A stretch of 64,000 nucleotides of DNA from Candidatus Hydrogenedentota bacterium (GTDB lineage: Bacteria; Hydrogenedentota; Hydrogenedentia; Hydrogenedentales; CAILVY01): the NCBI GenBank assembly GCA_903837785.1, contig CAILVY010000285.1, positions 1 through 64,000 of the forward strand, written 5' to 3'. A program made the translations under genes and the position numbers. Below the pieces are notes generated by a model. The model saw nothing but the letters and a program-made list of their open reading frames with translations, searched no databases and was not told where the DNA came from. This document shows positions 1 through 64,000 of the stretch, piece by piece. Position 1 is the stretch's first letter. Each line of letters begins with the position of its first letter.

Positions 1-282
1 CGCATGGCAAAGAACCGCGCGCGCGTCAACTTCTTCGGCGGCCTGCCGAAGACGCAAAGCCAGGTCACGCTGGACACGAACATCATCCATTACAAGGAGC
101 TGTACATCATGGGCGCCCACGGGTGCGTGCCGCGGCACCACCAGCAGGCCATCGGCCTGATCGCGTCGGGCGCCCTCAACATGAACCGATACATTTCGCA
201 CCGGTTTCCGCTTGCGCGCATCTCCGAAGCCTTCCAGGCTTCGGAGAGCCACGCGGGGATGCGGGTCATCGTCGAACCATGA
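1..282 (+). CDS. Zinc-binding dehydrogenase, C-terminal end (5' truncated by window)
   Basis: The frame is open from base 1 and ends at a TGA, so only the last ~93 residues are present. The segment FFGGLPKTQ, followed by an IHYKELYIMGAHG-like strand and a terminal ISEAFQASESHAGMRVIVEP-like end, is the usual C-terminus of medium-chain (MDR) alcohol/sorbitol/threonine-type dehydrogenases, where the end of the Rossmann domain packs back on the catalytic domain. These enzymes oxidise polyols or alcohols with NAD(P)+. The substrate cannot be told from this fragment. It lies 36 bp upstream of cysE on the same strand and could be co-transcribed with it. Confidence 0.8.
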   Translation, partial: RMAKNRARVNFFGGLPKTQSQVTLDTNIIHYKELYIMGAHGCVPRHHQQAIGLIASGALNMNRYISHRFPLARISEAFQASESHAGMRVIVEP

Positions 283-318
283 TGCCGCGGCCGGTGCGCC
301 GCCTGAAGGGATGCAGTC

Positions 319-1122
319 ATGAGCAGGAAAAGTTCCGATCCGATTTGGGAGGCGGTGCGCACCGAGGCGCTCGAGGCCACGCAGAAAGAGCCGATGCTCT
401 CGAGCTTCCTCCATGCGACGATTCTCGCGCACAAGCGCCTGGAAGACGCCCTGAGCTTTCATCTGGCAGGCAAACTCGAGAGCGTGGCCCTGCCGGCCAT
501 GACCCTGCGCGAACTCTTTGACGAGGCCTACTCGCAGGACGCGACGATCGGCGCGGCCACCCGAGAGGACATGAAGGCGGTCTGCCTGCGCGACCCGGCG
601 TGCCGCACGTATTCGACGCCGCTGCTCTACTTCAAGGGATTCCACGCGCTGCAGTCGTACCGCGCCGCGCATTACTTCTGGAACCATGAGCGGCAACACC
701 TCGCCCTGTTCCTGCAGAGCCGCATTTCCGAGGTCTTCACAGTGGACATCCACCCGGCCGCGCGCATCGGCAAGGGCATCCTGATCGACCACGCGCACGG
801 TTTGGTCATCGGCGAAACCGCGGTGGTCGCGAACAACGTCTCCATGCTGCACAACGTGACGCTCGGCGGCACGGGCAAGGCCGTGGGCGACCGCCATCCG
901 AAGATTCACGAGGGCGTTATGATCGGCGCCGGCGCGAAGATTCTGGGGAATGTCACTGTGGGCACGGGCTCGAAGATTGCCGCGGGCGCCGTCGTGCTTT
1001 CCGATGTGCCGCCGCACACGGCCATGGCGGGCGTGCCTGCGCGGCCTGTGGGCAAGGTGCGCGCGGAGATCCCGGCCTTCGAGATGGATCAGTACTTCTA
1101 TGAAAGCGGCGACGGGCTCTGA
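319..1122 (+). CDS. cysE: Serine O-acetyltransferase
   Basis: A 267-residue protein that transfers acetyl from acetyl-CoA to L-serine, giving O-acetylserine, the cytoplasmic precursor of cysteine. An N-terminal helical SATase domain (about 1-135) is followed by a left-handed beta-helix of hexapeptide repeats (about 142-235). The signature IHPAARIGKG and the catalytic-His motif IDHAHG (155-160) are present, as is the MLHNVTLGGTGK segment of the acetyl-CoA site. Length fits the family. The C-terminal tail ending FYESGDGL is longer than the Ile-terminated peptide that docks into CysK in enterics, so complex formation with CysK is not predicted. A perfect 12-bp palindrome, GCGGCCGGCCGC (1123-1134), follows the stop. 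No cysK is seen nearby. Confidence 0.93.
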   Translation: MSRKSSDPIWEAVRTEALEATQKEPMLSSFLHATILAHKRLEDALSFHLAGKLESVALPAMTLRELFDEAYSQDATIGAATREDMKAVCLRDPACRTYSTPLLYFKGFHALQSYRAAHYFWNHERQHLALFLQSRISEVFTVDIHPAARIGKGILIDHAHGLVIGETAVVANNVSMLHNVTLGGTGKAVGDRHPKIHEGVMIGAGAKILGNVTVGTGSKIAAGAVVLSDVPPHTAMAGVPARPVGKVRAEIPAFEMDQYFYESGDGL

Positions 1123-1155
1123 GCGGCCGGCCGCACGATGAGGGAGGGACCCGGA

Positions 1156-3465
1156 ATGGCGACGAGGCATATGGCGGCGTGGATGGCCCTGTTGGTTGCG
1201 GGTACCGCATGGGCCGCCGGCATGGACGGGGCATCGTGGGTCATGGGCGCGGAGGGCGCCAAGGAGAAGGGCATCCACGCGTTGGACGGCGGAGACGGAT
1301 GCAGCATCGCCACGGAGAAAGGCGAGGTGCCCTGCCTGGCCAACAAGCCTGAAACAACGCCCCCCTCCGCCTATCTCTACTTCGCCGTTTCCGAAGCCTT
1401 TTCCGCCAGTGTCGGCGGGCCGCTGTACGCCACGGTCATGTACTACGACGGCGCGCCCGGCGGATTGCTCACGTTCGAATACGACAGCGCCGGCGACGGC
1501 GGCCCGGAAGTGCTCTATCGCCAGAGCGACGATCAATGGGGCGGGTGGTACTCGGGCTCGGGAAAATGGAAGAAGGCCGTCTTTCTGCTGGAGAAGCCCG
1601 GTTTCAAGAAGCGCCAGAACGGCGGCGCGGACTTCCGGCTCGGCGGGGCCGTGCTCGATATCTGCGAAGTGCGCTTCACAACCGACAAGCCGTCCACGCC
1701 GCCGGACGACGCCCTCGGCTTGGGGAAGCTGCGGCGCCTCGTCAAGATCGGCAAGGGCGGTGAACTCATTGTCGGCGGTTTCGACCCGGCGAAGCGGGGC
1801 GACGAGAAGCGGCAGGTGCGGGCGCTCCGGGGCGCCTTGTCCGGATTCAAGGCGCTGGGCGTCACGAGTCACGAAGGCTATGTCCGATGGAACCTGTGCG
1901 AGCCGGAGCAGGGGAAATACGACTGGAGCGTCTACGATCCCTTTGTCGAGGTCTACAAGAAGAACAAGCTGAAATGGGTGCCCTTCCTGATCGTCGGCTC
2001 GGCCTACAGCCTTCCGGACTGGTACTACAAGCAGCCGGGATCGCAAGGCTACGTCTGTCTCGAACACGGAGAGCAGTCTGACGTCCAATCCCTTTGGAAT
2101 CCCGCCCTGCGGGAGCATGTCGCGCGCTTCATCAAGGCCTTTTGCGAGCATTATCGCGACAGCGGCGTCATCGAGTCCATCCTCCTCGGCGTGACGGGCA
2201 ATTACGGCGAGGCGATCTATATCGCGTCGGGCGACGATTGGACTTCCGACACGCACGGGAAGTACCACACGCATTCCGGCCTGTGGGCAGGCGATCCGTT
2301 CGCGGTGGAGAGTTTCAAGAAATGGCTTGGCGCGAAGTATCCCGATCTGAATGCGCTCAACACGGCGTGGAAGGCGCAGCACGCTGATTTGAATGCGGTC
2401 AAGCCGTTCCTGAGGAAGGATGCGCCCAGCGATCGCGCCTGGCTCGATTTCTGCGAGTGGTACATCGGATCGATGACCGAGTTTTCGCGCTTCTGGCTTC
2501 AGGAGACGCGCAAGTCCTTCCCGAAGGGCGAGATCTACCTGTGCACCGGCGGGCACGCTCCCGCGGAACACGGCGCGGATTTCGGCGATCAGTGCAAGAT
2601 CGCCGCCGAGATCGGCGGCGGCGTCCGGATCACCAACGAAGCCAGTGACTACAAGGCCAATTTCGCGTTGACGCGCTGGGTGGCTTCCGCGAGCAAACAG
2701 TACGGCGCCTATTGCAGCTTCGAGCCCGCCGGCGAAGTTAATGCGACGGGCGTCATCGCCCGCATCTACGGGGCGGCCGCCTCCGGGGCGCGGGGCCTTC
2801 ACTATTACTACCCCAACCTCTTCGCGGGCGAGGAATCGTTCATGAGCTTCGCCCGGTGGGGGAAGCAGTTCAAACAGTACAAGCCTATAGTGGAAGTCGC
2901 GGTCTATTATCCCGAGACTTTCATCAAGCTGAGCGGAACGGAATTCCTCAAAGTGCTGCATCCGTTGCGCGACTGTTTTGACTTCGATTACATGAGCGAT
3001 CAACAAATCCTCGATGGCGGACTCGGCCGGGTGAAGTGTCTCATTCTTCTGCAGGGCAATGTCGCGGAAGCGCCGGTCTGGGAGAAGATCACCGCGTGGG
3101 TGCGGTCGGGCGGGCTCCTGGCGTACCCCGAAGGCATGGGCCGGCTGCGCACAGTGGAAGGCGACGAAGCCGCGCACACGGCATTGTTCGGCGATACGGC
3201 AGACTTGGGCGCGGGGCGCATTCTGAGCTTTGCGGGACAGGGCGACAACGCGGCCTACCGCGGGTTCCTTTCGCGGCGGCTGCCCGAGTCGAAGGAACTC
3301 TCGAAGGCCACCCGCGCGATGATTGCGGCGGACGGACAGGAAGACAACCTCTTTGTCAGCCTCGTGGCGCCGCACCGCCTGCTGTGGCTGAACTACACGA
3401 AGAATCCCGTCCGCAAAGGGCACAAGACCTTGCCGCCCTTTGCCATCGTCAAACAGCGTGTTTGA
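1156..3465 (+). CDS. Secreted GH14/GH42-like glycoside hydrolase
   Basis: The start at 1156 is chosen over an in-frame ATG at 1138 because AGGGAGGG lies just upstream; it gives 769 residues beginning with a signal peptide (MAAWMALLVAGTAWAAG). After a beta-sandwich-like N-terminal domain (about 30-200) comes a clan GH-A type TIM barrel with the strand motif VTSHEGYVRWNLCEPEQGKY. The motif GVTGNYGEAIYIAS resembles the acid/base-bearing segment of beta-amylases (GH14), and CSFEPAGEVNATG could carry the second carboxylate. The C-terminal part looks like a trimerisation/Rossmann-like domain (WVRSGGLLAYPEG) of GH42 enzymes. It probably acts on an exported beta- or alpha-glycan, but the substrate is unknown. 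It ends only 6 bp from a convergent oxidoreductase gene. Confidence 0.72.
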   Translation: MATRHMAAWMALLVAGTAWAAGMDGASWVMGAEGAKEKGIHALDGGDGCSIATEKGEVPCLANKPETTPPSAYLYFAVSEAFSASVGGPLYATVMYYDGAPGGLLTFEYDSAGDGGPEVLYRQSDDQWGGWYSGSGKWKKAVFLLEKPGFKKRQNGGADFRLGGAVLDICEVRFTTDKPSTPPDDALGLGKLRRLVKIGKGGELIVGGFDPAKRGDEKRQVRALRGALSGFKALGVTSHEGYVRWNLCEPEQGKYDWSVYDPFVEVYKKNKLKWVPFLIVGSAYSLPDWYYKQPGSQGYVCLEHGEQSDVQSLWNPALREHVARFIKAFCEHYRDSGVIESILLGVTGNYGEAIYIASGDDWTSDTHGKYHTHSGLWAGDPFAVESFKKWLGAKYPDLNALNTAWKAQHADLNAVKPFLRKDAPSDRAWLDFCEWYIGSMTEFSRFWLQETRKSFPKGEIYLCTGGHAPAEHGADFGDQCKIAAEIGGGVRITNEASDYKANFALTRWVASASKQYGAYCSFEPAGEVNATGVIARIYGAAASGARGLHYYYPNLFAGEESFMSFARWGKQFKQYKPIVEVAVYYPETFIKLSGTEFLKVLHPLRDCFDFDYMSDQQILDGGLGRVKCLILLQGNVAEAPVWEKITAWVRSGGLLAYPEGMGRLRTVEGDEAAHTALFGDTADLGAGRILSFAGQGDNAAYRGFLSRRLPESKELSKATRAMIAADGQEDNLFVSLVAPHRLLWLNYTKNPVRKGHKTLPPFAIVKQRV

Positions 3466-3471
3466 CGCGCG

Positions 3472-4515
3472 TTACGCGATCGCAATGGCCCGGCCGGTGC
3501 GCGCGGACTCGTAGCAAGCCGTCAGGATGAGCTGGCTTCGCACGCCGATTTCCGCGTCGGCCAGCACAGGGCTTCCATCAAGCAGCGCCTGGCTGAAGGC
3601 TTCAATCTCGGCGCGGTACATGTTCACGGGCTCGGGTGCGATGACGTGGCCGTCCCCGGCCGCCCGCGACTGCTGCGCGTCATAGCCGGCCCCACTGTTC
3701 TCGAGATAGGCCGTCATTTCGCCCGACATCCCCTGCCCGATGGTTCCTTTCGCGAGAATGCTCCCCTGCGACCCATAGAGTTCCAGCAAGTTCTTGCTGC
3801 TGTTATCCGGGATGCAGAAGAACGTGTCCACTGAGCCCAACGCGCCATTCTCAAAGCAGAGCATCGCCACCGCGCTGTCTTCCGCGGGATAGTCCTGCAC
3901 CGTCGTGTTGATCAGGCAGGAGACGCGCGTCACGCGCCCGAAGAACATCTCGAGCAGGTCGATGCAGTGTCCGCCCATGTCGATGAGCGACCCGCCGCCG
4001 CCCAGTTCCGGCACTTGCCGCCATGCGCCCGGCATCGCGGGGTACCAGCAGGAGAGCTGCGCGCGGGCATACACCGGCTTGCCAAGCCTGCCTTCCTCGA
4101 TGAGTTGCAGCGCGGCCCGGTGCTGCGCGTGGAAGCGCATCATGAAGGCGCAGCCCAACTGCACGCCCGCCTGCTCGCACGCCGCGGTCATTTCGAGCGC
4201 TTCGCCCGGCGTCATGCCCAGCGGCTTTTCGCAAAGCACGTGCTTTCCCTGGCGCGCACACGCCAGCACGTCCTCGAAATGCGCGTTGACCGGGCTCGCC
4301 ACGTAGACCGCGTCCACGTCCGCTCCCAGCAGATCCTCGCGGTTCTGCGCCGCCCGCGCGCCGTACGCATTCGCCACTTCCTCGTTCGCCTGGCGGTTGA
4401 CGTCGAAGACGGCCGCAAGCGCGGCGTTCGTGGCGGGCGCGATGCCCTCGGGAATGGTTCTGCGCCGCGCGATGCCCCCCGATCCAATCACCCCCCAGCG
4501 AATCTTCTCTGCCAT
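3472..4515 (-). CDS. Gfo/Idh/MocA family oxidoreductase
   Basis: A 347-residue cytoplasmic NAD(P)-dependent sugar or polyol dehydrogenase. The N-terminal Rossmann fold shows the dinucleotide loop GVIGSGGIARRR, and the family's catalytic segment CEKPLGM supplies the active-site Lys-Pro. The C-terminal alpha/beta domain contains GGGSLIDMGGHCIDLLEM with the conserved Asp and His. The next gene upstream on the same strand (4573-5601) is a second member of the family, 57 bp away, so the pair probably forms an operon handling successive or alternative oxidations of a sugar derivative. The exact substrate cannot be read from sequence. Confidence 0.9.
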   Translation of the reverse strand: MAEKIRWGVIGSGGIARRRTIPEGIAPATNAALAAVFDVNRQANEEVANAYGARAAQNREDLLGADVDAVYVASPVNAHFEDVLACARQGKHVLCEKPLGMTPGEALEMTAACEQAGVQLGCAFMMRFHAQHRAALQLIEEGRLGKPVYARAQLSCWYPAMPGAWRQVPELGGGGSLIDMGGHCIDLLEMFFGRVTRVSCLINTTVQDYPAEDSAVAMLCFENGALGSVDTFFCIPDNSSKNLLELYGSQGSILAKGTIGQGMSGEMTAYLENSGAGYDAQQSRAAGDGHVIAPEPVNMYRAEIEAFSQALLDGSPVLADAEIGVRSQLILTACYESARTGRAIAIA

Positions 4516-4572
4516 GTGCTGTCTCCCCGTGTTGTCCTGTGTCGGTCGCGCCGGCCGAGTCGCGGCGCGGTC

Positions 4573-5601
4573 CTATTCGAGATGAATCGTCTGCTGGCGC
4601 GTCGCCGAATCGTGCACCTCCTGGATCACCTGCATGTAGCGCATGCCATCCTCGAAGTTGGGATGATAGGGCGTTCCCTTGCGGATGGCATCCACGAAAT
4701 CCTGCTCGACGCGCCAGTCCTTCACGTCATAAGCGTCTTCGGGGGCCACCTCGACGGGTTCCGGCGGGCTGCCGGGCCGGAGCGAATACAGCCGGTCTTC
4801 GCCCACCTCGTAGAGCAGCGAAGCCTTCGTTCCGTGTATTTCGATGGCGTCGCGTCCGTTCGCGACCATGCCGCTGATCACGTATTGCACCACCACGCCG
4901 TGGTCCATGTCCGCGTTGAAGAGGAGTTGATCCGGAATGCGCATTTCAAGCGGGGAGTCCTGCGCATCGCGCCGCCACGGCGTGTATATCTGGGTCTGGG
5001 CCGTTACTGTGCGGGTCCAGCCGAACCAGCGGTGGATCACCTCGACGTACATTCCGAGCGTGATCATGTTCAATCCGGAAAGCCGGTGATCCTTGCGCCA
5101 GGACAGCGGCGCGGCGGGGTCGATGTTGACCGGGCTCAGGCCCTGGACGCGCACGAGATGCACGTCGCCCAGTGCGCCCTCCCGCAGGAGGCGGCCGATG
5201 GTCCGATCCACGCTCAATCCGAACGGCACGGGGCAGAGGGCCGCCACTTTGCCCGATTGCTGCGCGGCTTCCAGCATCTCCCTGGCTTCGTAGAAATCCA
5301 TCGCCATGCGCGCCTGGCAGAACACGTGTTTCCCGGAATGCAGCGCGGCGATGCTGATGGGATGATGCATGTACGGCCACGTGCCGATGAATACCGCGTC
5401 GAGGTCGTCGCGGTTGACGAGTTCCTGCCACGAGCGGCAGATCTCGGGAATGGCCAGATCGCGTGCTACGGCTTCGCTCGAAGCCCAGGACCGGTTCACC
5501 ACCGCGACGATTTCCACGTCGGGAATCTTGCGCAGGCCGGGCACATGCCGGTCGCGGCAAATGCCGCCCAAACCAACAAATCCAATACGCAACGGCTTCA
5601 T
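4573..5601 (-). CDS. Gfo/Idh/MocA family oxidoreductase
   Basis: The start at 5601 (MKPLRIGFVG) is preferred because GGAGAAGG lies just upstream; an upstream in-frame ATG would add seven residues before the Rossmann fold. The protein has 342 residues. It shows the nucleotide-binding loop GFVGLGGICRDRH and a typical domain layout, but where relatives carry EKP it has CQARMAM, so the catalytic Lys of the canonical motif is replaced. This may mean altered chemistry or a scaffold role. It is the upstream gene of a two-gene minus-strand set with another Gfo/Idh protein, and 36 bp downstream of a secreted PI-PLC-like gene on the same strand. Confidence 0.85.
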   Translation of the reverse strand: MKPLRIGFVGLGGICRDRHVPGLRKIPDVEIVAVVNRSWASSEAVARDLAIPEICRSWQELVNRDDLDAVFIGTWPYMHHPISIAALHSGKHVFCQARMAMDFYEAREMLEAAQQSGKVAALCPVPFGLSVDRTIGRLLREGALGDVHLVRVQGLSPVNIDPAAPLSWRKDHRLSGLNMITLGMYVEVIHRWFGWTRTVTAQTQIYTPWRRDAQDSPLEMRIPDQLLFNADMDHGVVVQYVISGMVANGRDAIEIHGTKASLLYEVGEDRLYSLRPGSPPEPVEVAPEDAYDVKDWRVEQDFVDAIRKGTPYHPNFEDGMRYMQVIQEVHDSATRQQTIHLE

Positions 5602-5637
5602 TTCGCCTTCTCCCGCGGCCACGTGCGTGGCCGGCCT

Positions 5638-6468
5638 TCAGGATGCGTGCTGTTTCGAGCGCAGAAAATCACGGAGTTTCGGGAGATTGTCGGCGTTCAG
5701 CAGGTCCACGCCCGCCTCGTACAATTCACTCCAGAATTCAAGGGATTGCGGCGTTCCGTAGAAGCGAATCCGCTGGCCGTGCGCGTGGGTCTTCGTCACG
5801 AGTTCCCGCAGTTTCGTCCGCTCCGCCTCGGGCATCGGGCCTTTGCCGAACCACTTGAACGCCGTCGGCCAATTCTCGCTGATGAGCGGCACCAGATTGG
5901 GGGAAGGCGCCGTCTCAATGTCGCCCAGGCGCCCGTCGATGGCCGCCAGGCGCGACGCCTCCGCGGCGATCTGTTTCCGAGGCGAGGCGCCGCTGAGGAT
6001 CACGGAAACGGCCTTGGCCTCCGTGCCCTCGTTCGTAAACACGGTCAACATTTCCCTGTAGTGCTCGAGCACTTCGCGCAGCTTCGGCCAGGTATCCTCC
6101 GGCTCCGTCTTGAAGTCGATCAGCAGCGTCACCACCGGCCCGTTCGGGTAGACGCGTCCATGATTCCTCCTGACCCGGTCGAGCAGGGGATCGAGGTACA
6201 ACTTCTGAAGCGTGTTGCCGGGCTTGATTTCCTTTTCGTGGTGGGCAACCAGCAGTTCGCCCTTGATCAGAAAGATGTCCGCTTCGATACTGCAGAAGCC
6301 GGCATCCAACGCGTCCAGCAGCGGATGCACGCGCGAGTAGTCGTTGTGGGAATGTGCGCGTTCGAGCGGCGCGGTGTTCTCGAGCGCCAGGCCTGTGCTG
6401 GCGCCGAGCAGGATCGCCGGGATTGCGAGCATGGGAATCCAGGATCTCACAACAGTTGCATGGGTCAT
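5638..6468 (-). CDS. Secreted PI-PLC/GDPD-like TIM-barrel phosphodiesterase
   Basis: The start at 6468 (MTHATVVRSW) has GGGAGAGG upstream; the 276-residue product begins with a signal peptide ending near LLGASTGLALE. The mature N-terminus HSHNDYSRVHPLLDALDAG, followed by SIEADIFLIKGELLVAHH, matches the PI-PLC-like phosphodiesterase fold (the glycerophosphodiesterase/AIM6-like group): first His, the E-x-D metal site, and the second His. LIDFKTE is the third metal-binding strand. It probably cleaves a phosphodiester in the periplasm, but relatives are poorly characterised. It sits upstream of the two Gfo/Idh genes on the same strand. Confidence 0.75.
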   Translation of the reverse strand: MTHATVVRSWIPMLAIPAILLGASTGLALENTAPLERAHSHNDYSRVHPLLDALDAGFCSIEADIFLIKGELLVAHHEKEIKPGNTLQKLYLDPLLDRVRRNHGRVYPNGPVVTLLIDFKTEPEDTWPKLREVLEHYREMLTVFTNEGTEAKAVSVILSGASPRKQIAAEASRLAAIDGRLGDIETAPSPNLVPLISENWPTAFKWFGKGPMPEAERTKLRELVTKTHAHGQRIRFYGTPQSLEFWSELYEAGVDLLNADNLPKLRDFLRSKQHAS

Positions 6469-6576
6469 AGCCTCTCCCTTTCTGACGAGGTCGCTCCATC
6501 TGTCCCGGCATGGACGGCACACCGGACCACAGTACCCCGTGGACGCGCCCGCGCGCAAGCAGTGGCCTCCCGACAG

Positions 6577-6612
6577 AAAACGAGCGGGGATCCCATGGGA
6601 GATCCCCGCTCG
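6577..6612 (-). terminator. Rho-independent terminator of the phosphofructokinase gene
   Basis: A perfect 12-bp stem, CGAGCGGGGATC (6581-6592) with GATCCCCGCTCG (6601-6612) and an 8-nt loop, lies just past the end of the minus-strand gene at 6630. Read on the minus strand the stem is followed by TTTTCTGTC, a short U tract. This is a standard intrinsic terminator for that gene. Confidence 0.8.
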
Positions 6613-6629
6613 CAGGCATCGAAATCCGG

Positions 6630-7844
6630 TTACTTGTTCAGAATCTTCGGGGCGCGCGGCGCATGAATGCGCTCATAGCGCGGCATGGGGCCGGTCAGCG
6701 GCCGCACGTAATCGACGAAAGTGGACGTTACGCCGTTGCCTTCCGCATTGATGTATTCGTCCGGCATCACACGCGAGTGCCGTGCGACGGTTTCCAGCGG
6801 CGTCAGGAAGTACTCGATGGCGTAATCGCCGATGCGGCGCATGGCCACGGACCCGTCCTGGTTGTGCCAAATCGCGTATTGGGCGGCCTTTTCGCCGACC
6901 TCGCGCGCCTCGAACTGATCCACTTCGCTGACGCAGCCAAGGAAACTGCGCTGGATGTACCCGAGCGTATCCGCGCGCACGCGCTTGATCTTCAGTTCCT
7001 GCGTCACCCAACCGCTCAGGAGATCGCCCAGGGCGCCGGTGCCCGAGAGACGCACGTTGCCGTGCGAATCGCGCTCCCCGCCCGTGAACTGCTCGATGAT
7101 TGCCTTGCCGCTCGGGTCCACAATGCCTTCCGAGGCGGCCACGATGCAGCGGCCGTGCTTCTCGTAGGCGGCCTTGACATCCGCCAGGAACTGCTCTTTC
7201 GTCACCGGCCGTTCGGGCAGATAGATGAGGTGCGGGCCGTCATCCGGGTATTTCCGCGCCAGGATGGAGGAGGCGGTGAGGAAGCCCGCGTGCCGGCCCA
7301 TGACGACGCCGATGTACACGCCGGGCAGCGCGCGGTTGTCGAGGTTGACGCCCGCGAAGGCCTGTGCGACGTATTTCGCGGCCGACCCGAAGCCCGGGCA
7401 GTGGTCCGTGACGCGCAGGTCGTTGTCGATGGTTTTTGGAACGTGGATGACACGGAGTTCATAGCCCGACTTGGCCGCTTCTTCGTTCACGATGCGGCAC
7501 GTGTCCGCGCTGTCGTTTCCGCCGATGTAGAAGAAGTAGCGGATATTGTGGGCCTTCATGACCGTGAACATTTCCTGGCAATATTCGAGGCTCGGCTTGT
7601 CGCGCGTGGACATGAGCCCGGAGGACGGCGTGCCGGCCACGGCTTCGAGATTGTGGGTCGTGGCTTCCGTCAGGTCGTAAAAGTCTTCTTTCTTTATGCC
7701 GCTCACGCCGTGAATCGCGCCGTAGACGTGCGTCACTTGCGGGTATTTGCGTGACTCGAGCACCGCGCCGATCAGGCTCTGGTTGATGACCGCGGTCGGC
7801 CCGCCGCCTTGCGCTACAAGGACTTTGCCTTCCAGTCGGGACAT
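6630..7844 (-). CDS. 6-phosphofructokinase, pyrophosphate-dependent type
   Basis: The start at 7844 (MSRLEGKVLV) is set by AAGGAGAG upstream and gives 404 residues. It phosphorylates fructose 6-phosphate in the cytoplasm. The phosphate-donor loop GGGPTAVINQS, the motif IGGNDSADT and PKTIDNDL are visible. In ATP-using enzymes the equivalents are GGDGS and PGTIDND; here Asp follows Asn in the first motif and Lys replaces Gly in the second. By established knowledge of the family these changes mark use of inorganic pyrophosphate, making the step reversible. MGRHAGFLTASS is the sugar-phosphate strand. It is a single gene with its own terminator at 6577-6612. Confidence 0.9.
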   Translation of the reverse strand: MSRLEGKVLVAQGGGPTAVINQSLIGAVLESRKYPQVTHVYGAIHGVSGIKKEDFYDLTEATTHNLEAVAGTPSSGLMSTRDKPSLEYCQEMFTVMKAHNIRYFFYIGGNDSADTCRIVNEEAAKSGYELRVIHVPKTIDNDLRVTDHCPGFGSAAKYVAQAFAGVNLDNRALPGVYIGVVMGRHAGFLTASSILARKYPDDGPHLIYLPERPVTKEQFLADVKAAYEKHGRCIVAASEGIVDPSGKAIIEQFTGGERDSHGNVRLSGTGALGDLLSGWVTQELKIKRVRADTLGYIQRSFLGCVSEVDQFEAREVGEKAAQYAIWHNQDGSVAMRRIGDYAIEYFLTPLETVARHSRVMPDEYINAEGNGVTSTFVDYVRPLTGPMPRYERIHAPRAPKILNK

Positions 7845-7935
7845 TGCATCTCTCCTTAACAGTTGCACTAGGATAATTCGCCGTTGAGGCAACAACTTGG
7901 GGAAAGCGGATTATCTCACGGGCGCGGGCGCACGA

Positions 7936-9270
7936 TCAAACCATCCTGTCGTCTCGCGCCGCGGCGGCATCCCCCCCGGGTCCGGCCCCCTCGTTTGACG
8001 CCGTCAGCGCAAAGGGCTCGTCCACCAGCGCCAGAATGCGCTGTGCGCTGCGCCGGCATCCTTGCACGGCATGGCGCTGATCCTCGTTGACCTCGCCCAA
8101 TTCGTCATTGAGCAGCAGATCGCAGAATCCCAAAATGGCCGAGAGCGGCGACCGAATCCGCTGCGATAGCGTGTTGAAGAAGGCCCGCCGCAACTGATTC
8201 ACCTGCTGCAGCTCGCGGTTGATCTGTTCCAGGCGCATCGTGGCCAGCCGGGCGGCTTCCTGAAGGTTCTTCTGCTGCGTGATATCGTGCATGATCGCCA
8301 CGAAGAAGCGCTGCTCCGTGCGAATGAACGAACGCACCCGCAGCGAGACGTTCCGCTCTTCGCCGCTCGGCGTAATGACCAGCACTTCTCCGTGATACTC
8401 CCCGCGCGCGCGCAGGTTGGCCAGGCGGTTTGGCAGGGTGCCGTCGTCGAAGAGGTACGACCGGAAACGCTCGCCCAGCAGTTGCGTGCGCGAAACACCG
8501 AAGAACTCGCAGCCGCGTTCGTTCACGTCGGAGATGAATTCATTGTCGTCATAAACCAGGATCGGCTCGGGCGTGCTGTCGAGGATCGCGCGGATCGTGG
8601 CGCGCGAAGACGCCAGCGCCTGTGCCTGGCTCTGCGCTTCGATGCGCATCCGGCGCAGCAGCCCGCCGAGGGCGCGGATGAGCAGGCCGGACAGGAAGAT
8701 CACGCTGATTTGCAGGCCGATGGGCGGGTACGCCAGGCTGACACCCTCGACCAGCCAGCGCCCGAGCACCGTGAATGCGTAGGCGGAACACGTGATCATC
8801 GTGACGGACATCGCATTCAGGAAATGCGGCTCGTAGATGCAGTATCCGATGATGAACAGAACATAAACCAAGGCCAGCGGACTCTCCTCGCCGCCGGTCG
8901 AGCCGACGGCCAGCGACAAGGCGAACAGATGAAAGAGGAAATTGAACGGGCTCACGAAGAGGATGTACCGCTGGGTGTACAGGACCCAGTGGACAAAGGC
9001 GTTCTGGGCAAAGACCGCCAGCGCTATCGGCCACAGGTCGGGCATGTACGAAACATGAATGTCGAGCGCGTAGAGGCCCACGAGCAGGAAGACAATGAGA
9101 TAACGCAGGACCTGCAAGGCCGATTCGATGGACAGCACCAGCGAGAGCCGGGCGTCCACGGCATCGCGCGGACTGGCCGGCGCAATCTCATCGAGCATGG
9201 CTTGGACGCTGCGTAGCATGAATGCACTGGAGCCCTGTCTTGACGGCCTGATCGCGCTGATTCGCCGCAT
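7936..9270 (-). CDS. Membrane-bound PAS protein, degenerate histidine kinase without catalytic domain
   Basis: The product is 444 residues. Residues 50-205 hold about six membrane segments, 222-335 form a PAS domain (ILDSTPEPILVYDDNEFI, ending FFVAIMHDITQQKN), and 336-425 form a DHp-like coiled coil. In the H-box the usual SHELRTPL reads SQRIRSPL, so Gln370 replaces the phospho-accepting His. No ATP-binding HATPase_c domain follows: the protein ends soon after in a low-complexity Gly/Ala/Asp tail. By sequence it cannot autophosphorylate. It could be a signalling adaptor that dimerises with another kinase. No response regulator is adjacent. The start is uncertain; ATGs at 9219 and 9198 are alternatives and none has a good ribosome-binding site. 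Confidence 0.8.
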   Translation of the reverse strand: MRRISAIRPSRQGSSAFMLRSVQAMLDEIAPASPRDAVDARLSLVLSIESALQVLRYLIVFLLVGLYALDIHVSYMPDLWPIALAVFAQNAFVHWVLYTQRYILFVSPFNFLFHLFALSLAVGSTGGEESPLALVYVLFIIGYCIYEPHFLNAMSVTMITCSAYAFTVLGRWLVEGVSLAYPPIGLQISVIFLSGLLIRALGGLLRRMRIEAQSQAQALASSRATIRAILDSTPEPILVYDDNEFISDVNERGCEFFGVSRTQLLGERFRSYLFDDGTLPNRLANLRARGEYHGEVLVITPSGEERNVSLRVRSFIRTEQRFFVAIMHDITQQKNLQEAARLATMRLEQINRELQQVNQLRRAFFNTLSQRIRSPLSAILGFCDLLLNDELGEVNEDQRHAVQGCRRSAQRILALVDEPFALTASNEGAGPGGDAAAARDDRMV

Positions 9271-9378
9271 TGAAGGCTAGTTCGTGCGGCAGAGGAATGA
9301 TATCATACCGCGAAAGCCGGGTGACAGCTTGCCTGAACCAGGCACAGCTTGTGACAGCCGGACGGGGAGGGAGAACCG

Positions 9379-9954
9379 ATGCAGCATCCGTTCGAACGAT
9401 TCACCGCGCGGCCTTTTCGCAGCGCCTATCTCTTCTTCCTTGCGGCCACGCTCGTGCTTGGGGGCGTGCTCGGCAGCATCGGCCAGACGTTTTCGGCCAA
9501 GCGCGATCCAGGGGGCGTATCGTACGATGTAGTCGCGTTCGAGCTGGCACACACCCCGCAACGGGCCGCACTTATCCTGTCCACCTGGGGTGAGGACGGC
9601 ATCGCGGCCGCAAAGAAGAACACCCGGCTCGATTACCTTTTCCTGCTCTCATACTCGAACCTGATCGCCCTGGGCGTCGTGGCCCTGTATTCCAACCGCT
9701 CCTCGGGCGCCTGGGTGCTCCTCGGACGCTGCCTGGCCTGGGGGCAATGGATGGCCGCACTTCTCGACGCCCTTGAGAATACGGCCCTGCTGCGGGTGCT
9801 CGACGGGCACGCGGTCTCTCCTTGGCCCGAGCTGGCCTTCTACTGTGCGTCCGTCAAATTCGCCTTGGTTCTGGCCGCCCTGTTCTATCTCCTGGCCGCG
9901 CTGCCGCTGGCATTTCGGGCGCACGGCGCTGCGGATCGCGGGCTTCGCGTGTGA
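9379..9954 (+). CDS. Conserved membrane protein of unknown function
   Basis: The 191-residue protein has a good ribosome-binding site (GGGAGGGAG, 5 nt before ATG). Four hydrophobic segments are visible: about 15-38, 80-102, 113-130 and 150-175. A soluble stretch with SAKRDPGGVSYDVVAFELA lies between the first two, and DALENTALLRVLDG precedes the last. No catalytic motif is recognised and no function is proposed. It is divergent from the sensor kinase gene, 108 bp away, and followed by a hairpin. Confidence 0.7.
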   Translation: MQHPFERFTARPFRSAYLFFLAATLVLGGVLGSIGQTFSAKRDPGGVSYDVVAFELAHTPQRAALILSTWGEDGIAAAKKNTRLDYLFLLSYSNLIALGVVALYSNRSSGAWVLLGRCLAWGQWMAALLDALENTALLRVLDGHAVSPWPELAFYCASVKFALVLAALFYLLAALPLAFRAHGAADRGLRV

Positions 9955-10013
9955 TGGCCGGACCCAGGGACGCGGCGGCGGGGATTCGGGTTCGGATCGC
10001 GCACACAAACTAT

Positions 10014-10050
10014 ATGCCCGTCCCGGCTTGCCGCTTTCCAGGACGGGCAT
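10014..10050 (+). terminator. Hairpin, possible terminator of the 9379-9954 gene
   Basis: ATGCCCGTCC (10014-10023) pairs perfectly with GGACGGGCAT (10041-10050) across a 17-nt loop, 60 bp after the stop of the plus-strand membrane protein gene. No U tract follows on the plus strand, so it may be a weak or factor-dependent terminator, or a mRNA end-stabilising structure. Confidence 0.5.
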
Positions 10051-10182
10051 CCCTAAGAGGAAGGAATTTTCACTGTTTCAACTAGTTTATACCACAAATC
10101 GCCCGGGGGCACCAGTGTGTTTTTCCCGCGCCGCCGGGGTTTCCTCGGAAGCCGGAGGGGGCATCGCCGCGCTTCGCGCTCC

Positions 10183-10246
10183 CGAAAAAGAAGATGGACT
10201 CCGGGGGGCGCCGTTTTGATCGGCGCCGCACGGCCGGAGTCCATCT
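10183..10246 (-). terminator. Nested-hairpin terminator of the acs/transporter operon
   Basis: Outer stem AGATGGACTCCGG (10192-10204) pairs with CCGGAGTCCATCT (10234-10246); an inner stem GGCGCCG (10207-10213) pairs with CGGCGCC (10221-10227). On the minus strand the structure is followed by CTTCTTTTTCGGG, a U-rich tail. It lies 17 bp past the end of the minus-strand transporter gene and is a strong intrinsic terminator. Confidence 0.8.
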
Positions 10247-10262
10247 GCAAATCGGCGCGCGA

Positions 10263-11612
10263 TTAGGCGCTCTTGGGTTTCGGGGCTTTGAGCGTGAGTG
10301 CGAGCAGTCCGGCGGCGAAGCAGGCCACGCCCGCAATCACGAACGGCGTGAACCACGCGTCCAGTTTCACCGCCAGTTCGGCGCCCTTGGGCACGGCGTC
10401 GGTGAAGTGGCCGGCGATAAACGGCCCGGCAATGCCCGCGACGCCGTAGGCCAGGAAGACCCAGCCGTAGTTCGTGCCGACGTTCTTGTTGCCGAAGTAA
10501 TCGGCGGTGGCAGCGGGGAAGAGGGCGAAGTTGCCGCCGAAGTTGAAGCCGATGCAGCAGGCGCCGACGATGAGGCCGAGGGTGCTTCCGCCGATGTAGT
10601 AGAAGCCAATCATGATCAGGCCTTGCAGGGCGCACATGAGCACGATCGAGGTCTTCCGTCCGATGCGGTCGGAAGCGGCGCCCCAAAGGATGCGGCCGAG
10701 TCCGTTCAGGATGGCGAAGAGGGCCATGGCCGTCGCCGCGGTGGTCTTTGCGTCGGCTTCGCTCAAGGCGGAGCGGACTTGCAGCGCGTCGGTGCCGAAG
10801 AGGCTGATGCAGCCGATCACCATCAGCCCGGCCATCGCCGAGCCCATGAAGGTGAGCCACAGCGCGTAAAACTGTGGCGTGCCGAGCATTTCGCCTTCGT
10901 TGAGATTGACGGCGCCGCTGGCCGCGACCGCGGCGGGCGGATTCCAGCCCGCGGGCCGGAAGCCGGCCGGCGGGTTGATGAGCACGATGCTGCCCAGCAC
11001 GACGAGCACGAGGAAGAGGAAGCCATAGAGCAGGAATACGCTCTGTACGCCGGGCAGGCCCATGAGGTGGGTGGTGGCCAGCAGCCCCTTGAAGTCGCAC
11101 GGCACAATCCAGAGCAGGGTCTTGAATCCGCCCGCCAGTTTTACCCACAGGGTGGCGCCGAAGCCGAAGCCCGCCACCGCCAGGCCGGTGATGAGGCCTT
11201 TTTTGTCCGGGAACCACTTCACGCAGACGGCGATGGGCACGACGTACCCGAGGCCGATGCCCGCGCCGCCAATCAGGCCGATGCAAACCAATTGATTAAT
11301 GAAAGAGTTGCCGAGGAATCCGCCCAGCATGTAGCCGATGCCCAGCACAATCCCGCCGAGGATGGCAATGGGCCGGGGACCGGTGCGCGCCTGCAGGCGC
11401 CCCGCGATCACCATCACCACCGCGAAGGTGGCCAGGCCGACGGAGAAGATCAACTGCGTCTGCAGCTTGGAGAATCCGTAGCCGCCGGCATCCACGGCCT
11501 TGGCCAGCGTGGGGGTGAACACGCTCCACGCGTAGATCGCACCGAGGCAAAGCTGCACCAGGATAGCCCCGGCGACGACGATCCACCGGTTCATGGTCTT
11601 ATCTTGCGACAT
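10263..11612 (-). CDS. MFS transporter, oxalate/formate antiporter (OFA) family
   Basis: The protein has 449 residues and about 12 membrane segments. The N-terminus RWIVVAGAILVQLCLGAIYA-WSVFTP is the family's hallmark first helix, and the loop after helix 2 has the MFS-type basic segment GRLQARTGPRP. The second half begins around LNEGEMLGTPQFYALWLTFMG, and a C-terminal charged tail ends LKAPKPKSA. Family members exchange oxalate/formate or carry other monocarboxylates. The gene is 81 bp downstream of acetyl-CoA synthetase on the same strand, which points to uptake of acetate or a related acid; that is inference from context. The start at 11612 has GGGAG about 11 nt upstream; a Met at residue 7 is an alternative. 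Confidence 0.88.
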   Translation of the reverse strand: MSQDKTMNRWIVVAGAILVQLCLGAIYAWSVFTPTLAKAVDAGGYGFSKLQTQLIFSVGLATFAVVMVIAGRLQARTGPRPIAILGGIVLGIGYMLGGFLGNSFINQLVCIGLIGGAGIGLGYVVPIAVCVKWFPDKKGLITGLAVAGFGFGATLWVKLAGGFKTLLWIVPCDFKGLLATTHLMGLPGVQSVFLLYGFLFLVLVVLGSIVLINPPAGFRPAGWNPPAAVAASGAVNLNEGEMLGTPQFYALWLTFMGSAMAGLMVIGCISLFGTDALQVRSALSEADAKTTAATAMALFAILNGLGRILWGAASDRIGRKTSIVLMCALQGLIMIGFYYIGGSTLGLIVGACCIGFNFGGNFALFPAATADYFGNKNVGTNYGWVFLAYGVAGIAGPFIAGHFTDAVPKGAELAVKLDAWFTPFVIAGVACFAAGLLALTLKAPKPKSA

Positions 11613-11641
11613 GATTTCCGCTCTCCCTTGTGTTTAGCCAA

Positions 11642-11672
11642 GGAGCCGAACGCACGAGCGGCGTCCGGCTCC
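11642..11672 (-). promoter_or_regulatory. Intercistronic hairpin between acs and the OFA transporter
   Basis: GGAGCCG (11642-11648) and CGGCTCC (11666-11672) pair, with ACGC/GCGT extending the stem past a single mismatch. There is no U tract, so full termination is unlikely. Placed between the two cistrons of the operon, it may set their relative expression by stabilising the upstream mRNA or partly attenuating transcription. Confidence 0.5.
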
Positions 11673-11693
11673 CGGTAGGTCGCTTATTGAGGT

Positions 11694-13694
<2,001 letters not shown>

Positions 13695-13978
13695 ACTTCG
13701 TCCTCCATTACCAGGTTGAGCCTTGGACAACTAAAACAAACCACCGACGCAGGTAGCGCATGCGGCTACAGTATTCGGACTTGTCTTAGCGGCGGCCGGG
13801 CGCGCCCAAAGCCCACCCAGACCGCGAGGTGCGCTACGCGGCCACTGGCCGGCCGGCAGCGCTACCTACCGTTCGTTAGAAACGGTATTTTACCGAATTG
13901 ATATTCCTTTTGCAAGCTCCCCATTCGCGCGCCGATTCGCGTATGATTCTGTCCGAATTCAACCGAGGAGTTGCCGCA

Positions 13979-14551
13979 ATGACCACCCTGGCCCCGTTGC
14001 CGAATCCCTGGACCACGCTGGAGAGCCGTCTGGTGTATCGCAACCCCTGGATCACGCTGCGCGAGGACCAAGTGTTGCGTCCCGATGGCCAACCCGGCAT
14101 CTATGGCGTGGTCGAGACCCGCCTGGCGGCCGGGGTGCTCGCGCTCACGCCGGAGGAGGAGCTTTATGTGGTCGGCCAGTTCAGATACACGATGAACGAG
14201 TACTCCTGGGAGATCATTGAGGGCGGCACGGAAACGGACGAAACGGCGCTCGAAGCGGCCAAGCGAGAGTTGCGGGAGGAAGCGGGCCTCGTGGCGGAGC
14301 ACTGGGAGCCGCTGGGCGGTGAAATCCACGTTTCGAACTGTCATTCTTCCGAACGCGGCTACGTGTTTGTTGCCACGGGCCTGTCGGAGGTCGAAGCGTG
14401 CCCGGACGAAACCGAGGATCTGCAAGTCCGGAAGATTCCTTTCGACGAGGCGCTGCGGATGGTTGAGCAGGGCGAGATTAAGGACGGCATCGCGATGATT
14501 GGCATCCTGCTCTACGCGCAATGCCGCCGGCGTCGGAATCAGGCCGGATGA
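13979..14551 (+). CDS. NUDIX hydrolase, ADP-ribose pyrophosphatase type
   Basis: The start at 13979 (MTTLAPLPNPW) has GAGGAG nine bases upstream; the product has 190 residues. The Nudix box is complete: GGTETDE, then seven residues, then RELREEAGL. The N-terminal LVYRNPWITLREDQVLRPDG and the strand EYSWEIIEGG are typical of ADP-ribose/ADP-sugar pyrophosphatases, which hydrolyse nucleoside diphosphate sugars to a nucleotide and a sugar phosphate. It stands alone and is convergent with the next gene, 7 bp away. The 248 bp upstream, shared with acs, hold no clear operator; a short CGGTA/TACCG inverted repeat lies near 13881. Confidence 0.9.
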   Translation: MTTLAPLPNPWTTLESRLVYRNPWITLREDQVLRPDGQPGIYGVVETRLAAGVLALTPEEELYVVGQFRYTMNEYSWEIIEGGTETDETALEAAKRELREEAGLVAEHWEPLGGEIHVSNCHSSERGYVFVATGLSEVEACPDETEDLQVRKIPFDEALRMVEQGEIKDGIAMIGILLYAQCRRRRNQAG

Positions 14552-14558
14552 CGGACGT

Positions 14559-15785
14559 TCACCACCGCGGGTCGATAATGCCCCAATAGCGGCCCAGCCA
14601 GTAGGCCAGAATCATGGGCGTGGCACTGGTTTCGGCCGTGCCGGATTTCCGCTCCAGGACGTGTTGGCCGTCTTCGCTGTAAATCCTGAAGGTCTGATGC
14701 TTGCGGGCGCAGCCTTTCATGTGCTTCAGGCGGCGGGCTATCTTCCCTGCGACGACCTTCTCGCCGCTGAGCACCTGATAGTACACGGCGAGCAGCACGT
14801 CCTCGCTCTGGCGAAAGTTCCGACGCTTCCAGTCAAACCAGTGGCGGTTCAGGCACATCCTGTACTTCTGCAGCAAGGCGGGGTCCGATTCATAGCGCAG
14901 GAGCGTATAGAGCGACTTCACCGCAAGATGATCATCCCATGAAGTCTTCCATTCCTCAGGCCAAAGGCACTTGGCCAGGATTGCCTCATCGTCGTAGTGG
15001 TGCTTCTCGATGAGCAGGCGGTAGGCGTCGAGATAGCGCCTGCTGCCGGTCATGTGATGGGCCACGCGGAGCCCGGCCAGAATCTCGAGGCTGGCCAGGT
15101 TTTCGTGCGGCAGGTCGGGGCAGAAATTCCCCCACAGCGTCATCTTGCCATCCACGTCAATCATCCGGAAATTGTTGTCCACGATGCGTCCGACGAAGCG
15201 ATCGATGAGGCCGGCCGCGAGCGGCTTGTGGGCCTCGTCGGCGCAGACATCGAAATAGACACTCAGGCCGCAGCAGAGATTGACGAACTTGTCGCTGCTC
15301 AGGTCGCCCTGCCAGCGGTAGCCCGGCATGGACCGCGAGGCGTGCCATTCCATCGGGAAGAAGTAGACCTTCTCATGCCACAGCGGCGCATCGGTGCGAT
15401 TGAAGGTCCGCGCCACCCAGCCCGGAACTCCGGTGACTTTCTCCAGGCGCAGCACCGCATCCATGAATTGATCGGCGACGGCGCGGTCCGCAGGATGCTG
15501 CGTGACCGCGTATTTGAAGGAATAGGCGGAAAGATACTGGCACGTTTCATCCGCCGCGTCCTCCTGGCTGCCGATCAGCGGCAACTCGGCGCCCGCGGGC
15601 GGAAAGACCACATGCGGCATCATGACGCCTTCATTGCAGTGGTTCCCCCGCATGAGCGCGTCGAACTTCTCCACGCGCACGTGCAGGGGTTGCCAGCACT
15701 GGGGATACTCATTGACGCGCTGCGCACCGGCTGCGCCGCACAGCATGACAGCAAAGGCAACACGGGAGAGAATGATCAGGCGCAT
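14559..15785 (-). CDS. Secreted alpha-helical-barrel protein, unknown function
   Basis: The start at 15785 (MRLIILSRVAF) gives 408 residues with a signal peptide ending near CGAAGAQ. It has GGAAGGACAGGG upstream. The rest is mostly helical, with aromatic-rich motifs spaced as in (alpha/alpha)6 or alpha-toroid folds: WHEKVYFFPMEWHASRSMP, LTLWGNFCPDLPHENLASLE-like and HYDDEAILAKCLWPEEW. This architecture is common in polysaccharide lyases and unsaturated glucuronyl hydrolases, but no catalytic set could be assigned. It follows the two pilin-like genes on the same strand (116 bp) and may share their transcript. Confidence 0.6.
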   Translation of the reverse strand: MRLIILSRVAFAVMLCGAAGAQRVNEYPQCWQPLHVRVEKFDALMRGNHCNEGVMMPHVVFPPAGAELPLIGSQEDAADETCQYLSAYSFKYAVTQHPADRAVADQFMDAVLRLEKVTGVPGWVARTFNRTDAPLWHEKVYFFPMEWHASRSMPGYRWQGDLSSDKFVNLCCGLSVYFDVCADEAHKPLAAGLIDRFVGRIVDNNFRMIDVDGKMTLWGNFCPDLPHENLASLEILAGLRVAHHMTGSRRYLDAYRLLIEKHHYDDEAILAKCLWPEEWKTSWDDHLAVKSLYTLLRYESDPALLQKYRMCLNRHWFDWKRRNFRQSEDVLLAVYYQVLSGEKVVAGKIARRLKHMKGCARKHQTFRIYSEDGQHVLERKSGTAETSATPMILAYWLGRYWGIIDPRW

Positions 15786-15901
15786 GCCCTGTCCTTCCGG
15801 AGGCTTTTTGGACAGCATAGCAGGAGAGGCCGGGGAAGAACAGCGCATGACTTGGCCGGTTCCCCCGGCTCCTCCTGGACTCCAATGAGGCCTGCCGAAA
15901 A

Positions 15902-16810
15902 TCAGAAGTCCGCGATCGCGCTCGCGGCCTGGGCAAACAACTTTCCGGCCGGCGCATCGCCGGGATACTTGATGAACTGGACATGCCCATCCAGGTAGAG
16001 CACGTTGGAACCGCCGGGAACGTGGTTGAATCCGTTCGGGTCCGTGGCCAGGAGGTCCCACATGATGAAGATGACGCTCTGTGCCTTTGACGATGCGGCG
16101 GGATTGTTGATGTCCGTAATCATGAAGCGCTCGATGCCTTCGCGCAACCGGTACAACACATCGCCTCCGCCGTTGCCATAGGGGGAAATGCCCGAGACAT
16201 CCTCATCGGAACGCTGTACAATCTCCGCCTCGGTGCCATTCTGCAGCAAAGTGGCCGCCATGACGAACTGCGCCGGGCAATCCTGGCCCTCGATCTGCAT
16301 CGGAGGGTCGTCGTTGTCGCCGCATCGGTCATAGACCCAGCCAAGATAGGCGTAGCTCGTGTCGATCCGGAACATGCCGCGCTCCGCATTGTCGCAGGCA
16401 AGATAAAACTCGGATTGATTCGTGACGGGATTGACCAGATCCTTCGTGGTGGCCTTCGGGTCCGACGGGCACAACACGATATTCGGATCCGTCAGATACT
16501 CCGGGAAGATGGACGGGACATAGGGTCCGCCCGCCAGCGTGAACGCATCGGGGTCCGTCACCGGCAAGGCGGGGTTATCGCAATCCACCTCCGGCCCCAA
16601 CCGCGCCATAAGCCGCGGATAGCGCTCGCCTTTGGCCTCGCCCGAGTACATCTTGAACACGAGTCCCCACTGCTTAAGGTTGTTCTGACAACTCGAGCGG
16701 CGGGCGGCTTCCCGAGCGCGTGCGAGGGCAGGCAACAAAATGGCCGCCAGAATCCCGATAATTGCTATTACCACTAGAAGTTCAATGAGAGTGAATCCCT
16801 GCCTTTTCAT
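15902..16810 (-). CDS. Prepilin-type N-terminal domain protein, H-X9-DG family (copy 1)
   Basis: The start at 16810 puts the prepilin peptidase site at once: [17 protein letters not shown], with the conserved Glu5 after cleavage. The product has 302 residues. A long N-terminal helix (about 5-50) includes [20 protein letters not shown]. The C-terminus carries the H-X9-DG signature: the His of FNHVPGG followed by LYLDGHV. Such proteins are abundant in planctomycete/verrucomicrobial-type bacteria and are thought to be pseudopilins or surface pili components. It is a paralogue of the gene at 17009-17956, nearly identical over the first ~60 residues and divergent afterwards. It has its own promoter (16922-16950). 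Confidence 0.88.
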
Positions 16811-16921
16811 GTCTTGCCCCTTTCCCACAGTTTGGATTGTTCGCGCCAATGATCCTCCAGCAGACCCACGGGTGCGCCGCTCCGCGGCGCACGGCACAGC
16901 GATAGCGATTATCGCACCTTT

Positions 16922-16950
16922 AGCATGCCAAGACAGCGCGCATCTGTCAA
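16922..16950 (-). promoter_or_regulatory. Sigma-70-like promoter for pilin-like gene copy 1
   Basis: On the minus strand TTGACA (16950-16945) is separated by 17 bp from CATGCT (16927-16922), followed by AAAGGTG. This would start transcription near 16915, about 105 nt before the ATG at 16810. The same arrangement, including the sequence ATGCTAAA after the spacer, occurs upstream of copy 2, which supports the call. Confidence 0.6.
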
Positions 16951-17008
16951 TGCAGGAAATCCCCGATGCCAAGGGACGCCGGGGAGCGGGAGAAGCCTGG
17001 AAATGAAC

Positions 17009-17956
17009 TCAACCACCCAAGGCGCGGGCCAAACGAGCGACTGGTTCATTTACGGGGCCTGGATTGCACGGCGCATATTTCAGAAAGGCCACATGGCCGT
17101 CGAGATACAGGAAGTTGCATCCGCCCGGAGCATGGTTGAAGAGGGCTACATTCGTACTGAGCAGGTCGCCCATGACCCAGATTTCACTCTGGGCTTTGGC
17201 GCTGGCGGCCGGGCTATTGATGTCGGTGATGAGGAAGCGCTCGATGCCTTCGCGAAGGCGATACACGTTGTCGCCCTTGCCGTTCCCCAACATGAGATCG
17301 TGGTCCTTGAGATTCTGGTCCTCGTCCACATGCGACGTGCCTCCTGTCAAGGCCGGCCACAACGCATCCACGATCGTATAGATCATTTGTCCCGGACCCT
17401 CACCTTCCGCAGTTGTTTCAAGGAATTGCAGCAGTGAATCGAATCCGGACAAGGGCGACGAGCATTCCGTCTGATCAAAGACCCAGCCGAAGTACAGGTA
17501 ACTCGCATCCACCAACTGAAGGCCTCGGGTTTCATCCGAACACGGCGTGGCGATGTCCGCGTTTCCTGTCAGCGGATTGACCGCTTCGGACGGCTTGTCT
17601 TCCGCATCCGAAGGACAGAACAAGATGGCGGAATCCGCCAGGTACTCGGGATAGATCCCGCGCAGGTCGGGTCCGACTGCAATGAGGAACTGACTTGCAT
17701 TGTCTTGGGGAAAGCCGGCCGTCTTGCAGTCATACGTCGGCCCGGCATAGCCCAACATGGGAGGAAATCGCTCACCTTTGGCTTCGCCGGCGTACATCTT
17801 ATACACCAGGCCCCACTGCTTGAGGTTGTTCTGGCAGCTTGAGCGGCGTGCCGCTTCGCGCGCCCGTGCCAGGGCCGGCAACAAGATCGCCGCCAGGATC
17901 CCGATGATGGCGATGACCACCAGTAGTTCGATCAGGGTGAACCCTTTTCGTGACAT
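17009..17956 (-). CDS. Prepilin-type N-terminal domain protein, H-X9-DG family (copy 2)
   Basis: The start at 17956 has GGGGAGGG upstream and gives 315 residues. The processing site is [17 protein letters not shown]. The first ~60 residues are almost the same as in copy 1. The C-terminal H-X9-DG motif is FNHAPGG...LYLDGHV. The middle of the protein differs and includes an insertion around the segment [16 protein letters not shown] that copy 1 lacks. The two genes are tandem on the minus strand, 198 bp apart, each with its own promoter, so they are likely products of duplication with divergence of the exposed domain. Cell-surface location is inferred. Confidence 0.88.
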
Positions 17957-18288
17957 GACCAAACACCCTCCCCGCCCAATTGGGCTAACGTATGATTCCC
18001 GCGCACAAACCGTGCACCCTTCCGCCTCTCCGCGTAACCGGCCTAAACATGCCCGGTCAAGCATTCGTCACACTTTTAGCATACGAGAGACACAAGTTTC
18101 TGTCAACCGTGAAATAAAGTTGTGCATTCGGCCCTGCACTTCCGCGCATCGCAGCGGGCGTGCGTCTGGCCCTGCCATACGAAGGGCGCTCCAAGCGGCC
18201 ATCGGCTCAGGGGGAGCGTCACGGATTCACCGAACGCATCCATTGCGGGAAGGGGTAGACGGCCCACTCCGTGTCCAGGAAGGGATGG
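17957..18288. other. Intergenic region upstream of pilin copy 2
   Basis: This 332-bp stretch holds the promoter of pilin copy 2 (18078-18106) and a ~115-nt leader. From 18107 to the tRNA gene nothing further is recognised; open frames running through it merely overlap the tRNA and are not credible. Confidence 0.6.
18078..18106 (-). promoter_or_regulatory. Sigma-70-like promoter for pilin-like gene copy 2
   Basis: On the minus strand TTGACA (18106-18101) and TATGCT (18083-18078) are separated by exactly 17 bp, a near-consensus promoter in an otherwise GC-rich region. Transcription would start near 18070, leaving a leader of about 115 nt before the ATG at 17956. Confidence 0.75.
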
Positions 18289-18369
18289 CGGAGGGAGAGG
18301 GACTCGAACCCTCAAGCCCGAAGGCGCCGGTTTTCAAGACCGGTGGATTACCAATTATCCTATCCCTCC
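18289..18369 (-). tRNA. tRNA-Ser (anticodon UGA)
   Basis: On the minus strand the acceptor stem GGAGGGA (from 18369) pairs with TCCCTCC, with G as discriminator. The D arm is GGAT...ATCC, the anticodon arm CCGGT-CTTGAAA-ACCGG with anticodon TGA, and the T arm GAGGG-TTCGAGT-CCCTC. The variable region CGCCTTCGGGCTT folds as GCC-TTCG-GGC, a short class II arm that is proper for tRNA-Ser although smaller than in many bacteria. The CCA end is not encoded. It reads UCA serine codons. Confidence 0.95.
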
Positions 18370-18565
18370 GCAGGGCGGCCGCCGGACGACGCCCATTGTA
18401 GCGCAGAATGGCATCGGTTTTCATGATGGACGGCGGGGCGGGAGGGATGGAATGAAAGTGGCCCGGGAATGTGTTGACATTCTTGAATCCAAAACAAAAA
18501 CGGCAAGATTGAATGTCCGCGTGTATTCGGATGCCGGAGCGTGCGCGGGCGGGAGTGCAAAAAGA

Positions 18566-19069
18566 ATGAAACGTATTGCGTTTGCCATGACAGCCATCTT
18601 GTTGATGACGGCCGCCTGCGCCACGAAACCGGTATCGGCGGAGAAAGAAGCGGCCCCCCCGTTGCAGATCGCGCAGTGGGTGAAGGGCGCGCCGGTGAAT
18701 CTCGCCGACCTGAAGGGCAAGAAGGCCGCCGTAGTCGAATTCTGGGCGACGTGGTGTCCCCCGTGCCGGGTGAGCATTCCTCACATGACCGAGCTACAGA
18801 AGACCTACCGGGACAGCGTGGTCTTCGTGGCCATCACGGATGAGGCGCCGGAGGATGTGAAACCCTTCGTGGAAAAGATGGGCAGCAAGATGGACTATAC
18901 CGTGGCCATCGACGACAAGGTGGCGACCGCGAAGGCTTACATGGACGCCCGCGGCGTAAACACGATTCCATACGCGTTCGTCATCGGCAAGGACGGCGCA
19001 ATCCTCTTTCACGGCCATCCGCTGGATGAAGCCTTTGACGCGGCGGTGAAGAAAGCGGCGGAGAAGTAG
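18566..19069 (+). CDS. Thioredoxin-like (TlpA/ResA type) lipoprotein
   Basis: The start at 18566 (MKRIAFAMTAILL) gives 167 residues with a lipoprotein signal peptide and lipobox MTAAC, so the protein should be membrane-anchored outside the cytoplasm. The thioredoxin fold carries the redox motif WATWCPPC and the cis-Pro segment VNTIPYAFVIGKDG. Such proteins reduce disulfides in exported proteins or serve cytochrome c maturation. No cytochrome gene is nearby. A TTGACA hexamer at 18474-18479 is upstream but has no convincing -10 box. It converges with the exonuclease fusion gene, 5 bp away. Confidence 0.88.
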   Translation: MKRIAFAMTAILLMTAACATKPVSAEKEAAPPLQIAQWVKGAPVNLADLKGKKAAVVEFWATWCPPCRVSIPHMTELQKTYRDSVVFVAITDEAPEDVKPFVEKMGSKMDYTVAIDDKVATAKAYMDARGVNTIPYAFVIGKDGAILFHGHPLDEAFDAAVKKAAEK

Positions 19070-19074
19070 CGGGC

Positions 19075-20130
19075 TCAGTCGCCGAAGAGCGACAGGGTTT
19101 CCGGGGGCTTGGGCGGCGTGAACGCGCGGTACAGATCCACGAGTACTTCGGCATCCACGGCCGCGTAGGCCAACTGCGCCGGCGAGAGCGGGCGGGTGGT
19201 CCAATCCGACGTCTGCAGCGTCTTGTCCAGGTAGATGCCCAGTTCACGCTCGCACACGTCATCGAGCTTGTGGCCGCCCTCGACCCCCTTGCGGTGCTTC
19301 TTCCGCGACACTATCAGCGTGTCGAACACATTGTGAATGCGGATGCCGTGCTTTGCAAACATCTGTTCCTCGAACTGGGCGTTGTGGATGATCTTCTCGA
19401 CGGCTGAATCCTCGAGCAGCCGCTGCACCGCCCGCAGGTCCTTCATTGCAAGGGCGTCGATCACATACGTGCGCCCCGCAATGCCAAGCTGAATCGTGCA
19501 CAGCGTCCGGGGTTCGCCGAGCGTCGTTTCGACATCGAGCGCCAGAATGGGTTCGCCCCGCAACAGGGTGCACACGGCATCCATCGTCTCCTGATCCGCA
19601 ATCCATTCCACGGGATGGCGCGGCTGATAGATCCCGCTCCGCCGGAACAGGAGGCACACCGCCCGGTCGTCGGTTTCGAAGTCCGCCACCTTTGCCTCAT
19701 CGAAGATCGCGGCATCCAGAAGCCCCCGGAAATAGGCCAGCGCGCCCTCGCGCCCTTCCAGGCCGGACCCGGCGGCCCACTGCGCCCAATGCCGCGTCAC
19801 GATGGCAAGATAACCGCCCGGCCGCACATAGCCCGCTGCCCGCGTGATGGCCGCCCGCCGCTGCTCCTCCGTCTTGAGCCGGCTCATCAGGTAGATCAGG
19901 AAGACCCAGTCGAACTTGCCCGCGGGAAGCTCCGAGAAGCCGAAGGGCGGATGCGGATCGTAGCCTTGCACATGGAACTTGCGCGCCCGGAGCCAACTCA
20001 CGTCCGCGCCGTAGCCGCACCCGTAGCAGAGCATGCGATCGTGCGAGTCAATCAGCCGGGATTCAGCCAGTTTCTGCAGCGCGGGCGCGCCTTCCGTCCG
20101 GGGACCCGTAGTCTTCTTTTGATCCAGCAT
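19075..20130 (-). CDS. Methyltransferase-like domain fused to a DEDDy 3'-5' exonuclease
   Basis: The start at 20130 (MLDQKKTTG) has GGAAGAG upstream; the product has 351 residues. Residues 15-165 resemble a class I SAM-dependent methyltransferase: motif I LCYGCGYGADVSWL (34-47), acidic end GYDPHP, and VRPGGYLAIVTR as the strand after motif III. The closest known likeness is the methyltransferase associated with DNA phosphorothioation clusters (YGCGxGxD). Residues 180-340 form an RNase D-like domain: DVET (199-202), HNAQFE (249-254), FDT, and YAAVD (322-326), i.e. DEDDy with Glu in place of the motif II Asp. A nucleic-acid role is inferred. No dnd genes are in the window. Confidence 0.75.
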   Translation of the reverse strand: MLDQKKTTGPRTEGAPALQKLAESRLIDSHDRMLCYGCGYGADVSWLRARKFHVQGYDPHPPFGFSELPAGKFDWVFLIYLMSRLKTEEQRRAAITRAAGYVRPGGYLAIVTRHWAQWAAGSGLEGREGALAYFRGLLDAAIFDEAKVADFETDDRAVCLLFRRSGIYQPRHPVEWIADQETMDAVCTLLRGEPILALDVETTLGEPRTLCTIQLGIAGRTYVIDALAMKDLRAVQRLLEDSAVEKIIHNAQFEEQMFAKHGIRIHNVFDTLIVSRKKHRKGVEGGHKLDDVCERELGIYLDKTLQTSDWTTRPLSPAQLAYAAVDAEVLVDLYRAFTPPKPPETLSLFGD

Positions 20131-20350
20131 GACTCTTCCACGAAGTGAATGATAGATGATGTAAAGCGCCCCGCAGGGGCGCGGCAGTTCTACACAGTGC
20201 AAGGCCAAGAATGCAACCTTCGCGCCCTCCTCCGGAATTCCCGCCACATCTTGCCTGGAGCGTTCATCTCCCGCGGCCCCGCGTGCGTCTCTTTCGTTTT
20301 ACGCGGTTCCGTGTGCCATAGTGTTCCCGACAACATGGAGGAGCCGGTTC
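20131..20350. promoter_or_regulatory. Divergent intergenic region with a perfect hairpin
   Basis: The region separates the exonuclease fusion (minus) from the GH38-like gene (plus) and must hold both promoters, although no clear boxes are seen. GCGCCCC (20166-20172) pairs perfectly with GGGGCGC (20176-20182) across a 3-nt loop, 36 bp upstream of the minus-strand start; it could be a leader hairpin. Confidence 0.4.
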
Positions 20351-22999
20351 ATGCGCGCATATCTTCGCCCCATGCTGATTCTGGGCCTGTTGCTGTCGGC
20401 GCTGCCGCACACGGCATCCGCGGCGAAAGTCGAAGAGGTCGTCGTGGTTTTCAAGACGCACTTCGACATCGGCTACACGGATCTCAAGGACAAGGTGATC
20501 GAACGTTACCGCACCTCGATGGTGGACAAGGCGCTCGATCTCATCGATGACAGCGAATCCATGCCCCCGGAACAGCGCTTCCGCTGGACCGTGCCCGGAT
20601 GGCCGCTCTCGCAATTGCTTTGGCCCGGTCAGAGCATCGAGCGCCGCAACCGGATCCTGAAGGCCATGAACGACGGACGCCTGGCGTGGCATGCCCTGCC
20701 GTTCACCACGCACACGGAATCGCTGGACATGGAAGATCTTGTGCGCGGCCTGCGCTTCTCTTCGCAGCTCTCGCGCGACCTGAGCATGGAACTTCCGCGC
20801 GATGCGAAGATGACGGATGTCCCGTGCCATTCCTGGTTCATGCCCACCCTGCTCAAGTACGCCGGCGTGGACTTCCTCCATATCGGGTGCAATGCCGCCT
20901 CGGGCAGCCCGCGCGTGCCGATGCTGTTCTGGTGGGAAGGCCCCGGCGGCGCGCGCCTGATGACCTGCTATGTTGCCGAGGCCTATGGCACCGGCCTGAT
21001 CCCGCCCGAGAATTGGCCCTACAAGACCTGGCTCGCCATGATCATGACCGGCGACAACCAGGGGCCGCCCAGCCCCAAGGACGTCCTCGGGATTATCCGG
21101 AATGCCGAGAAGGAGTTGCCCGGCGTCACAGTGCGTTTCGGGCGGCTCTCCGACTTCTCCGATGCCATCCTCAAGGAACAGGCCGAACTGCCCGTGGTCC
21201 GCGGCGACATGCCCGACACGTGGATTCACGGCCTCGGCTCCATGCCCATCGAAACGAAACTCGCCCGCAACATCCATCCGCGCATCGCCGCACTCGAATC
21301 GCTCCACACGCTTCTGGGCCTCTGGGGTGCGGGGCCCGAACCGATCGGCGAAACGATCGACAAAGCCTATGAGAGCAGCCTGCTCTACGGCGAACACACC
21401 TGGGGGCTCGACGGGAAGAACCCGGGCCCGTACCGCTACGGCGAGGACTGGAAGAAGGCGCGAGATGAAGGCGTCTACAAGAAACTCGAACAGGCCTCGG
21501 ACGACCACCGCGCCTACATCCGCGATGCCGCGCATGGCACGAACGCCGCCTTGATCCAGCGCATGGACACCCTCGCCCGCCACGTGAACTCCGAGGGCAA
21601 GCGCATCGTCGTGTTCAATCCGCTCCCCTGGAAACGGAACGCGTTGATCACGCTCCCCCGAATCGAAAGCGCCCACCTCGCGATGAAAGACCTCGAGGCC
21701 GGAAAGACGCTGCCTGTGGGCGAGGATGATTTCGCACTCCGATTCGTAGCCGCGGATCTACCCCCCATGGGCTACAAGACCTTCGTTCCCGTCGAGGCCG
21801 CGGAGGCCAAGGACGAAGCATGGGCGGAGGCCGCGGGCAACCTCCTGCGGACAAATAACTTCGAATTGGCCGTGGACCCCGAGCGCGGCGGCATCGTCTC
21901 CCTTGTCGACCGCGCCTCCGGACGCGAACTCGTATCGCGCGCACCGGACGCCGCCCTCGGGCGCTATCTCTATCAGCGCTTCGATCGCGGCAACACGGAG
22001 GAGTTCATCAACGCCTACGTGAAGCAGCCCAAAGAAGATTGGGCGCAGGCGGATTTCGGCAAACAGAACCTGCCCGCCGACCCGCGCGCGGCTGCGTTTC
22101 CGCGCTTTGACTCCGTCGCATTCCGCATGGACAGCGTGTGTGCGAAGGCCGTCCTGCGCACTGAACCCCAAGGCATCCTGAAGGACGCCGTCACGCTCAC
22201 GATCACCCTGTATCGCGAATTCCCGTATGTGGACCTCGAATGGGCCATCGACAAGAAGACGCCGGATCCCTGGCCGGAAGGTGGCTGGCTCTGTCTCCCG
22301 TTCAACCTCGAAGAACCCGCCTTCCGCCTCGGACGGCTTGGTTCGGTGATCGACCCGGTCAAGGACACAATTCCGGGAAGCAACCGCCGCCTCTTCTGCT
22401 TGAGTTCCGGCATGACTCTCGTCGGCAAGGACGGTTTCGGCGCCGGCATCTGCCCGTTGGACGCGCCCCTCGTGAGCCTCGGCGAGCCCGGCCTCTGGAA
22501 ACACACGCCGGACTATGTCCCCACGTCCGCCAGCGTCTATGTCAATCTCTTCAACAACCAGTGGTCCACGAACTTCCCCCTGTGGGTGGACGGGACCTGG
22601 ACCTCGCGCGTGCGGCTCTGGACGGTGCGCGGCGGCCATGACGAAGCCGCGCTGATAACGCCTTCGTGGGAATCGCGCACGGAGTGTCCTGCCGCCTGGT
22701 ACGAGGGGCCGGCGGGGCATCTTCCCGTGGCGCAGGCGGGCCTCGAACTCACCCGGAAAGGCGTGTTGATCACCGCCTTTGGCCCCAATCCCGACGGCGC
22801 GGGGCTCGTGCTCCGATGCTGGGAACAGGCCGGCCTTGGCGATGCCTGCAGCATCAAGCTGCCGAAGTCCATGAAGGGTTATGCTTTCCAGCCCGTCGAC
22901 CTGCGCGGCCGCACCGCCGGCGAAGCAATCACCGCGGACGAGCAGGTCCCGCTCCCGTTGAAACCGTTCAGCCCCGTAAGCTACCTCCTGAAACCCTGA
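20351..22999 (+). CDS. Secreted GH38-like (DUF5054-type) glycoside hydrolase
   Basis: The start at 20351 (MRAYLRPMLILG) has GGAGGAG upstream; 882 residues with a signal peptide ending near HTASAAK. The N-terminal strand VVVFKTHFDIGYTDL carries the His-x-Asp zinc site of alpha-mannosidase (GH38)-type barrels, and MTDVPCHSWFMPTLL resembles the nucleophile-bearing segment. A beta-rich C-terminal half (from about 480, FELAVDPERGGIVSLVD) matches the mannosidase C-terminal beta-sandwiches that sit on the barrel. It probably removes alpha-linked sugars outside the cytoplasm. The substrate is not proven. It converges with the NrdD-like gene, 17 bp apart. Confidence 0.82.
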   Translation: MRAYLRPMLILGLLLSALPHTASAAKVEEVVVVFKTHFDIGYTDLKDKVIERYRTSMVDKALDLIDDSESMPPEQRFRWTVPGWPLSQLLWPGQSIERRNRILKAMNDGRLAWHALPFTTHTESLDMEDLVRGLRFSSQLSRDLSMELPRDAKMTDVPCHSWFMPTLLKYAGVDFLHIGCNAASGSPRVPMLFWWEGPGGARLMTCYVAEAYGTGLIPPENWPYKTWLAMIMTGDNQGPPSPKDVLGIIRNAEKELPGVTVRFGRLSDFSDAILKEQAELPVVRGDMPDTWIHGLGSMPIETKLARNIHPRIAALESLHTLLGLWGAGPEPIGETIDKAYESSLLYGEHTWGLDGKNPGPYRYGEDWKKARDEGVYKKLEQASDDHRAYIRDAAHGTNAALIQRMDTLARHVNSEGKRIVVFNPLPWKRNALITLPRIESAHLAMKDLEAGKTLPVGEDDFALRFVAADLPPMGYKTFVPVEAAEAKDEAWAEAAGNLLRTNNFELAVDPERGGIVSLVDRASGRELVSRAPDAALGRYLYQRFDRGNTEEFINAYVKQPKEDWAQADFGKQNLPADPRAAAFPRFDSVAFRMDSVCAKAVLRTEPQGILKDAVTLTITLYREFPYVDLEWAIDKKTPDPWPEGGWLCLPFNLEEPAFRLGRLGSVIDPVKDTIPGSNRRLFCLSSGMTLVGKDGFGAGICPLDAPLVSLGEPGLWKHTPDYVPTSASVYVNLFNNQWSTNFPLWVDGTWTSRVRLWTVRGGHDEAALITPSWESRTECPAAWYEGPAGHLPVAQAGLELTRKGVLITAFGPNPDGAGLVLRCWEQAGLGDACSIKLPKSMKGYAFQPVDLRGRTAGEAITADEQVPLPLKPFSPVSYLLKP

Positions 23000-23016
23000 A
23001 CCGGCGCAGCATCCGA

Positions 23017-25260
23017 TTATCGGAACGTGAGGTGTTCGTTCGAGGTCTGGCGTAGCGTCTTGATGAGGAAGTCCGAGATGGTGCTCTCGGAGGCATCGGC
23101 GATGGGCAGTGCGGTCTCCGTGAGCATGCCGTACGCGAGCCGTTCGTGGAATCGGCCTTCGAGCCGCACGGTCTCCATCGGACTCAGCCCGCTGCCGCGG
23201 ACGGCCCGCACGCCGGTGCTGTAACGCGGTTCATCGCCTTCGGATTCCAGCTTTAGGGTGGCCGCGGCCGTCTTGGGGAACGCCTGAAGGTCGAGCGCGG
23301 CAAAACGCGCACTCACGGCGGCATCGTTGTTCTGGGCGGGCGCCAGTCGCAGTCCGGTGCGCTCGCCGTGACGGCGGCACGCCTCGCGCAAACGTTCCAG
23401 GATGCGTTCCGCGGCCTCGGCCGCCTCTTCGCTCGTGTGCATCTCGCTGCGCAGCAGGGCGTGCAGGCACTCATTCAGCCCGTCCACCGCCACGAGACAG
23501 ACGGCCTCGGAGAGATCAACGTACGGCCGGCCATCGCGGGTGGAGGCCAGCAGGCTTAGCGGGCGCTGTCCGGTTTCGTCCAGCAGACCCACAATGAAAT
23601 CATGCTTCTCCTGATGCGCCATGGCCGCGAGCGCGACCAGCCGGTCCAACTCATCATAGAGCGCGGCCTCTTTCCCGCTCATGTACGCCGCGCGCGGCAG
23701 ATTCAGCGTGACTTGCTGCAAGGCGACATTTGCGGGACGCCACGGGGCGCGCGGCGATCCGTCGTTTCGCCCGAAGACATAGTGCGCATGGCGCGCCGCG
23801 CGTGCGGCGTGATTCAGGAAGCCTTCCGCGCCGGGCCACAGACCGAAGTCCGTCCCGACCTCAATCCACGGCACGGGGGCCAGCACGGCCTCGCCGTTCT
23901 CCGCCAGCACATCGAGCAGCGCCCAGGCTATCTGCTGGGCGGTGGACTCATAGGCGCCATAGGCCTTGCCCGAAGGCGCGCCGTCCGGCCCGATGGCTTC
24001 CACCCCGCGCAGCCACGCCGGCACCCGCCAGCACAGCCGCACGCCCGCGCCCGGTGCGCCGCGCGTCAGCGCGCGGTAGGCAAACTCATACACCAGCATT
24101 CGCACGAAGCGTTCGATCTGCTCCGCGCCCCAGCCCTGAAGGAAGGGTGCGAGGAATACGTTGAGCGCATCCCACTGGGGCGGCTCCGTGAACAGCTCCT
24201 GATAGACCTCGGTGGCCCGGAGCAGTTGCGCCAGAAGCGTGTCCGCGTGTTTGGCCGGACCCGAGAAGTCCCGCGCTCCCGTCAGGCTCACGCCATAGCG
24301 CACCAGGTACTCCGGCGAGTGGGTCGCCGAAAACAGCCGGTCCACCTGCTCGATGTGATGCAGGTGAATTTCGCCCCGGAGATGCGCCTCGGTGACCGGC
24401 GTTGAGAAGACCTGGGCGAGCGCATACTCCTTCTTGACCATCTGCGCCAGCGTGCGATCCGTTGCGGCGGGGCTCTGCCCGGCCGTGTCCGCCGTCGCGC
24501 CCCGGATGATCCGTTCGCTGTCGTACAGCGGAACGCCCAAGCGCTGATGCCGCGTCCGGTAGGCGTCCAGGCCGTGCTCCACCAGCCGCGCATCGACCAG
24601 CTCGCGCACGAGCGCCGTGGTCAGCGTCGTTATCCGCGCTTTCTCAATCTGCTGCTCGACTTCCACCGCAATCATGAGCGCCGCGGGACGCTCCAGCCCG
24701 GTTTCCCGCACCAGCGCCTCGATGATCTTCTCGCGATCCCACGCGCTCAGCGTGTCCGCGCTCGTCCGCACCAGCAGGGCGTCGCGGTGGCCGCGCAGGG
24801 CTTCCTGCTCGTGTTTCGCCTCCGCCAGCTCGCTCAGCAGCGCGCGCATGTCGCCCTCGCGGAGCCGGCGGATGCGCGCACGCCGGTCCCGGTACCGCGC
24901 ATAGGCCAGCGCCGTCCGCCCGTGTGCCATGTGGATAAGCACCCGTTCAACCGCGTCGTGCACCTGGTCCACGGTCGGCGCCTGCGCGCCCAGCCGTTTC
25001 GTCAGGTAGATCGTCACCGCGGAAGCGAGGTGTTCGGCGAGGTCATAGTCCTGGCCGCCGGCCGACTGCGCCGCCTTAAAGATGGCCCGGGCGATTTTGT
25101 GCTTGTTAAAGGGTTCCTGGCGGCCGTCCCGCTTGATGATGGCCTGGAACGGCACTTGCCGTTCGAGCGTCGGAAAGGGCAATGGCATCTGGGCGTCGAA
25201 AAGCCCTTCGGGACCCGTCCAGTCCGGGTCAAAAAGATCGCCCTGCCGTTCCCAGTCCAT
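23017..25260 (-). CDS. ATP-cone/NrdD-fold protein lacking the radical machinery
   Basis: The start at 25260 (MDWERQGDLF) gives 747 residues. Residues ~35-145 form an ATP-cone (IIKRDGRQEPFNKHKIARAI). Residues ~165-250 resemble a second cone-like helical unit (AWDREKIIEALVRETG, RLGVPLYD). The rest aligns with class III anaerobic ribonucleotide reductase: GEIHLHHIEQVDRLF, VTLNLPRAAY, VDGLNECLHALL, RLAPAQNNDAAVSARFAALD. But where the first catalytic Cys is expected the sequence has SATHSPEY, and no Cys precedes VTLNLPR. The chain ends at SNEHLTFR, just before the zinc-finger and glycyl-radical (RVCGY-type) region. The convergent gene begins 17 bp later, so no hidden extension exists. It cannot be a working reductase; a nucleotide-sensing role is possible. 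No nrdG is nearby. Confidence 0.82.
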   Translation of the reverse strand: MDWERQGDLFDPDWTGPEGLFDAQMPLPFPTLERQVPFQAIIKRDGRQEPFNKHKIARAIFKAAQSAGGQDYDLAEHLASAVTIYLTKRLGAQAPTVDQVHDAVERVLIHMAHGRTALAYARYRDRRARIRRLREGDMRALLSELAEAKHEQEALRGHRDALLVRTSADTLSAWDREKIIEALVRETGLERPAALMIAVEVEQQIEKARITTLTTALVRELVDARLVEHGLDAYRTRHQRLGVPLYDSERIIRGATADTAGQSPAATDRTLAQMVKKEYALAQVFSTPVTEAHLRGEIHLHHIEQVDRLFSATHSPEYLVRYGVSLTGARDFSGPAKHADTLLAQLLRATEVYQELFTEPPQWDALNVFLAPFLQGWGAEQIERFVRMLVYEFAYRALTRGAPGAGVRLCWRVPAWLRGVEAIGPDGAPSGKAYGAYESTAQQIAWALLDVLAENGEAVLAPVPWIEVGTDFGLWPGAEGFLNHAARAARHAHYVFGRNDGSPRAPWRPANVALQQVTLNLPRAAYMSGKEAALYDELDRLVALAAMAHQEKHDFIVGLLDETGQRPLSLLASTRDGRPYVDLSEAVCLVAVDGLNECLHALLRSEMHTSEEAAEAAERILERLREACRRHGERTGLRLAPAQNNDAAVSARFAALDLQAFPKTAAATLKLESEGDEPRYSTGVRAVRGSGLSPMETVRLEGRFHERLAYGMLTETALPIADASESTISDFLIKTLRQTSNEHLTFR

Positions 25261-25481
25261 GTGCACCTGATTATCCCGCGGTTGGCGGCGCTTCCCCGGC
25301 GCCGTGAAGAGTGAAAGTGTACCGAATACCCGGACTCCGTGGCAAGGCGTCTGCGGCCGGGTGTCTGGGGTCCGGGCGTGCAAAGGAGGTCGGGCGGCCG
25401 CTTGCAAACTCGGGCCTGCCCGTGATACGCCTTAGCGTGGCATATCGGGCTGCGGCCAGCCCGGAGAAGGAGACTGATTCC

Positions 25482-28400
25482 ATGTTGAGTGCGGCAATGT
25501 GTGTGGCGGGCGTGCTGATTTCGGCGGTAGCGGGCATGCCATCGGAGGTCGATCTGGAAGCGGGCTTCAGCACGCCGCTGGCGGAGTATTCCCCCGTGCC
25601 CATCTGGTGGTGGAGCGGAGACCGGGTCGAGCGCGATCAAGTGAAGTATCAGCTCGAACGCCTGGCGCAGGGTGGAATCCACAACGCGATCATCCTCAAC
25701 CTCGCGCCGTCAGGGCCGCTCTACGGCAGTGGAGCCGACGATCCCCCCTTTCTCACGGAGGCCTGGTGGGATCTTTTCGGCTATGCGCTCGGCGAGGCAA
25801 AGCGCGTGGGCGTCCGCTTATGGTTCTATGATCAGCTCGGCTTCTCCGGAGCAGGACTCCAGGCGCGTGTGGTGCGCGATCACCCCGATTTCCGGGGAAT
25901 CGCGCTGTGCCGTGAATTCCGCGACGTGGACGGCCCGGCCAGCGTCGAAATACCCGTGCCGCCCTCCGGCACCGCGCTCGCCGCATTCGTCGCGGTCCTG
26001 GCGGAAATCCCCAAGAATCCCAATGTGGCGCGGTGGATCTGGGACGGCCGGGCGGCCGAGGACACGTGCACCCGCCAGTTCCGGCGCAGCTTCGCTCTCA
26101 CAAGCGTGCCGGCGAAGGCCCGGCTCGCGCTTTCCTGCGACAACGGCTACGTCGCGTACGTGAACGGAACCAAGCTGGGCGAAGAGCATCTTTACGGCCG
26201 GGAAGGCTGGGGGCGGGCCGAAAGCTTCGAGATCGCGCCCTATTTGCGGGAGGGCCGCAACGTGGTAGCCATCACCGGCGAGAACCTCGGCGGGCTCGCC
26301 GGGCTGATCGCCGAGATTCGTCTTGGCGAGGACGACGCTGCGCGCCTGATCGTCAGCGACAACAGCTTCCGCTTCAGCGCGGAGGCGCCCGAAGGCTGGA
26401 CCGGGCCGGATTTTGACGACTCGTTGTGGTTGCTCGCGAAAGAGCTGGGCGCGCCCCCGATGGCCCCGTGGGGCGGGATCGAGGGGATCTCCCCGGGCGA
26501 CAGCGCCGCCCTGGGCACGCCCATCCGCCATGTGAAGAACATCACCGAGCAGATCACGGAGGGCGTGCTCCGCTGCGAGGCGCCGCAGGGAAAGCACCGC
26601 GTCATGCTCTTCTACACGGCGCCGGGCGGTTTCGACTATCAGAATCCCGCGGCCGGCGCCGCCTTGATCGACGTCGTGCACGGCGAAATGGCGCGGCGCT
26701 TTCCCGAAGAACTCGGGAAAACGATCGCCGGTTCGTTCCAGGATGAGTTCCCCGAGCTGCCCCGATTCTCCAAGCGCATGCTGGAGCGCTTTGTCCAGTA
26801 CGCGGGCTACAAGCTCGAGGACAAACTCCCCGCGCTCTTCGATGACGTTACGGACCGCTTCATGGACGCCGGCGGCCCGGCGACCGCCCAGATCCGCTGC
26901 GATGCGAGCCGCGTGGCGGCGCAACTGTGCGAAGAAGCCTTCTTCATTCCCCTGCAGCAATGGCACGATCAGTACGGCATGCTCTGCGGCTACGATCAGT
27001 GCGTGCGCAATGCTGACCCGATCCGAGGCGAACACTATTACATCGATTATTTCAAGACGATGCGGCATTTCTCCGCCCCGGGCAATGACATGGACGGAGA
27101 CGCCAAGCCGCATGAGTCTATCGCGGACCTGTACAACCGGCCGCGGGTCTGGTGCGAAGCGTTTCACTCGAGCGGCTGGGGACAGACGCTCGAGGAAATC
27201 TCGGTCCTGATGCATCCCTGGCTCGTGAACGGCGCCACACTCTTCGATCCGCACGCCATCTACTACTCGATCCACGGCTCGTACTGGGAATGGGCGCCGC
27301 CGGACACCGGTTGGCGCCAGCCCTACTACGTCCACTACGCCACGTTCTCCGATTACGTATCGCGGCTCTGCTACGTGCTTTCGCAAGGCGAGCATGCGGT
27401 GCACGCGGCGGTGCTGCACCCCGCCGCCACGATCCATGCGTATACGGGCTTCGGCGACACCGGCACGGCCGGGATGGAAGCGGAGAATCTCTATTGGGGC
27501 GTCCAAGACGCGCTGCAGGGCGAACGCCTCGACTACATCGTCATAGACGAAGATTCCATTCAACGCGCGCCGGTGCGGAACGGTGAACTGACGGCGGGGA
27601 AAGTCCGCCTGAACACGCTCGTATTGCCGGGCACGCGGGTGCTCGCAGGCAAGACGATCGAGAAGTTGGGCGTGTTTGCCGAGGCCGGTGGCAACGTGAT
27701 CTTCCTCGGCCCGCTGCCCGAAGCGCAATCGGATCAAGCGTTGGCGCCTGAGGAGTTCAAGCTCCTGCTCGACGCCCTGCTGGCAAAAGGCGCACACACG
27801 GAGGACGCCGCCACCGCGCTTCAGGCGGTCAGCACAAACGCGCCGCGCGCAGCCGCCGAACGCATCCCGGCCATCGAGCGCAGGATTGGGGAGCGTGAAT
27901 TCTTCCTCCTGCTTTCGGACGACGCCACGCCGGCCAACGGCCAGGCGCGCTTTGACATCAACCACCGCAAGCTGTATGAAACCGCCGCCGCGCAAGGGGC
28001 GCGCTGGCCGGTTACGCTGAGCGGCGACGGCATCCCGCAGTACTGGAATGCGCTGACGGGAGAGATTGCGCCCGTGCTCAACTATCGCCGTTCGCCCAAG
28101 ACGCCGGATCGCGCGGCGGGCACGCGGGTGGATCTCGATCTCGCGGCCACGCCGGCGCCGCTCGTTTCGCTGCGGACGCCCAAGCCGGAAGAGCCCCTCG
28201 CCATCGAGTCCAACCTGGAAATCGCGGCCTGCACGCGAGACGGCGATACGCTCGCCCTGACGGGATTCCCGCGGCTCGACAGGACACAGCCTGCGCCCGG
28301 CGAATACAGTGCCCGTGTCGAGTTTGCCGATGCCGCATTCGAAGGCAAGCAGCCGGCCGCCGCACTGAAGACCCTCAACATCGATGGCCCGCTGGCGTGC

Positions 28401-30248
28401 CGCCTCGAAACGACCTGCGACAACCACGACGGCAGTTTCGCCTGGCCGCCGTCGGCCGGTCCCATCCCCGTGGAAACGCGGGCATTCCAGTATCACGAAG
28501 AGACGGCGGGCGAGGATGCCGCGCCGTTTTTGCGTCCGGATTTTGACGATGCGGCGTGGACGCCCGCCCTGGCCTCGTTCGGACCGCGTGCGGAATGGGC
28601 CGGACCCCTCCCGCAGAAGATGGACGAGATTTCCGTGCCGCCGCAAGACGCGGACAAGTGGCACGCGGCCGTGTACTCGCTGAAACTGGGAATCAATGAG
28701 GATCCGGTCTTTGCCAGTGCGCTGGGCGGCAAGGGCCGCATCCCCGATGAGTTTCTGGACCTCGGCGAAGTGAAAGCGGGCGAGACGTTTCTGGCGCGCG
28801 CCACGATCCTCCTGCCTTCGAGCGCGCCCGGCGCGGAAAACGGATTGGATGCCACGCTCCGCGTGGGCGCCGTGGCGAAGAAGCGGGTCTTCCTCAATGG
28901 CCAGGAAGTCCCGCTCCAGGGCAATCCGGAAACCCGCGTGCAGCGTGCGGAAGTGCGCCTGCAGCCCGGCCCCAATCGTCTCGAACTGCTCTTGGCCCGT
29001 CCGTCGGACGGAGTCCTGCGGGCCTTCTATCAGTTTGCGCCCGTGGGCGAGATGCCACCCGACCCGGAATGGATTTGGAGTCCCGCAGCCAGCCCCACGG
29101 GCAAGACCCTCTTCTCGAAACAGCTCGACGTGACCGGGCCGATTCGCAGCGCGGCCATGTGCGTGGCGCTCGGCGGCTTGCATCAGATCCGGATCAACGG
29201 AGAACTCGTGGCGGATCAGGGCAACTTCGATCCGTACTTCACGAGCCGTGCCGAACGCTATGATATTGCCCGTTTCGTCAGACCCGGGCAGAACGTGCTG
29301 GAAATCGAGGCGGCAGACGCCGGCGCCGCCGTCGGACTGCTCCTGGACGGCCTCATCACGCTCGAAGACGGCAAGGAAATCGCCTTCGTCTCGGATGCCA
29401 CGTTTAGTGCGGCGCCCGTCGGCGCCACTGGCACGCCCCCGGCGCCCGCACGGCTACTCGCGGGACCCGCACAGGGCTACATGGGCGATCCGGCAAACCT
29501 GTTGCTCCGGCCGCGGCCGCACCCGCTCCCCTATGCGGGCTGACTGCTGAATCAGCCCGCGCCGCCCGCGCCGTTCGATCAACTGGCCTATGCCGCGAAC
29601 GACGCCACGCCCGCCCCCGGCTGGTTCCGCTTCCTCCTGCCGCCGGGAGCCACCGCGCTCACGCTCGACACCCCCGGCGATGTCAGGCTGTACGTGAACG
29701 GCGAGGAATCGGCCGTGGAGAAAACCGGGACACGATGCGACGCGGCGTTGCCGCATCCGGATGCGCCCAGGCGTGTTGCCGCGCTCCGCATACAGTCCGT
29801 CCCGGGGTACGCGCAGGGCGCCGCGATCACCGGCCCCGTCACGTACACGATGGGCTCCGGCAGAATGCCCTTCGGCTCCTGGGATGAACTGGGCCTGCCG
29901 CACTACGCGGGCGGCGTCGTCTACAGCGCGGAAATCACGCTGCCGGAGAAGATCGCGGGAAGCACTGTCCTCGATCTCGGGCGCGTGCGCGGCAGCGTGG
30001 ATGTGTCCGTCAACGGGACCGGGTGCGGCACGCGCATCTGGCATCCCTACCGCTTCGATGTTTCCAAGGCGGTGAGGCCCGGCGCGAACACCCTGGAGAT
30101 CCGCGTCTTCAACACCCTCGGTCCGCATTTCGCCATGGGGCATCCCAGCCAGCATGTTCGCGACAACCAGACGCAGTCGGGACTCTTCGGCCCAGTATCC
30201 GTCACAGTATTGCCGCAGGTGGACTTCAAGCTGAGCAAGGCCAAGTAA
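25482..30248 (+). pseudogene. Giant secreted GH106-like glycoside hydrolase interrupted by an in-frame TGA
   Basis: The start at 25482 (MLSAAMCVAG) has GGAGAAGGAG upstream and a signal peptide. The N-terminal YSPVPIWWWSGDRVERDQ and the barrel segments (LWFYDQLGFSG, QDEFPEL, EAFHSSGWGQTLEE) are typical of GH106/alpha-L-rhamnosidase-like proteins. Beta-sandwich modules follow. The frame hits TGA at 29541-29543 after 1,353 residues (HPLPYAG) and continues open in the same frame to 30248 with a carbohydrate-binding-like beta-sandwich (RFLLPPGATALTL, VDVSVNGTG). The intact protein would span 1,588 codons. Trp (TGG) is the likely ancestral codon. The TGA lies inside a perfect hairpin (29535-29560). 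It may be a nonsense mutation, a sequencing error, or a gene that is read through or works as two parts. The C-terminal part has in-frame ATG codons but no clear ribosome-binding site. Confidence 0.7.
29535..29560 (+). repeat. Perfect inverted repeat spanning the internal TGA
   Basis: GCGGGCTGA (29535-29543) pairs with TCAGCCCGC (29552-29560) around an 8-nt loop. The internal stop codon of the hydrolase forms the loop-side end of the left arm. No U tract follows, so it is not an intrinsic terminator. Confidence 0.7.
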
Positions 30249-30277
30249 CCTCTGAACCGAAACCACGAGTGAAGCGC

Positions 30278-30964
30278 ATGATTGTCGGCATCCATCAACC
30301 GCATTACCTCCCCTGGCTGCGGTACTTCGAGAAGATCGCCCGCTCAGATGTCTTCATCGTGCTCGACAACATCCAGTACAACAAGAACGGCTGGCAGAAC
30401 CGGAACAGGATTAAGACGGCCGGGGGCGCCGCATTGCTCAGCGTGCCTGTGTTCGAACGCTTTCAGCAGCCATTGCCCGAAGTGCGCATCGACAACACCT
30501 CCCCCTGGCGGCGAAAACACTGGCTGAGCATCCAGCAGGCCTGCGCGAAAGCGCCGTTCTACGGCGAGTACAAGGAATTTCTCGAAGACACGTACGCGCG
30601 CCCCTGGGAATACCTCAATGATTTGAACCGGCACATGATGACGTTCTTCGTCGAGGCGCTGGGCATCCGTTCGCGCATCGAGTACGCCTCGGAACTGGAC
30701 GTCCCCGGCGAAGCGACGGAACGGCTCGTGAACCTGATCCGGGCCGTGGGCGGAGACACGTACTACAGCGGCGCGTACGCCCTCGACGCCTATCTCGATG
30801 CCGCGCTGCTCGAACGCGCGGGGATCGGGCTGAAACTGCAGGAGTGGCGCCCGCCCGTGTATCCCCAGTTGCACGGCCCGTTCATTCCCGATCTCAGTGT
30901 GATCGATTTGCTCATGAACTGCGGCCCGCGCTCCCTCGCGGTCCTGCTCGGGGAAACCGCATGA
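30278..30964 (+). CDS. WbqC family protein
   Basis: The product has 228 residues starting MIVGIHQPHYLPWLRYFEKI, the defining N-terminus of the WbqC family. DVFIVLDNIQYNKNGWQNRN and an AYLDAALLERAGI segment near the end also match. Family members occur in O-antigen and sugar-nucleotide clusters and are thought to transfer acyl or amide groups to deoxyamino sugars, although few have been tested. The start has only a weak GAG-type ribosome site, and a GTG three codons earlier is an alternative. The stop overlaps the next start by 4 bp (ATGA at 30961), showing translational coupling with the DegT aminotransferase, which would supply the amino sugar. Confidence 0.85.
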   Translation: MIVGIHQPHYLPWLRYFEKIARSDVFIVLDNIQYNKNGWQNRNRIKTAGGAALLSVPVFERFQQPLPEVRIDNTSPWRRKHWLSIQQACAKAPFYGEYKEFLEDTYARPWEYLNDLNRHMMTFFVEALGIRSRIEYASELDVPGEATERLVNLIRAVGGDTYYSGAYALDAYLDAALLERAGIGLKLQEWRPPVYPQLHGPFIPDLSVIDLLMNCGPRSLAVLLGETA

Positions 30965-31974
30965 TTCCACACAGCAAGCCGTGTCTGGGCGAGGAAGAAA
31001 TTGCGGCGATGGCGCGCGTGGTGCATTCCGGCCGCATCGCGCTGGGTGCGGAAGTCGCCGCGTTTGAGGCGGAATGCGCGGCCTTCGCCGGACGCCGCCA
31101 TGCCGTGGCCGTGAACAGCGGAACCGCCGCGCTCCATCTCGCCCTCCTCGTGCTGGGCGTTCAGGAAGGCGACGCCGTGGCCCTCCCCTCGTACGCCTGC
31201 GCCGCGCTACCCCAGGCCGTTGCCTGGCAGCAGGCAACGCCGCTCCTCTGCGACATCGGCCCCGACTACAACCTTGACCCGGACCAAGTCCCGGACTACG
31301 TCCGGGCGGTCATCGTTCCGCACCTCTTCGGGGCGCCGGCCCGCCTGCCGAAACAGGAAAACGTTATCGAGGACCTGGCCCAGTCCTTCGGCGGGAGCAC
31401 CGGGCGGGCCTCGAAGCTCGCGATGACATCGTTCTATGCCACGAAACTGCTCACGACCGGGGAAGGCGGCCTGCTCTTATGCGATGACGCCGCACTGGCC
31501 GAGGAAGCCAGGGACCGCCGCGACTACGATAACCGGGACGATTTCCGGCCCCGCTACGCCTATAAGATGACGGACTTCCAGGCAGCCATGGGGCGGGTGC
31601 AACTCAAGCGCCTGCCTGAGTTTATACGCCGCCGCCGCGAAATCGCCCAGGTGTACGTGGAGGCGTTCCAGGCCCTGCCCCTGCGCCTGCCGCAGCACGA
31701 GAACCATGTCTTCTACCGCTACGTCGTGGCCACAGCCCGGCGAGACGCCCTGGAAGCCTACCTGCAGGACCACGGCGTCGACGCCAAACGTCCGGTGTAC
31801 CGTCCCCTGCACCAGTTGCTGGGCGGCGAGTGCCCCCGCGCCGAGATTGCGCATCACGAATGCCTCTCAATCCCAATATACCCCGCACTGACTTCCCAAG
31901 AAATCAGAAATGTGGTAGACTGGGTCGTCAAGTTTCATGAAGTGTCTTCCGATAAACCGTCCAAGTGTGTCTGA
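30961..31974 (+). CDS. DegT/DnrJ/EryC1/StrS family aminotransferase
   Basis: A 337-residue PLP-dependent aminotransferase that most likely aminates a keto-sugar nucleotide. The N-terminus MIPHSKPCLGEEEIAAM, the motif VNSGTAALHLALL, the phosphate-site IEDLAQSFGG and the PLP-Lys segment SFYATKLLTTGEGG (Lys in ATK) are all present, as is YKMTDFQAAMG. It is slightly shorter than many relatives but complete. It overlaps the WbqC gene by 4 bp and lies directly before a WecA-type transferase. The three-gene order suggests making an amino sugar, modifying it and loading a lipid-linked glycan at the inner membrane. Confidence 0.9.
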   Translation: MIPHSKPCLGEEEIAAMARVVHSGRIALGAEVAAFEAECAAFAGRRHAVAVNSGTAALHLALLVLGVQEGDAVALPSYACAALPQAVAWQQATPLLCDIGPDYNLDPDQVPDYVRAVIVPHLFGAPARLPKQENVIEDLAQSFGGSTGRASKLAMTSFYATKLLTTGEGGLLLCDDAALAEEARDRRDYDNRDDFRPRYAYKMTDFQAAMGRVQLKRLPEFIRRRREIAQVYVEAFQALPLRLPQHENHVFYRYVVATARRDALEAYLQDHGVDAKRPVYRPLHQLLGGECPRAEIAHHECLSIPIYPALTSQEIRNVVDWVVKFHEVSSDKPSKCV

Positions 31975-31995
31975 TTGACCGGAGTGTGGACTCGG

Positions 31996-33210
31996 ATGCC
32001 GTTTTTTTCGCCCCCCTATTATTGGCCACGCACGTATATCTTCGTGGGCTGCATGGCGTTTGTCATATCGGCCCTGGCGATGCCCGTGGCGATTCTGGCC
32101 CTGCGCAAGCTGGGCATCATGGACGAGGTCGCTCCGAACAAGATCCACCGGAAGCCGGTGCCGCGCGGCGGAGGCGTGGTCATCTTCCTGGCGTTCGCCG
32201 CGGCCACGCTGTTGCCCGGCTACCGCAGCCATGCCATGAACGGCGTCATCATCGGGGCGTTCATCTGCCTCGTGGTCGGCATGATCGACGATTGGGTGGG
32301 CGGCATCCCCGGTTTCTACAAGCTCATCACGCTGTTCCTGGTGACGCTCATCCTCTGGTACTTCGGCGTCCGCATCAACGTCTTCAAGAATGACTTTCTC
32401 GATATTGCGCTCACGATGTTGTGGATTGTGGGCGTAACCAGCGCGTTCAACGGCACGGACAACATGGATGGGCTGGCCTCGGGCATCGCGGTGATCGTGT
32501 CGCTCATGTTCTTCGCCATCGCTTTGCAGGCGCATCTTCACGCCCGCACGGAAACGAGCCTGTCCTGGTTCGGCATGCTTTCCATCGGCCTCGTGGGCGC
32601 GAATCTGGGATTCCTCGTCTACAACTTCCATCCCGCGCGCATCTTCATGGGCGATTCGGGCAGTTTCTCGCTCGGGTTCACGCTGGCGGCGCTCGGCGTC
32701 ATGGGCGAATGGACGGAGCACCGGATCATCTCGTGCACGATCCCCGTGCTGATCCTCGGCGTGCCCATCTTCGATTTCGCGTACATCATCATCGCCCGCA
32801 TCGTCCGGGGCGAGACCCGCACCCTGCGCGACATCATCGATCACTGCGCGCCCGATCATCTCTCGCACCGGCTCGTGTGGTTCGGCTTCTCGCAGAAGCA
32901 GGCCGTGCTCTTCATCTACCTCATTTCCGTGGCGCTCGGCGTCTCGGGCATCCTGCTCCGGAACAGCAGCAGCCTCTTCGACGGCCAGCTCGCCCTGCTG
33001 CAGGGCGTGGCAGTCGTGGCGATCGTGATCATCCTCATGGCCACCGCCACCCGGCGGCATCGCGAGCACATGAAAGAGCACATCGCCCAGTTCCACCCGG
33101 AAATCGCGGTCAAGGAAGCCCCGGTCGCCGCACATGCCGCCGCGCCGCCCGCCCCCACGCTCCTCGAACGCGTGCTCCAGGCGCCGCTGCTCCGCCGTCG
33201 CCAGGACTAG
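31996..33210 (+). CDS. WecA/MraY-type polyprenyl-phosphate sugar-1-phosphate transferase
   Basis: The start at 31996 (MPFFSPPYYWP) has GGAG 11 bp upstream; a TTG at 31975, immediately after the DegT stop, is an alternative. The product is 404 residues with about ten membrane helices. RKPVPRGGG, VVGMIDDWVGG, FNGTDNMDGLASG and FMGDSGS are the cytoplasmic-face catalytic motifs of enzymes that move a sugar-1-phosphate from a UDP-sugar to undecaprenyl phosphate. The C-terminal ~80 residues after the last helix are soluble and Ala/Pro-rich. It is the third gene of the WbqC/DegT/WecA set and would start a surface glycan. A small CCCGGG/CCCGGG hairpin follows the stop. Confidence 0.92.
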   Translation: MPFFSPPYYWPRTYIFVGCMAFVISALAMPVAILALRKLGIMDEVAPNKIHRKPVPRGGGVVIFLAFAAATLLPGYRSHAMNGVIIGAFICLVVGMIDDWVGGIPGFYKLITLFLVTLILWYFGVRINVFKNDFLDIALTMLWIVGVTSAFNGTDNMDGLASGIAVIVSLMFFAIALQAHLHARTETSLSWFGMLSIGLVGANLGFLVYNFHPARIFMGDSGSFSLGFTLAALGVMGEWTEHRIISCTIPVLILGVPIFDFAYIIIARIVRGETRTLRDIIDHCAPDHLSHRLVWFGFSQKQAVLFIYLISVALGVSGILLRNSSSLFDGQLALLQGVAVVAIVIILMATATRRHREHMKEHIAQFHPEIAVKEAPVAAHAAAPPAPTLLERVLQAPLLRRRQD

Positions 33211-33212
33211 GC

Positions 33213-33229
33213 CCCGGGCGTGTCCCGGG
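33213..33229. terminator. Small hairpin between convergent genes
   Basis: CCCGGG (33213-33218) pairs with CCCGGG (33224-33229) across a 5-nt loop, between the stops of the WecA-like gene (33210, plus) and the isomerase-like gene (33244, minus). It has no U tract; it could act as a weak bidirectional terminator. Confidence 0.35.
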
Positions 33230-33243
33230 AGCGTTCTCCAGGC

Positions 33244-34068
33244 TCACACGTGGCGGAGGTAGGCGTTCTTGATGCGGCGGACGAGCAGGGCCTGATCCTG
33301 GGACCAGAGTTCGTCGGAGAAGATCTCGACTTCGATGGGGCCGCGAAAGCCCGCACGCTCGACCCAGGCCCGGATCTTTCGAATCTCGATGCAGCCCTCG
33401 CCCATGAGTCCGCGGTCGTTGAGGAAGTCCCGGGTGGGCGTGCGCCAATCGCAGACGTGGAAGGAGAAGATGCTCTCGCCCGCGCGGCGGATTTCGCCTT
33501 CGAGATTGGCGTCCCACCACACGTGATAGACGTCCACCGTGACGCCGACCATCTTGCTGCCAAGCGCGACAACCATGTTGTTGGCCTGTTCGAGCGTGTT
33601 CACGGCGGATCGCGTGTCGGCGTACATGGGATGCAGCGGTTCGATGGCGAGTTTCACGCCCGCGGCCTGGGCGTGCGGCAGCACCGCGGCGATGCCGTCG
33701 ATGATCTGCTGCCGCGCCTCGGGCAGCGGAATGCCCGGCGCGGCGCCGCACACGAGCACGATGAGCGGCGCGCCGATTTCCGCGGCCTCGTCGATGGCGC
33801 GCCGGTTGTCGTTGCGGGCCGCTTCCCGGGCCGTGCCGCTCGTGGCGGGGAAGAAGCCGCCGCGGCACAGGCTCACCACCTGGAGTCCGGAATCGCGGAG
33901 CATCTTCCCGGCTTCCTTGGGGCCAAAGGGTTCCAGATGCTGCCGCCACACAGTGATTGCGGGCACGCCCTCCTGCACATAGCCGTCGATCGCTTCACGC
34001 AGCGTCCAGGGCTTCGTGGTCATTGTGTGGATGCACAACCGGGAGCAATTCTCGAGCTTCTCTGCCAT
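33244..34068 (-). CDS. Sugar phosphate isomerase/epimerase family protein (xylose isomerase-like TIM barrel)
   Basis: A 274-residue cytoplasmic TIM barrel of the AP-endonuclease-2/xylose isomerase-like superfamily. The metal-ligand strands are visible: KLAIEPLHPMYADTRS (Glu), GVTVDVYHVWWD (Asp and His), SFHVCDWRTPT (His and Asp) and GPIEVEIFSD (Glu). The N-terminus LCIHTMTTKPWTLREAID is typical. Members isomerise or epimerise keto-sugars, or act together with Gfo/Idh oxidoreductases in inositol- and sugar-derivative breakdown. The substrate is unknown. It is divergent from the DUF2723 gene. Confidence 0.85.
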   Translation of the reverse strand: MAEKLENCSRLCIHTMTTKPWTLREAIDGYVQEGVPAITVWRQHLEPFGPKEAGKMLRDSGLQVVSLCRGGFFPATSGTAREAARNDNRRAIDEAAEIGAPLIVLVCGAAPGIPLPEARQQIIDGIAAVLPHAQAAGVKLAIEPLHPMYADTRSAVNTLEQANNMVVALGSKMVGVTVDVYHVWWDANLEGEIRRAGESIFSFHVCDWRTPTRDFLNDRGLMGEGCIEIRKIRAWVERAGFRGPIEVEIFSDELWSQDQALLVRRIKNAYLRHV

Positions 34069-34178
34069 GTGCTGTCACCTCGCCGTCGTGGGTGTTGAAG
34101 ACTCGCCCAATACGTTAGAATAGTGATTCGGAAACGAGGGAAACAAGGGGAATGCATCCCCGGGAGTCCGGAACGGCA

Positions 34179-35993
34179 ATGCGGTCGCGTGTGGGTTATG
34201 GGTTGTTGTTGGCAGCGTCCTTTCTTGTGCCGCTGGCGGTTTATGTCTATAGCGGTGCGCCGGCCGTGGGCATCAACGACGCGGGCGAACTGACCGCGGC
34301 GGCCGCCACCCTGGGCATTCCGCATCCCTCCGGCTATCCGCTCTTCGTGCTGCTGGGACATGCCTGGTGCCGGCTTCCCCTGGGCGTGCCGCCCGCGCAT
34401 GCCATGAACCTCTTCGCCGCAGTTTGCGCGGCCCTTGCCATGGCGCTCTTCTTCGATGCCGCGCGTTTTCTGCTGCAGCGCCTCTTTGGCGACGTGCCGC
34501 GCCTCGCGCTGGCGGCCTTCGCGGCCACGCTGCTCTTTGCACTGTCCCGGGGCGTCTGGGAACAGGGCGTCGGCGTTGAAGTGTATCCCCTGCACCTCGC
34601 GCTGCTGATGCTCTCGCTCCGGCTCTTCCTTGCGGCGGTCTACGCGGAAGCGCCAAGCACGCGGCGCTTTGTGCTGTGGGCGTTCTGCCTGGGGCTCGCC
34701 TTCTGCAATCACATCACCACGTTCATGCTCGCGCCGGGCATGCTGTACTTGTACTTCGCGCGCATGGGCTTCCGGGGGAGAAGCTGGCGCACGCTGGCCG
34801 CCATGATGCCCGCCTTTCTTGCGCCGCTGCTGCTCTACGGATTCCTGCCGTTGCGGAGCGCCGGCCTCTTTCCCTTTTCGGGCCGGCCGGACTTCGATTG
34901 GGGCGGCACCGGCCAGAGCCTCTACTGGTTCTTTTATCACGTCACGGGCCGTCAGTACCGTACGGCCATGTTCAACATCGTGTTCTGGCCGCAGATGAAG
35001 TCCTTTCTCTTCGTGTTTCTCCAACAGTTCGCGCTCTTCGGCCTCATTCCGTTCGTTGCGGGCCTGGTGGCCCTGCCCAGGCGGAACCGGCAGCTTGCCC
35101 TGTTCCTGGCGCTGCTCGTGGCGGGTTGCCTCGCCTATGCCTTCACCTACACGATTCCCGACATCACGAATTACTTCCTGCTCGCGTTCATTGCGCTCTT
35201 CCTCTTCACGGCCGCGGGCATGATGGCGCTGATGCGCTGGAAACGAGGATTGGCGGCGCTCCTCTTCCTCATCCCGCTGCTGGCCTATCCGCTCAACTAT
35301 CCCCTGTGCACCGCGCGCGGGGACTACCGCGTGAACGATTACGTCCGCTGCATCGGGGATCATCTCGAACCCAACGCGATCCTCATCACGGGACAGTGGG
35401 AACAGGTGACCTCGCCGTTCTGGTACCTGCAGCGGGTCGAACAGTACCGGCCGGACGTGATGTTCGTGGAATGGCACCTGCTCCGGCGCGCGTGGTACCT
35501 CGAAGAACTTCAGCGGTGGTATCCCGAGCCCATGGCGAAAGTCGCGAAGGAGGCGGAAGAATTGATGGCCCTCATCCGCCGTTATGATCAGACCGACACG
35601 TGGGACCGCGACGGCATCCGCGCGGAAGCGAACTTCGTCACCGCGCTGCTCCGGGCAAATCTCGACACGCGGCCCGCCTACATGACGATCGATGTGCCCC
35701 GCGACCTGAAGGAAGTGGCCCCGGGTATGACCAGCCTGCCCGAGGGCCTTGCGCTGCGCTTCTATCCCGGACCGGTGACACCGCCGCCGCTCAAGACGGA
35801 TCTCGATCTCGGCCGCTTCCTGGCGTTTCGCCGGCACAGGGACTCCAACGACCACTGGGAAATGCTGCGGGATATCAAGACCCTGCTCGAACAGTCCCTC
35901 GAACATGCGAACAAGACCGGCCAGACGGACGCGCTTCCGCCGCTCCAATCGCTGTTGAATCGCGTCGAGGAAGTGACGAAGCTGCCGGAATAG
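34179..35993 (+). CDS. DUF2723 membrane protein, putative protein O-glycosyltransferase
   Basis: The start at 34179 (MRSRVGYGLLLA) has GGGAG upstream; an ATG at 34152 would add nine residues but has a ribosome site that is too close. The product is 604 residues with about ten membrane helices in the first 420. The first periplasmic loop carries VGINDAGELTAAAATLGIPH and then PSGYPLF, the DUF2723 signature, with an acidic pair like that of the O-mannosyltransferase (GT-C) active site. The soluble C-terminus (from about 430) includes ITGQWEQVTSPFWYLQ. GT-C proteins use lipid-linked sugars, which would fit the WecA-like gene 2 kb upstream; that link is inference. Confidence 0.85.
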   Translation: MRSRVGYGLLLAASFLVPLAVYVYSGAPAVGINDAGELTAAAATLGIPHPSGYPLFVLLGHAWCRLPLGVPPAHAMNLFAAVCAALAMALFFDAARFLLQRLFGDVPRLALAAFAATLLFALSRGVWEQGVGVEVYPLHLALLMLSLRLFLAAVYAEAPSTRRFVLWAFCLGLAFCNHITTFMLAPGMLYLYFARMGFRGRSWRTLAAMMPAFLAPLLLYGFLPLRSAGLFPFSGRPDFDWGGTGQSLYWFFYHVTGRQYRTAMFNIVFWPQMKSFLFVFLQQFALFGLIPFVAGLVALPRRNRQLALFLALLVAGCLAYAFTYTIPDITNYFLLAFIALFLFTAAGMMALMRWKRGLAALLFLIPLLAYPLNYPLCTARGDYRVNDYVRCIGDHLEPNAILITGQWEQVTSPFWYLQRVEQYRPDVMFVEWHLLRRAWYLEELQRWYPEPMAKVAKEAEELMALIRRYDQTDTWDRDGIRAEANFVTALLRANLDTRPAYMTIDVPRDLKEVAPGMTSLPEGLALRFYPGPVTPPPLKTDLDLGRFLAFRRHRDSNDHWEMLRDIKTLLEQSLEHANKTGQTDALPPLQSLLNRVEEVTKLPE

Positions 35994-36080
35994 GCGCCGG
36001 GACTTCCTCCCATTTCTTGCACATGTTCGCCTGCGGGGGTGGGTTGTGCGGCGAATCCGGCAGACAGTTGCCGCGTCCCT

Positions 36081-36109
36081 TTGCATCGTCACCGGCCCTC
36101 GGATATGAT
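36081..36109 (+). promoter_or_regulatory. Sigma-70-like promoter of pilT
   Basis: TTGCAT (36081-36086) and TATGAT (36104-36109) are separated by 17 bp. Transcription would start near 36116, about 19 nt before the pilT ATG at 36135. Confidence 0.55.
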
Positions 36110-36134
36110 GGTTTCCACAGGAGCGGAGCAAGGC

Positions 36135-37187
36135 ATGAACATCCAGGAACTTTTTGAACTCGTCGCGAAGGAGAAGGCGTCGGACTTGCTGATCAGCGCC
36201 GGTGCTCCCCCGATTCTGCGCATTAACGGGCAGTTGTTCCGCACGCGGACCGAGGGGCTCACGCCGGAACAGACGAAGGAGCTCATCTACGATTTCCTGA
36301 GCGAAGATCAGCGGAGGGCCTTCGAGGAGAACCGCGAACTCGATTTCTCGCTCGCGGTCGGACGGCGGCACCGCTTCCGGGTGAATGTCTATCTGCAGAA
36401 ACAGGCCGTGACCGCCGCGCTCCGGCCCATTCCCGAGAAGATCCCGACACTGAGCGATCTGGGCCTGCCTTCGAGCGTGAACGAGTTGGCGAAAGCGCGG
36501 CAGGGCCTGATCCTCGTCACAGGGCCGACCGGAAGCGGCAAGACAACGACCCAGGCCGCGTTCATCGACATGATCAACAACGAGCGTGCGTGCCACATCA
36601 TCACGATCGAGGATCCGATCGAGTATGTGCACCTGCACAAGCGCAGCATCGTGGATCAGCGGGAAGTGGGCGAAGACACGAACAGTTTCCCGCGCGCGCT
36701 GAAATACGTCTTGCGGCAGGATCCGGACGTGATCCTCATCGGCGAGATGCGGGACCTGGAGACGATCAGCGCGGCGCTGACGGCGGCGGAGACCGGCCAT
36801 CTCGTGCTGGCCACGCTGCACACGAACGACGCGATTCAGACCGTGGACCGGATCATCGACGTGTTCCCGGCCGAACAACAGCAGCAGATCCGGTTTCAGT
36901 TGTCGATGTGCCTGCTGGCCATCCTGTCGCAGCGGCTGCTCGCGCGGGCGGACAAGCCGGGCCGGATCCTCGCGTGCGAGATCCTGCGCAACAACACCGC
37001 CATCGCCAATCTCATCCGGGACGGAAAGACGCATCAGGTCTACAGCGTGGTCGAGACGGGCGCGAAGGAAGGCATGATGACGATGGATCGCGCAGTGAAG
37101 AAGCTGTACAACGGCGGTAAGATCTCGTATGAGGACGCCATCGCCACGATGCGCAATCCGAAGGAAATCCGCGAACCGGATCAGTGA
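36135..37187 (+). CDS. pilT: Type IV pilus retraction ATPase
   Basis: The start at 36135 (MNIQELFELVAKEKASDLLI) is the standard PilT N-terminus; the product has 350 residues. It is a cytoplasmic hexameric ATPase that pulls pili back. The PAS-like N-terminal domain is followed by Walker A GPTGSGKTTT, the Asp box ITIEDPIEYVH, Walker B VILIGEMRD and the His box TLHTNDA. The C-terminal AIRE motif of motility-active PilT is not clearly seen; at that place the sequence reads TMDRAVKKLYNGGKI. It is a lone gene here: no pilB, pilC or pilM lies in the window, although pilin-like genes lie 18-20 kb away. It has its own promoter. Confidence 0.93.
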   Translation: MNIQELFELVAKEKASDLLISAGAPPILRINGQLFRTRTEGLTPEQTKELIYDFLSEDQRRAFEENRELDFSLAVGRRHRFRVNVYLQKQAVTAALRPIPEKIPTLSDLGLPSSVNELAKARQGLILVTGPTGSGKTTTQAAFIDMINNERACHIITIEDPIEYVHLHKRSIVDQREVGEDTNSFPRALKYVLRQDPDVILIGEMRDLETISAALTAAETGHLVLATLHTNDAIQTVDRIIDVFPAEQQQQIRFQLSMCLLAILSQRLLARADKPGRILACEILRNNTAIANLIRDGKTHQVYSVVETGAKEGMMTMDRAVKKLYNGGKISYEDAIATMRNPKEIREPDQ

Positions 37188-37263
37188 CGCGGACCGGGCG
37201 GGGCGCCGCGCCCCCCTGCGGGAACCAATGGATGCGCCTTTCGGGCGCGAGGAGGGTTGAGCC

Positions 37264-38244
37264 ATGTCGAAAGTCATCGTGAAGGGCGATCCCTTGCCCA
37301 ACATGCCGTGGGAAAACCGGCCGCGCGGCTCCAAGAGCGTCGTGTGGCGCTATTCGCGCAATCCCGTGATCCCGCGGGACATCATCCCCTGCTCGAACAG
37401 CGTCTTCAACAGCGCGGTCGTGCCGTTCAAGGGCGCGTTTGCGGGCGTGTTCCGCTGCGACGATCAGCGGCGCTGCATGCGCCTGCACGCGGGCCGCAGC
37501 AAGGACGGCCTTCGCTGGCAGATCGACCCGGAGCCCATCGCGTTTCAATGTGATATTCCCGAGATCGCGGCCTTCGAATACGGCTACGATCCGCGGGTCT
37601 GCTGGATCGAGGACCGCTACTACGTGACGTGGTGCAACGGGTATCACGGGCCGACGATCGGCATCGCGTGGACGACGGACTTCAAAACCTTCCATCAGAT
37701 GGAAAACGCATATCTCCCCTTCAACCGGAACGGCGTCTTGTTCCCCCGCAAGATCAACGGCAAGTACGTCATGCTGAACCGGCCGAGCGACAACGGGCAT
37801 ACGCCGTTTGGCGACATCTACTGCAGCGAAAGCCCGGACCTGATCCACTGGGGCTGCCACCGCCATGTCATGGGCACGAAGCACCCGTGGGAATCGACGA
37901 AGATCGGGGCCGGCCCGATTCCCATCGAGACCTCGGAAGGCTGGCTGCTCTTTTATCATGGCGTGCTCACGTCGTGTAACGGGTTCGTGTACAGCTTCGG
38001 CGCGGCCCTGCTCGATCTCGAGGAGCCCTGGAAGGTGCGTCATCGCGCCGCGCCGTATCTGCTCTCGCCGCAACGCGACTACGAATGCGTGGGCGACACG
38101 CCGAACGTCGCCTTTCCCTGTGCGGCGCTGTGCGACGCGAAAACGGGCCGCCTCGCGATTTACTACGGCGGCGCGGACACAGTGACCTGCCTTGCGTTTA
38201 CCCAGGTGGATGAAGTGGTTCAATTCATAAAGGAAAATGCATGA
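37264..38244 (+). CDS. GH130 beta-mannoside phosphorylase-like enzyme
   Basis: A 326-residue cytoplasmic five-bladed beta-propeller of family GH130, which breaks beta-mannosides with phosphate to give mannose 1-phosphate. RNPVIPRD near the N-terminus, [30 protein letters not shown], the Asp-containing [16 protein letters not shown] and [20 protein letters not shown] with the phosphate-site basic residues are all typical. The length matches the mannooligosaccharide phosphorylase subgroup. The following iron-sulfur flavoprotein gene overlaps by 4 bp (ATGA at 38241). Two GH2 beta-mannosidase-like genes lie about 8 and 13 kb away, so a beta-mannan route is plausible. Confidence 0.88.
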
Positions 38245-38810
38245 AGATTCTCAGCGTACTGGGGAGTCCCCGCAAGCAAGGCAATACGGCGACCGCGCTG
38301 GGATGGGTGGAGGATGAACTGCGGCGCGAAGGGCACCAGGTGGCCCGCGTCGATCTCTGCGACAGCCGGCTTGGGCCGTGTGTCGAGTGTTTTCACTGCC
38401 AGCAGGTGACGGACAAACCCGGCTGTGCGCAGAAGGACGACGGCAACGCCCTCTTCGGGCGCATGATCCAGTCCGATGTGATCCTGTTGGCGACGCCGAT
38501 GTTCTTCTGGGCCTACTCCGCGCAGTTGAAGATCCTGATCGACCGCAGCATCTGCCTCTGCAAAGGCATCGACGCGGGTGATCCGCAGTGCCTGATCCAG
38601 GGCAAGCGCATCGCGCTGCTGGCCACGGCGGCCGGCCCGAAGAAGGGGAACATGGACCTGATCGAGAAGACCTTCGGGCGCTATGCCGAGTATCTCCGGA
38701 TGTACAACGCCGGCACCTGCCTGCTCTCGCGCTGTGTGGCCCCGGATCAATTTCCGCGCGCCGCACAGAGCGAAGCCCGCACCTTCGCCCAGGGGATCCT
38801 CTCCGCATAG
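38241..38810 (+). CDS. Iron-sulfur flavoprotein (NADPH-dependent FMN reductase family)
   Basis: A 189-residue flavodoxin-fold protein. The N-terminal FMN loop [11 protein letters not shown] and the strand [20 protein letters not shown] are characteristic. Cysteines in GPCVECFHC and then KPGC form the compact CX2CX2CX8C cluster site of Isf-type iron-sulfur flavoproteins, which transfer electrons in anaerobes. It is translationally coupled to the GH130 gene through an ATGA overlap. A direct role in mannoside phosphorolysis is not expected, so the coupling is puzzling. A ~100-bp gap follows before the next operon. Confidence 0.85.
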
Positions 38811-38846
38811 CCCGCGGGAAAACGATGTGCCGTCGCCGCGTTTCAG

Positions 38847-38875
38847 TGGAAAGCGGAAGCGGCGGCCCGTATACT
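38847..38875 (+). promoter_or_regulatory. Candidate promoter of the Tat-oxidoreductase/ABC operon
   Basis: TGGAAA (38847-38852) and TATACT (38870-38875) are 17 bp apart; transcription would start near 38882, 33 nt before the ATG at 38915. The -35 box is a weak match. Confidence 0.4.
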
Positions 38876-38914
38876 GGGTGAAAGCTTCATGATCAACCCC
38901 GGGAGGAGAGTCCA

Positions 38915-40324
38915 ATGTCCCATCACGATATGGATCGGCGCGGTTTTCTGGCGAATATGGGCCGGGGCGCGGCTTTGGCGGGCTTCGGCGCCGTGCTCGC
39001 GCAGCAGGCGCGGGCGCAGGAGAAACGGGCGGTCGCGAAGGCCGATCCCCACGCTCCGAAGACGGGCAGGCTGCTAAAGGACGAGGACGTCATCGGCCTG
39101 GGCATCATCGGCGTGGGGGGGATGGGCGGCAGCCACCTCGGCGAATTGCTGGAGATGGAGAAGAAGGGGGTGAAGGCCCAGGTGCGCGCCATCAGCGACG
39201 TGTACGAGCGGCGCAAGAAAGGGGCGGTGCAGCGGGTGAAGGACGCGGCCGGCCGGGACATCGAGGCCTACACGGACTACAAGAAGCTGCTCGAACGGGA
39301 CGACATCGATGCGGTCATCATCGCGACGCCGGATCACTGGCATGCCCCCGCGAGCATCGACGCATTGGCGGCGGGCAAAGACGTGTATTGCCAGAAACCC
39401 GTGACATTGACGACCGAGGAGTCTCTCGCGGTGCGGGACAAGGTCTTCGAGACGGGCCGGGTCTTCCAGTGCGGCGCGCAGCGGAGTTCCGAAGATTTCT
39501 TCTGGAAGGCGCGGGACTTCATCAAGAAGGGCGGGATCGGCAAGGTGCTGTGGGCGCAGGGGGATTACAGCCGGAACAGCAGCGGCGGCCCGAACGACCG
39601 GGGGGGCGAATGGAACTGGCATATCGACGACGATGCCTCGGAGGATCCAAAGGCCGGCGAGGCCTACATCGACTGGCAGCAGTGGCTGGGCCCCGCGCCG
39701 AAGCGGCCGTTCTCGAAACCGCGCTTCTTCCAGTTCCGGAAGTACTGGGATTACTCGGGCGGCATCGCCACGGACCTGTTGTATCACCTGCTGGCGCCGC
39801 TGACGATTGCGCTCGACGCGCACGCGCCGGAACGGGCCACGGGCAGCGGGGGCATCTACGTGCAGAAGGATGACCGCGAGGTGCCGGATACGTTCATGAT
39901 GAACCTCGATTATCCGGACGATTTCACGATTGTGATGACCTCGTCGATGGCCAATCAACAGGCGCTGCCCCTGGTCATTCGCGGGCATTTCGGGACGATT
40001 TACCCGACCGAGGACAAGGGCCTTCGGGCGGTGGCGGAACCGCAATTCAAGGAGTGGTTCAAGCAGGAGCACGGCGCGGAGGAAATCACGATTGCCGCCG
40101 AAGCGCGCCCGGACCACATGACGAACTGGCTGGAATGCATCAAGACCCGGAACCTGCCGACGCTGGACGCCGAGACGGCCTATCGCGCGATGGCGGGGAT
40201 CAAGATGGGTGTCGAGGCCTACCGGCAGGACAAGGTCATTTTCTGGGATGGCGAAAAGGAGCAGTACGTGGAGAGTCATCCGCGTCCCAACCGTGATTCG
40301 AAATACCCCGTGGAGAAGGCGTAG
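38915..40324 (+). CDS. Tat-exported Gfo/Idh/MocA family oxidoreductase
   Basis: A 469-residue protein with a strong ribosome site (GGGAGGAGAG). The N-terminus MSHHDMDRRGFLANMGRG is a twin-arginine signal, with an Ala-rich h-region ending QQARAQEK, so it should be exported folded with its cofactor bound. The Rossmann loop GLGIIGVGGMGGSH, the catalytic CQKPVTL (equivalent to EKP) and the substrate-domain segments RKYWDYSGGIATDLLYHLLAP and EWNWHIDDD are typical of the secreted subfamily common in planctomycete-like bacteria. The function is probably sugar oxidation or isomerisation in the periplasm. It is the first gene before a CUT2-type binding protein and permease. Confidence 0.9.
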   Translation: MSHHDMDRRGFLANMGRGAALAGFGAVLAQQARAQEKRAVAKADPHAPKTGRLLKDEDVIGLGIIGVGGMGGSHLGELLEMEKKGVKAQVRAISDVYERRKKGAVQRVKDAAGRDIEAYTDYKKLLERDDIDAVIIATPDHWHAPASIDALAAGKDVYCQKPVTLTTEESLAVRDKVFETGRVFQCGAQRSSEDFFWKARDFIKKGGIGKVLWAQGDYSRNSSGGPNDRGGEWNWHIDDDASEDPKAGEAYIDWQQWLGPAPKRPFSKPRFFQFRKYWDYSGGIATDLLYHLLAPLTIALDAHAPERATGSGGIYVQKDDREVPDTFMMNLDYPDDFTIVMTSSMANQQALPLVIRGHFGTIYPTEDKGLRAVAEPQFKEWFKQEHGAEEITIAAEARPDHMTNWLECIKTRNLPTLDAETAYRAMAGIKMGVEAYRQDKVIFWDGEKEQYVESHPRPNRDSKYPVEKA

Positions 40325-40378
40325 TATCGTTTCCCGGCCGCGGGATCTGAACAGGAAGAACCCTGGGGAGAACATTTC

Positions 40379-41380
40379 ATGCGAAATGCAGTCATTGCTT
40401 TGTTGATGGGAGCCTTGTGTCTGGGATGCGGTCCCGCGCAGCCCCCCTCGCCGCAGGGCGGCGGGCAAGCACAGGAGCAAGCGGCCCCGGCTCCTGCGCC
40501 GGCCGGACCGCGTGTGGCGTTTGTAGTGAACAACGCGTCGGACTTCTGGAAGATTGCGGAGGCGGGCACGAAGAAGGCGGCGGAAGAGCTGGGCGTGGAA
40601 GTCCTGTTCCGGATTCCGTCGGCGGGCACGGCCGAGCAGCAATTGCAGATTGTGCAGGACCTCGTGACGCTGGGCGTCTCCGGGATTGCCATCAGCCCGA
40701 AAGACCCGGCCAATCAGACGGACATGCTGAACGATGCGGCCGCGAAAGTGAACCTGATTACGCAGGACAGTGATGCGCCGAAAAGCAACCGCCTCTGTTA
40801 CATCGGCACGGACAATGTTGCGGCGGGGCGCGAGGCGGGCAAGTTGATCAAAGAGGCCGTGCCGGCCGGGGCCAAGATCATGCTGTTCGTGGGCACGCTG
40901 GACGCCCAGAACGCGCAAGACCGCAAGAAGGGCATCGAGCAGGAATTGATGGGCACGGGGATCATCATCGAAGGTGTGCGGACGGACGAGACGGACCGCG
41001 CCAAGGCCGTGGCCAACGCGGAAGACACGATCCTCAGCAAGCCGGATGTGTCGTGCCTGGTCGGGTTGTGGAGCTACAACGGGCCGGCGATCCTGAACGG
41101 CGTGAAGAGTTCCGGCAAGCTGGGGCAGGTGAAGATCATCTGTTTCGACGAAGAGGACGCGACGCTGCAGGGCGTGAAAGACGGGTATATCTTCGGGACG
41201 GTGGTGCAGCAGCCGTATGAATTCGGGTATCAGTCCGTGAAGATATTGTCGGAACTGGCGAAGGGCAACAAGGCAATGCTGCCCGAAAGCAAGCAGTTGT
41301 TCATTCCCACGCTGTCGATCAAGCAGGACAGCGTGGATGCATTCTGGGCGAAGCTGAAGAGTCAGACGGGGAAAGCATGA
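40379..41380 (+). CDS. Sugar ABC transporter substrate-binding lipoprotein (RbsB-like)
   Basis: A 333-residue periplasmic-binding protein of Peripla_BP_4 type. The signal peptide ends in lipobox LCLGC. A Gln/Pro/Ala-rich linker follows, then the binding domain beginning RVAFVVNNASDFWKIAEAGT. The ligand-facing motifs ISPKDPA, ITQDSD, GTDNVAAGREAGKL and CFDEED match ribose/galactofuranose/rhamnose binders. It captures a monosaccharide and delivers it to the permease, whose start overlaps by 4 bp (ATGA at 41377). The usual ATPase gene between binding protein and permease is missing. Confidence 0.9.
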   Translation: MRNAVIALLMGALCLGCGPAQPPSPQGGGQAQEQAAPAPAPAGPRVAFVVNNASDFWKIAEAGTKKAAEELGVEVLFRIPSAGTAEQQLQIVQDLVTLGVSGIAISPKDPANQTDMLNDAAAKVNLITQDSDAPKSNRLCYIGTDNVAAGREAGKLIKEAVPAGAKIMLFVGTLDAQNAQDRKKGIEQELMGTGIIIEGVRTDETDRAKAVANAEDTILSKPDVSCLVGLWSYNGPAILNGVKSSGKLGQVKIICFDEEDATLQGVKDGYIFGTVVQQPYEFGYQSVKILSELAKGNKAMLPESKQLFIPTLSIKQDSVDAFWAKLKSQTGKA

Positions 41381-42408
41381 GAAAGGCGCTTGGGCTCATA
41401 GGATTGCTGATTGTCCTGAGCGTGCTGACCTACGCGTGGGAGATGTCCCAGACGGGCTCCAGCCGCTTCCTGTCGCTGGCCAACCTGAAAAACCTCCTGC
41501 CGTGGATCGGCCTGTACGGGATTCTGGCCTTGGGGCAGGCCCTGGTCATTATCACGGGCGGGATTGACCTCTCGGTGGGCAGCGTGGTGGGCATGGTGGG
41601 CATTCTCACGGCGGTCTTCCTCGACAATCACCCCGCGGTGCCCGCAGTGGTGGCGGGCATGCTCTTTCTCCTGCTGACGGCGGGCATCGGCGCAGGCCAC
41701 GGCCTGCTCATTACGAAGGCCAATATGCAGCCCTTCGTCGTAACGCTGTGCGGGCTCTTCTTTTACAGGGGGGTCGCCCGGTACATCGCGGAGGACAAGT
41801 CGCAGACGTTTGGCGACGCCTTCGGGCGCCTGCACTGGTTTGGCGACGGGAACGTGCTGGATTTGATCCCCGGGTGGCAGCCCGCGCCGGGACAGCCCCT
41901 CAGCACGGGCATGGGAATCGCCAGCGCGCTGGCCGCGCCGTTTCTCGTGATGCTGGCGGTCGCGGTGGTGGTGGGGGCGTTCCTGCATTTCTCGCCCTGG
42001 GGCCGGCACTTGTTCGCCCTGGGCGCGAACGAGGAGGCGGCCCGCTTCAGCGGGGTGCGGACCGTGCGCCTCAAGATCCTGGCCTATGCGCTGTGCAGTT
42101 TGCTGGCAGGGTTGGCGGGGTTTCTGTTCGCCCTGAAGATTCGATCGCTGGGCCCCTCGAATTTCGGCGAGTTTTACGAGCTGTACGCGATTGCGGGCGC
42201 CGTCCTGGGTGGATGCAGCCTGCGCGGGGGCATGGGCAATGTGCTGGGGGTGGTGCTGGGGGTGGCCTTGATCATGGTGCTGCGCAATCTGGTGAACCTG
42301 CTGCAGATTTCGAGTCAGCTTGAATATGTGGTCATTGGCGGCACGATCCTGACGGGGGTGTTTCTGGACGAATTGTTCACGCGGCGCCAGGCGGCCCGGA
42401 CGGCCTGA
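41377..42408 (+). CDS. Sugar ABC transporter permease (RbsC-like, CUT2 family)
   Basis: A 343-residue inner-membrane protein with about ten helices. The conserved segments ALGQALVIITGGIDLSVGS, HGLLITKANMQPFVVTLCG, FALGANEEAARFSGV and GAVLGGCSLRGGMGN define CUT2 permeases such as RbsC. The EAARFSG segment contacts the ATPase subunit. It is coupled to the binding protein by a 4-bp overlap. No RbsA-type double ATPase is present in the window, so the energising subunit must be encoded elsewhere. Confidence 0.92.
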   Translation: MRKALGLIGLLIVLSVLTYAWEMSQTGSSRFLSLANLKNLLPWIGLYGILALGQALVIITGGIDLSVGSVVGMVGILTAVFLDNHPAVPAVVAGMLFLLLTAGIGAGHGLLITKANMQPFVVTLCGLFFYRGVARYIAEDKSQTFGDAFGRLHWFGDGNVLDLIPGWQPAPGQPLSTGMGIASALAAPFLVMLAVAVVVGAFLHFSPWGRHLFALGANEEAARFSGVRTVRLKILAYALCSLLAGLAGFLFALKIRSLGPSNFGEFYELYAIAGAVLGGCSLRGGMGNVLGVVLGVALIMVLRNLVNLLQISSQLEYVVIGGTILTGVFLDELFTRRQAARTA

Positions 42409-42440
42409 CGCCGGGTGGTCTGCACGGGAGGCAAGTCTCG

Positions 42441-44693
42441 ATGCGGTATGAGTACTCGGGTTTCCTGAAGAACATTCTGGGCGAGCCGGACCCGGGCCTC
42501 GGCGACACGCTCGAGCAGGTCCAGTTCACGGCCGACGACCTGATGCAGTGGAGCACGCAGGACGAGGAGACGGAGAAGGAGTGGCTGCACACGCCGGTCT
42601 GGGTGGAGCGCACGCCGGAGGGGATGCTGCTGCAGGGCCAGTTCGAGGACGTGCGGCGCATCGACAACATCGACAAGAACGACCCGAGCTTCTGGGTGCC
42701 GTTGAGTTCGATGCAGTGGCAGGACGAGCGCTTCCCGGTGGACGTCCTGAAGTACCCGATTCTCGAGGTGACTTACCGCTGCCGGACGCCGATGGCTCGG
42801 CCGGCCTGGCTCTGGCACTACCCCGGCGGGTCGCATTTTGACGGGCTGCAGCCCACGCGCGAGTGGCGGACAGTCGCCCGGCGGATTCCCCACTTCGGTT
42901 TTCCCAAGATGGTGAACCGGCTGACGTTTCGCTTGTATTCCGTGTCCCGAAGCCGGGAGGCGGTCGAGATTCAGTCGGTGCGCTTTCGGGCGGCGAGCCC
43001 GGCGGAGCAGGAGGCGTGCGACGCGCAGTATGCCGCGCTGTCGAGCGAAGCGCCTCCCCCCTACTATCCCATTCTGGACAGTTTCATGCCTGCGGGCGTG
43101 CACATGAAAGCCGGCTCGGCGAAGCGTCTGGCGGAGATCATGGACATCTCGTTCCATGATTACTGGCGGCTGGTGCTCGAGGACATTTCGCGCCATTATC
43201 ACAACTGCGTGGTGCTCGAGGAGATGAGCCTGCTCTCCAATGCGGAGTGGCGGGACCTGCTGTCGCTGGCCGAGTCTTTCGGCATCCGCTTTGTCGCCAT
43301 GCACGATTGGCCGCTGGACGAATTTGATCAGAAGGGCCAGGAGTGGGTCGACGCGTATGTCCGGCCGTATGCCGATTCACAGGCGATCCTGGCGTGGGTG
43401 GTGAAGGATGAGCCGCCGGAGCACATGTACTCCGCGCTCTTGAAGTCACGGAAGGCGGTGGAAGCCGCGGATCCGAATCATCCGGTGGCGGTGATGCTTC
43501 GGGAACCCAACAGCTATCCGCTGCTGGCGCCGTATTTCGCGGCCTCGGGCATGGCGCATTTCCGTTCGCATTCGGCGAGCAGCCTCGGGGCGCTGATCCG
43601 CTATCACCGCCATCTCAGCCGCGGGCAGCAGTTCTGGGTGCAGGCGCCGGCGTTCATATATGCGACGGACACGCCGGAATGGAACACGTGTCCGGAGATG
43701 CGGCTCATGCTGAACCAGGCCTACGCCAGCGGGGCGCGGGGCTGGTTCACCTTCGCCTATCACAACGACCCGATTTGGAGCGGCGGCGACTGCCAGCGAT
43801 CGTTGACGGGGCCGTTCCTGACTTTCAGCGACCTCTGGTCCGAGCTTGGCGCGCGAATGGGGCGCTTCTCCGCGATCGCGCCGCTCTTGTTGAGTGCGAC
43901 GCCGAACCACACGCCGGATATCGGCGTGCGCATCACCTGGCGCGAGCACCCGAAGGCCCAGCATGCGCGGGACGTGGACTCGATAGACTGGCACTGGATG
44001 CACGGGCCGGATTTCTCCCTGCTGTACGTGGTGAGCAATGACTTCTCGGAAGTGACGCCAGTGAACGTCGAGTTTGCCGAACCGCTGCCGAAGGGCGTTG
44101 CCCTCTATGACATCACGGATTTCACGCGGAGCCGCGTGTGGGCGCCCATGGAGGCCAAGCGGCATTTCGAGATGTTCCCCGGGCAGGGGGAGATCATCAT
44201 GGTTGCGCCGATCGAGGTGTGCGAGCGGTGGCGCGACATCATCGGCTGGCGCATGCTCGACGGCGATCGGCAGCAGTTGAACATCGACCTCCTGCTGGCG
44301 CGCCCGTACAACGTCAAGATCGGCGACATCGAACGGCGGATGATGCAGGTGGGCTCGAGCACGCCCCTGGATGATCTGACGGAGATGCTCGAAGCCCGGG
44401 ACCGGCTGCTGAACATCATCTATTCGGCGCCCGAACTGACCGAGCCGCGCAGCCGCATTATCCAGGTGAGTGCGGCCATCTGCGGTTGCGACGGCACCCT
44501 GTGCCGCCTGTTGGGCATGGGCAAAGCGGACCTGGCGCATGAAATGGGGTTGAAAGTGCTGCCGCTCGCGCGGGAACTGACGAACCTCCGGCTCCTCCTG
44601 CGATCGGGCAAGGGGGCCGAGATTAACAAGGAGTGCGCCGATCTGGCGGAACGTTCGATCAAGTTGTTGTCGGAGATTCGCCTGCTGGCGTGA
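42441..44693 (+). CDS. Large TIM-barrel-like protein of unknown function, glycoside hydrolase-like
   Basis: A 750-residue protein without a signal peptide. It is not recognised as a named family. A beta-rich N-terminal part (about 1-200) is followed by a barrel-like region with ILAWVVKDEPPEHMYSAL (the Asp-Glu-Pro motif seen in several glycosidase-like families) and then ASGARGWFTFAYHNDPIWSG, typical of glycosidase barrels. The last ~130 residues are helical (LTEMLEARDRLLNIIYSAP). It sits 32 bp after the CUT2 permease and 46 bp before a MoxR ATPase, and probably shares their transcript, which suggests that it works on the imported sugar in the cytoplasm. Confidence 0.65.
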   Translation: MRYEYSGFLKNILGEPDPGLGDTLEQVQFTADDLMQWSTQDEETEKEWLHTPVWVERTPEGMLLQGQFEDVRRIDNIDKNDPSFWVPLSSMQWQDERFPVDVLKYPILEVTYRCRTPMARPAWLWHYPGGSHFDGLQPTREWRTVARRIPHFGFPKMVNRLTFRLYSVSRSREAVEIQSVRFRAASPAEQEACDAQYAALSSEAPPPYYPILDSFMPAGVHMKAGSAKRLAEIMDISFHDYWRLVLEDISRHYHNCVVLEEMSLLSNAEWRDLLSLAESFGIRFVAMHDWPLDEFDQKGQEWVDAYVRPYADSQAILAWVVKDEPPEHMYSALLKSRKAVEAADPNHPVAVMLREPNSYPLLAPYFAASGMAHFRSHSASSLGALIRYHRHLSRGQQFWVQAPAFIYATDTPEWNTCPEMRLMLNQAYASGARGWFTFAYHNDPIWSGGDCQRSLTGPFLTFSDLWSELGARMGRFSAIAPLLLSATPNHTPDIGVRITWREHPKAQHARDVDSIDWHWMHGPDFSLLYVVSNDFSEVTPVNVEFAEPLPKGVALYDITDFTRSRVWAPMEAKRHFEMFPGQGEIIMVAPIEVCERWRDIIGWRMLDGDRQQLNIDLLLARPYNVKIGDIERRMMQVGSSTPLDDLTEMLEARDRLLNIIYSAPELTEPRSRIIQVSAAICGCDGTLCRLLGMGKADLAHEMGLKVLPLARELTNLRLLLRSGKGAEINKECADLAERSIKLLSEIRLLA

Positions 44694-44739
44694 GCCGCCC
44701 CGCAAGGCATGAACGCAACCCGAACCCTGAAGAGACACT

Positions 44740-45573
44740 ATGGACACGTGGAAGTTCGAAGGCACGGACAAGTACTACCTGGACCCGGAACTGAAGTCGA
44801 TCGTCAACATCGCGCTGGCCATGGAGAAGCCGCTGCTGCTTACGGGCGAAGCGGGCACGGGCAAGACGCAGTTGGCGCTGGAAGTGGCGCGGGCGCTCGG
44901 CATGCCTGTCGAGATTATGCGCTGCAAGTCGACGATCAAGGGCGAAGAGGCCTGTTACACGCAGGATACGGTCCTGCGCCTCAATGACGCGCGCTTCGGC
45001 CCGGCGGATACCGGGCGCCGCGTGGACGACTTCTTTGACTACATCATCTGGGGGCCGATCGGGCGGGCGTTCCGGGCCGAGCAGAAGGTGGTCCTGCTGC
45101 TGGACGAAATCGACAAGACGGAGTCCGACGTTCAGGACAACCTGCTCGACATACTCGAAGAGTGCCAGTTCACGATCCGCGAGGTGAATCAGACGATACA
45201 GGCCAGGGTCCGCCCGGCGATCTTCATCACGTCGAACGCGAAGCGCGAATTATCCGACCCGTTTCTTCGGCGCTGCTATTGCCATCACATCGCGTTCCCG
45301 TCGCCGGACGACATGCGCCGGATAGTCGACCTGCACTATCCGAACACGAGCCCGAGGCTCCTCGAGGCCGCCATCATGATCTTCTACGAACTGCGCGAAC
45401 GGGGTTTCGAGAAGCCGCCCGCCACGAGCGAACTGCTCAACTGGATCGGCGCGCTCGAACGCACCGGACAGACGCCCGATCCCAAGATGCCGCCGCTTAC
45501 GGGCATTCTGCTGAAGCGCGCCGGCGACATCCTGCGCTTCCGCAGCGGGCCCGGGCGCCGGAAGCCGTTCTGA
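44740..45573 (+). CDS. MoxR-type AAA+ ATPase
   Basis: A 277-residue AAA+ protein. Walker A LLLTGEAGTGKTQLALEVAR, Walker B VVLLLDEIDKTESD, sensor 1 FITSNAKRE and the Arg-finger segment DPFLRRC are all present. MoxR proteins are chaperone-like ATPases that help fold or insert cofactors in partner proteins carrying VWA domains. No VWA gene lies next to it, which is unusual. It is the last gene of the set that starts with the Tat-oxidoreductase. The C-terminus SGPGRRKPF is short and basic. Confidence 0.85.
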   Translation: MDTWKFEGTDKYYLDPELKSIVNIALAMEKPLLLTGEAGTGKTQLALEVARALGMPVEIMRCKSTIKGEEACYTQDTVLRLNDARFGPADTGRRVDDFFDYIIWGPIGRAFRAEQKVVLLLDEIDKTESDVQDNLLDILEECQFTIREVNQTIQARVRPAIFITSNAKRELSDPFLRRCYCHHIAFPSPDDMRRIVDLHYPNTSPRLLEAAIMIFYELRERGFEKPPATSELLNWIGALERTGQTPDPKMPPLTGILLKRAGDILRFRSGPGRRKPF

Positions 45574-45630
45574 ACCGGGGTATCCGGCGCTTGCCGCCCC
45601 GTTCCGCCAGCGGTGCGGCCGCCATGTTGC

Positions 45631-45650
45631 GCCCCGGGAGGCCCCGGGAG
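45631..45650 (+). repeat. Tandem 10-bp repeat after the MoxR gene
   Basis: GCCCCGGGAG occurs twice in tandem (45631-45640 and 45641-45650), 58 bp after the stop of the MoxR gene. The two CCCGGG cores can pair and may form a weak terminator hairpin. Confidence 0.45.
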
Positions 45651-45749
45651 TAGATTCCGGGACACGGCATTTTCGTGAAACCGGCGCGGAAGCTTCACGG
45701 GTCGTACTCCATGCTTTGCACGAGGCCGCAGAACGATGAGGAGTTGCCG

Positions 45750-48401
45750 ATGAATCGCTGTGTCTCTCTCCGCAGGATCTTCCTTGCCGCGTTGTTCAGC
45801 GCCGGAGCGGTGCACGCCTGGGCGCAACCCGACACGATAGCGCTCCAGGACGGCTGGGCGCTGCAATCCTCGGCGAAGGAAGCGGCCGGCGGAGACGCCC
45901 TGTCCGCCGTGGGTTTCGCGACGAGCGGCTGGTACCCGACCTCGGTTCCGAAGACGGCGCTGGCCGCGCTGGTGGACAACGGCGTATACCCCGACCCGTA
46001 TTACGGCATGAATCTGAAATCGATTCCCGGATATCAGGACGGCGGCTGGCTCGTCATGAAGCAGGACAGCCCGTTCCGCGACCCGTGGTGGTACCGCATC
46101 GAGTTCAATGTGCCGCGCGAGTTCCAGGGGCGCTGCGTCACGCTGCACTTCGACGGCATCAGCTATCAGGCGAACGTCTGGCTCAACGGGACGCGCATTG
46201 CGGATGCGGAAAGCATGAAGGGGATGTTCCGCCGCTTCGAGTTTGACGTGAGCGCGCACGTGAAATACGGCGAGAAGAACGCGCTGGCCGTGCAGATCAT
46301 CCCCTCGGGCCTGATCCCGGACAAGGACTACGACACGAAACAAATCGAGGCGACGACCGGCTGGGATGACCACAATCCGCAGCCCCCGGACCGCAACATG
46401 GGCCTGTGGCAGGACGTTTACCTGCGGATCCAGGGACCGGTCACGCTGCGTCATGGCTATGTCGAGTCGGATTTGGCCGTGCCCGCCCTCGACAGCGCAA
46501 CACTCACCGTCTCCGCATTTCTGACGAACCACTCGGACAAGCCGGTGACCGCGGTGCTGACCGCCAAAATCGAGAACATCGACATGGCGCAGGAAGTGCC
46601 GTTGAAGCCGGGCGAAACGCGCGAGGCGATCTTCAAGCCCGAGTTCTATCCTCAATTGACAATTCAGAAGCCGCGCGTGTGGTGGCCGCATCCGGTGGGA
46701 CCGCAGGAACTCTACAACGCCGAGTTGCGCGTCCTGGTGGACAGCCGTCCTTCGGACGCGCAGCCGGTGCGCTTCGGCATCCGAAAGATCGAGACTTACA
46801 TCAATGAAGAGGACTGGCGGGGGTACCGGGTGAACGGCCGGAACATCCTGATCCGCGGCGGGGCGTGGATGACGAGCGACATGCTGCTGCGCCTGTCCGA
46901 GCCGCGTTACGCGGCGCTCGTGCGCTACGCGCGCGAAGGCAACCTCAACATGCTCCGTTCGGAGGGGTTCTCCATCCGCGAAACAGAGGCGTTCTACAAC
47001 CTCTGCGATGAACTGGGCGTGATGGTTACGCAACAGATCTTCGGGCGGAGCATCCCGGACGAGGCGCTGGCGATCGCCTGCATCGACGACATGATGCTGC
47101 GCGTGCGGACGCATCCGAGCCTTGCGCATTTCCTCGGCCACGACGAGACCCATCCGACGGAGACGCTCGACAAGGCCTATCGCGATCTCATCGCGCGCTA
47201 CCGCGTGGACCGCACGTATCAGCCGCATTCCGGAACCTTTGTGACATCGCAGCGCAAGGACACCGGCGGCACGCGCACGGGCACGCGCGAACTGTGGACC
47301 TACGCCAGTCCGTCGCATTACTACTTCCGCAAACACGACGGGGCATGGGGCTTCGCGCAGTCGGGCGGCATCGGCGGCATCACGGCGGTCCGCGACAGCC
47401 TGCGGCAGATGATGCCCGAGGATCAGCTCTGGCCCGCGATGAAATCGGAAGCGTGGTCGTTCCATACAGTGACCCAGGGCGCGGACTATTTCGACGCCAT
47501 CGGAGTGGCGATGGAGCGCGGCTACGGCGCGCCGTCGAACCTGGACGATTTCTGCAACAAGGCCTATGCGATGAACTACAACAGCGCCCGGGGCATGTTC
47601 GAAGCTTACGGCCGGAACAAGTACTCCGCCACGGGGATCACGACATGGAAATACGATGCGGCCTGGCCCGCCGCAACCACGTGGCAATACGTGGACTGGT
47701 ACCTGCGCCCGACCGGCGCCTATTACGGCGCGAAGAAGGCCTGCGAGCCCCTGCACATCCAGTACGCGTACGACGACGAAAGCGTGTACGTGATCAACGG
47801 ATTCTACGAGGCGTTCAACGGCCTCGAAGCGAGCGCAACCATCTACAATTTCGACTTGAGCGTGAAGTACACGAACAAGGCGCCGGTGAGCGTCGAAGCC
47901 GACGGCAAGACGATGGCGTTCAAGATGGCCTGGCCGGAAGGGTTGAGCAAGACTTTCTTCCTGCGGCTCGAACTGCGCGACGGCACGGGCGCACTCCGCT
48001 CGGAGAACTTCTACTGGCTCTCGACTTCGCCGGATGTCCCAGGCATCGCGGGGCATACGCTCAAGGGCGGGTTCTACACGAAACCCAAGTCCACGGCGGA
48101 TTTCACGCTCCTGAACACGCTGCCGCCGGTGAAACTCGAGACCCAGAGCGCGCATGAAACACGGGGCGACGACGAGTTCGTCACAGCGACTGTGAAGAAC
48201 CCCGGGACATCGCTCGCGTTCCTGGTCCAACTCGCGGTGACGCAAGGCGAGGCCGGAACGGAAGCCGGGCCTGCATTCTGGAGCGAGAACTACTTCAGCC
48301 TGCTGCCGGGCGAGAGCAGAACCGTAACGGCCTCCGTGCCCAAGACGGCGCTGGACGGGAAGAAACCGGTGCTTCGGGTATTGGGCTGGAACGTCCGTTA
48401 G
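45750..48401 (+). CDS. Secreted GH2 enzyme, exo-beta-glucosaminidase/mannosidase-like
   Basis: The start at 45750 (MNRCVSLRRIF) has GAGGAG upstream and a signal peptide ending VHAWAQ; 883 residues. The domain order is GH2 sugar-binding (about 80-215; WWYRIEFNVP, VWLNGTRIAD), an immunoglobulin-like sandwich (about 220-350), TIM barrel (about 355-660) and further beta domains. NGRNILIRGGAWMTSDML begins the barrel. At the acid/base position the sequence reads FLGHDETHP instead of the plain Asn-Glu pair, as in exo-beta-D-glucosaminidases (CsxA type). The likely role is trimming a beta-linked amino sugar or mannoside from glycans outside the cytoplasm. Confidence 0.85.
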   Translation: MNRCVSLRRIFLAALFSAGAVHAWAQPDTIALQDGWALQSSAKEAAGGDALSAVGFATSGWYPTSVPKTALAALVDNGVYPDPYYGMNLKSIPGYQDGGWLVMKQDSPFRDPWWYRIEFNVPREFQGRCVTLHFDGISYQANVWLNGTRIADAESMKGMFRRFEFDVSAHVKYGEKNALAVQIIPSGLIPDKDYDTKQIEATTGWDDHNPQPPDRNMGLWQDVYLRIQGPVTLRHGYVESDLAVPALDSATLTVSAFLTNHSDKPVTAVLTAKIENIDMAQEVPLKPGETREAIFKPEFYPQLTIQKPRVWWPHPVGPQELYNAELRVLVDSRPSDAQPVRFGIRKIETYINEEDWRGYRVNGRNILIRGGAWMTSDMLLRLSEPRYAALVRYAREGNLNMLRSEGFSIRETEAFYNLCDELGVMVTQQIFGRSIPDEALAIACIDDMMLRVRTHPSLAHFLGHDETHPTETLDKAYRDLIARYRVDRTYQPHSGTFVTSQRKDTGGTRTGTRELWTYASPSHYYFRKHDGAWGFAQSGGIGGITAVRDSLRQMMPEDQLWPAMKSEAWSFHTVTQGADYFDAIGVAMERGYGAPSNLDDFCNKAYAMNYNSARGMFEAYGRNKYSATGITTWKYDAAWPAATTWQYVDWYLRPTGAYYGAKKACEPLHIQYAYDDESVYVINGFYEAFNGLEASATIYNFDLSVKYTNKAPVSVEADGKTMAFKMAWPEGLSKTFFLRLELRDGTGALRSENFYWLSTSPDVPGIAGHTLKGGFYTKPKSTADFTLLNTLPPVKLETQSAHETRGDDEFVTATVKNPGTSLAFLVQLAVTQGEAGTEAGPAFWSENYFSLLPGESRTVTASVPKTALDGKKPVLRVLGWNVR

Positions 48402-48498
48402 GCGCTTCAGCTGATCCTGGGGTTGTGCCGCAGCGGGTGTCTTCCATTTCTGGCGGGGCACAGTGCAACAAGACGCCATGCGCGAAGGGAGAATGCGT

Positions 48499-50694
48499 AT
48501 GCTCAAGGGAATGCTTCTGATTTCTTTCGCGGTGCTCCTCGCCGTAACCACCGCAACGGCGCAGGAAGCGCCGCCCGCGGATTTCCCGCACTTCCAGTTC
48601 GCCGGACATGACGAACAGGCGCAGTTGCTTGGCAACTATCTGTGGTACCACTTCCACAAGCGGCTCGGGAACAATCCCGTGCTCTTCAACAAGGAATATC
48701 TGCTCATTTCGGACGCATGGCTCGGGGGCGCAACCGACGAAGCGCGGAAGAAGAGCATTCAGGAAGTGCACCGCGAGGACCTGCTCGCCATTGAGATCGA
48801 TGCGGAAGGATACGTGAACACGCATCAACACTTCTCGCACGCCTATGACCGCGGCTGGCCGTTTCCGCTGTGGCCGCAATCCGGCGCGCCGGGACGCATC
48901 ACCGCTGGCTGGCATTTCCAGCCCTTGGACAAGGTTCCGTTCTGGGTAGGCGATCAACTGCGGCACGCCAAGCTCCCGGAATACTGCGGCGAAGAAGCGG
49001 CCGGCCGCTGGCAACTCGAAAACGCGAAATCGCTCGGCATCCTTGACAATCACTGGCGCGTCGAGGCCACCGGGCCGTCTCCGCGCCTGACGACGCCCGA
49101 GGGCTACACGATCGATGCGTTCAACGCGCCGTTCCTGCAACTCCGGTGGAAGCGCACCGGCGAGGCGAAGGCGCACACACTGCCGTACGTGGAATGGCTC
49201 TGTGAAGGCGACACGGTCTTCGGACCGGACCGGCGCTTCTATTTCGAGGCCGAAACCACGCCGCTGTCGAGCAACGGGCAGTTTCATTCGATCCTGGCCA
49301 TGCACCGGCATCCGAAATGGCAGGGGAAGATCACGCGCATCCGCATCACGCCTGCGCCGGGCGAATCGGACGTCACGTTCTATATCGATTCGTTCTTCTC
49401 CGTCTATGACACGCGGCACACGATCAACAACCCGCTCTTCGTTTTGGGCAGCCGCTACTACTTCAATTGGACCGGCGACGTCGACTTTCTTCGAAAGAAC
49501 ATCAACCGCATGCGCACGGCCCTGCGCTATCAGCAGACGGAAATGGGCGGACTGAAATACAACCGCATCCGCAATCCGTGGCCCGGCCACGACGGCCTGC
49601 CGGGATACACGAAGGATGCCAAGGGCAAGGTCACGCTGCACCCCGGCCACGGCATCGGCAACAACTACTGGGACATCATGCCCTTCGGGGGCGATGACTT
49701 CTACGCGACGTATCAGTATTACGCCGCCACGCTCGCGCTCGCGGACCTGGAGGAGGCGATTCGCAGGAATCCCGGTTGGGGCGCGCCGACCGGCGCCTGG
49801 GCGATGGACCCGCAGTGGCTTCGCGATCATGCCGCGGCCGTGAAAGAAGAGGCCAACCGCTTCTTCTGGAGCGCGGACAGGGGCCGTTTCGTGGCGTGCG
49901 TGGACACCGCGGGCAACCAGCACGACTATGGATTCACCTTTCTGAACCTCGACGCCATCTGGTACGGCATCGCGAGCGATGAACACGCCAGATCGATCAT
50001 GGACTGGATATCGGGCAAACGGATCGTCGAGGGCGACACCTCGACCGGCGCCGACATCTATCACTGGCGTTTCGGGCCGCGCGCCACCACGCGCCGCAAC
50101 CTCGACTGGTACGGCCAGGGCTGGACCGCCCCGGAGAGCATCCCCTGGGGCGGTCAAGTGCAGGACGGCGGCGCGGTGCTCGGCTTCACGTTCTATGATC
50201 TCTGGGCGCGCCTGCACGTGCTCGGACCGGAGGACGCCTGGCAGCGCCTCTCCGAGATTCTTGCATGGGACAAGGAAGTCCAGGCGGGCGGGGGCTATCG
50301 CGCGTATTACGCCGACGGCAAACAGGGCACGACGCTTCAGGGCGGCGGCACCGCGGGCGGCCTTGGCATAGACGCCGAGTTCTACGAGAGCAGCCTGCTG
50401 CCCTCGATCGTGACCTATGGCTTCCTCGGGCTCGAGCCGCGTCCGGAAGCGCTCGCCATCCACCCGAAGCTGCCGGCAAGTTGCCCGTCGATGGCACTGA
50501 CGAATTTTCAGTATCACGGCGCCCTGATGGATGTGAACGTCAGCGGGGACGCCATCGAGTTTACGCTCAAGTCCGAACCGACCACCGCACTCAGGCTGGA
50601 AGCCCCCGAGGGCTGGGTGCCGGACGCGGGCCAAAGCGCCGGCGCCGCTTCGGAAATCGTGCAGGCCGGCGCCTATCGTTTTGTGCGAAAATGA
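48499..50694 (+). CDS. Secreted (alpha/alpha)6-barrel glycosidase-like protein
   Basis: The start at 48499 (MLKGMLLISF) has GGGAG at the right distance; the ATG at 48493 is too close. It gives 731 residues with a signal peptide ending ATAQEA. The N-terminal beta-domain (about 30-280) is followed by a helical barrel with WDIMPFGGDDFYATYQY, HDYGFTFLNLDAIWYGIAS and GLGIDAEFYESSLLPSIV, a layout like GH65/GH78/amylo-alpha-1,6-glucosidase enzymes. The catalytic acid could be a Glu of DAEFYES, but this is not certain. It lies between two GH2 genes on the same strand, 98 and 55 bp apart, so a shared glycan substrate is likely. Confidence 0.75.
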   Translation: MLKGMLLISFAVLLAVTTATAQEAPPADFPHFQFAGHDEQAQLLGNYLWYHFHKRLGNNPVLFNKEYLLISDAWLGGATDEARKKSIQEVHREDLLAIEIDAEGYVNTHQHFSHAYDRGWPFPLWPQSGAPGRITAGWHFQPLDKVPFWVGDQLRHAKLPEYCGEEAAGRWQLENAKSLGILDNHWRVEATGPSPRLTTPEGYTIDAFNAPFLQLRWKRTGEAKAHTLPYVEWLCEGDTVFGPDRRFYFEAETTPLSSNGQFHSILAMHRHPKWQGKITRIRITPAPGESDVTFYIDSFFSVYDTRHTINNPLFVLGSRYYFNWTGDVDFLRKNINRMRTALRYQQTEMGGLKYNRIRNPWPGHDGLPGYTKDAKGKVTLHPGHGIGNNYWDIMPFGGDDFYATYQYYAATLALADLEEAIRRNPGWGAPTGAWAMDPQWLRDHAAAVKEEANRFFWSADRGRFVACVDTAGNQHDYGFTFLNLDAIWYGIASDEHARSIMDWISGKRIVEGDTSTGADIYHWRFGPRATTRRNLDWYGQGWTAPESIPWGGQVQDGGAVLGFTFYDLWARLHVLGPEDAWQRLSEILAWDKEVQAGGGYRAYYADGKQGTTLQGGGTAGGLGIDAEFYESSLLPSIVTYGFLGLEPRPEALAIHPKLPASCPSMALTNFQYHGALMDVNVSGDAIEFTLKSEPTTALRLEAPEGWVPDAGQSAGAASEIVQAGAYRFVRK

Positions 50695-50749
50695 GTGTTG
50701 CGGTGCTGAGACGAACCTCCGCTTCCGGATAGACTGCGGATAGGAAACC

Positions 50750-53113
50750 ATGCATTCAATTCTGCTCAACGGCGTTTGGCGGCTCGCCCGCTTTGAGGCG
50801 GGCAAGTGCGCATTATCGCATCCGGATCAACTCGATTCCCTCGCAGTGGACTGCCTGGAGGCTGAGGTACCCGGCAATGTGGAATTGGATCTGCAGCGGG
50901 CGGGCAGACTTCCGGATCCCTTCTTCGGGACGAATATTCACGCGTTACGCCCGCTCGAATTCCACGAGTGGTGGTTCACCCGCGACTTCGATCTTGCCGA
51001 GGAGGCAATGGCCGCGTGCGCCAACTGGGACCTCGTCTTCGCCGGGGTGGACACGTTCGCAACTGTCTGGCTGAACGGCATCGAGCTGGGCCGCACGGCC
51101 AACATGCTCATCGAACACCGCTTCGACGTTTCGCGGGCGCTGCAGGCCGGGAAGAACCGCGTCTGCGTGCGGATTGAATCGGCATTGCGCATGGCGGAGC
51201 GTGCCCGCTACGACGCGTCCGTGCAAAGCTGGGAACGCCGCGAGGAAGGCGTGCGCGTCCGCAAGGCGCCGCACATGTGGGGTTGGGACATCATGCCCCG
51301 CGCCGTGTCCGCGGGCCTGTGGCGTCCGGTCTGGCTCGAACCGCGCCCCGCGAACGCCATCGAACAACTCTACTTCTGGACCTTCGGCCTGGCAGAGCAG
51401 GACGCCACGCTCGGCGTGCGCTTTCAGGTGCGCACAGACCGCTTCAACGCCGGGAGCCGCCTCCGCCTGCACTTCCGCGGAGCATGCGGCAATCATCTAT
51501 TCGAGCACGAGACGCCGCTCGAGTTCATTGCGGGCGGCGACCGCATCCGCATTCCGAATGCGAAGCGGTGGTGGCCCAAGGGCTACGGCGATCCTGACCT
51601 CTACACGATCACCACGCGCCTCTACGACGCGGAAGTGTTGCTTGCGGAACGCTCGGACCGGATCGGCATCCGCAAGGTTGAAGTCGATCGCACGGAGAAG
51701 ACCGGGCCCGTATGGGCGCCGGAACCGGCGGCTGAATGCCCCGCGCGTGTGGACCTCGATCCCGCGCCCGACGCCCATTTTGTGTTCCGCGTCAACGGCG
51801 TGCCGATCCTCGTCAAAGGGGCAAACTGGGTGCCGCTGGACGCGTTCCACAGCCGGGACGCCGAACGGCTGGAAGCGGCCGTGGCGCTCTTCGATGAGCT
51901 CGGCTGCAACATGATTCGCTGCTGGGGCGGCAACGTCTATGAGGATCACCGCTTCTTCGATCTGTGCGACGAGAAGGGCATCCTCGTGTGGCAGGATTTC
52001 GCCTTTGCCTGCTGCCGCTATCCGCAGGATGCGGCCTTTCTCGACGAGGTGAGCGCCGAAGCCGAAGCCATTGTCACGAAGCTGCGGAATCACGCGTCGC
52101 TCGCGCTGTGGTGCGGCGACAACGAGATCGACGGCGTCTACACGTGGGAAGGGCTGAACCCGGAGCACAACCGGCTCACGCGCGAGGTCCTGCCGCAGGT
52201 GGCGCACCGCTGCGATCCGTACCGGCACTACGTGCCGAGTTCGCCCCATATCCCGGACGCGGATCAGGGCCGCATGCCCGAGCAGCATCTGTGGGGGCCG
52301 CGCGGCTACTACAAGGGGCGGTACTACACGCACCACAACGCCCATTTCATCGGGGAAATCGGCTATCACGGCTGCCCCAACGTCTCGTCGATTCGCCGTT
52401 TCATCCCGGAAGAGCGGTTGTGGCCGTGGCGCGGCAACCCGGACTGGCTTGCGCACTGCACGTATCACTGGCGTCACGACAAGATTGACCGGGACCGCAA
52501 CAAGCTCATGGCGAACCAGGTCCGCGAACTCTTCGGGGAGATCCCGAAGACCCTCGAGCGCTTCGCGCTCGCCAGCCAGATTGTTCAGGCCGAGGCGAAG
52601 AAATTCTTTGTCGAGTCCACGCGCCTGCGGAAATGGCCGACGAGCGGCATCCTGTGGTGGAACGTAATCGACGGCTGGCCGCAGTTCTCCGACGCGATCG
52701 TCGATTACTACTTCGGAAAGAAGCTGGCCTATCACTACATCCGCCGCGTGCAGCGGCCGGTCTGCCTCGTTCTCGGCGAACCCGGCAGCGACAAATACCT
52801 GCCGGTCGTGCTGTGCAACGATTCCCGGGAAACGATGCCCGTCGAATATCGCGTGTGGGACGCGGAGAGTGGAGAAACGGCCGCCGAAGGGCGCTTCACC
52901 TCGCAGGCAAACCAGAATTGGCAGGTGGCGCGCATCCGCACGTGCGCCTCGGATCAACGGCTTTTCCTGATGGAGTGGCGCGTCAACGGCGAATGTTTCG
53001 GGAACCACTATCTCGCGGGTGCGCCGCCGCACGCCCTGGCGCGGTACGCACAGCTCCTCGAGCACATTGCCGCACTGCCCGATGGCTTCGACGCGGCGCA
53101 GGTCGCGCGATAA
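50750..53113 (+). CDS. GH2 beta-mannosidase
   Basis: A 787-residue protein without a signal peptide, so it should act in the cytoplasm. The N-terminal sugar-binding domain shows LNGVWRLARFEAG, AEVPGNVELDLQRAG and WLNGIELGRTANM; the barrel begins VNGVPILVKGANWVPLDAF. The acid/base Glu is in LALWCGDNE and the nucleophile Glu in FIGEIGYHG. WNVIDGWPQFSDAIVDY marks the end of the barrel. It hydrolyses beta-mannosidic ends of imported oligosaccharides, in line with the GH130 phosphorylase. It is the third of three co-directed glycosidase genes and ends 7 bp from the convergent hydrolase. Confidence 0.9.
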   Translation: MHSILLNGVWRLARFEAGKCALSHPDQLDSLAVDCLEAEVPGNVELDLQRAGRLPDPFFGTNIHALRPLEFHEWWFTRDFDLAEEAMAACANWDLVFAGVDTFATVWLNGIELGRTANMLIEHRFDVSRALQAGKNRVCVRIESALRMAERARYDASVQSWERREEGVRVRKAPHMWGWDIMPRAVSAGLWRPVWLEPRPANAIEQLYFWTFGLAEQDATLGVRFQVRTDRFNAGSRLRLHFRGACGNHLFEHETPLEFIAGGDRIRIPNAKRWWPKGYGDPDLYTITTRLYDAEVLLAERSDRIGIRKVEVDRTEKTGPVWAPEPAAECPARVDLDPAPDAHFVFRVNGVPILVKGANWVPLDAFHSRDAERLEAAVALFDELGCNMIRCWGGNVYEDHRFFDLCDEKGILVWQDFAFACCRYPQDAAFLDEVSAEAEAIVTKLRNHASLALWCGDNEIDGVYTWEGLNPEHNRLTREVLPQVAHRCDPYRHYVPSSPHIPDADQGRMPEQHLWGPRGYYKGRYYTHHNAHFIGEIGYHGCPNVSSIRRFIPEERLWPWRGNPDWLAHCTYHWRHDKIDRDRNKLMANQVRELFGEIPKTLERFALASQIVQAEAKKFFVESTRLRKWPTSGILWWNVIDGWPQFSDAIVDYYFGKKLAYHYIRRVQRPVCLVLGEPGSDKYLPVVLCNDSRETMPVEYRVWDAESGETAAEGRFTSQANQNWQVARIRTCASDQRLFLMEWRVNGECFGNHYLAGAPPHALARYAQLLEHIAALPDGFDAAQVAR

Positions 53114-53120
53114 CCGGAGA

Positions 53121-54314
53121 TCACGGCTTCAACCAGCGCTCGAACCACGCGATGGCGTCGTCCTGCGCCGGAATCTTCAGCGAGTGCGGCTCGTCGTAGA
53201 ACTTGCACAGGAACTTCTCCGAGGCACCCATGCGCTTGTACACCTCGGCGATATGCGATTCCGCCGCGCGCATGCCCTCCATCGTGAAGAGCTTGTCCTG
53301 CGAGCAGTTGATCACCATGAGGGGGTTCGGCGCGTTGAGCGTGACCACGTCCGGAAGTTCCAGCCAGGGGACCTGCCCCGGCACGTAAAGCATCCAGGTG
53401 TGGTTCTTGATATGATCGAAGAGGATGGAGCGATAGGGGACCATCCACCCCGCGACAATGCCCACTTTCACGCGCGGATCGAGTCCGAAGAGGTGCGCGG
53501 AGCGGTACCCGCCGATGGAGAGCCCGAGGCAGCCGATGCGTGCGGCATCCACTTCCGGGCGCGTGAGCAGGTAATCCACGCTCGCAATGTCGCCCTGGGC
53601 CAGCACGCCGGGCCAGGTTGTGCCCGCGTCAAACATGGCCTTCGCCATCAGGTTCTCGTGGCGGGACGAGGTCGCGTTGAACTCGCGGATGTACTCGTCG
53701 CTTCCCGGGGTGAGCTTGTTCAAATCACGGACATACTGTTCCTGAAGCGTGTCCACCGGCAGGCGCTGTGCGCCGAAGTAGAAGGCGTCGGGCACGAGCA
53801 CGACAAAGCCGCGCCGCGCGAGCGCGTCGGCAAAGCAGCGCCCGCCGTACGTGCCGTTGATGAGGTCCTGCAGGACCTTCGGCGGGTTCTCCGTCTCGGT
53901 GATCTTCTCCTTGCCGAAGTAGTAGAAGCCGCTGTGGCAATGCAGCGCGACCACGGCGGGCGCGGGCTTCGTGAGCCCTTCGGGGACCAGGAGGTATGCG
54001 TCCGTCTTGCGGTCCGCCGTGATGGAGTAGCGGACAAGATAGCGGGTGTAGCCGTCTTTCTTCGTGGTCTCCAGCACGATGGCGTCTCTTGGCGCGGGAT
54101 CGGGATGATACAAGAGGATCTCGAACATCTTGTCCCGGCCCTGTTTCCGCCAAGCCTCCGGATCGGGCCAGTTGCCTGACAGGAACGACAACGGATGCGT
54201 GCTCTTCGCCGCATAGGCATCCAGGAAATTGAAGTAACTGCCCACGTCGCTTCGGGGCGGCTCCGCCGGCGCCTGTGCGAGCGCGGATAACAGCATCAGC
54301 AAGGGATAGGACAT
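53121..54314 (-). CDS. Secreted alpha/beta-hydrolase, acetyl-xylan-esterase-like
   Basis: The start at 54314 (MSYPLLMLLSAL) has AAGGAG about 10 nt upstream; 397 residues with a signal peptide. The hydrolase fold shows AYLLVPEGLTKPAPAVVALH, the nucleophile elbow GLSIGGYRS, the acid in NCSQDKLFTME and the final His in YDEPHSLKIP. These features match the large bacterial group related to acetyl-xylan esterases and dienelactone-type hydrolases, which remove ester groups from polysaccharides. It is the last gene of the minus-strand cluster (lyase, ABC binding protein, permeases, LRAT-like protein), 16 bp after the LRAT gene. Confidence 0.82.
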   Translation of the reverse strand: MSYPLLMLLSALAQAPAEPPRSDVGSYFNFLDAYAAKSTHPLSFLSGNWPDPEAWRKQGRDKMFEILLYHPDPAPRDAIVLETTKKDGYTRYLVRYSITADRKTDAYLLVPEGLTKPAPAVVALHCHSGFYYFGKEKITETENPPKVLQDLINGTYGGRCFADALARRGFVVLVPDAFYFGAQRLPVDTLQEQYVRDLNKLTPGSDEYIREFNATSSRHENLMAKAMFDAGTTWPGVLAQGDIASVDYLLTRPEVDAARIGCLGLSIGGYRSAHLFGLDPRVKVGIVAGWMVPYRSILFDHIKNHTWMLYVPGQVPWLELPDVVTLNAPNPLMVINCSQDKLFTMEGMRAAESHIAEVYKRMGASEKFLCKFYDEPHSLKIPAQDDAIAWFERWLKP

Positions 54315-54330
54315 CACGCCGAGACTCCTT

Positions 54331-54744
54331 CTATGCCCGCCTCCGGGCTTTTGCCGCCACGACAGTGGCAATGCCGCCCACGATGATCACGCTGGCCGCC
54401 ACGAACATCGTCCTGACCGCCGACTTCACCTGTTTGCTCTCCGCGATGCCGGTCATGCACCAGCGCGCGAAATGCTCGCAATTGTTGAACAGCAGATGAT
54501 ATCGCGATTCTTCGAGGCGGCTTTCGGCCCGCTGCATCACGTCCTCGGCGGACGGCGCGGGATCGTACTGGACAAGCCGGATCGCACGCCCCTTCGTAAA
54601 CACGTCCAGCGCCACCCGCTCGACGATCGCCCGGGATCGCTTGAGCGGACTGCCGGAATAATGGATCGCCGTGCCGTCGCCACAGTCGATGCCGTGGTGC
54701 CAGTACAGAAGACGCCGAACGCAGATGTGGTCGCCGCGCGCCAT
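54331..54744 (-). CDS. LRAT-like (NlpC/P60 superfamily) protein with C-terminal membrane anchor
   Basis: The start is taken at 54744 (MARGDHICVRRLLYWHHGID), with GAGG about 9 nt upstream; a GTG at 54759 that overlaps the permease stop (GTGA) is an alternative. It has 137 residues. The His-containing YWHHGIDCGDG and the Cys-containing LLFNNCEHFARWCMTG form the circularly permuted papain-like catalytic pair of the lecithin:retinol acyltransferase family. A hydrophobic helix (about 112-132, TMFVAASVIIVGGIATVV) and a basic tail RRRA follow. Members act on lipids or thioesters. It lies in the ABC operon directly after the second permease. Substrate unknown. Confidence 0.85.
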   Translation of the reverse strand: MARGDHICVRRLLYWHHGIDCGDGTAIHYSGSPLKRSRAIVERVALDVFTKGRAIRLVQYDPAPSAEDVMQRAESRLEESRYHLLFNNCEHFARWCMTGIAESKQVKSAVRTMFVAASVIIVGGIATVVAAKARRRA

Positions 54745-54755
54745 GGCCGCCATCC

Positions 54756-55586
54756 TCACTTGATTGCGCCGGCCGTAAGGCCCTTGATGAACCGCCGTTG
54801 CATTGCCAAGTATAGAATCGTGACGGGCAAAGATAAAATCACGACCCCGGCGAAGATGTGGTTCCAGTTCTTGACGTATTTGTCGGACATGAATCGCCAG
54901 AGCTGGACAAAGACGAGCTGGCTCCGCGGCCCCATGATGATGAAGGCCTGCATGAAGTCATTCCAGATCCAGAGCCCCCAAAAGATCACGACGGTGATCG
55001 TGCAGGGCGTGAGCAGGGGAAAGATGATGCGCCAGAAGACGGAGACCGGGCCGCAGCCGTCGATGGCCGCCGCCTCTTCCAGTTCCTTCGGCACGCTGCT
55101 CATGAACCCGCTGTAGATGAAGATGCAGAGCGGGAGCCCCCACGAAACGTAGTGGACGAGCAGCGCAAAATACGTGAACTGGATGTGCAGCATCCGGAAC
55201 TGCTGGAGGAGGGGAACCATGATGATTTGGAAGGGGATTGTGAGCCCGGCGAGGAAGAGCAGGCGCCAGAACTTGCCCGTGGCCATGGGGCGGCGCATCA
55301 GCGAATATGCGGCCATGGGCGCCGCCACCATCAGGCTGAGAATCACCGCGGTGCACATCAGGAAGCTGTTGAGCATCGGCCCGGCGATCTTGACGCCGGT
55401 GAAGAGGTACACGAAGTTGTCGAGGTTGAGCCGATGCGGCAGGGCGAGCGGCGCCTGAACAATCTCCGGGAGCGTCTTGAAGGCGTTGAGTATGGCGAGC
55501 AGGCACGGCGAGACGAACAGGAGCCCCGCGGCCAGCATGAGCAACTCCAGGAGCGGCAGCGAACGCTTCGTTGACGCGGCGCTCAT
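54756..55586 (-). CDS. Sugar ABC transporter permease (MalG-like, CUT1 family)
   Basis: A 276-residue inner-membrane protein with six helices. The start at 55586 (MSAASTKRSLPLLELLML) overlaps the stop of the upstream permease by 4 bp. NAFKTLPEI-type loop, PMAAYSLMRRPM, and the EAA motif ELEEAAAIDGCGPVSVFWRI, which docks on the ATPase, are standard for MalG-type permeases, as is the C-terminal QRRFIKGLTAGAIK. It pairs with the MalF-like protein to form the channel for oligosaccharide uptake. No MalK gene is present. Confidence 0.93.
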   Translation of the reverse strand: MSAASTKRSLPLLELLMLAAGLLFVSPCLLAILNAFKTLPEIVQAPLALPHRLNLDNFVYLFTGVKIAGPMLNSFLMCTAVILSLMVAAPMAAYSLMRRPMATGKFWRLLFLAGLTIPFQIIMVPLLQQFRMLHIQFTYFALLVHYVSWGLPLCIFIYSGFMSSVPKELEEAAAIDGCGPVSVFWRIIFPLLTPCTITVVIFWGLWIWNDFMQAFIIMGPRSQLVFVQLWRFMSDKYVKNWNHIFAGVVILSLPVTILYLAMQRRFIKGLTAGAIK

Positions 55587-56536
55587 AGGCTCACCTGCCT
55601 GCGCCGCAGCAGCGCGACCTGAATGCCCGCGATGATAACCAGGGCCAGAAACGTGACGAAGGACACGGCGGCCGCGTAGCCCTGGCGGTTGTTGAGTACG
55701 CCGAGGTGATAAATGTAATAGCCGATCGTGAACGTGCGGAAGCCCGGGCCTCCCTGCGTCGTCACCACAATCTGCGGAAACAGGTTGATGCCGGTGATCA
55801 CCGCGAGCACGGAGGTCGTCGTCAGCGTGGGCAGGAGCATCGGGAACTGAATGCGCCTGAAGACGGAGAGCGGTCCCGCGCCGTCGATCCGCGCCGCTTC
55901 GTAGAGCTCCGTGGGAATCGTCTGCAGATTCGCGAGGTACAACGTCGTGAAGAAACCCAGCCCGCTCCACGCGACGAGCGCGAAGATGAAGTAGGGGACG
56001 AGACCCGGATCGCCCATCCAATCCTGCGTGATGCTGTCCAGGCCCGCTGTCCGCAGCAGCGTGTTCATTGCGCCCTCGCGGTAATTGGCGAGATACTGGA
56101 AGAGCAGCGCGTTCACGAGAATGCTGAGGATGTACGGATAGAAGAAGAGGCCGCGAATCGGGCCCTTCCAGAAGCGGAGCGCATCCAGGATCACCGCCAG
56201 CAGCATCGACGCGAACGTGAAGAAGATCACGATCAACGCGGATTCAAGCAGCGTAAAACGGATAGCGTCGAGGAAACGCGTGTCGCTCAGGAGCTCCCGG
56301 AAATTCGCCAGCCCCACATAAGCGGGGCGGCCCGTCCAGCCCGTCCAGTTGGTGAAGCTGTAGGCGAAGCCAAGCATCGCCGGAACCACGATGAACCCGA
56401 CGTACAGCACGATGGCCGGCCCGCACAGCACCAGCGACGCCAGCGCATTGTGAATAGTTCTTCTGTTGGATGGCCTCCTCAAGATTGGGTACTCCCACCG
56501 CGCACCGCGCTTTCGCTTTGAGCGACGATACGGCAT
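55583..56536 (-). CDS. Sugar ABC transporter permease (MalF-like, CUT1 family)
   Basis: The product is 317 residues with six helices: the first is ALASLVLCGPAIVLYVGFIV. GFAYSFTNWTGWTG follows it, and the EAA motif ELYEAARIDGAGPLSVFRRI is complete. It ends with an ATGA overlap with the MalG-like gene. The start is uncertain: the ATG at 56536 has a weak ribosome site, while a strong GAGGAGG (56480-56474, minus) lies inside the frame with no start codon at a proper distance. The first ~35 residues (MPYRRSKRKRG...) lie in DNA also read by the DUF559 composite ORF in another frame. Transcription is probably from the binding-protein promoter upstream. Confidence 0.88.
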   Translation of the reverse strand: MPYRRSKRKRGARWEYPILRRPSNRRTIHNALASLVLCGPAIVLYVGFIVVPAMLGFAYSFTNWTGWTGRPAYVGLANFRELLSDTRFLDAIRFTLLESALIVIFFTFASMLLAVILDALRFWKGPIRGLFFYPYILSILVNALLFQYLANYREGAMNTLLRTAGLDSITQDWMGDPGLVPYFIFALVAWSGLGFFTTLYLANLQTIPTELYEAARIDGAGPLSVFRRIQFPMLLPTLTTTSVLAVITGINLFPQIVVTTQGGPGFRTFTIGYYIYHLGVLNNRQGYAAAVSFVTFLALVIIAGIQVALLRRRQVSL

Positions 56537-57651
56537 CTGGGTCCCGCGTGCCTCTCGTGCCAAGGGGTCGAGCAATCGTGAAGTGTGGCGACTGGAGTGA
56601 TGAAGGACGGGACTTCGTCGACCGCCAGCGAGAAGAAGACCTCGCTGATCCGTTGAGTGAGAATCTCGCAAATTAATGAACGCATAGTCGTGAGACCGGG
56701 GAACAGTGCATCGCCGCGGCGCAATGATTCGACACGCCGCCATTCATAGTGACGGGGATGATACGCTGCTACCCCCCCTTCCCCCCCGCACGCGGGGGGG
56801 TGATCCGGATTGTGCGTCAGATCGAAACTTTCGTTGACTTGTCCAGGCTCCAACACATGCTGAGAATCCTCTCCGCCCCCTCGCACGGCCGAAACGGGTG
56901 CTTCTTCACCCCCCCGCGCATAAGGGACAGAAGCCTCTTCACCCCCCCGCGTGCGGGGGGGCAGGGGGGGTAGAATCTCCATCGTTTCGTCAATTACCCC
57001 AAAGATCGCAGCAACAACATTGTCGACGTCCCCCAGCACTTCCGCGTCCGAAAAATGCAACACATTCAAACCCAAGGACCGCAGGAACACATCGCGTCGT
57101 TCATCGTATGCCGCTGCCTCTTCCCCCATATGCGATCTGCCGTCCACCTCAACTACGAGGCCTTTCTCGCGACAATAGAAATCCACGATATAACTGCCAA
57201 TGGGGTGTTGTTTCCGAAACTTGGCCGAGAGACTGCCACTCCGCAAGACATGCCACAATTTGCGTTCTGCCGGACATTCTGCCTGGCGCATTTTCCTTGC
57301 CCTGGCGAAATGGACTGTGGGAATGTGCTTCCAGGTTGTATGTCCGCCCAGGCCCATCACGCGCTTCCTGGACATCAGATAATTCCCAGGGGTGAGCCAC
57401 AGGGCGCCTTGTGACGTGATAACGCTGTATGCGACGCCGCGAAAGGACTCCGTATTCATTGACCGCACAGCGTGGGGATGGAAATCGTGGCCAAGAACGA
57501 AATCGCCAAGGGCAATGTCCTCAATGGGGCGTAGGACTACCCCCCCTTCCCCCCCGCACGCGCGGGGGTGAAGAGGTTTCTGTCTCTCCTGCATGAAAGA
57601 GCGACAGACGCATATCGTCGTTCCTTTGAGGATGCCGGAGGCAGCAAGCAT
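56479..57651 (-). CDS. DUF559 endonuclease-like domain nested in a Hint/intein-like module
   Basis: A 390-residue open frame from ATG 57651 (a TTG at 57681 would add 10). Residues ~40-100 resemble the N-terminal half of a Hint/intein: LRPIEDIALGDFVLGHDF, then SVITSQGALWLTPGNYL. Residues ~118-220 are a DUF559 (Vsr/PD-(D/E)XK-like) domain: QAECPAERKLWHVLR, FRKQHPIGSYIVDFYC, EVDGRSH, then DERRDVFLRSLGLNVLHF. Residues ~300-360 resemble the C-terminal half: EWRRVESLRRGDALF, then SLAVDEVPSFITPVATLHDC, with His-Asp-Cys where inteins have His-Asn-Cys. The linkers are encoded by C/G-tract palindromes. The N-half lacks the usual TxxH His (TPGN). The flanks are no recognisable extein. It sits between the binding protein and permease genes and its 3' end overlaps the permease start. 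Confidence 0.65.
   Translation of the reverse strand: MLAASGILKGTTICVCRSFMQERQKPLHPRACGGEGGVVLRPIEDIALGDFVLGHDFHPHAVRSMNTESFRGVAYSVITSQGALWLTPGNYLMSRKRVMGLGGHTTWKHIPTVHFARARKMRQAECPAERKLWHVLRSGSLSAKFRKQHPIGSYIVDFYCREKGLVVEVDGRSHMGEEAAAYDERRDVFLRSLGLNVLHFSDAEVLGDVDNVVAAIFGVIDETMEILPPLPPRTRGGEEASVPYARGGEEAPVSAVRGGGEDSQHVLEPGQVNESFDLTHNPDHPPACGGEGGVAAYHPRHYEWRRVESLRRGDALFPGLTTMRSLICEILTQRISEVFFSLAVDEVPSFITPVATLHDCSTPWHERHAGPRCRIVAQSESAVRGGSTQS
56772..56803 (+). repeat. C/G-tract palindromic repeat, copy 1
   Basis: Seven C, TT, seven C, GCACGC, then seven G and TGA. The C7/G7 arms pair around GCACGC. On the minus strand it encodes the PACGGEGG part of the composite ORF. It shares its core with copies 2 and 3. 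Confidence 0.85.
56901..56925 (-). repeat. C/G-tract repeat, truncated copy
   Basis: Contains CTTCACCCCCCCGCGC without the right arm, followed by ATAAGGG. It abuts copy 2 and looks like a partial duplication of its left end (both have TTCACCCCCCCGCG after a CTTC). It encodes YARGGEEA in the composite ORF. Confidence 0.65.
56926..56971 (-). repeat. C/G-tract palindromic repeat, copy 2 (inverted to copies 1 and 3)
   Basis: Starts with GACAGAAGCCTCTTCA, then seven C, GCGTGC, seven G, CA, seven G and TA. Its reverse complement matches copy 3 across the C-tracts, the GTGAAGAGG segment and the TTCTGTC end, so copies 2 and 3 form a long inverted pair around the DUF559-encoding DNA. Confidence 0.85.
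57540..57587 (+). repeat. C/G-tract palindromic repeat, copy 3
   Basis: Seven C, TT, seven C, GCACGCGCGGGGG, then TGAAGAGGTTTCTGTCTCT. It is the inverted partner of copy 2 (56926-56971); the right arm is slightly decayed to CGCGGGGG. On the minus strand it encodes PLHPRACGGEGG near the start of the composite ORF. Confidence 0.85.
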
Positions 57652-57696
57652 GTGTTCGCGTCCATCCCTCCAACTACACAAGCCAAGTATCCATTG

Positions 57697-59010
57697 TCAC
57701 GTGCCCTTGCGGGCGCTTTCCCATTCGGCATCGAGCATGGCCAGGAGTTTGTCCACATCGCGGCCGCCCGCCATGATCTCCTGCATTACGCGCGCGAGGA
57801 TGTCGTGGATGCTCGCCGGCGGCATATCGTCGAGGGCGATGTGATAGCCGGGGACGGCCCCGTACGTCTTGAGATTGGCGTTCATGTTCTCGATGAGCCG
57901 TTGTGCGGGCGGCCACGCGTACTTCGGTTGGGTGACCGGCACCTTGTCCGCCTGGCCGAACTGGCATTCGCCGTTCAGGAATTCCTGATAGACTTCCGGG
58001 TCGTAGAAGGTTTCCATCGCGGCCATGGCCTTGTCGAGCTTCTCTCCGGTTGCCGAGGTGGTGACGGCCCAGCCGGACTGCATTCCGGAAGTCTGGATGA
58101 AGACCGGCGCACGCCCGATCAGCGAAGGCACGGGCCAATACTCCATCTCGAACTCAACCTTGTTGGGTTCGATGTCGCCGGCCATCCAGCAGCCCATCAT
58201 CCACGTCGCGCCCTTGCCGCCGTAGAAGTCCCGCTGCTCCTCGTTGTACCCGTCGCTCAGCGCGCCCTTGTCCACGAATTCATCCACGAGCCGGATCATC
58301 GTTTCGAACACCTGCCGCGCGATGGGATCCTTCGCGAAGCTCACCTCGCCCTTGTCCTTGCGGAGGGTCCAGGACGGCTTGCCCGGATCAGCGGCGCGGT
58401 CGTACAGGTCGGACGCGATCGCGAAGAAGAGCGGTTGTGCCGCGTTCCATTCGCGTCCGCCCAGCACGAGGGGCTTGTAACCCTTTTCCCGAAGCTTCCG
58501 GAACGCTTCGAAGTACGCCTCCCATGTGGCGGGCGATTCCGTCACGCCGATGGCCGCCCACATCGGCTTGTTGACGACGACGCCCTGGATCTGCAGGCCA
58601 CCTTGCGTCGTGTAGCGCTTCCCCTTGTACGGCTTGGGCAGGGGTATGCCGAACTTCTCGTAGTAGGCATCCGGCAGGGGAACCAGGTGTCCGCCGTCCG
58701 AGAGAAAGTTGGCCATCTCCCACGTCATGACGATTTCGGGCAGGTCGCCGGTCGCGATACGCGACTTGTAGAAGTTGGAGCCTTCCATGTTCCCGAGGTC
58801 GATCAGCTCCAGTTGCCAACCGGGGTGATTTCGCTCGAACACGGCCTTCCACGTGTTGAAGTGCTTGCGGAATCCTTCGCGCCCCCCGATGTTCCGCGTA
58901 ACGCGAATGACGTTGCCGCCGCCGCTCTCCGCGCCGCAGCCGCAGAGGCTGGCGGCGATTGTCACGGCCAATAACGCTGGAACAAGTCGAAGAAGGCTCC
59001 GCGATCTCAT
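57697..59010 (-). CDS. Sugar ABC transporter substrate-binding lipoprotein (CUT1, extracellular solute-binding family 1)
   Basis: A 437-residue lipoprotein with GGGAGGAAATCG before the ATG and a signal peptide ending in lipobox SLCGC. The mature part has the family 1 features: FNTWKAVFERNHPGWQLELI, then the hinge segments LPEIVMTWEMANFLSDGGHL, QIQGVVVNKPMW and TTSATGEKLDKAMAAMETF. It binds an oligosaccharide outside the membrane and hands it to the MalF/MalG-like permeases. The gene order would be binding protein-permease-permease, but the DUF559 composite ORF lies between the first two. A possible promoter is TTCCCT-17-TATACT at 59050-59078. Confidence 0.92.
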   Translation of the reverse strand: MRSRSLLRLVPALLAVTIAASLCGCGAESGGGNVIRVTRNIGGREGFRKHFNTWKAVFERNHPGWQLELIDLGNMEGSNFYKSRIATGDLPEIVMTWEMANFLSDGGHLVPLPDAYYEKFGIPLPKPYKGKRYTTQGGLQIQGVVVNKPMWAAIGVTESPATWEAYFEAFRKLREKGYKPLVLGGREWNAAQPLFFAIASDLYDRAADPGKPSWTLRKDKGEVSFAKDPIARQVFETMIRLVDEFVDKGALSDGYNEEQRDFYGGKGATWMMGCWMAGDIEPNKVEFEMEYWPVPSLIGRAPVFIQTSGMQSGWAVTTSATGEKLDKAMAAMETFYDPEVYQEFLNGECQFGQADKVPVTQPKYAWPPAQRLIENMNANLKTYGAVPGYHIALDDMPPASIHDILARVMQEIMAGGRDVDKLLAMLDAEWESARKGT

Positions 59011-59049
59011 CGATTTCCTCCCACGATAGCGGCAAAGCGCCCGCCGGAG

Positions 59050-59078
59050 AGTATAGAGGAAGCGGCGCCGCCAGGGAA
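59050..59078 (-). promoter_or_regulatory. Candidate promoter of the CUT1 transporter operon
   Basis: On the minus strand TTCCCT and TATACT (59055-59050) are separated by 17 bp, placing the start near 59043 and the leader at about 33 nt. The -10 box is good; the -35 box is weak. Confidence 0.35.
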
Positions 59079-59081
59079 GTA

Positions 59082-60899
59082 TCAGGGCGCGGGCTTAAAG
59101 GCCATGGTGAAGCGGGCCGCGGCTTTCGATGCGGCGGGATAAGTCACCGTCAGCCGCGTCAGCATGCCGGACTTGTGATTGGCGCGGCATGCGGCTTCAA
59201 GCGGTTCCGCCGCGAACACACCGGCCTCGGCGCGGATTTCGAGGACGCCCTTCTCTGTCAGGACGCGCACCAGGGAACCCTGAATTTCGACCTGCTGCCA
59301 CGTCACGAATGCCTCTTCCACCGCCTGGCCGGGACCCTCGAACGAGAAGCGGTCCTCGAGCACGACGCTATCGGGCTGTACGCTCAGCGTGCGGACGGCT
59401 TCCTTTAACGCCGGCTCGGCATAGGCCTCGCTGAATGCGATTCGGACCGATTTCTCGCCGGCGCTCTCCATCGTTCCCCGAAAGGCCGCGCCCTCTAGCT
59501 GGAGCTTGCCGCCGATGCGCGGGACACTGTGCCCGTAGGAGTTGGCGAAGACATTCTCATAGCGCTTCTTGCTGAAATAATCGCGGTTGTACAGGCCGCC
59601 GCCCGGGTCGCACAAATAGACGGTTTCATCCACGCACACGATAAAACTGCCGACATCGTTATGATTGTGCGGTTCGCCGTTGTTTCCCGCCTTGGCCGCC
59701 AGCGTCAGCGGCTTGCCGCCGAGGGTGCCCGTGAGCCGCGCAAGTCCGGAAACCGGCAGCAGCACGTCTTTCCGAAGCGGGGCGGAGGCTTCCTTGCCGT
59801 CCCACCACAGCACATCGCAGACCACGTTTCCGATCCGCCATGAATCCTCCGGGCTGGCGAGCCCGAGCAAGGAAGTCTCGCCGGTCCGTTCCGCCAGCTT
59901 CGCGGCCAGGAATCCCTCGACGGTTCCATGTTCGTGCGCGTCGGAGAAGCTGGCGTACAAGTGGTTGCCCAGGCTCACTGCGGCGGGAAATGCCGCGATG
60001 GCCTTCATCTTCGGCGACGCCAGCAGATCCACTTTGCCGCCGCTATAGGCGCGCAGCATTTCTCCGAAAACGACACAATGGGAAAGGCCGTAGTTCCAAT
60101 ACCCCATGCCCTCCAGCGAGGCGCCGTCGGACTCGAAGGCGGCCTCGATGAATCGCCCGAGTTGTTCCACGACGAGCGACAGCGCCTGCGCGCGGCGTTC
60201 CGGGTCGGTTTCGAGCAGGAGGAAGGCCTCGCCGACGGAGCCTGCACAGACGCCGGTCCAGTTGTTGCGGCCGGAGTTCCAGCCATACTCGCGCCCATGC
60301 GCGAGGTACGGATCGAGGATGCGTGCTTTCACTTCCCTGCGTATCCGATCGCGTATTTCGGCCGGCAGCCGGTCGCCGAGCAGCCGATCGGCATGCGCCA
60401 GCGTCGCGCCGGTTTCGGCGGAGAACAGATCGATGTACGACGCGTCCTTCTCGTGCGCGGGCACCACCCACGTGGTCTCTTCACAAATGTTCCAGATGAG
60501 GTCATTGATGCGGGACATCCGCTGCGTTTCGCCGCCAAGCCAAACCGCAATCACCTCATTGGCGAGCAGGCTGCGCTTCTGATAGTACGGCCGCTGATAC
60601 GACTCGCGTTCGCCCTTTTCCTTAAATCCGCGATACTGCGTGTAGGTTGTGACGGGCATGTCCGCGTCCTTGGCCGCCGTCCTGGCCGCCTCGAAGAGGA
60701 CCTGCGCCTGCGGCTTCGCCGCCAGCGTCTTTACGTCGGCATCCTGAAAGCCGGGGATATAGGCGGACAGGTCGCCCGCCGCCAGGGTCATGTCCGGGGC
60801 CGGAGATTTCTCCGCCACTTGCGGCGCAGGCCGTGCGCACGACAGCGCCACGGCCGCCAGCACAAGAACGACAGTACACGCCGTCAATGGGTTCTTCAT
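59082..60899 (-). CDS. Heparinase II/III-like polysaccharide lyase, lipoprotein
   Basis: The start at 60899 (MKNPLTACTVVLVL) has GGAGGAGAAGG upstream; 605 residues with lipobox VALSC. The N-terminal (alpha/alpha)-toroid shows YWNYGLSHCVVFGEMLRAYS, NNWTGVCAGSVGEAFL and SFSDAHEHG; the C-terminal beta-sandwich begins near NNGEPHNHNDVGSFIV, the His-rich segment conserved in heparinase II/III and alginate lyase families. The likely catalytic residues are the toroid Tyr and His. It cleaves an acidic polysaccharide at the cell surface, and the CUT1 transporter downstream could take up the products. Confidence 0.82.
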   Translation of the reverse strand: MKNPLTACTVVLVLAAVALSCARPAPQVAEKSPAPDMTLAAGDLSAYIPGFQDADVKTLAAKPQAQVLFEAARTAAKDADMPVTTYTQYRGFKEKGERESYQRPYYQKRSLLANEVIAVWLGGETQRMSRINDLIWNICEETTWVVPAHEKDASYIDLFSAETGATLAHADRLLGDRLPAEIRDRIRREVKARILDPYLAHGREYGWNSGRNNWTGVCAGSVGEAFLLLETDPERRAQALSLVVEQLGRFIEAAFESDGASLEGMGYWNYGLSHCVVFGEMLRAYSGGKVDLLASPKMKAIAAFPAAVSLGNHLYASFSDAHEHGTVEGFLAAKLAERTGETSLLGLASPEDSWRIGNVVCDVLWWDGKEASAPLRKDVLLPVSGLARLTGTLGGKPLTLAAKAGNNGEPHNHNDVGSFIVCVDETVYLCDPGGGLYNRDYFSKKRYENVFANSYGHSVPRIGGKLQLEGAAFRGTMESAGEKSVRIAFSEAYAEPALKEAVRTLSVQPDSVVLEDRFSFEGPGQAVEEAFVTWQQVEIQGSLVRVLTEKGVLEIRAEAGVFAAEPLEAACRANHKSGMLTRLTVTYPAASKAAARFTMAFKPAP

Positions 60900-60957
60900 C
60901 GGCCTTCTCCTCCCCGCGTTGTTTTCCATGGCACGCTACGCCCGCAAGGCAATGATA

Positions 60958-63225
60958 TCAAGACGCTTCGCGTGCTTTGATGAGGTTCAGCGCACTGCCG
61001 GCGCGGTACCACTCGATCTGCTGGGCGTTGTACGTATGGTTGACCGCGATGCGATCCTCCATTCCGTCCGCATGCCGCAGCACGAGCGTCAGCGGCATGC
61101 CCGGCGCAAACGTGTCGAGTCCGAGAATGTCGATGACATCGTCTTCCCGGATCTTGTCGTAATCGGCGGGGTCGGCGAAGGTGATCGCGAGCATGCCCTG
61201 CTTCTTGAGGTTCGTCTCATGGATGCGCGCAAAACTCTTCACGAGGATGGCCTTCACGCCGAGAAAGCGCGGTTCCATGGCCGCGTGCTCGCGCGAGGAG
61301 CCCTCGCCGTAATTCTCGTCGCCGACGACAATCGTTCCGACGCCTTGCGCCTTGTAGGCGCGCTGCACCGCCGGCACTTCGCCGCAGGTGCCGTCGATCT
61401 GGTTCCTGACCTTGTTCGCCTCGTTATTGAACGCATTGATTGCGCCGATGAAGCAGTTGTTCGAGATGTTGTCGAGGTGGCCGCGGTATTTCAGCCAGGG
61501 GCCGGCCATCGAAATGTGGTCCGTCGTGCATTTCCCCTTGGCCTTCAGCAGGAGCCGGAGCCCTTTCAGATCGCCGGTGTTCGGCGGGAAGGAATCGAGC
61601 AGTTGCAGCCGGTCGGAGCCGGGCTTGACGACGACCTCGATGCGGCTGCCGTCTTCGGCGGGCGCGGCATAGCCGGGGTTGTCGCACGCAAAGCCTTTCT
61701 CCGGCAGTTCGTCGCCCGCAGGCGCTTCCAGCCGCACTTCCTGGCCGTCTTCATTCACGAGCGTGTCACGTTCAGGATCGAAATCCAGGTTGCCCGCGAG
61801 CGCCAGCGCAGTAACCATCTCGGGCGAAGCGACAAAGGCATGGGTCTTGGGATTGCCGTCGTTGCGCTTGGCGAAATTGCGGTTGAACGACGTCACGATC
61901 GTGTTCGGTTCATCGTCCTTTCCGCTGCGGTGCCGCGCCCACTGGCCGATGCAGGGGCCGCACGCGTTCGCGAGCACCACCCCGCCAATCGCCTCGAAAT
62001 CCCCCATGAATCCGTCGCGCTCGATGGTTTGCCGGACGAGTTCGGAACCGGGTGTCACCGTGAACTCCGTTTTCGCCTTCAATTTCTTCTGCCGGGCCTG
62101 GCGCGCGATCGACGCCGCGCGCGCCATGTCCTCATAGGAAGAGTTCGTGCACGAGCCGATCAGGCAGACTTCGATGTTCCGGGGCCAGCCGCTGGCCTGG
62201 ACGGCGTCCCGCATCCCGGACACCGGCGTGGCGAGATCCGGCGTGAACGGGCCGTTGAGATGCGGCGTAAGCGTGCTGAGGTTGAGTTCGATCACGTGAT
62301 CGAAGTAGGCCGAAGGATTCGCGTAAACCTCCGGATCGGGACGGAGGTGTTCGCGGATGGCGTGCGCGGCCTTCGCCACCTCGGCCCGGCCCGTGGCTTC
62401 GAGATAACGGATCATCGAATCATCGAAGGCGAAGACCGACGTCGTCGCCCCGATTTCCGCGCCCATGTTGCAGACCGTGCCTTTTCCGGTGCAGGACATG
62501 CTCTCCGAGCCTTCGCCGAAGTATTCGATGATTGCGCCCGTACCCCCCTTCACTGTCAGCAGGCCCGCCACTTTCAGGATCACGTCCTTCGGACTGGTCC
62601 AGCCGTCGAGCTTGCCCGTGAGGTGCACCCCGTAAATCTTCGGAAACTTCAATTCCCACGCCATGCCCGACATCACATCGACCGCATCCGCCCCGCCGAC
62701 GCCGATGGCCAGCATGCCGAGGCCGCCCGCGTTCGGCGTATGCGAGTCGGTTCCGATCATCATGCCGCCGGGGAAGGCATAGTTTTCGAGCACCACCTGA
62801 TGGATGATGCCCGCCCCGGGCTTCCAGAAGCCGATGCCGTACTTGTTCGAAACCGACGCCAGGAACTCGTAAACCTCCTGATTCGCCGTCAGTGCCGCGG
62901 CGAGATCCGCCTTGGCGCCCAGTTTCGCCTGAATGAGGTGGTCGCAATGGACTGTGGTCGGCACCGCGGTCTTCGCCCTCCCCGCCTGCATGAACTGAAG
63001 CAGCGCCATCTGCGCCGTGGCGTCCTGCATCGCGACCCGATCCGGCGCAAAGTCCACGTAGTCTTTGCCGCGCGCGTACGCCCGCGCCGCCAGGCCTTCC
63101 CACAAGTGCGCGTAGAGTATCTTCTCCGAAAGGGTCAAGGGCCGCCCCACGGCCTTGCGCGCCGCCGCCACGCGCTCCGCCAACCGCCCGTATACCCGTT
63201 GAATCGTGTCCACATCGAACGCCAT
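60958..63225 (-). CDS. Aconitate hydratase (mitochondrial-type)
   Basis: The start at 63225 ([17 protein letters not shown]) has AAAGGAT upstream; 755 residues, the size of the mitochondrial-type aconitase subgroup rather than AcnA (~890) or AcnB. It interconverts citrate and isocitrate in the TCA cycle using a [4Fe-4S] cluster. The cluster Cys are in GSCTNSS and [42 protein letters not shown] and [19 protein letters not shown] are the standard substrate-binding signatures. It is divergent from the MBOAT gene with a palindromic operator-like site between. Confidence 0.95.
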
Positions 63226-63286
63226 GAAGCTATCCTTTCGTGCCGTAGGTCTTCCGTAAGATCTAACATTACCTAAAAGCGGCAAA

Positions 63287-63304
63287 ATCCCGCAAATGCG
63301 GGAT
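63287..63304. promoter_or_regulatory. 18-bp palindrome, operator-like site
   Basis: ATCCCGCA (63287-63294), AA, TGCGGGAT (63297-63304): a perfect 8-2-8 inverted repeat in the divergent region between aconitase and the MBOAT gene. It is 8 bp upstream of the MBOAT -35 box. Its symmetry suggests a dimeric regulator site. Confidence 0.5.
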
Positions 63305-63311
63305 GATTCGT

Positions 63312-63341
63312 TTGATGCCCCTTTCTCCCGGTGGCTATAAT
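63312..63341 (+). promoter_or_regulatory. Sigma-70-like promoter of the MBOAT gene
   Basis: TTGATG (63312-63317) and a perfect TATAAT (63336-63341) are separated by 18 bp. Transcription would start near 63348, leaving a leader of about 76 nt before the ATG at 63424. Confidence 0.65.
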
Positions 63342-63423
63342 GCCGCGCCCATTCGTTTTGGGCCGGTGCAATGTGCGCACCGCGTGTTTTGGCAGGGTGC
63401 GCCGGGCGCACCGGTGGTTTTCG

Positions 63424-64000
63424 ATGGTCTTCAGCTCCCACATCTTCCTCTTCTACTTCCTGCCCGTGGCGCTGGGGGTGTATTACCTCTCGCCCCGGCG
63501 GCTGCGGCATCTCGCGCTCACGCTGGTGAGCTATGTCTTCTACGGCTGGGCCAACCCCTATTTCGTGCTGCTGATGTTCGGGTCAACCGTGTTCAGCTAC
63601 TGCTGCGGAATGATCATCGCGCGCGGATTCCGCGGCTGGCGGCAGGAAGCGCCGCCGCTCGAGCGGGGCGGACCGCGCACGCGGCAGCAACGCTGGGCGC
63701 TCGCGGCCGCCGTCGCATGCAGCTTGTTCGTATTGGGCGTGTTCAAGTACTTCAATTTCGCGATCGAAAACTACAACGGGCTGTTGGCGGCGCTGGGACT
63801 CGGCCACTTGCAGTGGGACAATTTCCTGCGCATCACGCTGCCGCTGGGCATCAGTTTCTACACGTTCCACTGCATCAGCTACGTCGTGGATGTCTACCGG
63901 GGCGACGCGAAGGTCGTGCGCAACTTCATCGACTTCACGTGCTACATCTCGATGTACCCGCAACTCGTGGCCGGGCCGATCATCCGCTATCGCGAAATCG
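63424..64000 (+). CDS. MBOAT family O-acyltransferase (AlgI-like), 3' truncated by window
   Basis: The frame opens at 63424 ([20 protein letters not shown]) and runs off the window after 192 codons. The N-terminus, [39 protein letters not shown], and [20 protein letters not shown], then [11 protein letters not shown], match AlgI/DltB-type membrane-bound O-acyltransferases, which add acetyl groups to exported polysaccharides such as alginate. The catalytic His lies beyond the window. No strong ribosome site is seen. The promoter is at 63312-63341. Confidence 0.92.

Follow-up and report, generated by a model that had tools for sequence, protein, structure and literature searches.

The window, by which is meant the whole stretch of 64,000 nucleotides that was analysed, carries at one junction of a transporter operon an open reading frame (ORF) with Hint-like sequence on either side of a DUF559 domain. 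The ORF lies between the gene of a malE-like substrate-binding protein and the gene of a malF-like permease, and all three are co-directional (Table 1). An earlier reading of this DNA from the sequence alone (the sequence-only reading) had described a single frame with Hint-N, a full DUF559 domain and Hint-C, and this description is borne out by Pfam, by the alignment of relatives and by fold comparison. The start at 57651 given in that reading is an in-frame ATG and is retained as an alternative, but the ORF is taken here from the TTG at 57681. The ORF is not set in a host protein and has no exteins, the malE stop codon lying before it and malF after it; the sequence-only reading was correct on this point, as it was in stating that the ORF separates the malE-like gene from the malF-like gene and that its C-terminal end overlaps malF. 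At 56479-56482 the TGA of the ORF and the possible TTG start of malF overlap as TTGA; this overlap could have re-established translational coupling once the insertion had occurred. The window copy is the only DUF559 in the 7.29-Mb genome, and a second copy of the composite, for which the sequence-only reading had recommended a search, was not found in it.

Table 1. Positions of the ORF, its parts and its neighbours in the window
Feature	Coordinates	Strand	Remarks
malE-like substrate-binding protein	57697..59010	-	stop in the frame of the ORF, 15 nt ahead of its TTG
Hint-DUF559-Hint ORF	56479..57681	-	400 aa from TTG; open frame 405
Hint block A (GILKGTTI), Gly at Cys1 position	57613..57636	-	aligned with G019, G067, G017
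Palindrome copy 1 (CCCCCCTTCCCCCCCGCACGCGCGGGG), read as PLHPRACGGEGG	57537..57568	.	
Hint-N: PIEDIALGDFV .. block B LTPGN .. W117	57331..57528	-	alignment; KlbA intein profile match
DUF559 (putative nuclease) domain, residues 126-229	56995..57306	-	Pfam E 1.9e-30; 3hrl and I-Bth0305I by fold
In-frame linker of ~74 aa	56755..56976	-	encoded by palindromes (two copies plus one partial copy); only in the window copy
Palindrome copy 2	56942..56970	.	
Palindrome copy 3	56772..56800	.	
Hint-C: EWRRVESLRRGD .. SFITPVATLHDC; terminal Asn = Asp	56572..56748	-	canonical endonuclease site without insertion; alignment, RecA profile match
malF-like permease	55583..56482	-	TTG at 56482 is the likely start; ATG 56536 also possible

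The Hint halves and the nested DUF559 domain

The same full layout is present in four relatives of the same order (G019, G017, G037 and G067), and degraded forms of it occur in G062 and G055; one set of 68 genomes was covered by the order-wide search and the phylum-wide search alike. The alignment of the five full proteins gives a common layout that consists of block A (C..xGTxI), a palindrome-coded loop, the L..GD.V strand, block B (T..H), DUF559, a W..A..L..GD.V segment and an HN|C end. In the window protein no Hint model of Pfam or NCBIfam matches directly, and Pfam returns DUF559 only, with no HUH/Y1 transposase domain. The proposal of the sequence-only reading that Hint sequence occurs on both sides of DUF559 is supported instead by the relatives and by fold. 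Alignment with G019 and G067, together with the fold matches of G067, identifies a HINT fold with blocks A, B, F and G, and the five-protein profile matches solved inteins (KlbA at 5e-4, Mtu RecA mini-inteins at 0.006-0.01) as well as the DUF559 structure 3hrl (7e-29). The AlphaFold model of the G067 protein has a pLDDT of 72 overall and of about 90 or better over most of Hint, and its fold matches are the BIL domain 2lwy, gp41-1 (6qaz), Prp8 and hedgehog 1at0 (E of 5e-5 to 5e-4), while its inserted domain matches 3hrl. The model of the window protein itself is poor (pLDDT 47); it matches 3hrl, I-Bth0305I and DnaB inteins best.

The position of DUF559 within the fold can be read from the profile matches. 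Residues 72-106 of the KlbA intein align to profile positions 108-142, and between KlbA residues 106 and 118 there is a gap of 144 positions (profile 142-286), which is DUF559. Profile positions 280-339 are contiguous, without a large gap, with residues 78-140 of the Mtu RecA mini-intein, a stretch which we take to span the point where the endonuclease was deleted. The gap and the contiguous RecA match together place DUF559 after block B and ahead of the second L..GD strand. On these alignments the putative nuclease is at a non-canonical site of the Hint fold, and not after the second GD.V strand.

At the splicing positions of the window copy, the alignment gives Gly for Cys1, TPGN for the TxxH motif (His to Asn) and His-Asp for the terminal His-Asn pair, with C at the +1 position; the counterparts of its block A are CARKGTRV in G019, CVRKGTRV in G067 and CLWEGTRI in G017. 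The splicing residues are all intact in only G019 and G067 among the five full composites. The residues that are invariant in the DUF559 family (E139, D167, E178, D180, H184 and D193) are all kept in the window copy. Amino acid identity to the four relatives is 0.47-0.50 in DUF559, as against 0.23-0.33 in Hint-N and 0.25-0.29 in Hint-C, and in most per-region comparisons with these relatives conservation by codon position follows the order second, first, third. The residue losses, the intact DUF559 residues, the contrast in identity and the frame that stays open through the palindromes together indicate that splicing has been lost and the nuclease kept. The term “decaying”, which the sequence-only reading had offered, thus applies to splicing but not to the nuclease. 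The architecture, the loss of splicing residues and the retention of nuclease residues are established at the level of the sequence, and nuclease activity of the window ORF may be presumed. PADLOC returned weak matches only.

The lost splicing residues and the low identity of the Hint halves, together with the insertion of the palindrome-coded linker, would also be expected of a dead relic, that is, of a pseudogenised intein and nuclease which is inactive and whose frame is open by chance. This explanation is unlikely, in that 405 codons remain open through at least three palindromes, all of the conserved DUF559 residues are present, and the second codon position is the best conserved even in Hint-N.

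The empty site and an apparent methyltransferase intein

Homologues of malE were found in G001 (same genus, 76% identical), G036, G033 and G019. In G001 malE and malF abut, malF starting no more than about 20 nt from the malE stop codon and perhaps overlapping it, and in G036 and G033 the two genes are separated by short spacers only. The G019 contig says nothing on the junction because it contains no malF match. The absence of the ORF from the junction in G001, G036 and G033 provides the empty sites that the sequence-only reading had suggested looking for in related genomes, and from it follows, by sequence comparison, an insertion of about 1.2 kb that is specific to the window lineage relative to these relatives. 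The insertion points revealed no target sequence in common. DUF559 genes also occur at other operon junctions: at two different hpa operon junctions on Deinococcus plasmids of two species (L114 and L115), and in Sphingomonas (L118) between the genes for transhydrogenase subunits, a junction like that of malE and malF in the window.

The empty sites in three relatives speak against an ordinary resident gene of the transporter operon, which the co-directional position of the ORF between operon genes could suggest. A secreted Hint/nuclease toxin of polymorphic-toxin type may be considered together with it, because the PT-HINT model weakly touches one relative (E 0.21). In polymorphic toxins an uninterrupted Hint precedes the toxin domain, whereas here DUF559 splits Hint, so the PT-HINT arrangement does not apply; neither an immunity gene nor a secretion module was noted. 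A resident gene or toxin of this kind is highly improbable.

The contexts of the relatives differ. In G019 (L067, G019:C6, about 4377-5477) the composite is enclosed by a DNA methyltransferase (Pfam N6_N4_Mtase) within a single ORF; it splits the motif DPT|CGSGTT and has Cys1, TxxH and HN|C intact. The methyltransferase is uninterrupted at this DPTCGSGTT site in homologues from G046, G036 and G060. By context and residues the G019 copy would be a true intein, and it is apparently splicing-competent. The G067 copy (L064:1777-3015) ends in HN|CGSGATAAALENARHD*, where CGSGATAAALENARHD looks like an orphan stub of a methyltransferase C-extein. The G037 copy starts within 6 nt of the stop codon of a Gfo/Idh gene, and the G017 copy is free-standing, with the terminal Asn as its last residue; the gene downstream of it is, judged by sequence, aldo/keto-reductase-like. 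No methyltransferase remnants were recognised near the window copy on inspection by eye.

In the DUF559 tree the Hint-bearing rows cluster with weak support (66/88), and the cluster takes in two plasmid DUF559s. Viral contigs, phages and plasmids yielded no further composites, only plain DUF559, and a scan of genome contigs yielded one plain DUF559. Because the full members number five and belong to one order, the direction of change, from intein to free-standing ORF or the reverse, cannot be rooted.

Palindromes around DUF559 genes

The repeat-coded PPACGGEGG stretches of the ORF are the hairpin CCCCCCTNCCCCCCCGCNNGCGGGGG. The sequence-only reading had described the N-terminal flank as repeat-coded, and the repeat is indeed present there, but so is block A, which lies ahead of it. 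The hairpin occurs in 33 copies in this genome, against 2 in G001, which is of the same genus and without DUF559; it is absent from G002, and G017 and G037 have 56 and 59 copies. In G000, G017 and G037 the loop of the dispersed copies is of the same type as in the genome's own ORF.

At 22 of 28 DUF559 loci in the order, the inverted repeats on the flanks score higher than the 95th percentile of 540 control segments; this count takes in the Hint composites and one Spirochaete locus (L002). A flank score of at least 35 is reached by 16 of 34 DUF559 ORFs versus 3 of 290 other ORFs (Fisher 4e-15), and 8 of 11 plasmid DUF559 loci of other phyla (Cyanobacteria, Deinococcus, Azospirillum, Sphingomonas and Sinorhizobium) score at least 34, where the 95% level of the controls is 27. 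The window DUF559, with a flank score of 82, is bracketed by dispersed inverted palindromes. The GC-hairpin excess is greater in DUF559-bearing genomes (Mann-Whitney 1e-4, uncorrected for kinship), and 11 genomes have an excess without DUF559. Genes of Y1_Tnp (RAYT family), which served as a positive control, are bracketed at 11 of 18 loci (L147-L176) by a different palindrome; G001 has 8 Y1_Tnp matches, yet almost none of the window's palindrome.

Plain DUF559 genes (L091-L109 and the Spirochaete L002) usually have inverted GC-rich hairpins within about 200 bp on either side, and the ATGT/ACAT tail of hairpins that flank DUF559 is often directed toward the gene. RAYTs and REPs are known for the same arrangement, with inverted bracketing and the tail toward the gene. 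In the part of the literature that was covered, no work joining DUF559 with palindromes, or RAYT with Vsr, was found. Any role of the palindromes is a presumed one.

The bracketing in the order, among ORFs and on plasmids, the contrast in copy number with G001, the matching loop types and the similar bracketing of Y1_Tnp genes by another palindrome class all favour an explanation in which the unit is first and foremost a DUF559 nuclease associated with palindromes, a counterpart of the RAYT/REP pair, with Hint as a passenger acquired once and with mobility through the partnership of palindrome and nuclease and not through intein homing. However, four of the five full Hint composites carry their palindromes in the block A loop, where these do not flank DUF559 on both sides, and G002, G048 and G066 have palindromes without DUF559. 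We consider this explanation possible but doubtful.

Probable origin and known systems

The ORF is probably an escaped former intein which is dead for splicing and without exteins, and which persists at a junction between operon genes as a nuclease ORF standing on its own. The Hint sequence on both sides, the empty site and the G019 intein agree with the proposal of the sequence-only reading that this is an intein-type element whose nuclease is DUF559. Its history would begin with an intein containing a DUF559 (EDxHD/Vsr-like) endonuclease, of the type still present in the G019 methyltransferase. Such an intein may have become a free-standing ORF with ends close to the intein ends, which would then have been inserted into the malE-malF junction of the window lineage. 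Once free of an extein, it could have lost Cys1, the block B His and the terminal Asn, while the nuclease would have stayed intact and the Hint halves would remain as an open, degenerating scaffold. Its persistence between genes would most likely be that of a selfish nuclease gene of homing type. Homing, the insertion mechanism, the escape from the extein and the direction of descent are what we infer here. A broader proposal, which we hold tentatively and rate a little short of an even chance, is that DUF559 is a dedicated partner of widespread GC-rich palindromes in the manner of RAYT and REP, and that in one order it entered HINT at a new site, giving rise to inteins capable of separating from their exteins and of spreading to operon junctions as genes in their own right.

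Several known systems share features with the composite. BIL domains resemble it in their non-extein context, and BIL 2lwy is among the top fold matches of G067; to our knowledge, BIL domains have no nested nuclease. Vsr-like nucleases were reportedly described with split inteins in “fractured genes” by Dassa et al. in 2009, the nuclease being a separate ORF between the halves. A Vsr-type nuclease is combined with intein halves in both cases, but here they form one continuous polypeptide. By fold the DUF559 part matches both 3hrl, which it also matches by sequence, and the EDxHD homing endonuclease I-Bth0305I of a phage group I intron (3r3p), but unlike I-Bth0305I it is in cis within a HINT domain and not in an intron.

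We know of no nuclease partner for the abundant GC-rich palindromes of bacteria, and the link between DUF559 and palindromes points to one. The arrangement resembles RAYT/REP pairs (REPtrons, PMC3733652) in that a nuclease gene lies between inverted palindromes of a dispersed, genome-specific family, and differs from RAYT (TnpA-REP) in that DUF559 is PD-(D/E)XK-like and not an HUH tyrosine transposase, and in the class of palindrome. One major REP class is apparently without a dedicated transposase (PMC3733652).

A DUF559 gene of Thermosynechococcus TA-1 has been placed under “Intein-containing genes” in a text that is ambiguous on Hint (PMC9403480), and is possibly an earlier mention of DUF559 together with inteins. 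Homing-endonuclease inteins of the PI-SceI and Mtu RecA type share with the composite the HINT fold, blocks A, B, F and G and a nested nuclease, and the G019 copy, like classical inteins, is located in a conserved enzyme motif. The window copy differs from them in having neither exteins nor splicing residues, and in a nuclease that is DUF559 and lies off the usual site. A structural paper of 2019 places all intein endonuclease domains at one conserved site and asks why none occurs elsewhere (PMC6801210); the composite would be a counter-example to this one-site statement. Between an apparently splicing-competent intein and a nuclease ORF without exteins the copies form a graded series, which offers a way to study how inteins exit from their host genes.
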